This document shows positions 1-34,996 of a stretch of DNA of 34,996 bases, piece after piece. The stretch lies in NCBI GenBank assembly GCA_013152715.1, contig JAADFU010000034.1, forward strand, positions 1-34,996. The letters run 5' to 3'. Numbering within the stretch: the first letter of the stretch is position 1; each line of letters starts with the position of its first letter. This DNA comes from Calditrichota bacterium. GTDB taxonomy: Bacteria > Zhuqueibacterota > Zhuqueibacteria > Thermofontimicrobiales > Thermofontimicrobiaceae. The position numbers were made by a program, and so were the translations under genes. The notes beneath the pieces are model-generated. The model saw only the letters and a list, made by a program, of their open reading frames with translations. It was not told the DNA's origin and searched no databases.

Positions 1-2
1 GC

Positions 3-758
3 TTATTCATTTTTCACCAGAAACGAACCGTTTTTGATAATTTGCTTGTTGTAACGCAATCTTTCGCCATTAGCAGTCACCGTTCCGCCGGCAGCTTCGA
101 CAATCGCCTGTCCGGCGCCGGTATCCCATTCCCATGTCGGGCCATGACGGTAGTAAATATGCGCTTTCCCTTCGGCGACCATACAGAATTTCAGAGAACT
201 GCCCTTGTTAATTGTGTCCACGATATTCCACTGGCGCAAAACTTTTTCTTCATCTTCGGAAGAATGGGAACGGCTTTTCACCGCAATAACGCCATCGGCA
301 GAACCATCAGCAACATGAATGGGACTGGCTTTTTCGCCGAGTAGCTGTTTATAGCAGCCCTTGCCGGCTTCTCCGAAATACAATGTATTCAACACCGGCG
401 CGAAAATTACTCCCAGCACCGGATAATTGTTACGAATGAGCGCGATATTTACGGTAAACTCGCCGTTTCGTTTGATGAATTCTTTGGTGCCGTCAAGAGG
501 ATCAACCAGCCAGAAAATCTCCCAATTTTTGCGTTGCTCATCAGGAATTTCTTTTCCCTCTTCGGACATCAGCGGAATTTCCGGATATTTTTCCTGAAGA
601 CGGGCTTTGATGATTTCGTGAGAAGCGCTGTCAGCGCGCGTCAAAGGTGAATTATCATCTTTGATCTCAACGTTAAAATCGCCGGATTGGTAAACTTCCA
701 TGATTGCGTTGCCCGCTTCCAGCGACATGTCGATGATGTCTTTGATGTCAATATTCAC
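3..758 (-). CDS. cysQ: 3'(2'),5'-bisphosphate nucleotidase CysQ
   Basis: Magnesium-dependent phosphatase of the inositol monophosphatase superfamily. The family's usual role is to convert 3'-phosphoadenosine 5'-phosphate, left over from PAPS-dependent sulfate transfer or reduction, to AMP in the cytoplasm. Metal-binding motifs are visible: SEEG at residues 65-68, WLVDPLDGT ending near residue 91, and WDTGAG at about 211-216, within a PTWEWD context typical of CysQ. The 251-residue length fits the family. The open frame extends nine codons upstream to another GTG, but AGGGGAGG lies inside that extension, six bases before the GTG at 758, so I take 758 as the start. The stop TAA ends at base 3, so the gene is complete. 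It lies downstream of the NusG-like gene after a 348-base gap with a possible promoter of its own. A general inositol phosphatase is the alternative, but CysQ is clearly favoured. Confidence 0.9.
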   Translation of the reverse strand: MNIDIKDIIDMSLEAGNAIMEVYQSGDFNVEIKDDNSPLTRADSASHEIIKARLQEKYPEIPLMSEEGKEIPDEQRKNWEIFWLVDPLDGTKEFIKRNGEFTVNIALIRNNYPVLGVIFAPVLNTLYFGEAGKGCYKQLLGEKASPIHVADGSADGVIAVKSRSHSSEDEEKVLRQWNIVDTINKGSSLKFCMVAEGKAHIYYRHGPTWEWDTGAGQAIVEAAGGTVTANGERLRYNKQIIKNGSFLVKNE

Positions 759-791
759 AGTTGTCCTCCCCTGTTGTATTGCCACAATTTT

Positions 792-819
792 TCATTACAA
801 TTAAATTTATCAGCGTCAA
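792..819 (-). promoter_or_regulatory. Possible promoter for cysQ
   Basis: On the minus strand TTGACG (814-819) is followed after 16 bases by TAATGA (792-797), about 35 bases upstream of the chosen GTG start. The -35 is good and the -10 only fair. It fits the other sigma70-like promoters in this window. Confidence 0.35.
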
Positions 820-880
820 TCATTTTTAATACCAATGACCAGTTAAATTTTACGATCAACTATTTTTATTGAAATTAGGT

Positions 881-910
881 TGTAGGGGACGCATATATGC
901 TTCCCCTACA
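881..910. repeat. TGTAGGGGA hyphenated palindrome
   Basis: A near-perfect palindrome: TGTAGGGGA (881-889), one base, the self-complementary GCATATATGC (891-900), one base, TCCCCTACA (902-910). The only unpaired position is a C/T mismatch. There is no U-tract on either side, so it is not a standard terminator. Short palindromes starting GTAGGGG are a common class of dispersed intergenic repeat in bacterial genomes; copy number here is unknown. Confidence 0.6.
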
Positions 911-1106
911 TTGTTTTTAAACGTAATATTTACAAGAATATTTTCTAGCTGATCATTCATATTTTTAATTGATAACACCATGCATCAGTTTGGTGACAAA
1001 ATAGCTTAACAGAAAAAATTGAGGATTTTAACCTTTAACTCTTTTTTAGAGTAAGCACATTAATAAAATTATTTTGTCTTTTATTTTTGAAATAAGTATA
1101 TCTGGT

Positions 1107-1670
1107 TTAATTAGCGTGTTCCATCATCTCATCGTTCAGAATTTTCACATCACGAAAGTCGATGTCGACGGAAATGGCTTGCATGATAGAATCGATGCGC
1201 AAAACAAGCCGATGCTTGTTTTTGACCTGAACCAGCGTGCCCTGAATTCCCTTAAGCGATCCCTGAATGACTTCCACGCGCTGGCCTGGCGTCAAATAAT
1301 CTATTTTCTCCACATCGCCGGGATGTTCTTCCAGCGCGCGTTTGATTGCCTCAAACTGAGAATCCGGAATCGTCGCCGGGATTCCATTGAAAGAAACAAT
1401 GCGCACCACGCCGTCGGTCTGTAAAACATCCAGCCTGTTTTTGAGGGCGATACGCACAAAAATGTAGCAGCTAAACAATGGTTCATCGACAAGCTTGTAG
1501 CGGTCGCTCCATTTTCGGTATTTTTTCTGCAGCGGCAAGTAAACATTGATTTTTTTATTTGTCAGCCGCTCAAAAACTTTTTTTTCATGTCGCGCTTTTG
1601 TGGAGATTGCGTACCAATGAGGGATTTGGTTCAACTCGCCAAAGATGGAATGCGATAAAAATTGAGGCAT
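1107..1670 (-). CDS. NusG-family specialised antiterminator (UpxY/RfaH-like)
   Basis: A 187-residue specialised NusG paralogue. An N-terminal NGN domain occupies about residues 17-112 (it begins HWYAISTKARHEKKVFE, which fits the NusG opening W-Y-v-l-t-k-x-x-x-E). A KOW domain follows at about 126-155 (LTPGQRVEVIQGSLKGIQGT). Such proteins bind RNA polymerase and a paused leader and raise processivity through long polysaccharide or secondary-metabolite operons. Housekeeping NusG usually sits with secE and ribosomal protein genes; here the upstream neighbours are a small coiled-coil gene and a Wzc kinase, which favours the UpxY-type role. The frame runs upstream to a TTG at 1724, but the ATG at 1670 starts immediately before the domain and has AAGGAT upstream, although 12 bases away. 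A leader of more than 300 bases precedes it. The operon it serves, if downstream, lies outside the window. Confidence 0.85.
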   Translation of the reverse strand: MPQFLSHSIFGELNQIPHWYAISTKARHEKKVFERLTNKKINVYLPLQKKYRKWSDRYKLVDEPLFSCYIFVRIALKNRLDVLQTDGVVRIVSFNGIPATIPDSQFEAIKRALEEHPGDVEKIDYLTPGQRVEVIQGSLKGIQGTLVQVKNKHRLVLRIDSIMQAISVDIDFRDVKILNDEMMEHAN

Positions 1671-2086
1671 AATGATTATTATCCTTATTGCTAAAAAAGA
1701 TTCCGACGTATGCTTTATGACCAAAATTCACGCGCTGGATTTAAATTAGAATGTTCTAAGCAATAATAGTGCCAGCCAACCGATGAAATCGGTGCGACGT
1801 CCCTTCATCTTTTAAAAACCAACCTGCCATTTTTTAAGTAATGAAGCATTTCTCCGGTTTTAGAATATGAGTCCACTCTAACCGGGTATTTGTCAAAACA
1901 ACGCTGGGACGAGAGCTATTGATGATACAGCTTGCTATTGCCTGGCATTTTTGAAAATAGTCCATTTTTGCAGCAAAATCAAATGTAAAAAGCCCAAACT
2001 CTTACCAAGCTTGAGCTTTTTTATGTCAAAAATTTTACTTCAATCATCATTGGGAACAACATCATGAAGGAGCAACTATCTCGAAA
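1671..2086 (-). other. Structured leader of the NusG-like gene
   Basis: A 416-base gap. On the minus strand, after a hairpin terminator at 1987-2022, it contains two further stem-loops. One is at 1854-1885 (CCGGTT..AGA pairing with TCTAACCGG, two-base bulge). The other is at 1779-1793 (ACCGAT-gaa-ATCGGT). I could not match it to a known riboswitch consensus. Long structured leaders are usual before UpxY/RfaH-type regulators, so autoregulation is possible but unproven. I see no convincing -35/-10 pair. Confidence 0.4.
1987..2022 (-). terminator. Terminator after the small coiled-coil gene
   Basis: AAAAAGC-C-CAA-A-CT (1987-2000) pairs, with two mismatches, with AG-C-TTG-A-GCTTTTT (2008-2021) around a seven-base loop. 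There are T-runs on both strands, so it could work in both directions. It lies 65 bases beyond the stop codon of the 2087-2434 gene. Confidence 0.5.
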
Positions 2087-2434
2087 CTAAAATTCATCCG
2101 ACTTTCGTGAGCGTCTGCGGGAAGATTTACCGCCGAATTTTTCAATTTCTTTGGAACTGTCGCCAAAGGTTGCTTTTGCCGCGTTGCGAACTCTTTTGGT
2201 CAGATCCCAGACAACTTTCAAGCTTTCGTTGCGAACCTTGACTGCCTGACTCCGCTCAATTTTCAATCGCTCTGCCAGTTCAACCTTTTTGGTTGCGTCC
2301 GCCAATTGTTTCTCAAATTCATTGATCGACATATTGGGAACGTTAATTTGCTCCTTTAAATCTTTCCACCCTTTCAGCGCTTTCTCCGCTTGATTCAATG
2401 TGTTCCGCGGAAAACTTAAACTTGCACTTTTCAT
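2087..2434 (-). CDS. Small basic coiled-coil protein, function unknown
   Basis: About 115 residues, with no signal peptide or membrane segment. Residues 15-90 are rich in A, E, K, L and R in helical heptad-like order, suggesting a helical bundle or coiled coil. The C-terminus is strongly basic: FGDSSKEIEKFGGKSSRRRS, then RKSDEF. I recall similar uncharacterised small proteins ending in a pattern like FG-x-x-S-x-E-x-GG-x-x-S-x-R, but I cannot name a family or function. AAGGTGG lies directly upstream of two adjacent ATG codons (2437 and 2434); the second gives the better spacing. It lies between wzc and the NusG-like gene, with gaps over 300 bases on both sides, so it is probably its own transcript. 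A DNA- or RNA-binding, or membrane-surface, role would fit the basic tail, but this is speculation. Confidence 0.75.
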   Translation of the reverse strand: MKSASLSFPRNTLNQAEKALKGWKDLKEQINVPNMSINEFEKQLADATKKVELAERLKIERSQAVKVRNESLKVVWDLTKRVRNAAKATFGDSSKEIEKFGGKSSRRRSRKSDEF

Positions 2435-2437
2435 CAT

Positions 2438-2780
2438 ACCACCTTACGAGTTGTTAATAAACTAGTTGAATTAACTGAAAAAAAACTTGTTTGTTTGTAG
2501 TTGTTAAACTTAAGTTGCTAAATCAAATTCTATTCTATCTTTTATTAGTGCTAAATTTAAGAAATTTTATTTTCAAAGTCAACAATTATTTCGTAAACTT
2601 AACCACTTTACCTATCAATTAATAATTAATCGCTTGCTATTTTCATTTTCAAGAAAACAAAAAAATTGTATTTCATCAATTTTTCATTTGTGGCGCACAG
2701 CTAACATTAAAAATATTTTTTCAAGACCGAGATTCAATTTTAATTGTAATCAATAAAAAAGCAATTCTGAACTCATTTCA
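2438..2780. other. 343-base AT-rich gap between wzc and the small gene
   Basis: Very AT-rich, with no open frame of note. It should hold the promoter of the small coiled-coil gene, but I could not pick one confident -35/-10 pair. I see no strong hairpin terminator just after wzc. Confidence 0.5.
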
Positions 2781-5159
2781 TTAATAATCTTTTTTGAGCA
2801 TGTTTTTTTTCTTCTGTTTTTGTTCTTTGCCATAGTAATTGTAATGATAATAGTAATAGTATCCGTAGCCATGAAAACCGTTCACATGAATTCCATTCAG
2901 CACAGCGCCCAGCAGCCGGTTAGGTATTTTTTGCAGAATGCCGTAGCACCTTTTAACCGCCTCGCGATTCGTCTGCCCTTCTTTAATAACAACGACAACG
3001 CCGTCAACTTCCGAGCTCAAAATAACGGCGTCGGTCACTGCCAACACTGGCGGACTGTCAAACAACACGACATCGAAGCGATTTTTTAATTCAGCAATAC
3101 AATTTTTCATAGCGACTGAACCGAGCAACTCAGACGGATTCGGCGGAAGCGTGCCGCTGGGCATAATATTGAGATTGTCAACGTCAGACTCGAATATTGC
3201 CTCATCCAATGAAATTTTTCCGATGAGAAAATTTGATAACCCGCGCGAACGATCTAAATCAAAAATAGAATGAATCACCGGCCGGCGCAGATCACTGTCC
3301 ACCAACAGCACCCGCGAGCCTAATTGAGCAATCGCAATGGCTAAATTGACGACCGTCGTCGATTTTCCTTCTTTGGGTTCGGCAGAAGTAAAAACTATAG
3401 TTTTCAGAGGTTTGTCGGCGCGGGAGAACTGGATGCTTGTACGCAGCGATCGATACGCCTCGGCAATGGGCGATTTCGGTGCGAAATGGGTAATGAGCCT
3501 GCCGGCGATGACGCGTGCTTCAGAGAAATTTCCGTTCCTCGTAAATCCATTGTCTCCATTTTGATTTACTTTGCGCATCGCTTCATCCAGTTGAATGACC
3601 GGGATTGTGCCCAAAATTGACAAACCCATCCGTTCAATTTCGTCGGGAGATTTGACCGAATTATCAAAATATTCCAGCAAAAAAGTGATGCCGAAGCCCA
3701 GACCGAGACCAACGATGATACCCAGAATCAGATTCATCTTCTTTTTTGGCGAAATGGGAATGTAATTTGCTCTCGCCGGATCAATAATGCGCACGTTTCC
3801 GAGCTGGCCCACTTCAGTAATTCTGCTTTCCTCGTATTTCTCCTTCATCATCAGCGTTATCTTTTCGTCCAGCTTTGCCGCCCGCTCCAGACGCGCTAAT
3901 TCCAGAGAGCGTTGCGGCACTTTCTCCAGGTCTGCATTATAGTCGTCAACAATGGATTTCAATGTTTTTATCTTGGGCAGCAATGATTGAATAGTCGCCT
4001 CAATTTCTAATTTTCTTTGCAACAAGTTTTGTGACATGGCTAACGGATCGACGGTTTCCACGCTGGCCAGTTGTGTGATTTCGGATTTATATTTTTCCCG
4101 GATCACCTTTTCCTGCTCGTCAAATTGCCGCAATTTACTGTCAGGATTGGCAGGATCGTACACGCCTTCGTCCATGAGCGCGGCGATGTATTTTGCTCTT
4201 TTCGTCTGCAACTCTGCCATCTGTTGGCTCAACTCGTCCAGCAACGGCGCCTTCAAAATATTGTCCATATTGATGTACTGTCTGTTTTGTTCCAGTTGCT
4301 TATCAATATAAGCCAGACGTTCTTTATTGGAATTGAGCTCTATCTCGACGCCGTGAAACATGGATTCAAATTCAGCTAATTTTGTCACCATCTCTTCGAC
4401 TTCCTTGGGCAGCGCGATCACTTTTTTCTTTTCCTGGTAGTCTTTCAACGCCTGTTCTGACTTGTGCAGTTGCGCCTGAAACATATTGAGCTGATTCTGC
4501 AGGAAATCCTTTACCTTGCGCACTTCTTCGCGGCTCTCAGACTGGTTTTGCTCCTGATAAACACGAGCGACAGTGTTCGCCAAAAATGCCGCTTCTTCCG
4601 GCGATTCGGCAGTCAAACTAATGTCTATCATGTCCGTGTTACGCACCGGTTCGATGACGATTCTGCCCTGCAAACTGCTCACAATTCTTTGATGTTTCAA
4701 ATTTTCAGAATCCGCTGTTGGCAGCGTATTTTTGTTATTTTCAGAAAACAATGCGGAGAGAAAGGATTTTATCGCTCTAAAAAAACCAAAACCCTTGCTT
4801 TTTTTAGGCGAGGCATTGCCCAGAATAATTAGCTGATCCGCTTTGTCCGAATTGTAAAGCTCTTGGACAACGTTTTCCGCTAAGATGCGGCTCTTCAAAA
4901 TTTCCACCTCGTTGTTGATTTTTTTCTCTTTTTCCATATAATCAACAACATTAAACAAAGTTTTCTGGACTCCGCCATTGTCCTTGACCATCACTTTGAC
5001 CGTTGAACGATAAATCGGCGTCGCCGTGAATGTGTAGTAGCTGACGAAAAAAAGCACTGTGACAAAGGATATGAGAATTATCCATCGGCCACGATAAATG
5101 ATGCGGATGTAATCTTGAATCGAGAGCTGGCGCTCTCCGCTAAAATCCATTTTTTCCAT
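2781..5159 (-). CDS. Wzc-type polysaccharide co-polymerase / BY-kinase
   Basis: A 792-residue inner-membrane protein that fuses a Wzz chain-length domain to a bacterial tyrosine kinase, controlling length and export of capsule or exopolysaccharide. A first membrane helix lies near residues 30-51, then a long periplasmic coiled coil (about 55-460, heptads with many Q, E and K), and a second helix near 475-500. The cytoplasmic kinase follows: RSLRTSIQFS, Walker A SAEPKEGKST (592-601), Walker A' VLLVDSDLRRP (617-627), Walker B VVLFDSPP (697-704). The tail has ten tyrosines in the last 30 residues, nine of them in one cluster before a lysine-rich end; in this family such clusters are autophosphorylated and reset assembly. 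GGGGAG is ten bases before the ATG. A long leader with an operator-like palindrome lies upstream. No Wza export lipoprotein, flippase or glycosyltransferase is in the window, so the polymer is unknown. Confidence 0.93.
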   Translation of the reverse strand: MEKMDFSGERQLSIQDYIRIIYRGRWIILISFVTVLFFVSYYTFTATPIYRSTVKVMVKDNGGVQKTLFNVVDYMEKEKKINNEVEILKSRILAENVVQELYNSDKADQLIILGNASPKKSKGFGFFRAIKSFLSALFSENNKNTLPTADSENLKHQRIVSSLQGRIVIEPVRNTDMIDISLTAESPEEAAFLANTVARVYQEQNQSESREEVRKVKDFLQNQLNMFQAQLHKSEQALKDYQEKKKVIALPKEVEEMVTKLAEFESMFHGVEIELNSNKERLAYIDKQLEQNRQYINMDNILKAPLLDELSQQMAELQTKRAKYIAALMDEGVYDPANPDSKLRQFDEQEKVIREKYKSEITQLASVETVDPLAMSQNLLQRKLEIEATIQSLLPKIKTLKSIVDDYNADLEKVPQRSLELARLERAAKLDEKITLMMKEKYEESRITEVGQLGNVRIIDPARANYIPISPKKKMNLILGIIVGLGLGFGITFLLEYFDNSVKSPDEIERMGLSILGTIPVIQLDEAMRKVNQNGDNGFTRNGNFSEARVIAGRLITHFAPKSPIAEAYRSLRTSIQFSRADKPLKTIVFTSAEPKEGKSTTVVNLAIAIAQLGSRVLLVDSDLRRPVIHSIFDLDRSRGLSNFLIGKISLDEAIFESDVDNLNIMPSGTLPPNPSELLGSVAMKNCIAELKNRFDVVLFDSPPVLAVTDAVILSSEVDGVVVVIKEGQTNREAVKRCYGILQKIPNRLLGAVLNGIHVNGFHGYGYYYYYHYNYYGKEQKQKKKNMLKKDY

Positions 5160-5375
5160 TACAAAAAACTCCCCGATTTTTTTCCCAGGTCCCGGCGCAA
5201 TAAGTGTTCAAGCTCGTCATTTCATTAGCCAAAAATATACTGACAATAATAATGCGCAAAGTGAAATTTTTCAGTGATACAAGACACATTATTTGATGAC
5301 ACATTTCAATTTTCGTTTCGTGCGCCGGGAATTAAAATAAATATTATCGTGACTATTCAGCTTGTAAGCTGCTGC

Positions 5376-5465
5376 AGCCGCTATTTACTTTTTGGTCTGG
5401 ATTATAACACCATGCTGAAGCATGATGCTCGTTCAAAAAAGCGATTGTACTGGTAAGTAGCGGCT
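5376..5465 (-). promoter_or_regulatory. Inverted-repeat unit with possible wzc promoter
   Basis: AGCCGCTATTTAC (5376-5388) and GTAAGTAGCGGCT (5453-5465) form a 13-base inverted repeat with one mismatch, enclosing 64 bases. Inside is the small palindrome CATGCT-ga-AGCATG (5411-5424). On the minus strand it is followed immediately by the extended -10 TGTTATAAT (5401-5409). There is no good -35. A palindrome in the spacer of an extended -10 promoter is a common repressor or activator site arrangement, so this may control wzc about 240 bases downstream. It could instead be a dispersed repeat. Confidence 0.4.
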
Positions 5466-5723
5466 TTCGGAATACCCATAGTTACAGATTATCTATTTTA
5501 ATCACATGGTTTTATTATCGTTAACAACTCAACACATCTTTTCTTCTTAATTTTCAAATAGTTGATGCATTTGTTGAAAATTCTTAATTTTGCGTTTAAT
5601 AGATAAATTATTCAGAAAAATGATAGTGAATTGGTCAAAAATCACAATATTTGGTTAGTGAATTAATTAATACAAAAATAATGCCATAAAAAATCAGCGG
5701 GCAATAAAGCAAAAATCTTCCTC

Positions 5724-5764
5724 GTTAATGTGACAAAGGCGAGCCTAAACCCGCCTGTTCATTA
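5724..5764 (-). terminator. Possible hairpin terminator after lolA
   Basis: AAGGCG/CGCCT (5736-5741 with 5752-5756) and TAATG/CATTA (5726-5730 with 5760-5764) give a two-part stem about 20 bases beyond the lolA stop. The U-tract is poor, so termination is uncertain. Confidence 0.3.
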
Positions 5765-5785
5765 GTGACAAATGCCAATTTATCC

Positions 5786-6430
5786 CTAGCGCATGTCAAT
5801 AACTTCCACCGAATCGGGGGGAGAATAGTGAAAAAAATCTTTCGCAAATGGCGTATCAAACTCAATCCCCTTCAAATGATAAGTACTCGTATTTTTATTC
5901 AGGTCGATCTGTTCAATTTGGCGCACGATTGGATCTTTTTTACCGACCCAAAGAATAACCTTCTGAATGAACTGATCGCCGCTATTAGCAGTCAGTTCCA
6001 ACCGCTGGCACGCAATTCCATCCGCCCTTTCCTCTCCGATATAAGTGGCGCGATATTTGTCCAGAAACCTCAGCATGACGTCCCCGGGCAGAGTAATGTC
6101 CTCTGCTTTTTGCACGTTGTCGATTAACGCCTGGTTAGTATTTTTCGAATAAGTCCAGACAGTTTTTCCGTCAGAAACGATGAGTTGATTTTCAGTTTGG
6201 ATTTTAAATTTGTCTTTTCCTTCCAACCAGATTGTACCGCGTTGTACCGCTGTATTATCAGTTAACACCCAATAGTAAGTTTGCTCAAAATCCGCCTTAA
6301 AAGTTTTGCTATTTTTGTATTTTGCTAAAATCTGTTTGACAATTTTATCCGCTTTCACGTCCGCTCTCAGCGCCGTAAAGTTCACTACAAAAAAAACTGT
6401 CATCAGTAAACCCCAAAGGATTCTTTTCAT
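5786..6430 (-). CDS. lolA: Outer-membrane lipoprotein carrier LolA
   Basis: Periplasmic chaperone that carries lipoproteins from the LolCDE transporter to the outer membrane. It is 214 residues with an N-terminal signal peptide (MKRILWGLLMTVFFVV, cleavage probable near ALRA, residue 23). The LolA beta fold follows: YKNSKTFKADFEQTYYW, a GTIWLEGKDKFKIQTEN strand pair typical of the family, then VSDGKTVWTYSKN. The longer reading from 6451 adds seven residues. GAGGGT lies six bases before the ATG at 6430, so the shorter start is chosen. It follows ftsK by 85 bases, an order also known from Enterobacteria. No LolB is seen, which is normal outside beta- and gammaproteobacteria. Confidence 0.9.
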   Translation of the reverse strand: MKRILWGLLMTVFFVVNFTALRADVKADKIVKQILAKYKNSKTFKADFEQTYYWVLTDNTAVQRGTIWLEGKDKFKIQTENQLIVSDGKTVWTYSKNTNQALIDNVQKAEDITLPGDVMLRFLDKYRATYIGEERADGIACQRLELTANSGDQFIQKVILWVGKKDPIVRQIEQIDLNKNTSTYHLKGIEFDTPFAKDFFHYSPPDSVEVIDMR

Positions 6431-6515
6431 TTTGTTACCCTCGTTTTTCATTATATCTTCAATTTGATAAATTCTGCGCTAATCCAGCGATGTCCGCACC
6501 GGTAACAATTATTTT

Positions 6516-8846
6516 TTACATCAACCCATTCTCTATCAAGTAATCTTCATCAACTAGGACTTCCCGCGCTTTACTTCCGTCAAACGGCCCCACAAAGCCG
6601 GCGTCTTCCATTTGGTCAATGATGCGCGCGGCTCTGGCGTAACCGACTTTCAATCTTCTCTGCAACAAAGAAACCGACCCTTGCTGATGCCGCACCACCA
6701 GTTTCAGCGCTTCATTGAATAAATCATCGCGATCGTTTCTGCCAAAGCGCTCGGATCGCGACGCGGTGACTTCATCCTCAGCCGGCAAAACAAATTTCGG
6801 TTCCTGAATCGGCTGCGTGCGAATGTGCTTGATAATTCGTTTGACTTCCTCGTGCGAAATAAAAGCGGCGTGAACGCGAACAGGTTCCGGACTTGCCGGC
6901 GGCAAAAATAACATATCGCCTTTACCAAGCAACTTTTCAGCGCCGTTCATGTCCAAAATCGTGCGCGAGTCCGTTTTCGATGCTACCTGGAAAGCGATCC
7001 GCGCCGGAAAATTCGCCTTGATGACGCCGGTAATCACATCCACCGAAGGTCGCTGAGTCGCAACAATAAGATGAATGCCTACTGCGCGCGACATCTGTGT
7101 CAAGCGTGCGATTGGTTCCTCCACATCACGCGCCGCAGTCAACATCAAATCCGCAAGCTCGTCCACGATGAGAACGAGATATTTCAAGGGTTTAAACAGC
7201 TCTTTTTCCGACTCTGTTTCAAATTTTGCTCCGTGCAACCATTTATTGTAATCGGTTATATGTCTCACGCCTGCCTTTGCCAAAAGTTCATAGCGCCGCT
7301 CCATCTCAAGCTCCAAACTCCGCAGTACAGGCACGGCGTTGGACGGATTGGTGACAACTTCCTCGCCCACATCCGGCCGGTAGGCTAAATGATGATACTT
7401 CAGCGCCGAATAGACGCTCAGCTCCAATCGCTTGGGATCAATCATCACTAATTGCACCTGATCTGGCGTGGCTTTGTACAAAATGCTGGCGATAATACTG
7501 TTCAAACAGACGCTTTTTCCCGAACCGGTCGCTCCGGCGATGAGTAAATGCGGCATTGTCGATAAATCATCCACATAAATATCGCCGGCGATAGTTTTCC
7601 CCAGCGCCAACGTCAATGGCGACTCGCTAGAACGGAAACGCGCCGAATCGATGATCGAACGCAAATAAACTGTGGACGGCTTGCGGTTGGGAATTTCGAT
7701 GCCAATCGCCGCTTTCCCGGGTATGGGAGCGACAACGCGAATTCGCTTCGCCCGCATCACTAAAGCCAAATCGTCGGATAAACTGGTGAATCTGGATATT
7801 TTCACACCAGGCGCCGGTTCGATCTCATAGCGCGTGATGACAGGCCCGGGATTTATCTCCACTACTTTTCCCTGAATGCCAAAATCCGCCAGGCGCTCCT
7901 CTAACGTCTTCGCGCTATTCATCAAATCATCCCAGGAAACTTCCTCCCCATTCTCGGGAGGCGCATCCAACAAATCGGGAGACGGAAGCGTGTATTTGCG
8001 AGGCGTGCCGCGCAACGCTTCTGGCCCTGCTATTTTCGCAATCGGCCCTATTTCCCGCGGAGAAGCAGCGGGCGGTTCAGGAAGTTTCTCACGAGGCGGT
8101 GCTTTCGCTTCAATATCGCTAATTTGCGGCGCCGGTTCTCGCGGTTCGTCCGAAGGAATTTTGATTGCCGGAAAATCCTTCCGTTTATTAGATCCTTTCT
8201 TTCTCTGAAAAATTTCTCGCCATCCAGGAATCGGGCGCTTGGGTTTGAACATTTTTCTATCATATCTTCGTGTAACAAAAGCGACTCCCATCTTGAGCCA
8301 GCGCTCCAATTTACCGACGATGACATCTAACTTGAATTCAAATGCAAAAACGGTTGTAATGATTACGATTGCCGGAAAAATTACCAGACTGCCCACCATT
8401 CCGACAATGCGAAAAAACACACGCGCCAGCGATCCGCCAATCAACCCCCAGCGCGCATCCATTAGATTAAATGGGATGAAACCCAAACCCTGAACTTTTA
8501 AGGAATTGGAAATGATTGATGAAAGCGCATATCCCATTGAAAATAATAAAGCATAAGCCAAACCAAAAAGCGTCACTTTTTTCAAAAAAACGATGCGATT
8601 CGGCAGAGCAAAATTAAAGCCCCACAAGAAAATCAGTAATGGAAAAATAAAACTGGCATAACCGATAGTTTTTTCAAATAAAAATTTAGAGACCCAACCA
8701 CCGGCGAAACCCATGCGGTGCTCCATCGTTTCAGCGGACACATTCCCATCTTTTGCCTGACTAAAAAATAGCAAACTCAAAAAGATGAAAATGCTCAAAG
8801 ATATGAGTAAAATTCCGATACCGATCATTTTTTTCCGCGTGCTCAT
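6516..8846 (-). CDS. ftsK: DNA translocase FtsK/SpoIIIE
   Basis: Septal DNA pump that clears chromosome ends from the closing division septum and activates dimer resolution. It is 776 residues, compact compared with the 1,329 of E. coli, because the linker is short. Four hydrophobic helices lie in about the first 170 residues. A short proline- and charge-rich linker follows (about 200-290). The RecA-like motor has Walker A AGATGSGKS near residue 438 and Walker B VLIVDELADLM near 557, with ATQRPSVDVITG downstream. The winged-helix gamma domain at the C-terminus (QGSVSLLQRRLKVGYARAAR, near 706-725) reads polarity sequences on DNA. Its ATG overlaps the comB stop by four bases (ATGA), so translation is probably coupled. 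Confidence 0.95.
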   Translation of the reverse strand: MSTRKKMIGIGILLISLSIFIFLSLLFFSQAKDGNVSAETMEHRMGFAGGWVSKFLFEKTIGYASFIFPLLIFLWGFNFALPNRIVFLKKVTLFGLAYALLFSMGYALSSIISNSLKVQGLGFIPFNLMDARWGLIGGSLARVFFRIVGMVGSLVIFPAIVIITTVFAFEFKLDVIVGKLERWLKMGVAFVTRRYDRKMFKPKRPIPGWREIFQRKKGSNKRKDFPAIKIPSDEPREPAPQISDIEAKAPPREKLPEPPAASPREIGPIAKIAGPEALRGTPRKYTLPSPDLLDAPPENGEEVSWDDLMNSAKTLEERLADFGIQGKVVEINPGPVITRYEIEPAPGVKISRFTSLSDDLALVMRAKRIRVVAPIPGKAAIGIEIPNRKPSTVYLRSIIDSARFRSSESPLTLALGKTIAGDIYVDDLSTMPHLLIAGATGSGKSVCLNSIIASILYKATPDQVQLVMIDPKRLELSVYSALKYHHLAYRPDVGEEVVTNPSNAVPVLRSLELEMERRYELLAKAGVRHITDYNKWLHGAKFETESEKELFKPLKYLVLIVDELADLMLTAARDVEEPIARLTQMSRAVGIHLIVATQRPSVDVITGVIKANFPARIAFQVASKTDSRTILDMNGAEKLLGKGDMLFLPPASPEPVRVHAAFISHEEVKRIIKHIRTQPIQEPKFVLPAEDEVTASRSERFGRNDRDDLFNEALKLVVRHQQGSVSLLQRRLKVGYARAARIIDQMEDAGFVGPFDGSKAREVLVDEDYLIENGLM

Positions 8847-9610
8847 GTCTGGGCATCCCCGTTAAGTTGAATTTCTTTTGGTTTGTTTAACAGACGAATC
8901 GCGCCGTTTTTCCAGCCTGGAACAATTTGGTAGGCGTCAACTTGAGCGGCGAAATCAAGATCCGCTCCCCGGCCTATCTCGATCAACCGCTTGCCATGAT
9001 TTGTTTCGGCAAGCATGTGGCTAATTTTTTTGTCATAGGATTGATACAGTCTGTAGGCGGCGATGGCGCCGTCATTCATCTGAAATTTTTCGCGCGTTTC
9101 AGCCACTATTTTTGAAATCGTCATTCCGCCGCAAACCACATCTTCCAAGCCGAATTCTCCATATTTGCCAGCGCACAAAAATACGACATCGTTTCCCTTC
9201 TTCTGCAAATAGCGCGCCACAGCGCTCACATTGAGAAACGAACACACAATCGTTTCTGTCGGAATTTCTGCCAGCGCAAATAATTGGGAACCGTTGGTAG
9301 TCGTCATCACAATCGTTTTATTTTTTACCGCATCCGTCGTATATTCCAATGGCGAGTTGGAAAGATCAAACCCCGGCAGCGCCTGTTCGTTTCTCTCGCC
9401 GCCCAACAGCACTTCGTTTGCGCGATAATTTTTCGCCTGTTGCAGCGCTTGTTCGACTTCCGCCACAGGAATAATTTCGCTGCATCCGTTGGCAAACGCC
9501 GTCACCATGGTCGTTGTCGCGCGCAGCACATCGACCACGACGGCTATCTGGCGTTCATTTAATTTGTCAGACGAAAGCTCCGCCCGGTTCACAAAAAGAT
9601 CAATTCTCAC
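8843..9610 (-). CDS. comB: ComB-type 2-phosphosulfolactate phosphatase
   Basis: A 255-residue ComB family protein. In methanogens ComB removes phosphate from 2-phosphosulfolactate on the way to coenzyme M; in bacteria the family is common but its substrate is usually unproven. Recognisable segments are the N-terminal VVVDVLRATTTMVTAFANG, then GGERNEQALPGFDLSNSP, TTNGSQLF, CSFLNVSAVA, and a CAGKYGEFGLEDVVCGG stretch, all family hallmarks. Starts at GTG (9610) with only a weak GGA upstream; there is no better in-frame start. It overlaps ftsK by four bases and has a promoter-like sequence about 75 bases upstream. No comA, comC or other sulfolactate gene is in the window, so the pathway role is open. 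Confidence 0.9.
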   Translation of the reverse strand: MRIDLFVNRAELSSDKLNERQIAVVVDVLRATTTMVTAFANGCSEIIPVAEVEQALQQAKNYRANEVLLGGERNEQALPGFDLSNSPLEYTTDAVKNKTIVMTTTNGSQLFALAEIPTETIVCSFLNVSAVARYLQKKGNDVVFLCAGKYGEFGLEDVVCGGMTISKIVAETREKFQMNDGAIAAYRLYQSYDKKISHMLAETNHGKRLIEIGRGADLDFAAQVDAYQIVPGWKNGAIRLLNKPKEIQLNGDAQT

Positions 9611-9684
9611 AAGCGTCCGGCTCTTTCATGTGTTTTCCCGTTGTAAAAATCACTAATTTTCGCGGCGTTTGTTTTTATATTTTT

Positions 9685-9713
9685 AAAATAATAATTTACA
9701 ACGTCTGAATCAA
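9685..9713 (-). promoter_or_regulatory. Possible promoter for comB-ftsK-lolA
   Basis: Minus-strand TTGATT (9708-9713), 17-base spacer, TATTTT (9685-9690), located between the gcvT terminator and comB. It is a fair sigma70-like match. Confidence 0.4.
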
Positions 9714-9777
9714 GTGGAAAATGAATTTTAGCATTTTTTTTCTTTCACGAGAAAAATTTTTAGCTTTTAAAAAATAC

Positions 9778-9828
9778 AAAAAGGCAGCGACGTTTTTGAA
9801 TTACAAATTTCAAAATGCATCCCTGCCT
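9778..9828 (-). terminator. Terminator after gcvT
   Basis: Outer stem AGGCAG/CTGCCT (9782-9787 with 9823-9828), inner stem TTTTGAA/TTCAAAA (9794-9800 with 9809-9815), and an interior loop between. On the minus strand it ends in a run of five T. It lies just past the gcvT stop. Confidence 0.6.
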
Positions 9829-9859
9829 CAAATTTTAATTTGAAAGAAATTACTCGGCA

Positions 9860-10948
9860 TTAGTAATCGCGCTCATAAAAAGGCGGCTTCACAATTTTCA
9901 TCGGCATCCTTCTGCCGCGAATATCCACCATCAACTCAGTCCCGATTTTCGCCAGGTCTTTCGTAACATAGCCCAGCCCAATCGGTTTTCGCAGCATTGG
10001 CGAAAACATACCGCTGGTGACAACGCCGACTTCTTCCTCTTTCTGATTGAGAATTTTGTACTCATGGCGCGGGATGGCCTTTCCCAGCAATTCAAAAGCG
10101 ATCAGTTTCCTTATGACGCCATTCGCTTTTATTTGTTGCAGTGCGTCTTTGGCGACAAAATCTTCCGCCACATCTAATTTTGTTATCCAGCCCAAACCCG
10201 CTTCCAGGGGATTTGTCGTCTGATCGATGTCATTGCCGTAAAGACAATATTTGACTTCCATGCGCAGCGTATCTCTGGCGCCCAGTCCGACGGGTTCGAT
10301 GTCGTAAGGTTTGCCCGCTTCCATCAATTTATTCCAGACATCGACCGCGCTCTCGTTGGCGACCATGACTTCGAATCCGTCCTCCCCGGTGTAACCAGTT
10401 CTGGCGATCATCGCCGCGGCGTCGGCAACGGCGCCTTCTGCGAGCCAATAATTTTTGATGTCGCCCAGATTCACTGCGGTCAATTTTTTCAGCGCATCTT
10501 TGGCGTTCCTTCCCTGAATAGCAATGAGGGAAAATTCATCGCTGCGATCTTCAAATTTGACGCCATTCCACAAATGCTGTAAAATCCACTGTTTGTCTTT
10601 TTCAATATTAGCGGCATTCACCACCATCAAAAATTTTTCCGGGAAGCGATAAATAATCAAATCGTCCACAATGCCGCCGTTGTCGTAACACATGGCATTA
10701 TATTGCGCCTGATAAACAGCAAGCGATTTAACATCATTAATGGTCAGATATTGTAAAAAATCTTCCGCTTTGTCTCCGGAAAATTCAAATTGTCCCATGT
10801 GAGACACATCGAACATGCCTACGGTTTTGCGAACGCGAATATGTTCTTCATTAATTCCGCGGTATTGAATGGGCATCAGATAGCCGGCAAATTCGACAAT
10901 TTTTGCGCCGAGTTTTTCATGAACTTCGTAGAGCGCTGTCTTTCTCAT
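9860..10948 (-). CDS. gcvT: Aminomethyltransferase (glycine cleavage T protein)
   Basis: Transfers the aminomethyl carbon from lipoylated H protein to tetrahydrofolate, releasing ammonia. It is 362 residues, normal for the family. Motifs: ALYEVHEKLGAKIVEFAGY at the N-terminus, FDVSHMGQ (46-53), GGIVDDLIIYR (91-101, carrying the conserved catalytic aspartate), GYTGEDGFEV (185-194), and GLGARDTLRME. The C-terminal barrel ends in VDIRGRRMPMKIVKPPFY. It lies 42 bases after the aminotransferase gene and probably shares its transcript. gcvH and gcvP are not in the window. A lipoyl-pathway transferase (15881-16699) lies 5 kb upstream, which fits a lipoate-dependent glycine cleavage system in this organism. 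Confidence 0.95.
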   Translation of the reverse strand: MRKTALYEVHEKLGAKIVEFAGYLMPIQYRGINEEHIRVRKTVGMFDVSHMGQFEFSGDKAEDFLQYLTINDVKSLAVYQAQYNAMCYDNGGIVDDLIIYRFPEKFLMVVNAANIEKDKQWILQHLWNGVKFEDRSDEFSLIAIQGRNAKDALKKLTAVNLGDIKNYWLAEGAVADAAAMIARTGYTGEDGFEVMVANESAVDVWNKLMEAGKPYDIEPVGLGARDTLRMEVKYCLYGNDIDQTTNPLEAGLGWITKLDVAEDFVAKDALQQIKANGVIRKLIAFELLGKAIPRHEYKILNQKEEEVGVVTSGMFSPMLRKPIGLGYVTKDLAKIGTELMVDIRGRRMPMKIVKPPFYERDY

Positions 10949-10990
10949 TGGCCTATCTTCCTCAAAATTCGACTCAATAATTTCATTCCG

Positions 10991-12163
10991 TTATTTTTTT
11001 AATGATTTGACCGCTTGATCAATTCGATCCAGAGCTTTCTCAATATTTTCAACTGAATTCGCGTAAGAAAACCGCAGATAACCCTCGCCGTATTTCCCGA
11101 ACGCCGTGCCGCTCAACGCAGCGACGCCAAATTTTTCCAATAGAAGATTTGCAAACTCTTTGCCGTCAACGCCTAATTCTTTGATGTTTGGAAAAACGTA
11201 AAATGCGCCGTGAGGTCTGAGACAACTGATACCGGATATTTGATTCAGTCCGTCGACAATGGCATCGCGGCGTTTCTTGAATTCAGCAACCATGTGCTCA
11301 ACTTCAGCCTGCGGCCCTACCACCGCTTCCAACGCTCCGTATTGTGAAAAAGTCGCCGTACAGGAATTGCTGTTAATTTGCAGTTGCGTCACTTTTTCCG
11401 CCAAATCAGCAGGCATGGCGCCGTAGCCCAGACGCCAGCCGGTCATGGCATAAGTTTTGGAAAAACCGTCCAAAATGGTCGTCCGTTCCTGCATTCCGGG
11501 AATGGAAGCAATGGACTGGTGCTGTCCTTCGTAAATGATGTTGATGTAAATTTCATCGGATAAAATGTAAATATCTTTTTCCATTGCGACTTTAGCGACC
11601 GCCTCAAGGTCTTCCCTGGTCAAAATTCCACCGGTCGGATTCTGCGGACTATTCAGAATAATCAATTTCGTCTTATCAGTGATCAGAGACATAAACTCGT
11701 CCACGTCAAAGCTAAACTCCTTTTCTTCGCGAAGCGGATAGGGAACCGATTTTGCGCCGACAAAATCAATCACCGATTCATAAATCGGAAAACCGGGATT
11801 CGGATACATTACTTCGTCGCCTTCGTTCACCAGCGCTAAAATAGTAAAAAACATGATTGGTTTTCCGCCGGGAGTTACCACAATCTGATCCGGAGTAATT
11901 TTAATATTTCTTCTTTTGCTCATATCTTCGGCAAGCGCATCGCGAAGCGCAGGCAATCCCTGTGCCGGGCCGTAATGCGTCTGACCTTCATTCAGCGCTT
12001 TTATTGCCGCATCTATGATATTTCTCGGCGTGTCAAAATCAGGTTCGCCAATTTCCAGATGAATCACTTCTTTCCCCTGCGCTTCCAAAGCTTTCGCTTT
12101 CGCCAAAACCTCGAAAGCAGTTTCAGTACCCAATCGAGCCATTCTGTCGGCTAACTTCACCAT
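10991..12163 (-). CDS. Class I PLP aminotransferase (aspartate aminotransferase-like)
   Basis: A 390-residue fold-type I aminotransferase that binds pyridoxal phosphate. Visible sites: HLEIGEPDFDTP (35-46), YGPAQGLPALRDA, NSPQNPTGG (171-179), SDEIY (202-206), and the Schiff-base lysine in DGFSKTYAMTGWRLGY (K236). The VTPGGKPIMFF segment is typical of the aspartate/aromatic aminotransferase group found in many bacteria and archaea. The exact amino donor cannot be read from sequence; aspartate, alanine or aromatic activity are all possible. AGGGGAG lies five bases before the ATG. It is the first gene after the rseP terminator and has a clear promoter; gcvT follows. Confidence 0.88.
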   Translation of the reverse strand: MVKLADRMARLGTETAFEVLAKAKALEAQGKEVIHLEIGEPDFDTPRNIIDAAIKALNEGQTHYGPAQGLPALRDALAEDMSKRRNIKITPDQIVVTPGGKPIMFFTILALVNEGDEVMYPNPGFPIYESVIDFVGAKSVPYPLREEKEFSFDVDEFMSLITDKTKLIILNSPQNPTGGILTREDLEAVAKVAMEKDIYILSDEIYINIIYEGQHQSIASIPGMQERTTILDGFSKTYAMTGWRLGYGAMPADLAEKVTQLQINSNSCTATFSQYGALEAVVGPQAEVEHMVAEFKKRRDAIVDGLNQISGISCLRPHGAFYVFPNIKELGVDGKEFANLLLEKFGVAALSGTAFGKYGEGYLRFSYANSVENIEKALDRIDQAVKSLKK

Positions 12164-12270
12164 AGCGACTCCCCTTCGTTTTCTTCAAATAAAATTTTAT
12201 TATGAATTTATCCTGTTTTGTAATTAAAAATTAGCAAAAACAGAGCAAATGCCTCTTTTTATTATAAATC

Positions 12271-12299
12271 AAGATAACAAAAAAAATATTTTTTGTCAA
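12271..12299 (-). promoter_or_regulatory. Promoter for aminotransferase-gcvT
   Basis: Minus strand: TTGACA (12294-12299), 17-base AT-rich spacer, TATCTT (12271-12276). This is a perfect -35 and a good -10, lying between the rseP terminator and the aminotransferase start. Confidence 0.6.
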
Positions 12300-12318
12300 G
12301 TGTTTTTCTGCTTTAAAT

Positions 12319-12352
12319 AAAAAAAGCCAGCGCCCAAAAGGGACCGGCTTTC
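12319..12352 (-). terminator. Terminator after rseP
   Basis: AAAGCC (12323-12328) pairs with GGCTTT (12346-12351), with an inner CCC/GGG around AAAA. On the minus strand it is followed by seven T, a standard rho-independent terminator 14 bases past the rseP stop. Confidence 0.75.
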
Positions 12353-12365
12353 AATTTTCATTTGC

Positions 12366-13643
12366 TTATCGCAGCCTTCCGATATCGTTTATGATTACAA
12401 AAATCATGAACGCAATCAAAATTACCATTCCCACCTGCTGGATCACCAGCTTCGTCTTGGTGGGAATAGGCCGTCGAATTATCGCCTCAATCAACAAAAA
12501 GAAAAGATGACCGCCATCCAGCGCCGGGATCGGCAATAAATTGATCAAGCCCAAATTCAAACTAATGAACGCCAGAAAAATGATAAAATTTGACTCGCCC
12601 TGCGCGGCGCTGTCCCGCGCCATTTTAGCAATCATAATTGGGCCGCCAAAGGCATCTTTGAACGACTTCTCGCCTTTGATCACCAATTTGACGTATTGAT
12701 AAGTCAATCTGGTGATAAACCAACAATAGCTGAAACCATGACCCACAGACTGAAGCACTCCGAAATGTTTTTCTTTCACCGGATAACTGATGCCGATCAA
12801 TCCCATTTTTTGCCCTTGTTGCTCCTTCAATTCGGGAGTGATTTCAGCGGAAAATTGCCGTCCGTCGCGCTCCCAGACAATTGAAAGGGGCTCTTGTGGA
12901 TGCTTGTGCACGATTTCCGTCAATTGCGTCCAGGTTTTAATCGGCTGATTCTCAATGGAAACGATTCGGTCTCCGCTCTGCAAGCCTGCTCCCTGCGCCG
13001 GAGATCCTTCAATCAAACCTCCCACCACCGGAGGCAGCGAAAAAACAAGGCTATCCATCCACATCGCGGGAAAAGTTTGCGTAATGAGTTGCGTGTCGCG
13101 TTTGGCGGTGATAGTTATTTCCGCATCCTCGGCCGCAAACTCCTGGAAATTTCCAATATCTTTGACAGATTTGCCGTTAATTGTTTCGATCTGATCGCCG
13201 GCAGCCAACCCTGTCATCTGGGCTACTTGTTCTGAACGCATTTCGTCAACCACCAAACCGACCGGCTCTTTCACACCGACAAAATAGGCAACAGCGGCAA
13301 AGAGCGCTACTGCCAGCAAAATATTCATCATCGGTCCCGCGGAAATAACCAGAAAGCGCTGAAAAGCCGATTTCGACATGAATTCGTCCGGCGCGCCGGT
13401 GATCGACGAATCGTCCAAACTTTCGTCGATCATGCCCGCCATTTTCACGTATCCGCCCAACGGAATCCACGACAGGCAATAATCGGTATCGCCAATCTTC
13501 TTGCCAATCATCCGCGGAGGAAATCCCAGTGAAAATCGCTCCACGCGAATACCAACCAATTTTGCTAATAAAAAATGGCCTAATTCATGAATAAAAATTA
13601 AAACGCCTAAAACAAAAATCAATCTTAATGCCGCTTCTAACAT
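12366..13643 (-). CDS. rseP: Site-2 zinc protease RseP
   Basis: Inner-membrane intramembrane metalloprotease. In the family it cuts anti-sigma factors such as RseA and clears signal-peptide remnants. It is 425 residues. The zinc site HELGH lies at 19-23 within the first helix, and the third ligand motif NLLPIPALDGGH lies near residue 370. Two PDZ-like regions occupy the periplasmic part (about 115-290; GLAAGDQIETINGKSV and GAGLQSGDRIVSIENQPI). The reading frame extends four codons to a TTG, but GGAG lies six bases before the ATG at 13643, so that start is used. It follows dxr by 132 bases, matching the widespread dxr-rseP order, and is closed by a terminator. Its target anti-sigma factor is not in the window. 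Confidence 0.94.
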   Translation of the reverse strand: MLEAALRLIFVLGVLIFIHELGHFLLAKLVGIRVERFSLGFPPRMIGKKIGDTDYCLSWIPLGGYVKMAGMIDESLDDSSITGAPDEFMSKSAFQRFLVISAGPMMNILLAVALFAAVAYFVGVKEPVGLVVDEMRSEQVAQMTGLAAGDQIETINGKSVKDIGNFQEFAAEDAEITITAKRDTQLITQTFPAMWMDSLVFSLPPVVGGLIEGSPAQGAGLQSGDRIVSIENQPIKTWTQLTEIVHKHPQEPLSIVWERDGRQFSAEITPELKEQQGQKMGLIGISYPVKEKHFGVLQSVGHGFSYCWFITRLTYQYVKLVIKGEKSFKDAFGGPIMIAKMARDSAAQGESNFIIFLAFISLNLGLINLLPIPALDGGHLFFLLIEAIIRRPIPTKTKLVIQQVGMVILIAFMIFVIINDIGRLR

Positions 13644-13775
13644 CGAATTCTCCAATAAATAGTAAACTACAGAAAACCAACTCCCAAATTGAAAAAACTC
13701 AAATCAAATGTTTCTCTCATGTTGACAATTCGGAATTTGATCATTGAAAATTATTTCCGATTTAGCACATATTTT

Positions 13776-14951
13776 TTAAAAACTCACCGGCAAAATCTCT
13801 TCCCGATCAATTGCCTCATTCACAAAATTTCTCGCCCACAAGTCGGCAGCCAAAATATCTTCCAATGCCGGCTGCAAAATCACCGAATGTTTTTGCAGCG
13901 CTCGATCCACATAGCGCGCAATATCCAGGAACGGGATCCGTTTTCGGAGAAAGTTTTGTACCGCTACTTCATTAGCGGCATTGAGCGCCGCCGGCGCCGT
14001 ACCGCCTTCCTGTATTGCCTGATACGCCAACCGCAACGCCGGAAATTTGTCAAAATCCGGCTTTTCAAAAGTAAATTGTTTTAACTCCGCAAAATTCACC
14101 CGTTCGGCTTTCAACTCCCATCTTTCGGGATAAGTCAATGCGTATTGAATGGGTAGCTTCATGTCCGGCGCGCCCAACTGCGCCTTGACAGAGCCGTCGA
14201 TAAATTCCACAAACGAGTGAATAATGGACTGAGGATGAATAACCACGTCGATCCGTGAAACAGGAATTTTGAACAACCAATACGCTTCGATGACTTCCAG
14301 CCCTTTGTTCATGAGCGTGGCGGAGTCAATAGTAATCTTATGTCCCATTTCCCAGTTCGGATGCTTGAGCGCCTGCTCGATGGTGACCCTTTTTAGCTCA
14401 TCTTGGGATAATTTGTAAAAAGGACCGCCCGACGCCGTTAAAATCAATCGCCGCACAGATTGAATATTTTCACCCTGCAAACACTGAAAAATCGCGCTGT
14501 GCTCGCTGTCCACCGGCAGCAAACGCACGCCTTTTTGCGCGGCGAAACTCGTGACCAATTCGCCCGCCATCACCAGCGTCTCTTTATTGGCAAGGGCAAT
14601 GTCGATTTTTTTTTCAATTGCCGCCAGCGTGGGAACCAGGCCGATGGCGCCCACGAGCGCATTGATCACTATACTTGCACCCGTAGCGGTTGCAATTTCT
14701 TTCAGTCCCTCCGCTCCGGTAAAAACCTTAACGCCCAATTTCCGAATGCGTTCAATCATTTCAATCGGCGAATTCGTGCCGGTAACGCATGCTGCTTTTG
14801 GTTTAAATTTGACGCATTGTTCAAAAAGCAAATCCACCCGCTGATGGGTGGAGAGACCAACTATTTCAATTTCATCCTGATAGGCATCAATCACTTCCAG
14901 CGCATTACGCCCGATCGATCCGGTAGATCCCAGTATCGCGATTCGTTTCAT
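13776..14951 (-). CDS. dxr: 1-deoxy-D-xylulose 5-phosphate reductoisomerase
   Basis: Second enzyme of the MEP isoprenoid pathway: NADPH-dependent conversion of DXP to MEP in the cytoplasm, supplying the undecaprenyl carrier made by UppS in the same cluster. It is 391 residues, full length. The nucleotide site GSTGSIG is at residues 8-14. ALANKETLVMAGELV, PVDSEHSAIFQ (metal and substrate site), SGGPFY, HPNWEMGHKITIDSATLMNK and HPQSIIHS are all intact. Upstream is a strong terminator that ends the previous transcript, so dxr-rseP probably needs its own promoter or readthrough. I see only a weak GGA ribosome site before the ATG. Confidence 0.96.
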   Translation of the reverse strand: MKRIAILGSTGSIGRNALEVIDAYQDEIEIVGLSTHQRVDLLFEQCVKFKPKAACVTGTNSPIEMIERIRKLGVKVFTGAEGLKEIATATGASIVINALVGAIGLVPTLAAIEKKIDIALANKETLVMAGELVTSFAAQKGVRLLPVDSEHSAIFQCLQGENIQSVRRLILTASGGPFYKLSQDELKRVTIEQALKHPNWEMGHKITIDSATLMNKGLEVIEAYWLFKIPVSRIDVVIHPQSIIHSFVEFIDGSVKAQLGAPDMKLPIQYALTYPERWELKAERVNFAELKQFTFEKPDFDKFPALRLAYQAIQEGGTAPAALNAANEVAVQNFLRKRIPFLDIARYVDRALQKHSVILQPALEDILAADLWARNFVNEAIDREEILPVSF

Positions 14952-14977
14952 TTTTGTCCGCGCTAATCCAGAGTGCG

Positions 14978-15010
14978 AAAAAAGTCCCCGATTACGTCGT
15001 AACCGGGGAC
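14978..15010 (-). terminator. Strong terminator after the exported protein gene
   Basis: GTCCCCG-a-TTAC (14984-14995) pairs with GTAA-c-CGGGGAC (14999-15010) around a three-base loop: an 11-pair stem with one mismatch, followed on the minus strand by six T. It lies 11 bases past the stop of the 15021-15884 gene. Confidence 0.8.
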
Positions 15011-15020
15011 GAGATAATTA

Positions 15021-15884
15021 TTACCTAAAGCTGACGCCGGCGCCAACATTAAAGCCTTGCACCTTTCCGAAATCATAATCCGCATGGATGTACAGCAGCG
15101 GGAAGGGCGAAATTTTCAGGCCAACAATGTAGCGAACGTTTTGATTCGTGTAATTCTTTGTTACTTTGCCGATCGGATCCGGCAGGTTCATATCCACTTC
15201 AAATTTATTGTAATCAATCCCCACTGAGCCGTAGGCTTCCAAAATGCCCAAAAAACTTTTGCTCGCAACAACGGCGCCGCTAATAGAGCTGACGTTTCCG
15301 AAATCGAAGTCTGCCGGAACCGTGAGATAGTGGTACGCGCCGACAATTGCGACCCGCGGCAATAACATATTTTGCAGCAGACCGTACTTGACGCCGATTC
15401 CGATCAGAGTAATATTTCCTTTTTTGTCCCCATCGCCCATGGGATAAGTAAAAAATCGACCGGTCGCTTCAATATTCCCCGGCAATCCCAGACTGGCTTG
15501 CAGCACCGGCAGCGGCATCAGCGTCATATCGCGAAAAACGCCGCCGTTCAGATTTTCGTCGTTTGGAAATGGAAGCGGCGGTTTCTGATCATTTTTCACC
15601 ATCATTGTAATAACTCGCAAACCCACGTCAAATCCGCCGGTTCCGTGAATGTCTGCGGTGTGGTACAAGCCGCCGCCGCTGTAAAAACCGAACAAGTCCA
15701 ATAACGGCTGAATGACTTCGTCCAAATTGGACTGCGTTTCCATCTGGGCTTCATTTGCTGGTTTTGAGCCATAATTCGGGGGAAGCACCATTTCTTCCAG
15801 GTTCAAATCCTGAGCCGAACTGATCACGGCAAAACTCAAAACAAACAGCAAGGCCAAAAAGAGCGTGAATGTGTTACGTTTCAT
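15021..15884 (-). CDS. Exported beta-rich protein, probably outer membrane
   Basis: 287 residues with a clear signal peptide (MKRNTFTLFLALLFVLSFAV, cleavage probable at SSA-QD near 24). The rest is glycine-rich with alternating hydrophobic strands, e.g. GGLYHTADIHGTGGFDVGLR, and ends in ...FNVGAGVSFR, as in small outer-membrane beta-barrels. It somewhat resembles uncharacterised exported families seen in the FCB group (possibly DUF6588), but I am not sure of that. The ATG overlaps the stop of the LipM-like gene by four bases (ATGA), and its GGAGG site lies inside that gene's last codons, so translation is coupled. It is the last gene before a strong terminator. No enzymatic motif is seen; function unknown. 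Confidence 0.85.
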   Translation of the reverse strand: MKRNTFTLFLALLFVLSFAVISSAQDLNLEEMVLPPNYGSKPANEAQMETQSNLDEVIQPLLDLFGFYSGGGLYHTADIHGTGGFDVGLRVITMMVKNDQKPPLPFPNDENLNGGVFRDMTLMPLPVLQASLGLPGNIEATGRFFTYPMGDGDKKGNITLIGIGVKYGLLQNMLLPRVAIVGAYHYLTVPADFDFGNVSSISGAVVASKSFLGILEAYGSVGIDYNKFEVDMNLPDPIGKVTKNYTNQNVRYIVGLKISPFPLLYIHADYDFGKVQGFNVGAGVSFR

Positions 15885-16699
15885 GACGGTTTCCTCCTCA
15901 TGTTTGGGTAAGTTTTCTTCCTTTTTTCCACCTCTGCCATTTCCCGAGGGGTAAGTTGGCTATCAATAAATCGGATATTGAATTTTTTTTGGAAACCCGC
16001 CTGCAACGCCTCCGCTAACGCCTCCCAAGCTACAGGTTTCGATAAAATTTGAGAAATAGTGACAGTCTTTTTGTCTAACTGCTCCCGGAAACTTTCTTCT
16101 GTGATCCCAGTTTTCAACTTAACATATTTCGCCAGATTCAAATGGAACGTGCCCGTCAAAATTGAGCCGTGCTGCAAGATCGAATTTTCGTACCTCCGCT
16201 GGGCACTGCCAACAAGTTTTTTGCCGCCAAAGGCAATCTCAAATCGCGCCGACGTGGAAAAACAAGGCACGCTCTGCTTGTATTCGGCACTTTTCGCTTC
16301 ATTATCTTCCCGGCGAACCAGTTCAGCGTCCACGCCGAACGACCGCAATCCCTGCAACAATCCCCGACTGATTTTATTGTAAGTAGTGAAAATATCTTCC
16401 GCAAAAAACGGATGCCCTTTGGGAATCACGACGCTGTAGGTCATCTCTTCCGCGTGAAAAACCGCTCTCCCGCCAGTCGGGCGGCGCACTAAATCGATAT
16501 TATCCCGCGCGCACAACTCCAGATTAAATTCGTTCACATCTTGATGATAACCCAAAGAAATTGCATAAGGTCGCCAGCGATAGAGACGAAAAATCGGTAT
16601 TTTCGTTTCAGGTACAATTTTCGTCGCTAAAATCTCATCGATGACCATATTGTTGAAGCCATCGCCAAAACCGGTATTCAAAAAACGCCATTCATCCAT
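15881..16699 (-). CDS. LipM-like octanoyltransferase / lipoate-protein ligase family
   Basis: A 272-residue member of the biotin/lipoate ligase superfamily. RRPTGGRAVFH at 72-82 is the acyl-binding loop. PCFSTSARFEIAFGGKKLVG carries cysteine C146, followed by a conserved lysine (K161) and GSAQRR, then ILQHGSI (174-180). A cysteine at this place with the GSAQ and ILQHGSI motifs is the pattern of Bacillus LipM, which moves octanoate from acyl carrier protein to GcvH; ligases that use free lipoate lack that cysteine. I therefore favour octanoyltransferase over ligase, by inference. There is no ribosome site before the ATG. lpxA ends 76 bases upstream and the exported protein gene overlaps its 3' end. 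No lipA or gcvH is in the window, but gcvT is 5 kb downstream. Confidence 0.82.
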   Translation of the reverse strand: MDEWRFLNTGFGDGFNNMVIDEILATKIVPETKIPIFRLYRWRPYAISLGYHQDVNEFNLELCARDNIDLVRRPTGGRAVFHAEEMTYSVVIPKGHPFFAEDIFTTYNKISRGLLQGLRSFGVDAELVRREDNEAKSAEYKQSVPCFSTSARFEIAFGGKKLVGSAQRRYENSILQHGSILTGTFHLNLAKYVKLKTGITEESFREQLDKKTVTISQILSKPVAWEALAEALQAGFQKKFNIRFIDSQLTPREMAEVEKRKKTYPNMRRKPS

Positions 16700-16774
16700 C
16701 GCATTCGCTGAGAAATTACCTGCATCCGTTGAAATACACGCATTCCTTCAAATTATTTTGCTACTGCACACTTT

Positions 16775-17545
16775 TTATCGAATAATCCCGCGCTCGGAAG
16801 ATTCAATAAATTCGATAATAGTTTTTACTTCCGCAATGGGATTTTGTTGTTTGTTCAATTCTTGCAAAGCCTGGGACGTGTTCATCCCTGAGCGGTAAAT
16901 CGTCTTGTACGCTTGGCGAATTGCTTCCATTGCTTCTTTGGAAAAGCCCTTTCGCGACAGACCCACACGATTGATTCCGGCGTACTGCAATGGCGCGCCA
17001 GCCGCCAAAACATACGGCGGAACGTCTTTGCTCACCCGCAATCCGCCGCCGACGAAAGAATATCTTCCCACACGGACAAACTGGTGAATCGGCGACATGC
17101 CTCCGACTGCTGCATACGGTTCGATGACGACGTGCCCTCCCATATTAATTGCGTTCGCCAAAATAACGTTATCGCCGATATCGCAATCATGTGCTACATG
17201 CACATAAGCCATCAACAGACAGTTGCTGCCGATGGAAGTTTTCTTGCGATGTACAGTGCCGCGATTCAAGCTACAAAATTCTCGAATAGTCGTGTTATCG
17301 CCGATTTCGAGCGTAGTTTTTTCTCCGGCAAATTTCAAATCCTGGGGGTCGGTACCGAGAACGGCACCTTTGAAAATTCGACATTTTTTTCCGATGCGCA
17401 CGCCTGAATGAACAAAAACATGCGGACCGATCTCAGTGCCATTCCCGATTATCACATCGCCTTCGATCACAGAAAATGGACCAACAGAAACACCTTCCCC
17501 CAATTGCGCTTTTGGATCAATCACTGCCGTCGGATGAATTTGCAC
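16775..17545 (-). CDS. lpxA: UDP-GlcNAc acyltransferase LpxA
   Basis: First step of lipid A synthesis: moves a 3-hydroxyacyl chain from ACP to the 3-OH of UDP-GlcNAc. It forms a left-handed beta helix of hexapeptide repeats. The protein begins MQIHPTAVIDPKAQLGEGV. The catalytic histidine is H119 in VHVAHDCDIG, followed by ILANAINMGGHV, GGMSPIHQFVRVG and a helical C-terminus. The open frame runs 73 codons further up to 17764, but AAGGAGG stands seven bases before the GTG at 17545 (four before a TTG at 17548). This gives 256 residues, the normal family size. The extra 5' codons come from a repeat-like intergenic element, not from LpxA. It lies 182 bases after lpxC-fabZ. Confidence 0.95.
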   Translation of the reverse strand: MQIHPTAVIDPKAQLGEGVSVGPFSVIEGDVIIGNGTEIGPHVFVHSGVRIGKKCRIFKGAVLGTDPQDLKFAGEKTTLEIGDNTTIREFCSLNRGTVHRKKTSIGSNCLLMAYVHVAHDCDIGDNVILANAINMGGHVVIEPYAAVGGMSPIHQFVRVGRYSFVGGGLRVSKDVPPYVLAAGAPLQYAGINRVGLSRKGFSKEAMEAIRQAYKTIYRSGMNTSQALQELNKQQNPIAEVKTIIEFIESSERGIIR

Positions 17546-17560
17546 CAAACAGCCTCCTTG
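17546..17560 (-). promoter_or_regulatory. Ribosome binding site that fixes the lpxA start
   Basis: CAAGGAGG in the upstream part of the long open frame, followed by CTG, TTG and then GTG. Its strength and spacing show that lpxA starts here, not 200 bases upstream. Confidence 0.75.
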
Positions 17561-17626
17561 CGAAATAAAGTTCTTGTCATTAATAGTATTAAAATCGCCT
17601 TCTCGTTTTTCTGCTAAAGTCATTCT

Positions 17627-17699
17627 TACCGCAAAGACGCGAAGAACATAAAGCATATTAATTAGTTTTTTTCCTCTGCGCGCTTTGCGACTCTGCACT
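17627..17699. repeat. Degenerate GCAAAGACGC inverted-repeat element
   Basis: CCGCAAAGACGCGAAG (17629-17644) is an imperfect inverted match (12 of 16) to GTGCAGAGTCGCAAAG, the reverse complement of 17683-17698, with an AT-rich centre. Repeats built on GCAAAGACGC / GCGTCTTTGC occur widely between genes in many bacteria. Here the element fills the lpxC-fabZ to lpxA gap and happens to be open in the lpxA frame. Confidence 0.5.
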
Positions 17700-17726
17700 G
17701 ATTTTTTTTGCTGCTGCGCTGCGACC

Positions 17727-19124
17727 TTATCGATCAACAACCGCCGCCGACAGTTCAGCCTCAACGACCAAATTTTCGCCCACGAAACCTTTGCCCACCA
17801 TTTTGCAAATGGAGCGCCGATATTTCACCATGTCCAACTCAAATCGCAATTGGTCGCCGGGGATGACCGGCTTGCGAAATTTCACATTGTCAATTCCCGT
17901 AAAATACACTAACTTATTGGACGAATCCTCCTCGGCATCCAGCAAAAGAATGCCGCCAACCTGCGCCATCGATTCAATTATCAGCACGCCGGGCATCACC
18001 GGATGTCCGGGAAAATGCCCCATGAAAAATGGCTCGTTTGCCGTGACATTTTTAATGCCCACCACGCGTTCTTTAGGCACCAGATCGATAATTTTATCCA
18101 CCAACAGAAACGGATAACGATGAGGCAAAATTTTGTGAATGGCATTGATGTCCAATACAACGCCTTTGCCCGCCGCTCGTTTTTGATACTTCGAAACAAT
18201 TTTCTTTTTTTCAAATTCTTTGCGCAGCAACTTGACCAGCTCCACATTTGCCGCATGACCGGAACGCGCAGCCATAATGTGACCGATGAGCGGAGCGCCC
18301 AACAAAGCTAAATCCCCGATCAAATCCAGCGCTTTATGGCGCACCGGCTCATTGACAAAACGCAGTTCTTTTCCGTCCAAAATGCCATTTTCTCCCAAAA
18401 TAACGGATTCGGGAATATTAAACAAAGTTTTCAATCTGCCGAATTCACTTTCGTCAATTTTGCGATCAATGATAACGATAGCATTATCCACATTGCCGCC
18501 TTTAATCAAACCTTGTTCCTTTAACATTTCCACTTCGTGCAAAAAACAAAATGTGCGAGCCGGCGCAAAATCTTTGATAAATTCATCCTCCAATGAATAC
18601 AGCGAAGTGTATTGTGTGCCCAATGCCGGATTTTGATAATCTACCATGAATGTGATTCTAAACTGATCCGACGGCACAACAACGATATCTATTTTGCGAT
18701 CATCATCATGATACGCAATTGTTTTCTCGATAACAATGTAATTTTTCGGTGTCGATTGCCTTTCAAAACCCGCCTCCTGCAAAATTTTCACAAACGGCAT
18801 GGCGCTGCCGTCGCCAACCGGCGGTTCGTTATTCGTCAGTTCGACTAAAATATTGTCAATTTCCAGCCCGGCAATCGCCGCCAAAACATGTTCAACGGTG
18901 TGAACATTGACGCCATTTTGCCCGATGGTTGTGCCGCGGGAAATATCCACGACGTGATCAATATCCGCTAAAATCTCCGGACTATTTTCGATGTCCAATC
19001 GTTTGAACCGAATGCCGGAATTCTCAGACGCCGGCTTGAATGTAAGAGTCGCTGGATTCCCGGTGTGAAGCCCCACTCCTGAAATAGAGACAGCTTTCTT
19101 TATCGTTCGTTGATTTTTAAGCAT
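17727..19124 (-). CDS. lpxC/fabZ: Bifunctional LpxC-FabZ
   Basis: 465 residues. Residues 1 to about 310 form LpxC, the zinc deacetylase that commits UDP-3-O-acyl-GlcNAc to lipid A: SGVGLHTG (15-22), HTVEHVLAAIAG (zinc ligands H75 and H79), and the VRHKALDLIGDLALLG and ARSGHAAN motifs. From about 324 to the end is FabZ, the 3-hydroxyacyl-ACP dehydratase: LPHRYPFLLVD, then GHFPGHPVMPG (catalytic H374) and E384 in IIESMAQ. The fusion is known in Bacteroidetes/Chlorobi-type bacteria and joins enzymes that compete for the same 3-hydroxyacyl pool. GGGAG lies five bases before the ATG. It sits between lpxD and lpxA, replacing the separate fabZ found there in Proteobacteria. Confidence 0.96.
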   Translation of the reverse strand: MLKNQRTIKKAVSISGVGLHTGNPATLTFKPASENSGIRFKRLDIENSPEILADIDHVVDISRGTTIGQNGVNVHTVEHVLAAIAGLEIDNILVELTNNEPPVGDGSAMPFVKILQEAGFERQSTPKNYIVIEKTIAYHDDDRKIDIVVVPSDQFRITFMVDYQNPALGTQYTSLYSLEDEFIKDFAPARTFCFLHEVEMLKEQGLIKGGNVDNAIVIIDRKIDESEFGRLKTLFNIPESVILGENGILDGKELRFVNEPVRHKALDLIGDLALLGAPLIGHIMAARSGHAANVELVKLLRKEFEKKKIVSKYQKRAAGKGVVLDINAIHKILPHRYPFLLVDKIIDLVPKERVVGIKNVTANEPFFMGHFPGHPVMPGVLIIESMAQVGGILLLDAEEDSSNKLVYFTGIDNVKFRKPVIPGDQLRFELDMVKYRRSICKMVGKGFVGENLVVEAELSAAVVDR

Positions 19125-19459
19125 TAAAACTCCCTTCCTGATGCAACTGGCAACTCATTTTTCTCCCATTAATCAGTTTGATTGAAAACTTACTATTGAT
19201 AATTAGATAATTTCAGGCAATCAATGCTACTTAGCCAAATTATGAATATCTATACTAATTATGTTGTTTATGCAATTAAACATCCCCCTAAGTCCCCCTT
19301 CAAAGGGGGACTTTTCTGGTTCCCCTTGAAAAGGGGCAAGGGGAAATGTTCAGATTCAATCTGACCAAGTAGTTCAACGTTATTTTTGAAGTGACTTCTG
19401 TCGTAGACCAAAATTCCCTATTCCAAACGCGCAGCATCAAGCATTTTCTAATCGCGTAA
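19125..19459. other. 312-base gap between lpxD and lpxC-fabZ
   Basis: The true gap is 19125-19436. It is non-coding and AT-rich except for the three-stem CCCC/GGGG repeat at 19279-19351. I see no clear promoter; the rest holds nothing I can name. Confidence 0.45.
19279..19351. repeat. Three-stem CCCCCT / AGGGGG repeat element
   Basis: An outer stem (ACATCCCCCT near 19280-19289 with AGGGGAAATGT near 19339-19350, imperfect) encloses two hairpins. The first is a perfect 11-pair AAGTCCCCCTT-ca-AAGGGGGACTT (19290-19313). The second is CCCCTT-gaa-AAGGGG (19322-19336). The result is a cloverleaf-like unit in otherwise AT-rich DNA. Elements of this CCCCCTAAGTCCCCC type are dispersed in many bacterial genomes and may be non-autonomous mobile units. 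There is no T-run beside the stems. Confidence 0.7.
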
Positions 19460-20462
19460 TCTTCGCCTCGAGTTCAGAAATGCGCTTTAACAGTTGCGGC
19501 AATTTTCGTAACGCCGCCTCTTCGCGTTTCGCCTGCATGATTGGTCGCGCCGGATACCCGAAAACGACAATTTTCGACGGTAACGGTTTAGTCACTCCGG
19601 ACTGAGCCGCGATAGTCACCTGATCTGCGATTTCAATGTGCCCCACGATGCCCACCTGGCCTCCGATGACGACGTTCTTGCCCAGCTTTGTACTCCCGGC
19701 AATGCCACTCTGCGCTGCAATGACGGTATTCTCCCCGATTTCCACATTGTGCGCCACTTGAATCAAATTGTCCAACTTAACGCCTTTTCGAATAATTGTT
19801 TGCCCTAACGTAGCGCGATCAATTGTGCAATTAGCGCCTATTTCCACATCGTCCTCGACTATCACAATGCCTACTTGGGGAATTTTATGATAAATCTCGC
19901 CTTCTCTGGCAAATCCGAATCCATCGGACCCGATCACTGTGCCGCTATGAATAATCACATTTCGCCCGATATGGACTTGTTCGCGAAGCGTGACATTAGC
20001 GTAAATGAGAGTTTTGTCACCCACCTGAACATCTTCGCCAATGACGACATTGGGAAAAATCTGGCAATCTTTTGCAATGACAGAATTTTTGCCAATAACT
20101 ACGCCAGCGCCGATTCGCGTGCCTTCGCCGACAAACACTGAGGGGTGAATGACGGCAGACGGATGAATTCCCTCGTCTAACATTTCTTTTCGAGGGTGAA
20201 AATAGCGCAGCACCCTGAGAAACGCCACATAGGGGTTGGCAGTGCGAATAATTGTCTTTTCTGTTGCGGGAAAATCATGTCCGACAATGACAGCGGAAGC
20301 CTGAGTGGACTCGATAAATTTTGCATATTTGGGATTGGAAATGAAAGCTATTTCACCGTCCCTGGCGTCCTCAATTTTTGCCACGCCGTACACTATCGCC
20401 GATCCGTCGCCTTCGAGTGTTCCGTCAACAAACCTGGCAATCTGCGAGACTGTCAGCTCCAT
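19437..20462 (-). CDS. lpxD: UDP-3-O-acylglucosamine N-acyltransferase LpxD
   Basis: Third step of lipid A synthesis, adding the N-linked 3-hydroxyacyl chain. It is 341 residues. The N-terminal uridine-binding domain (about 1-98) has VSQIARFVDGTLEGDG and AFISNPKYAKFI. The hexapeptide beta helix runs from about 99 to 315, with catalytic H238 in LIQVAHNVEIG. The C-terminal helix, KLPQLLKRISELEAKITRLE, may form a three-helix coiled coil. The frame extends twelve codons upstream, but GGAG lies four bases before the ATG at 20462 and the protein begins MELTVSQIA as in the family. It follows the OmpH/Skp gene by 139 bases. Confidence 0.95.
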   Translation of the reverse strand: MELTVSQIARFVDGTLEGDGSAIVYGVAKIEDARDGEIAFISNPKYAKFIESTQASAVIVGHDFPATEKTIIRTANPYVAFLRVLRYFHPRKEMLDEGIHPSAVIHPSVFVGEGTRIGAGVVIGKNSVIAKDCQIFPNVVIGEDVQVGDKTLIYANVTLREQVHIGRNVIIHSGTVIGSDGFGFAREGEIYHKIPQVGIVIVEDDVEIGANCTIDRATLGQTIIRKGVKLDNLIQVAHNVEIGENTVIAAQSGIAGSTKLGKNVVIGGQVGIVGHIEIADQVTIAAQSGVTKPLPSKIVVFGYPARPIMQAKREEAALRKLPQLLKRISELEAKITRLENA

Positions 20463-20601
20463 AATTCTCCTTTTATCATCAGAATAGCTCGCCCCCAAAT
20501 GAATTTTCTCGTTCGGGGGCTCTACAAAATCGATGAGTCAAGCTACAATGAATATTGTTTAATCGAATATTTCCAAAAATATCGTTGTCGGCGAGACAAA
20601 C

Positions 20602-21156
20602 CTATTTTTTGCCAACGGTCGATGTCTTATTGAGCTCTTCAAGAATTTTTCCAGTCAAATCAGTAACCTGCTTGCTCACGTAAAGAATATTCCCGGAGGC
20701 AGTGTCCAGCACCAAATCAAAACCTTCAGCTTCGCTAATTTTCTTGATAATCGCGTTGATTTTGTCCAAAACAGGCTGCATCAATTCGGCTTGTTTTTTG
20801 TAAATTTCGCCGGTTTGTGGGTTGTATTTTTCCTGCTGAAACTGCTGAATTTTTGCAATCAAATTTTGAATCTCCGCCTCTTTTTCTTTTTTCTTGGTGT
20901 CGCTCAACAGCAAACTCTGCGAGTCGTACTGGTCCTGCAACTGACGCAATGTTTCTTGCATCTGGCGGCCTTCCTGCTGATATTGGCGATCCAACTCATC
21001 GATCTTCTTTTGGACATCGAGCGCATCTTTGTACGTCGCTAAAATTTTATTCGAATGGACATACCCAATTTTTAGCTTCTGCGCAAAGCCAGGCGCGGCC
21101 AAAGCGACTAACATCAGCACGATCAGACTTGTTTTAAAAAGTTTCTTCAAACCCAT
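20602..21156 (-). CDS. OmpH/Skp-type periplasmic chaperone
   Basis: 184 residues. The signal peptide runs to about residue 25 (LMLVALAAPGFA-QK). The mature protein opens KIGYVHSNKILATYKDALDV, then a long Q-, E- and K-rich coiled coil (about 45-115) forms the tentacle arms, and the core closes with FDLVLDTASGNILYVSK and DLTGKILEELNK. Skp trimers hold unfolded outer-membrane proteins in the periplasm and hand them to BamA, encoded immediately upstream (81 bases). GGAGG lies five bases before the ATG. The bamA-skp-lpxD order is widely conserved. Confidence 0.92.
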   Translation of the reverse strand: MGLKKLFKTSLIVLMLVALAAPGFAQKLKIGYVHSNKILATYKDALDVQKKIDELDRQYQQEGRQMQETLRQLQDQYDSQSLLLSDTKKKEKEAEIQNLIAKIQQFQQEKYNPQTGEIYKKQAELMQPVLDKINAIIKKISEAEGFDLVLDTASGNILYVSKQVTDLTGKILEELNKTSTVGKK

Positions 21157-21236
21157 TTTTTCCTCCGAATTATTTGATTTCGATGAAATGTTGTCAATAG
21201 CTCTTTATAATTTAAAAACTTTGCTTTCGCTCAAAT

Positions 21237-23558
21237 TTAAAAACTCTTTCCAAAGACAAAATGAGGTTTCCATTGTCCGAAATATCTACCCGTAGCAGCG
21301 TCGTAATTATCGAATCCGTAAGCATAATCAAAACCGATAATACCAATCATCGGCATGAACAATCTGGCACCGATTCCCACAGATCGCCTGAGATTGAAAG
21401 GATCAGTATCAGAAAGATTGACCCAGGTATTGCCAGCCTCGGCAAAAACGAGCCCATACATCGTCGGATTGGGAATGATCGGAAAACGAATTTCTGTCGT
21501 ATATTTTAACAGTACTCGCCCGCCGGCCTGGGTTGCGTATCCGGCAAGCGGATCGTCGTAACCGCGCAAGGGAGTCGATCGGGAAAGGCCCTCGCCGCCA
21601 AGGAAAAAATACTCCAGATACGGAATACGTGACGTTTTCGTCCAACCGTTAATTAAACCAATCGTCGAATGATTGTAAAGCACAAATTTCCAGATCGCCG
21701 GCGTAAACCAACTTGCTGAAAAAGTGAGCTTGTAAAAACCGACATTCCCGCCCATTAAGCCGCCGGAAAATTCCGAGGAAAGCGATACTTCCGAACCCTC
21801 CGTGGGGAATTCCGGACGATTCAAGCTATTTCGCGTAATGATTTGCGTGATGCTGCTCGAAGTCAGAGGCCATTCCTCATTTACGATATTGTTGGGATTC
21901 GCCCGCACAATGCTCTCCACAAAATCCCACAGTTCCGTGCGGTCGATGCGATAAATCCAATCACCGCGAAAATAGTTATCCGGCCAGCGAAATCTACGCC
22001 CCAGTCGCAGAGATCCGCCGCTGCTGCGCTGCCGGTAACCAATCCAACGGCTATCTCGGTTTGTGTCGTAAAAACTGAATCCCGCCAGCGTTGGCGTATC
22101 CATCAGCCACGGCTCGGTGAAGCCGATTTGGAATGAGCGATAGTAGCGGCCAAAATTCCAATCAAAACTCAGCCTTTGGCCATTTCCAAATAAATTATTC
22201 ATGGCAACGCCAATGCTGCCGATAATTTTATCCCGTTCGCTCCAACCGGCTGACATGTTCGCCATATCCGTGGATTTTTCCGCCACGGTAAATTTCAAAT
22301 CAATTTTATCTTCGCCCACGGGCCAATAGTCTATTTTAACGTCGGAAAAATAGTTCAGTATCCACACCTCGCGTTGGCTTCGCTCCAGAGCCGCTTTGCT
22401 GAAAATTTGCCCCGGCGCAATGCGAAGCTCCCGACGAATCACTTTCTCTTTGGTTTTCGTGTTCCCGGCAACATGAATCAAATTCACCCGCACCGGCTTC
22501 CCTTCGGAAATGAGAAAATGCATATCGACTGTATCTTTGGCGACCGGTTTCTCGCGCGGATCGATTCGGGAATAAATGTAGCCGGAATCATAGTACAGCG
22601 AACCCAGCCGCTCGGCAATGGCTTTCTGAATTTTTTCAGCATTGTAAACGTCACCGCGTTGAAAACCTAACATCGCCTCCAATCGTTCTTTAGGAAAAAT
22701 TTTGTTCCCTTCCCAGGTGATATCGCCGATGTAATAGCGCTCCCCTTCTCGCAGTGTGATGTCAATGAATAAATCCTTCTTATTTTTCCCGTAATACACC
22801 GAGTCGCTAATAATCTCCGCGTCGCGGAAACCTTCATTTTTGTAAAATTGAATCACCTTGTCCAAATCTTCGCGATATTTATCCTTTTTAAAATCCGCGC
22901 CCCGCCACCAGCGATCTTCCTTGGTATCTTTCATCTGTTTACGCAGCTTGCCATCGGAAAAATATTTATTCCCAAAAAAATTAATCTTTTTAATCTGAAC
23001 CTTTTCGCCTTCTTTGATATTCAGCCGCAAAATCACCTTACCATCTTTAGAATCACGTGTCTCAGGTTTGATCGTCGCCAATAAATAACCCTTCTCACGG
23101 TACAATTTCTTCAATTGGCGAACCGCTTTATTGATCTGAAAATTTGACAACACCTGACCGCGATAGAAATCAAGCTCTTTATCAATATCATCTTTTTTCA
23201 GCTTTTTATTTCCAACCAACTCGATTTTATCCAGGCGAGGATATTCTTCCACGCGAATAGTCAGGTAAACGCCGCCTGGCACTTCTTTGTCCACTATAAT
23301 TTCAATATTAGAAAAAAGATGCAAGCTCCACAAATTTTTAATTGCGCTCTGAATATTATCGCTGGTAATTTCTTTGCCGGGAGTCAAGCCGGAATTAATC
23401 TGCACAATCGTCGCATCCGCTGTCTTGTTCCCTTCAACTGTGACGCCAAGCAATTTTGTCGTTTGCCGCTGGGCAAAAACCGAATGAGGCGCACTCATTG
23501 CCAACAACAGCGCCAAAACTATCACACCGGCGCTTCGCTTTGACTTTGGGAAAAACAT
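21237..23558 (-). CDS. bamA: Outer-membrane protein assembly factor BamA
   Basis: Core of the BAM complex: it inserts beta-barrel proteins into the outer membrane. It is 773 residues. The signal peptide ends near residue 29 (SVFA-QR). Five POTRA domains run to about residue 410, each with the GN/GL-type turns (e.g. GVTVEGNKTADATIVQINSG and LVGNKKLKKDDIDKELDF). The C-terminal barrel covers about 420-773. It includes the conserved loop-6 region GYDDPLAGYA, where other BamA proteins have a VRGF/Y-type motif just before (here PLRGYDD), and ends in the aromatic residue F typical of barrels. GGAGG lies six bases before the ATG. tamB is upstream and skp downstream. Confidence 0.96.
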   Translation of the reverse strand: MFFPKSKRSAGVIVLALLLAMSAPHSVFAQRQTTKLLGVTVEGNKTADATIVQINSGLTPGKEITSDNIQSAIKNLWSLHLFSNIEIIVDKEVPGGVYLTIRVEEYPRLDKIELVGNKKLKKDDIDKELDFYRGQVLSNFQINKAVRQLKKLYREKGYLLATIKPETRDSKDGKVILRLNIKEGEKVQIKKINFFGNKYFSDGKLRKQMKDTKEDRWWRGADFKKDKYREDLDKVIQFYKNEGFRDAEIISDSVYYGKNKKDLFIDITLREGERYYIGDITWEGNKIFPKERLEAMLGFQRGDVYNAEKIQKAIAERLGSLYYDSGYIYSRIDPREKPVAKDTVDMHFLISEGKPVRVNLIHVAGNTKTKEKVIRRELRIAPGQIFSKAALERSQREVWILNYFSDVKIDYWPVGEDKIDLKFTVAEKSTDMANMSAGWSERDKIIGSIGVAMNNLFGNGQRLSFDWNFGRYYRSFQIGFTEPWLMDTPTLAGFSFYDTNRDSRWIGYRQRSSGGSLRLGRRFRWPDNYFRGDWIYRIDRTELWDFVESIVRANPNNIVNEEWPLTSSSITQIITRNSLNRPEFPTEGSEVSLSSEFSGGLMGGNVGFYKLTFSASWFTPAIWKFVLYNHSTIGLINGWTKTSRIPYLEYFFLGGEGLSRSTPLRGYDDPLAGYATQAGGRVLLKYTTEIRFPIIPNPTMYGLVFAEAGNTWVNLSDTDPFNLRRSVGIGARLFMPMIGIIGFDYAYGFDNYDAATGRYFGQWKPHFVFGKSF

Positions 23559-23728
23559 TCATAACCTCCATAATTGCGAAACTTAAAAATAAGAATTTTT
23601 TACATAATTGTAAAGTAAAATTTAAGTTAAAGTAAATTTTTTTTGCAAATCGTCACAGGACATCGCCAAGATAATCTAATAAACTCTTATTAATGAAAAT
23701 TAGTTCATTTTTGCTCAAAATTTTTGCC

Positions 23729-26700
23729 TCAAAAAGGAAACGAGTGACGCAGCAAAATCTTCTTATCCTCGCGGCGATAGAGCAAAAGGCTATTGTAATC
23801 GTATTCCATTTGCAGCAACAGACTCGGACTAATTCGATACTCCAATCCGAACTTATGGCTCAGACCAAAACCCTCATGCTGGTAACGGTAATTCATTCCC
23901 GCTTCCAATTGGCCGGAATAAGTAAAAAAGATTTGATTCAAAAGATATTTTCCGATCATCACCTTGGTACTCCGCAGCAGGAAAAGCTTGGAATCAATCT
24001 GAAAATTTCGCTGGTCACTGACGTTCATTTCGATCAAATTGCGCGTGAATCGCGAGCTAAATCGCACCATGTCCAATCCCAAACGCCGCTCCAATTCTCT
24101 CTCGAAAGGCCGAAACAAAGGCCGAAAAAGCAAATTATCTGCGCTGATGCCGAGGAGGTCTGTCGCCATCTCTTTCATGTTTTTCGTGGAATAACCCAGT
24201 GAAGCAAGAATTTCTCCCTCGGCGCCGCCTAATTTTTGATTTTCCGAAGACAACTGGAAAACCATTTCGCCCAAACGGCCGCGCTTTTGCGTCTGTCCCG
24301 TCTCTCTGTCCCGAGTCAAAAGAGTCAAATAGATGTAATAGGGAAATCCGGTAGAATCAATTACCGTCGTGCGCGCCTCGCCATAAACAATCGGCAACAA
24401 CGTTGTTTTATCGAATGCAACGCCGCCTTTCCCTGCCGGCTCCATATCGAATTCAGCGCCGGCTTTTGTTATTTGAAAATTTAAATTTAAATATTCCACA
24501 TTTCCGCGCGATGATTCCATCAGGCCGGTAGCGCCAAAAGTATTGTCGCGAATAATTCCTTTGAAATTCAATCCGCCAACGCCGGCGTCGACAATCAAAT
24601 CCAGATACACATTATCCAAACCGCTGGGAATTTGACGCTGATAATGCAAATCCTTGCCGGTCAGCGCCAGCACATCCCAATCAATGCTACGCAACACCCG
24701 GACAACAGGATTGTGCGCTGATTTGTCAGGATTCCCTTGCGAAATAAATGGAAAAGTAAAATTTGCATTTTGTAATATTAATTTTCCTCTGACATAAGGT
24801 TGCCACGCCGGGCCGGTAACAGTAAATCGTTCCGATTTATTTTTGCCCAGAAAAATAAACCGACCAAATTCCCCTTTGTCCATCAATCCGGGAATGTGCA
24901 GCGGTATTCCTTTTGGCGAAGTCTCAATGGTAAAAATCCCTAAATTTAAATTGAGAAAGGGGATTTCAAACGGTTTGAATTTTTCGTTGACAGGATTAGC
25001 CGGCACACGCTGATTGCGAAATTTGAATTCCCGGCGTCTGATTTTCCCTGATAAATTTGCAACATAAACGAATCCGTCAGGTTCTGACTGTACCGACAAT
25101 GCAATATCTTTGATTTCAGGAGCGACGTCCCCCAGACGCAAATAGCCGTTTCGCAGATTCACTTTTGAATCCACAATGCGCACGCTTCCCGGCAAGCCGC
25201 GCAAATGCAGCGACCAGGTCCCTTCGCTTCTCGTCTCTTTGAAAAAAGAAGTAAATTCCGGCAAAATGGACAACAAATTTCCCGCGCCATGAAAATCCAG
25301 ATCGATGGGATTTTCGCTCTTCAACGGGAGTAAGCCTCGGCCTGTAATCTGGAACTCGCCTGCTCGGGCAAAGGAAAAATTGCCAATGCGCAGCGCCGGA
25401 TAGTTCAAATTTACCTTTCGCAAACTATCCCCCTCCGCAAATGCGTCCCTGTCGACAAGCGTAAAAACCAGCCGATCAAAAGAAAATCGCGTAAAACGTC
25501 CGTTGGCAATATTAATCGTTCCGCAAATACGCGGATCAGCCACAGCGCCGCGCAGAGTTAAATCCACGTCCGCGGTACCGGAAAGCAAACCGTCCTTGTG
25601 GTACAACGCCATCAGCGTCGAATTGGCGTCGATATTTTTGCCATTCAGATTGAAATTCAAAGATTTGTCGGAAAAATTGTAAGTGCCCGCGCAGCGAATC
25701 AATTTTTCGCCGTTACGATTCAGATCCAATTGGCTGAGTGCCAATATCCTGTCGGCTACCTGAAAACGAATGCTCCCGGCATAAGCGCCGATCCCATTAA
25801 AAACCATATCATTGAGATCAAATTTTCCGAGAACGACGGGATTTTTCAAGCTGCCGGCAAATCCAATCGAGCCATAAATAACGCCTTCTCCCACTCCCCG
25901 GCTCTCACGAAAAATGATCCGCGCCAAATCAGCCGCCGGGGCGTTCGGGAAAATTATCTGGCCGCTCAATTTGCCGTCCGCGCCTTTGCCAATTTCGCCT
26001 TCAGCGATAATGAGCCCCTCAATCGCCAGCGTTTTGAGCCGAATGCTTTTCTCCCCAAAAAACAACGACAACTTGCCGGGATAATAGGTGTTTTCCGCAA
26101 GCAGTCTAAATTTTCCTTCTAATAAATTTCCCTTTCCCGAATGCCTAAAAACAAACGAAGCGTCCACCTCGCGAGTCAAATCCGGATTGCCATTCCAGAC
26201 CAATGTCGCCCCCACGAGCCAGGAATTGCCTTTCTTGCTGATCGTGAGCACACTCTCCTTGAAATGAAAATAGGGCAAAAATTTTCTGTATTCCGGCAAC
26301 CCCTGAACGATGTGATTCAAACCGGTTACCTTGAAAACCGGACGACCGGGCTTTTCGGCAATATTGTACTCTCCGCTAATACGGCAGTTTCTTTTCGCAT
26401 CATTTAACGACCAGAAAAATAGTTTCTCGCGCAACTGCAGATAGCCGTTGAACGACGCCAGCGTATCTCTGGCGCCCGCCTGCACCATCAAGGCGATATT
26501 TGTCGAAAAATCCGTCGGCTTCCCTCTGCCTGTCGCGGAGAAACGCAATCGACTTTGGCGCATCGTCTCCAGCGGCATACGAATCAATTTATTCGGAAAC
26601 ATGCCATCCGCGGTTAGCTGAAATTGCATCATTTGCGATGATCGGGCAAAATCAAATCTGGCGTCGCCCTGCCAACGCAAACGGTCGGAAGACAAACTCA

Positions 26701-27922
26701 GCGATTGAACAGTCAACACGGAATCCCGGTACGAAAAATGAAGTCGGCAGTCGCGAAAAAAATGATTTTTGACGCGGATACTCCGGCTGAAAATAGCTGT
26801 ATCGATATGCGGATCCGGGAAGGTATTTGTCATTTCTATTTTCACATGCGCCAGGCCCTCGGGTTGATCTTTCAAACGAGGGAAAGCGGCAGAAACTAAC
26901 TTTCCAACGTCAAAATTTTTCGATTCCAGGATCAAGTTCAATTCAGGATTGAGAATATTTTTTATCATCCCGGAAATTCTAATCGGCGAACCATTCATGC
27001 GGGCAGTCGCATCACGAACGTAAAGATTCCAGTCTCGCACCTCCGTTTCAACTGAAATATTGTCAAATGACAAATTCTGTTCGGGAAGCACAATCTCGCC
27101 TTGGCGGATGGAAAGCGATCCTTTGATATCAAAACCAGCGCGACCCGAGATTCTCTCGTTGAGCGTTAAAATTCCGTTGACCACTCCTTGTCGAATATCA
27201 TAATATTCCGGCAGAAAAAAGGCATCTTCTTTGCTCCAGGCATAATTCGTAACTCGCGCATTCAATGTGTCCAGACGGCCTTGTTTCAAATTCGCATAGC
27301 CGGACAGACTCAAATTAAAATTATCCGAATTGAAAATTTTTCCCACCAGGCGGATGGTCGTCTTTTCCACGTTTGACGCGCTGAGCCAGCCATTGATATC
27401 GGTCGCCAGTAAAAGCGACTGCTTCGCGGTATCAACAAAAGCAATCTTGCCTTTGGAAATGGTAATGCGATTGACAAAATGCAGATTTTCCAATTTTCTC
27501 AAATATTGATTAGTATCAAACGCCTTCAAAGTTGAATCCAGAGATCCCGTCTGCTGAGAATTTCCCTTACGGGAGTGAATTGACAGATAAGGTTTGATAA
27601 AAATGACGTCTTGCGGTATTCTCTCAACGCGAAAACCATGCTTAACAAGATTAAAAAAATTAAATCCGAATCGAATGTCATCCACATGAAGATGGTAATA
27701 TCCCTCTCGAAGATCCAAATCCACATTTTTTAAATGAATGGCTCCAATGGACAGATCCAATCTTTCGATGGAAAAAGATTCCCCGAGTGCATATCTCAAA
27801 TTTTCTTCAATATAATTTAAAATCTTGCCATTGAGATTAAAGAAATTCCACCCGTGGTACAAGAGCAGCAGGATGAAACCCACGAACAGCGCAATGACAA
27901 GAACCCATCTTCGTGTTTTCAT
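23729..27922 (-). CDS. tamB: TamB/AsmA-like translocation and lipid-transport protein
   Basis: A 1,397-residue protein anchored by one N-terminal inner-membrane helix (RRWVLVIALFVGFILLLLYH). It is followed by a very long, repetitive beta-strand region and a C-terminal TamB/DUF490 domain (about the last 350 residues, including GRLGEMVFQLSSENQKLGG and LGYSTKNMKEMATDL), ending in LLRHSFPF. TamB-type proteins form a periplasm-spanning groove used in outer-membrane assembly and phospholipid transport. In Proteobacteria the partner is TamA; no TamA is seen here, and the next gene, 170 bases on, is bamA. The ribosome site is weak (AAAAGATT). The start fits the basic residues before the membrane helix. 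Confidence 0.9.
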   Translation of the reverse strand: MKTRRWVLVIALFVGFILLLLYHGWNFFNLNGKILNYIEENLRYALGESFSIERLDLSIGAIHLKNVDLDLREGYYHLHVDDIRFGFNFFNLVKHGFRVERIPQDVIFIKPYLSIHSRKGNSQQTGSLDSTLKAFDTNQYLRKLENLHFVNRITISKGKIAFVDTAKQSLLLATDINGWLSASNVEKTTIRLVGKIFNSDNFNLSLSGYANLKQGRLDTLNARVTNYAWSKEDAFFLPEYYDIRQGVVNGILTLNERISGRAGFDIKGSLSIRQGEIVLPEQNLSFDNISVETEVRDWNLYVRDATARMNGSPIRISGMIKNILNPELNLILESKNFDVGKLVSAAFPRLKDQPEGLAHVKIEMTNTFPDPHIDTAIFSRSIRVKNHFFRDCRLHFSYRDSVLTVQSLSLSSDRLRWQGDARFDFARSSQMMQFQLTADGMFPNKLIRMPLETMRQSRLRFSATGRGKPTDFSTNIALMVQAGARDTLASFNGYLQLREKLFFWSLNDAKRNCRISGEYNIAEKPGRPVFKVTGLNHIVQGLPEYRKFLPYFHFKESVLTISKKGNSWLVGATLVWNGNPDLTREVDASFVFRHSGKGNLLEGKFRLLAENTYYPGKLSLFFGEKSIRLKTLAIEGLIIAEGEIGKGADGKLSGQIIFPNAPAADLARIIFRESRGVGEGVIYGSIGFAGSLKNPVVLGKFDLNDMVFNGIGAYAGSIRFQVADRILALSQLDLNRNGEKLIRCAGTYNFSDKSLNFNLNGKNIDANSTLMALYHKDGLLSGTADVDLTLRGAVADPRICGTINIANGRFTRFSFDRLVFTLVDRDAFAEGDSLRKVNLNYPALRIGNFSFARAGEFQITGRGLLPLKSENPIDLDFHGAGNLLSILPEFTSFFKETRSEGTWSLHLRGLPGSVRIVDSKVNLRNGYLRLGDVAPEIKDIALSVQSEPDGFVYVANLSGKIRRREFKFRNQRVPANPVNEKFKPFEIPFLNLNLGIFTIETSPKGIPLHIPGLMDKGEFGRFIFLGKNKSERFTVTGPAWQPYVRGKLILQNANFTFPFISQGNPDKSAHNPVVRVLRSIDWDVLALTGKDLHYQRQIPSGLDNVYLDLIVDAGVGGLNFKGIIRDNTFGATGLMESSRGNVEYLNLNFQITKAGAEFDMEPAGKGGVAFDKTTLLPIVYGEARTTVIDSTGFPYYIYLTLLTRDRETGQTQKRGRLGEMVFQLSSENQKLGGAEGEILASLGYSTKNMKEMATDLLGISADNLLFRPLFRPFERELERRLGLDMVRFSSRFTRNLIEMNVSDQRNFQIDSKLFLLRSTKVMIGKYLLNQIFFTYSGQLEAGMNYRYQHEGFGLSHKFGLEYRISPSLLLQMEYDYNSLLLYRREDKKILLRHSFPF

Positions 27923-27954
27923 ATCAATCTTTTGCTACTATAAATTTAAATAGG

Positions 27955-28158
27955 TCAACTTTGAAATGGCGTTATTTCAGGCAAAAACAAAACACCTGCG
28001 ACGATAAATTTCGCATCATCAACTAAATTTGGATTTATCCAGCGGACAGACATTCCTGGTCTAATTGCTGCAATAACAAAAAGGCGATCCCATGGTTCGA
28101 ATCGCCATTTGTTTGTCACTTTTTCCCAAAAGCTATCAATTAAACTAAAACAAAACAC
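27955..28158 (-). CDS. Doubtful 67-residue ORF
   Basis: A GTG-initiated frame with AAAGGAA eight bases upstream. The product is 67 residues, rich in W and F (FSLIDSFWEKVTNKWRFEPW, later IRPGMSVRWINPN), and has no signal peptide I trust. I do not recognise it. Against it: a hairpin with a T-run lies inside, and the gap is otherwise a plain uppS-tamB spacer. In favour: plausible ribosome site, same strand, and a composition that looks protein-like, not random. It may equally be non-coding. Confidence 0.3.
   Translation of the reverse strand: MFCFSLIDSFWEKVTNKWRFEPWDRLFVIAAIRPGMSVRWINPNLVDDAKFIVAGVLFLPEITPFQS
28078..28106 (-). terminator. Possible terminator after uppS
   Basis: Minus strand: GGCGAT (28101-28106), a 12-base loop, ATCGCC (28083-28088), then TTTTTG. 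The six-pair stem is modest. It lies about 130 bases past the uppS stop and inside the doubtful ORF. If it works, tamB would need its own promoter. Confidence 0.4.
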
Positions 28159-28235
28159 CGCCGGTTCCTTTGCATCAGGCCCGAGAGAAAATCGTCATTC
28201 TCTATTCAGCGCCTCTATTCTATTAGACGGCTTTG

Positions 28236-29048
28236 TCATGTCATTTGTTGCATCTTTTTGTCGTTTTGTAGCTTTGACAATTGCTCGCTTACCATGCCGT
28301 AGCGCCGCTCTCGCTGCTGATACGAAATAATCGCGTCATAAAATTCTTTTTTTCGAAAATCAGGCCACAGCACATCGGTGATATACAATTCGGCATAGGC
28401 AATTTGCCAGAGCAAAAAATTGCTGATCCGCTTTTCGCCGCTGGTTCGAATTAAAAAATCAGGGTCAGGAAGATCCGAGGTGTAAAGATTTTGACTGATA
28501 AGGCGATCATCAATCTGTTCGGGTTTTATTTCCCCGTTTGCTATTTTTCGAGCAATTTTTTGCACCGCATGTATTATTTCCGTACGGCTGCCGTAATTCA
28601 GCGCCAGATTCACAATCAAACCGTCGTTATTCTTCAGCTCATTCATGGCATACTTAAGGCCTTTTCTCACTGACATTGGCAAATCTTCCATGATGCCGAT
28701 CATCCTGAGTTGCACGTTGTTTTTTTTCAGTTCCGGCACTTCGCGGCGCACCGTCTGAATGAGCAAACGCCACAATCCGGCGACTTCGCTTCTGGGCCGG
28801 CGCCAGTTTTCTCTGGAAAAAGTGTACAGCGTGAGCACTTTGACGCCAATTTCGCCGCACCCTTCCACGACAGCTCTGACCGAACTAATTCCTTCTTCAT
28901 GTCCGCGCAGCCGGGAAAAACCGCGTTTCTTTGCCCAACGCCCATTGCCATCCATGATGACAGCGACATGCGTCGGAATTTTCCCCTTATCCAAAATTCG
29001 TTGCTTTAATTGCTCTTCAATAGATATTTTTTTTTCAGACTCATCCAT
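28236..29048 (-). CDS. uppS: Undecaprenyl diphosphate synthase (isoprenyl transferase)
   Basis: Cis-prenyltransferase that condenses isopentenyl diphosphate into the C55 carrier lipid for peptidoglycan, O-antigen and capsule. It is 270 residues. HVAVIMDGNGRWAKKRG (27-43) holds the catalytic aspartate D33. GHEEG, LTLYTFSRENWRRP, NYGSRTEI, DPDFLIRTSGEKRISNFLLW and ELYITDVLWPDF are all conserved. There is no clear ribosome site before the ATG, but a good promoter lies about 75 bases upstream. In many bacteria uppS is followed by cdsA and dxr; here tamB follows and dxr is 13 kb downstream. Confidence 0.96.
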   Translation of the reverse strand: MDESEKKISIEEQLKQRILDKGKIPTHVAVIMDGNGRWAKKRGFSRLRGHEEGISSVRAVVEGCGEIGVKVLTLYTFSRENWRRPRSEVAGLWRLLIQTVRREVPELKKNNVQLRMIGIMEDLPMSVRKGLKYAMNELKNNDGLIVNLALNYGSRTEIIHAVQKIARKIANGEIKPEQIDDRLISQNLYTSDLPDPDFLIRTSGEKRISNFLLWQIAYAELYITDVLWPDFRKKEFYDAIISYQQRERRYGMVSEQLSKLQNDKKMQQMT

Positions 29049-29123
29049 TTTTTAGCTATTTGTCTTTCTAAAAAATCAACTCATTTCTAAAAGTAACATG
29101 ATATTTGTGCAAACGCATTTGAA

Positions 29124-29152
29124 AATTTAATCTAAACTCGCTTAAAAGTCAA
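29124..29152 (-). promoter_or_regulatory. Promoter for uppS and the envelope cluster
   Basis: Minus strand: TTGACT (29147-29152), 17-base spacer, TAAATT (29124-29129), about 75 bases before uppS and just downstream of the TPR gene's terminator. It probably starts the uppS transcript. Confidence 0.55.
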
Positions 29153-29190
29153 GCTAAATCTCCAAAACATTCGACAACTTTTTTTTATAA

Positions 29191-29225
29191 AAAACCCCCT
29201 GCGACCAAGAGAAGCAGAGGGTTTT
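29191..29225 (-). terminator. Terminator after the TPR lipoprotein gene
   Basis: AAAACCCCCTGC (29191-29202) pairs with GCAGAGGGTTTT (29214-29225), one mismatch, 11-base loop, followed on the minus strand by a T-run. This is a textbook intrinsic terminator 24 bases past the stop. Confidence 0.8.
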
Positions 29226-29248
29226 CAGCAAATTTATCAAAAACAAGA

Positions 29249-30433
29249 TCATTTCAGATGCGATAAATTTTTATCGATGAAATCGCTGGCTTTGAGCAGA
29301 TTGCCCTCTTTCACTTGATCGGAAATATTGAAACACTCAGCGCCTTTTTTCGCCTCACCGGCTTGCACATAGGCAACGCCCAAATTGTACCAACCCGTTG
29401 CTTGATCCGGAGACAAAACGACCGCTTTTTCCAGGTAGGGAATCGCCTGCTTGTAATATTCTTTTGCACTGGCGTTGTCGCTTTTAAATTCAGCAGCGTG
29501 TTTGGCCAGTTGTTTCTCATCCATGTCGCGATATTTTTTGAGAAAATCTTCCGCGCGCAACAGATACGCGTTTCCAATGTTCACATTCGCCTCGAAATCA
29601 TCCGGACTACTCTCAATGACAGCTTTGAATTTTGCAATCGCATCCTCGTACTGACCTTTTCGGTAGTACAATCTTCCCATATTGAACAGCAGATCTTTGT
29701 TGTTGGGATTTTTCGCCAATGCCTCGTCGTAAGCCTTGAAGGCTTCTTCAGAGTTTCCGAGCAAATCATAAGCCATTGCTTTTTCAGCAATCGCCTGAGC
29801 GTTTTCCGGATCAAGGGCTAATATTTTATTACAAGCGTCAATCGCTTCCTGATATCTTTTTTGGTTAAGGTACAAATTTGTCAGAGAAATAAAAGCATTT
29901 ATATCTTTGGGGTTTAATTTGACCGCAGTCTTGTAATTTTCAACCGCCGCATCTATATTTTTCAACTGTACGTTTACGTAACCCAGATTCTGATAAGACT
30001 CAGGGCGGTTCGCGTCAATCAAAACGCAATTCTCAAAATCTTTTTTCGCCGCTTGCAGACTATCTCTTTTCACGTTGCTCACGCCTTTATTGAAGCTAAT
30101 TCTCCAATATTTGTCGCGCAAAAAATTCAACTTGTTCTGAAATTTCGGATTTGGCGCGCCTTCCATTAACTTTTCCGCCGTATCAATTTCTTTCACCATG
30201 TTCTCGTAATCGCCAGATTGCCCGTAGCCTTCAGCCAACAAAACATGCGCTTCTACATCCGCCGGATTCACCTGAACAGCCATTTTCAACTGTTCCATTG
30301 CTTTTCCCCAATCATTCTGCTGATTGATATAAATCAATGCAGATTCCACTTCTTTAGAACGACACCCAAATAGCATCAGACTCACAACAACCACCAGTAA
30401 GGCAATTGACAGGATTGAATAAAGCCTCTTCAT
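29249..30433 (-). CDS. TPR-repeat lipoprotein
   Basis: 394 residues. A lipoprotein signal peptide with lipobox LFGC makes C24 the acylated cysteine, so the protein is membrane-anchored and faces the periplasm. About eight tetratricopeptide repeats follow (about 37-385), each with the W/Y-G-A-P pattern, such as PESYQNLGYVNVQLKNIDAA and KDLLFNMGRLYYRKGQYEDA. TPR scaffolds mediate protein-protein contacts; the partner is not evident. It resembles the TPR lipoproteins that help outer-membrane or secretion assemblies, but no specific family can be claimed. AAGGAG lies seven bases before the ATG. It has its own promoter and terminator, so it is a single-gene unit. Confidence 0.9.
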   Translation of the reverse strand: MKRLYSILSIALLVVVVSLMLFGCRSKEVESALIYINQQNDWGKAMEQLKMAVQVNPADVEAHVLLAEGYGQSGDYENMVKEIDTAEKLMEGAPNPKFQNKLNFLRDKYWRISFNKGVSNVKRDSLQAAKKDFENCVLIDANRPESYQNLGYVNVQLKNIDAAVENYKTAVKLNPKDINAFISLTNLYLNQKRYQEAIDACNKILALDPENAQAIAEKAMAYDLLGNSEEAFKAYDEALAKNPNNKDLLFNMGRLYYRKGQYEDAIAKFKAVIESSPDDFEANVNIGNAYLLRAEDFLKKYRDMDEKQLAKHAAEFKSDNASAKEYYKQAIPYLEKAVVLSPDQATGWYNLGVAYVQAGEAKKGAECFNISDQVKEGNLLKASDFIDKNLSHLK

Positions 30434-30498
30434 CCTTTCTCTCCTTTGTAATTCATTAAATCAATTGATTAATTTCAAAAAAAACTTGTTAACCCTGC

Positions 30499-30527
30499 AA
30501 TATACGAGAAAATTCAATTTAAGTCAA
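30499..30527 (-). promoter_or_regulatory. Promoter of the TPR lipoprotein gene
   Basis: Minus strand: TTGACT (30522-30527), 17-base spacer, TATATT (30499-30504), about 65 bases before the ATG. It is the best consensus match in the window. Confidence 0.65.
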
Positions 30528-30600
30528 GTTTTTTTTTAGCCCCTGTTCACACTGATGTTTTTTTTCGTTGGGCTTCAGTTCGGCGCATTTGCCCCGATCG

Positions 30601-31617
30601 TTAAAATTGAAACGGATATCTGTGGACAGCTTTTTCTGTGATAATGCCGTCGATCAACTCGGCAGGCGTGATATCAAACGCCGGGTTGTACACGGCAACG
30701 CCAGTCGGCGCGGTCTGCCTGCCGAAACCGTAAGTGACTTCTTCAGGATTTCTCTCTTCAATGGGAATTTCCACACCGGAAGCAATATTTAAATCAATCG
30801 TCGAAGTCGGCGCGACCACGTAAAAAGGGACTCGATGAAATTGCGCCAAAATCGCCAAATTATAAGTTCCTATTTTGTTCGCCGTGTCGCCGTTGCGCGC
30901 GATGCGGTCTGCGCCGACAACAATTGCATTCACTTTCCGCCGTTTCATGACGAATGCCGCCATATTATCGCAAATAAGCGTGACATCAATTTTTGCCTGC
31001 TGCAACTCAAAAGCCGTGAGTCTCGCTCCCTGCAGCAGGGGCCGCGTCTCATCAGCGAAAACGTGAATTTTTTTCCCTTGCTGTACAGCCGTGTAAATCA
31101 CGCCCAATGCCGTTCCGATTCCGCCAGTCGCCAGCGCCCCGGTATTGCAATGAGTCAAAACTACATCGCCGTCTTTCAGCAGCGCGGCTCCGTTTTCTCC
31201 GATTTGGCGGCACATTTCTTCGTCCTCACGCGCAATAGCATGGGCTTCTTGCAGCAAAATAGCGCATATTTCCGCTACTGGCTTATTTGCCGCTTGCTTC
31301 AGCACATTTCTCATGCGCTCCAATGCCCAGAATAAATTTACCGCCGTGGGCCTTGTCGCCGTTAGAATCCGGCTCGCCTTTTCAACCCGGACAAAAAAAT
31401 CATTTTTCTGCTCGCCAATTGCCTCCAATGCCGCCAGACACACGCCGTAAGCAGCGGCAATGCCGATCGCCGGCGCACCGCGCACTTTCAGATTACGAAT
31501 GGCGTCCGCCACTTCCCGATAATCGGTCATTTTCAAAAATTCTTCTTTTAGCGGCAGTTGCGTTTGATCCAACAATTCCAACGCGCCATTGCGCCAACGT
31601 TGGGCCTGAATTACCAT
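30601..31617 (-). CDS. mtnA: Methylthioribose-1-phosphate isomerase MtnA
   Basis: Isomerises 5-methylthioribose 1-phosphate to methylthioribulose 1-phosphate in methionine salvage. It is 338 residues. RGAPAIG (46-52) is the substrate loop, C157 lies in LTHCNTGALATGGIGTALG, and D237 lies in VVGADRIARNGDTANKIGTY. These are the catalytic pair and motifs that separate MtnA from the related eIF2B regulatory subunits. GGGAG lies ten bases before the ATG. It lies 35 bases after kdtA, in the same transcript. No other salvage gene (mtnK, mtnB, mtnC, mtnD, mtnP) is in the window, and some bacteria use MtnA in other shunts, so the pathway is not settled. Confidence 0.95.
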   Translation of the reverse strand: MVIQAQRWRNGALELLDQTQLPLKEEFLKMTDYREVADAIRNLKVRGAPAIGIAAAYGVCLAALEAIGEQKNDFFVRVEKASRILTATRPTAVNLFWALERMRNVLKQAANKPVAEICAILLQEAHAIAREDEEMCRQIGENGAALLKDGDVVLTHCNTGALATGGIGTALGVIYTAVQQGKKIHVFADETRPLLQGARLTAFELQQAKIDVTLICDNMAAFVMKRRKVNAIVVGADRIARNGDTANKIGTYNLAILAQFHRVPFYVVAPTSTIDLNIASGVEIPIEERNPEEVTYGFGRQTAPTGVAVYNPAFDITPAELIDGIITEKAVHRYPFQF

Positions 31618-31652
31618 ATTTTTCTCACTCCCGGAATCGTTCTCCCTTTCAT

Positions 31653-32948
31653 TCAGTCAATCAGCGTTAGCAAAAAATCAGCGATCTTCTCGGAACTACC
31701 GACATTCTTCATTACTTGCATTTTCGCGCGCTCACCGTTCTGACGCGTGAAACTGTCATCCTGAAACATCCGAACGAGCGCCCGCGACATTTCCGCGCCG
31801 TCGCGGACAATTTGCGCGCTGCCACTTTCCACGAGGTCAATTGCCTCGGCGGAATTTCTCATTTTCGGGCCCATCAGCACCGGAATGCCATACACGGCCG
31901 GCTCCAGAACGTTGTGAATTTTCGCGTAAAAACTACCGCCGACAAAAGCGACTTTCCCCAACGAATAAATATTTGCCAGCACGCCGATCATGTCGACGAT
32001 GAGACAGCGCGCGCCTTCAATGTTTTCCCCCGACTGTAATTCTGACAAAAGCGCGCACCCAATGTCCATCTCCCGACATGCGTGGCGTATTTCTTCGATT
32101 CTCTCTTCGCGCGGCTCATGGGGAGCAATAATCAGAAACGCATTTTCTATTTCACCTGCTAAATCTTGAAATGATGGGATCAACACTTCCTCGTCATCAT
32201 GCCAGGTGCTGCCGGCGACAAAAATTTGCTTATTTTGAAAAATTTGATGGTTTGAAAATTGCAAAAATTTCTCGCCAAAACTGGAGCGATCAAAAACCTG
32301 GTCATATTTCGTATCGCCGAAAACGTGAACTTTCTCATCGTTCCCCAGCAGCCGGCGAAAATGATTCTTTTCCTTTTGCGAAACCGCCAATATCGCCGAC
32401 AATTGATTAAATAGCGCCCGAAACAAATTTTTAATTACCGGTAAATAGCGCACAGATTTTTCCGGCAGCGTAGCATCGATCAGCACAGCGGGAATTTTGT
32501 TGCGCCGCAGCCGCCAGACAAAATTCGGCCAAACGTCATGACGAACAATCACCGCCGCTTGGGGAGCAACCGTTTCAACAAACTTTTTCATCACTGTATA
32601 GCCGTCAATCGGCAGATAGCACAAAGCATCCACCGGAAATTGTTCTTCGATATTGTCAAAACCAGACGGTGAAAAAACACTCACCACGATACACAGCTCC
32701 GGCTTTTTCTGTTTCAATTTTTCCATCACCGGCTTTGCCTGGAGAAACTCCCCAAAAGATGAGACATGAAACAAAATCGTCTTTTGTTCTGCCGGGCATT
32801 GGGACAACTTCTGTCGCAAACGAGAAAAATTTCCCAACCTTCCGGCGAGCCCGCGTCTTATTTTTCGATTGAAGAGACTGAAAAAGAAAACAAAAATGAG
32901 TGATATGGGAATGAAAAAAAAATCGTACAGAATTAACAGCATCCGCAT
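31653..32948 (-). CDS. kdtA: 3-deoxy-D-manno-octulosonic acid (Kdo) transferase
   Basis: Adds Kdo from CMP-Kdo to lipid A precursor at the inner face of the inner membrane. It is 431 residues, GT-B fold. A hydrophobic N-terminal anchor covers about 3-26, then RRGLAGRLGNF. E67 of HVSSFGEF matches the catalytic glutamate position of the family SxGE motif. The C-terminal half has FGDTKYDQV, FVAGSTWHDDEE, FVGGSFYAKIHNVLEPAVYG and PVLMGPKMRNSAEA. The usual GGHN sequence is here KIHN, a mild variation. GGAG lies eight bases before the ATG. mtnA follows by 35 bases; a 210-base gap without a gene separates it from the upstream LytR_C-domain gene. No other Kdo gene is present. Confidence 0.94.
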   Translation of the reverse strand: MRMLLILYDFFFIPISLIFVFFFSLFNRKIRRGLAGRLGNFSRLRQKLSQCPAEQKTILFHVSSFGEFLQAKPVMEKLKQKKPELCIVVSVFSPSGFDNIEEQFPVDALCYLPIDGYTVMKKFVETVAPQAAVIVRHDVWPNFVWRLRRNKIPAVLIDATLPEKSVRYLPVIKNLFRALFNQLSAILAVSQKEKNHFRRLLGNDEKVHVFGDTKYDQVFDRSSFGEKFLQFSNHQIFQNKQIFVAGSTWHDDEEVLIPSFQDLAGEIENAFLIIAPHEPREERIEEIRHACREMDIGCALLSELQSGENIEGARCLIVDMIGVLANIYSLGKVAFVGGSFYAKIHNVLEPAVYGIPVLMGPKMRNSAEAIDLVESGSAQIVRDGAEMSRALVRMFQDDSFTRQNGERAKMQVMKNVGSSEKIADFLLTLID

Positions 32949-33158
32949 TTCATGTACTCCGCGATAACTTGAGCAATCTCTTCTAATAAGAATTGCCGCT
33001 GTCTGATTGTGCTTCTTATTTGTAGCACGTTAGCAATTTTCCGAATGAGCGAGACGCAAAAAATCAGCCATTTTTATCAGGTTTTCAAAATGTAAAAACG
33101 CTCATTTTTCGCAACGGGACTTCTTCGCTAATCGATTGCCTTTCCAAAAATTCCATTA

Positions 33159-33692
33159 TTAACGAAAAGGCGACAACTGAAGATAATCGCTCCCGATTAA
33201 AATAGTCGCTGCAACTTCTCCTTCTCTTTCCGGACTAATCTGGTGGATGACATATTGTTTTTTGACGCCTATCAATCCGGCGACATATTTGGCGTTCGCT
33301 TTATTCCTGTCTTTGCGGTCAATTACCAGCGTGTGGCTAATTTTGTGTATTTTGTTATTGACTAAAAAATTATCATAAAAAACGACGTCCACTTTGCGCT
33401 CTCTCAAATAATCGGTCAGTTCCCGAGCAACATTAGGCGCACCGCAGGCATTGAAAATTTCAATTTTGACCGTCCGACCAACTAAATTGTCTTTCTTGAG
33501 ACTGTGGAAAAAAGTCAGTTGATTGCGGCTATCGGCGAGATTTTGCTGCCAACTGTGCAGCAACCAGGAAATAAGAAAAATAATATTGATGCCGGCGAGG
33601 ATAATAATCAACATCAATAAGATTGTATCTTTGAGTCTGGCTTTGATATCCTTATCGTTTTTTTTGCCTTTTTTTTTCTTTTCCTTCGCGAT
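33159..33692 (-). CDS. Membrane-anchored LytR_C-domain protein with likely AUC start
   Basis: The C-terminal part (about residues 83-165: VKIEIFNACGAPNVARELTD, then VVFYDNF and HTLVIDRKD) is a LytR_C domain, normally the tail of LytR-CpsA-Psr cell-wall enzymes. Here it stands alone after one membrane helix (about 24-45) with no catalytic LCP domain. The only ATG/GTG/TTG starts in frame (33617 TTG, 33614 ATG) fall inside the helix and have no ribosome site. Upstream, GGAGGAG stands seven bases before an ATC at 33692. Reading from there gives MAKEKKKKGKK, a lysine-rich cytoplasmic leader that properly orients the helix, and 177 residues in total. AUC is a rare but known initiation codon; a sequencing error at an ATG is the alternative. 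The function is unknown, possibly a wall- or polymer-binding module. Confidence 0.78.
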   Translation of the reverse strand: MAKEKKKKGKKNDKDIKARLKDTILLMLIIILAGINIIFLISWLLHSWQQNLADSRNQLTFFHSLKKDNLVGRTVKIEIFNACGAPNVARELTDYLRERKVDVVFYDNFLVNNKIHKISHTLVIDRKDRNKANAKYVAGLIGVKKQYVIHQISPEREGEVAATILIGSDYLQLSPFR

Positions 33693-33707
33693 TTTGCCGC
33701 TCCTCCG
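33690..33707 (-). promoter_or_regulatory. Strong ribosome site before an ATC codon
   Basis: CGGAGGAGCGGCAAA followed by ATC on the minus strand. It is the only good ribosome site for the LytR_C gene, and no standard start codon follows it in that frame until inside the membrane helix. Confidence 0.6.
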
Positions 33708-33730
33708 GAATTTTACTTTGTCAAAACAAA

Positions 33731-33763
33731 GAAAAAAATAACCGAGGAAACAACTCGGTTATT
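33731..33763 (-). terminator. Terminator after the small exported protein gene
   Basis: AATAACCGAG (33737-33746) pairs perfectly with CTCGGTTATT (33754-33763) around a seven-base loop, followed on the minus strand by a T-run. It lies between the 33792 stop and the LytR_C ribosome site, leaving almost no room for a promoter, so the LytR_C gene may depend on readthrough. Confidence 0.7.
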
Positions 33764-33791
33764 GAACTATGCGCCCAAACTTGCGGCGGGA

Positions 33792-34289
33792 TTATTTATC
33801 CTCGTCTTCTCTGAATGATTGAAACCGCGGAAAGCCCATGCGGTCGTAATAATAGGGGTTGTAATAGTTGGGCATCGAGCTGTATTGGAAGCTCATTTCC
33901 AGATTTTTACTCGGTTTGTATTTCAATTCCGCACCTGACAGAAAAAATCCGTTTTTGAATGCCGGCGAATCTTTGCTGAAAGAATTGTACGGAAACTGCT
34001 GAATGCCCCACTGAACCGTCAACATCAGCGGCGATGCAATCTGATAACGCAAAGTGTTCAAATAGACGCTTTGTGCCACGCCCCTGCCTCCGATGGAAAA
34101 ATAGCCCATGGAAAAACTGTGCGACATACTTAACCGCGACGGATCCAGGATACTCAAGCCCACCTGATTATTGGCTGGCTTGACCAATTCCTCGCGAATC
34201 GAGACCGGTTGATCCTGACGTTTCAACTGAGCGAACAGAACAATCGGAAGCAGCAGCGCAATGACCACAATTATCATTATTTTCTTCAT
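33792..34289 (-). CDS. Small exported protein, function unknown
   Basis: 165 residues. Signal peptide MKKIMIIVVIALLLPIVLFA, with cleavage after it at AQ. The mature part has beta-like strands with alternating aromatic residues (MSHSFSMGYFSIGG, GAELKYKPSKNLEMSFQYSS) and a tyrosine-rich stretch (MPNYYNPYYYDRMG), then an acidic end (REDEDK). It looks like a small periplasmic or outer-membrane protein with part of a beta sheet. I do not recognise a family. The frame extends seven codons up, but AAGGAGG stands eight bases before the ATG at 34289. Preceded by a promoter-like sequence and closed by a terminator, so a single-gene unit. Confidence 0.85.
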   Translation of the reverse strand: MKKIMIIVVIALLLPIVLFAQLKRQDQPVSIREELVKPANNQVGLSILDPSRLSMSHSFSMGYFSIGGRGVAQSVYLNTLRYQIASPLMLTVQWGIQQFPYNSFSKDSPAFKNGFFLSGAELKYKPSKNLEMSFQYSSMPNYYNPYYYDRMGFPRFQSFREDEDK

Positions 34290-34330
34290 AACACCAGCCT
34301 CCTTAAGCAATGTTTAGGAATTGTTATTTT

Positions 34331-34360
34331 AAATTAAAGAAATCTTAATGAGAAAGTCAA
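34331..34360 (-). promoter_or_regulatory. Promoter of the small exported protein gene
   Basis: Minus strand: TTGACT (34355-34360), 18-base spacer, TAATTT (34331-34336), about 45 bases before the ATG. It shares its -35 hexamer with the uppS and TPR gene promoters. Confidence 0.5.
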
Positions 34361-34577
34361 TGATTTTTTCAGAAAATTGAAGAACAAGGTGCTTATATTT
34401 AAATATATTGAGGTGGCATTTGGTTCCATTTTCGGCTTTGTCATTTATTGCTATTCCGCCACGGAATTGCAACGGAAAACAAAGAAAAAACGACATATTA
34501 TGTGGGAACAATTCCCTGCGCGCACGATAGATAATTTACTAAAAATCTCTGTGCGCCCAATACTCCCGTGGTGTTTT

Positions 34578-34996
34578 TTATTCTTTGCTATCTTTCAATC
34601 GCACCACGAGATTATCAATCAGTCTCGTTTTCCCGATTTTAACTGCCAGAGCGATGAGCACATCGGACTGAATTTCCGTTTGAAATTCCAACGTCTCGGG
34701 ATTTAAAATTTCCACATAATCAATTTTCGCATCCGCCTGTTCGTTGATCATTTCTTCCATTTTCTTCTTGATGGTCAAAGCATTTTTTTCGCCGGACGAA
34801 ATGAGCTCTTCCGCCAGCGCCAGCGAACGACTCAGCGCCAACGCCTGTTTTCTCTCCCCCGGAGAGAGATAAACATTCCGCGAACTCATCGCCAGGCCAT
34901 CCGGTTCGCGAATAATTGGCGCGACAACAATTTCAATGTCAAAATTCAAGTCACGTGTCATCCGTTTAATCACTATCGCCTGCTGTGCATCTTTCT
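34578..34996 (-). CDS. panC: Pantothenate synthetase PanC, C-terminal part (cut by window edge)
   Basis: Joins pantoate and beta-alanine with ATP to give pantothenate, the precursor of coenzyme A. Only the last 139 or so residues are in the window, and the 5' end lies beyond base 34996. The frame entering the window reads KDAQQAIVIKRMTRDLN, the conserved KDAQQ site of PanC, and then EIVVAPIIREPDGLAMSSRNVYLS, the ATP-binding region with the KMSKS-like MSSRN motif. The helical C-terminal domain ends in VDYVEILNPETL-type sequence (here KIDYVEILNPETLEFQTE) and LAVKIGKTRLIDN, as in the family. The internal GTG at 34973 is not the true start. It is followed by the separate unit of the small exported protein. 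Confidence 0.95.
   Translation of the reverse strand, partial: KDAQQAIVIKRMTRDLNFDIEIVVAPIIREPDGLAMSSRNVYLSPGERKQALALSRSLALAEELISSGEKNALTIKKKMEEMINEQADAKIDYVEILNPETLEFQTEIQSDVLIALAVKIGKTRLIDNLVVRLKDSKE

Follow-up and report, generated by a model that had tools for sequence, protein, structure and literature searches.

The question raised by this locus is where translation of a membrane protein gene begins when its Shine-Dalgarno sequence (SD) is followed by ATC. The window is the whole stretch of DNA analyzed, 34,996 nt from a Calditrichota bacterium (genome G000), and positions refer to it unless another contig is named. The main reading, to which we give a probability of about 0.85, is that a LytR_C gene in one KSB1/Calditrichota-type clade would be translated from an AUH codon (AUC, AUU or AUA; here AUC) after a strong SD, and that this start would be throttled and sensitive to IF3.

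The reading frame and its proposed start site

The minus strand around the start reads ATTCC GGAGGAG CGGCAAA ATC GCG AAG GAA AAG, with the SD GGAGGAG at 33700..33706 and, after a 7-nt spacer, the ATC codon at 33690..33692. The coding sequence that starts at ATC (33159..33692, minus strand) comprises 177 codons and a TAA stop at 33161-33159, and its homology to the G004 orthologue extends over the whole length (query residues 1-177). The translated 177-aa product begins with IAKEKKKKGKKNDKDIKARLKD, and this Lys-rich leader is followed by a single hydrophobic helix at approximately residues 24-46 (33555..33623, minus strand; hydropathy maximum 2.99). The LytR_C domain (PF13399) was found at residues 74-170 (33183..33473, minus strand; E = 1.9e-8), and the profile score of 35.5 bits lies above the curated cut-off of 22.2, which places the product in this family. 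From its sequence, the product is predicted to cross the membrane once and to carry a LytR_C domain. By the positive-inside rule, a single pass through the inner membrane is expected, with the LytR_C domain on the extracytoplasmic side.

Upstream, an in-frame TAA at 33759..33761 (minus strand) terminates the frame, and no ATG, GTG, TTG or CTG occurs in frame from this stop to the helix. The first in-frame standard starts are the consecutive codons TTG-ATG-TTG at 33609..33617 (minus strand), which lie within the helix and have no SD. The initial annotation had described this arrangement, namely GGAGGAG seven bases before ATC, a Lys-rich leader and membrane helix read from ATC, standard starts only inside the helix without a ribosome site, and a LytR_C domain, and each of these elements was recovered. 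Folding around the start showed nothing unusual in structure (z = -0.98 and 0.00).

The similarity between the G000 and G004 proteins starts exactly at the AUH codon (IAKEKKKKGKK and IAKDKKKKAKK, respectively). In the ten codons after it, the two genes differ at 0, 1 and 7 sites at codon positions 1, 2 and 3, and this pattern therefore indicates that the leader is coding directly after the AUH codon.

Start codons of the orthologues

Relatives were sought in 99 genomes and found in 75, with the best matches in the same GTDB family. The orthologue loci in the genome contigs were found by an alignment-based scan, whereas a scan with the single protein gave no match. Orthology was judged by gene order, and the same neighbors are present in G002-G006, G009 and G011. 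The start regions read GGGGAGAGCGGGC-ATC in G002, GGGAGGATTTTACC-ATT in G003 and GGAGGATTACAAA-ATA in G004. In these three genomes the AUH codon lies 6-8 nt past GGAG(G), at the homologous alignment column. The loci come from separate MAG records of independent projects (SpSt-1156, KSB1 4572_119 and KSB1 BS750m-G10). The SDs of the four AUH genomes (G000, G002, G003 and G004) are all strong (GGAGGAG, GGGGAG, GGGAGG and GGAGG), and none of these four genomes has an ATG, GTG or TTG, in whatever frame, that the SD could serve. In G002, an ATG without an SD lies in frame 9 codons past the ATC and could be used as a start. No strong site for initiation inside the helix was found in any orthologue.

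In the alignment of the four AUH genomes, the codon begins with AT throughout, and its third base varies (C, C, T and A) without ever being G. The lack of G in four sequences has a chance of 0.75^4 = 0.32 and could by itself be accidental, so the argument for an AUH start is based on the invariant AT, the SD and ATG as the usual start, rather than on the third base alone. Neither the LytR_C gene nor waaA is present in G001, the genome nearest to G000 (73% complete and of the same genus), which is therefore uninformative.

A tree was built from WaaA, MtnA and LytR_C together. The four AUH genomes form one clade (support 99/98), with G005/G006 as the sister pair and G009/G011 outside, and the sister genomes and outgroups all start with ATG. 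The AUH start is thus kept among species within a single clade as ATC, ATC, ATT and ATA, and the lineages are separated by branches of 0.5-0.8 changes per site, with none back to ATG. The simplest history suggested by these sequences is a single change to AUH followed by retention, and the AUH start appears to be a maintained feature rather than a sequencing error. The codon has switched between AUC, AUU and AUA but never to AUG, which provides a natural test that "not AUG" is conserved. The AUC start proposed in the initial annotation is supported by this distribution of codons, and we infer from the sequence that initiation occurs at the AUC codon.

The combination of a membrane helix and a LytR_C domain was found in homologues across many phyla, and an ATG, GTG or TTG is available before the helix in 92 of 97 LytR_C homologues. 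In WOR-3/Stahlbacteria, the LytR_C genes L109, L121 and L137 (~1880-1905) have no ATG, GTG or TTG shortly before the helix and carry AAAGGGG-TTGCG-ATC. An independent AUC start is possible in these three genes, judging from the site; its conservation is not independent evidence because the 3' end of the gene before it extends over this site.

Use of AUH starts in infC and their rarity

In all ten genomes of the order with an infC match, the start of infC is an ATT or ATC preceded by GGAGG or GAGG (in G000, infC is at C194:25144-25347), and therefore an AUH-type start is in use in this group. The canonical anti-SD 16S end GGATCACCTCCTTT was found in the family members G003, G004 and G005 with a shorter sequence pattern, after a long pattern had given no match; the pattern search of G000 gave no match to this end.

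The rarity of such starts was surveyed roughly, with a simple codon score, in 615 gene-like frames over 0.97 Mb of G000 (~23% of the genome). A strong SD with ATH and no usable standard start was convincing only for the LytR_C gene and infC. Together with the Ile codon at the same column behind an SD in three orthologues, this rarity indicates that the arrangement at the LytR_C gene is not accidental. The remaining ATH candidates in this survey had a standard start nearby or were chance-like. An ATH match in G004 (L044, ~13307, minus strand) was also rejected as an AUH start, because a UGA in a UxxC-like motif accounts for it. The protein in question is thioredoxin-fold-like and has a TGA in frame, in ASW-TGA-GVCRKE, at the position of the expected Cys. 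This protein is a candidate selenoprotein, and an apparent relative, judged from its N-terminus, was seen in G005 (L045, 447-1319).

Neighboring genes and the upstream hairpin

The gene order shared with the orthologues is small exported protein, LytR_C, waaA and mtnA. The downstream gene (31653..32948, minus strand) has the same neighbor position in G002-G006, G009 and G011, and from sequence knowledge we take it to be waaA-like (KDO transferase), waaA being an LPS-core gene. The upstream gene (33792..34289, minus strand) encodes a small exported protein (MKKIMIIVVIALLLP...) and has an ordinary ATG after AAGGAGG.

A hairpin with a T tail that resembles an intrinsic terminator (33737..33763, minus strand; AATAACCGAG..CTCGGTTATT) separates the upstream gene from the SD and lies ~30 nt 5' of the latter. 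G002, G003 and G005 have similar hairpins just 5' of their orthologues. Hairpins of this kind were also observed upstream of many KSB1/Calditrichota homologues (L018, L016, L024, L085 and L092), and in some homologues the T tail nearly reaches the SD, leaving scant room for a promoter. Attenuation or readthrough at the hairpin before the LytR_C gene is possible.

Alternative explanations

The initial annotation had named a base error in ATG as the main alternative to an AUC start. One base change (ATGGCG to ATCGCG) would be enough for this, and the G000 genome is a draft of 211 contigs, but the three orthologues carry ATC, ATT and ATA in other assemblies, and four independent errors with differing letters at one codon are not credible. 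The orthologue codons exclude base error as a general explanation and leave it a negligible probability for the codon in question. Translation might also begin elsewhere in the frame, at TTG/ATG/TTG inside the helix or, in G002, at the ATG further on, with the upstream match being fortuitous. These are the earliest in-frame standard codons, but they lack an SD in all four genomes, and beginning there would cut the helix and remove the positive leader. The leader is itself under coding constraint according to the differences by codon position, and in homologues elsewhere the leaders start 5' of the helix, so we regard an internal start as very unlikely. A start in another frame combined with a frameshift in the A-rich leader, or readthrough from the upstream gene, is still less probable: runs of A are a known slippery sequence type and do occur in the leader, but no standard start lies near the SD in any frame of the four genomes, in-frame conservation already holds for the segment preceding the A run, and the terminator-like hairpin and stops stand between the two genes.

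The AUH start may instead be real but passive, a slightly harmful relic of drift without regulatory meaning, in which case the strong SD may merely compensate for the AUH codon. Against this, AUH was retained in four lineages separated by the long branches described above, and the third base moved among C, T and A without ATG appearing again in any of them. We therefore consider a passive relic unlikely and favor an AUH start that limits expression.

Proposed mechanism and comparison with known systems

In the proposed mechanism, the strong SD would select the AUH codon on the mRNA, and the initiator tRNA (CAU anticodon) would pair with codon positions 1-2, leaving position 3 mismatched. IF3 would discriminate against the AUH codon, and the start would throttle output to a low level. 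A low supply of IF3 relative to ribosomes would then be expected to increase output, in parallel with that of infC. By analogy, the AUH codon most likely acts as a throttle on protein output, and the LytR_C start is probably sensitive to IF3; throttling and IF3 dependence are proposed because infC in the same genomes has the same start type and because cases have been published elsewhere. More tentatively, an envelope gene may share with infC an IF3-sensing start throughout the clade, which would tie envelope work to the IF3:ribosome ratio, that is, to growth state.

To our knowledge, few bacterial genes besides infC are known to have an AUH start conserved across species. On sequence evidence, the LytR_C gene is a putative member of this small set, to which it would add a different gene family from an uncultured phylum. 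Gene callers restricted to ATG/GTG/TTG would misplace such a start or truncate the protein.

Previous studies showed that elevated IF3 inhibits non-canonical starts (PMC2268962) and that the IF3 gene, with its AUU start, is under the control of IF3 itself (PMC9410913). Like infC (AUU/AUC/AUA), the LytR_C gene has an AUH codon after a strong SD, in the same genomes. However, infC is self-controlling, whereas the LytR_C gene encodes an envelope protein, so an effect of IF3 on it would be outside regulation. The pcnB gene of E. coli has an AUU start (Binns and Masters 2002, cited in PMC13009471 and PMC9410913); as described in the citing papers, it resembles the LytR_C gene in that it encodes no initiation factor and its translation is limited by the AUU start, but the gene, phylum and codon are different.

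In staphylococci, the non-canonical starts of cvfC1 (AUU) and ccpN (AUA) are conserved and preceded by strong SDs; in poor medium, three reporters of non-canonical starts were expressed at ~10% of the AUG level, and the ccpN reporter reached up to 30% in rich medium (PMC13009471). The likeness of ccpN and cvfC1 in staphylococci/Bacillus to the LytR_C gene lies in a species-conserved AUH codon with a strong, extended SD (PMC13009471). Their starts were demonstrated by Ribo-Ret and reporters, whereas the LytR_C start is predicted here from sequence, and the LytR_C codon varies among AUC, AUU and AUA within the clade, unlike those of ccpN and cvfC1. Other LytR_C proteins share the PF13399 domain, but most of these homologues have a standard start before the helix, unlike the gene described here.
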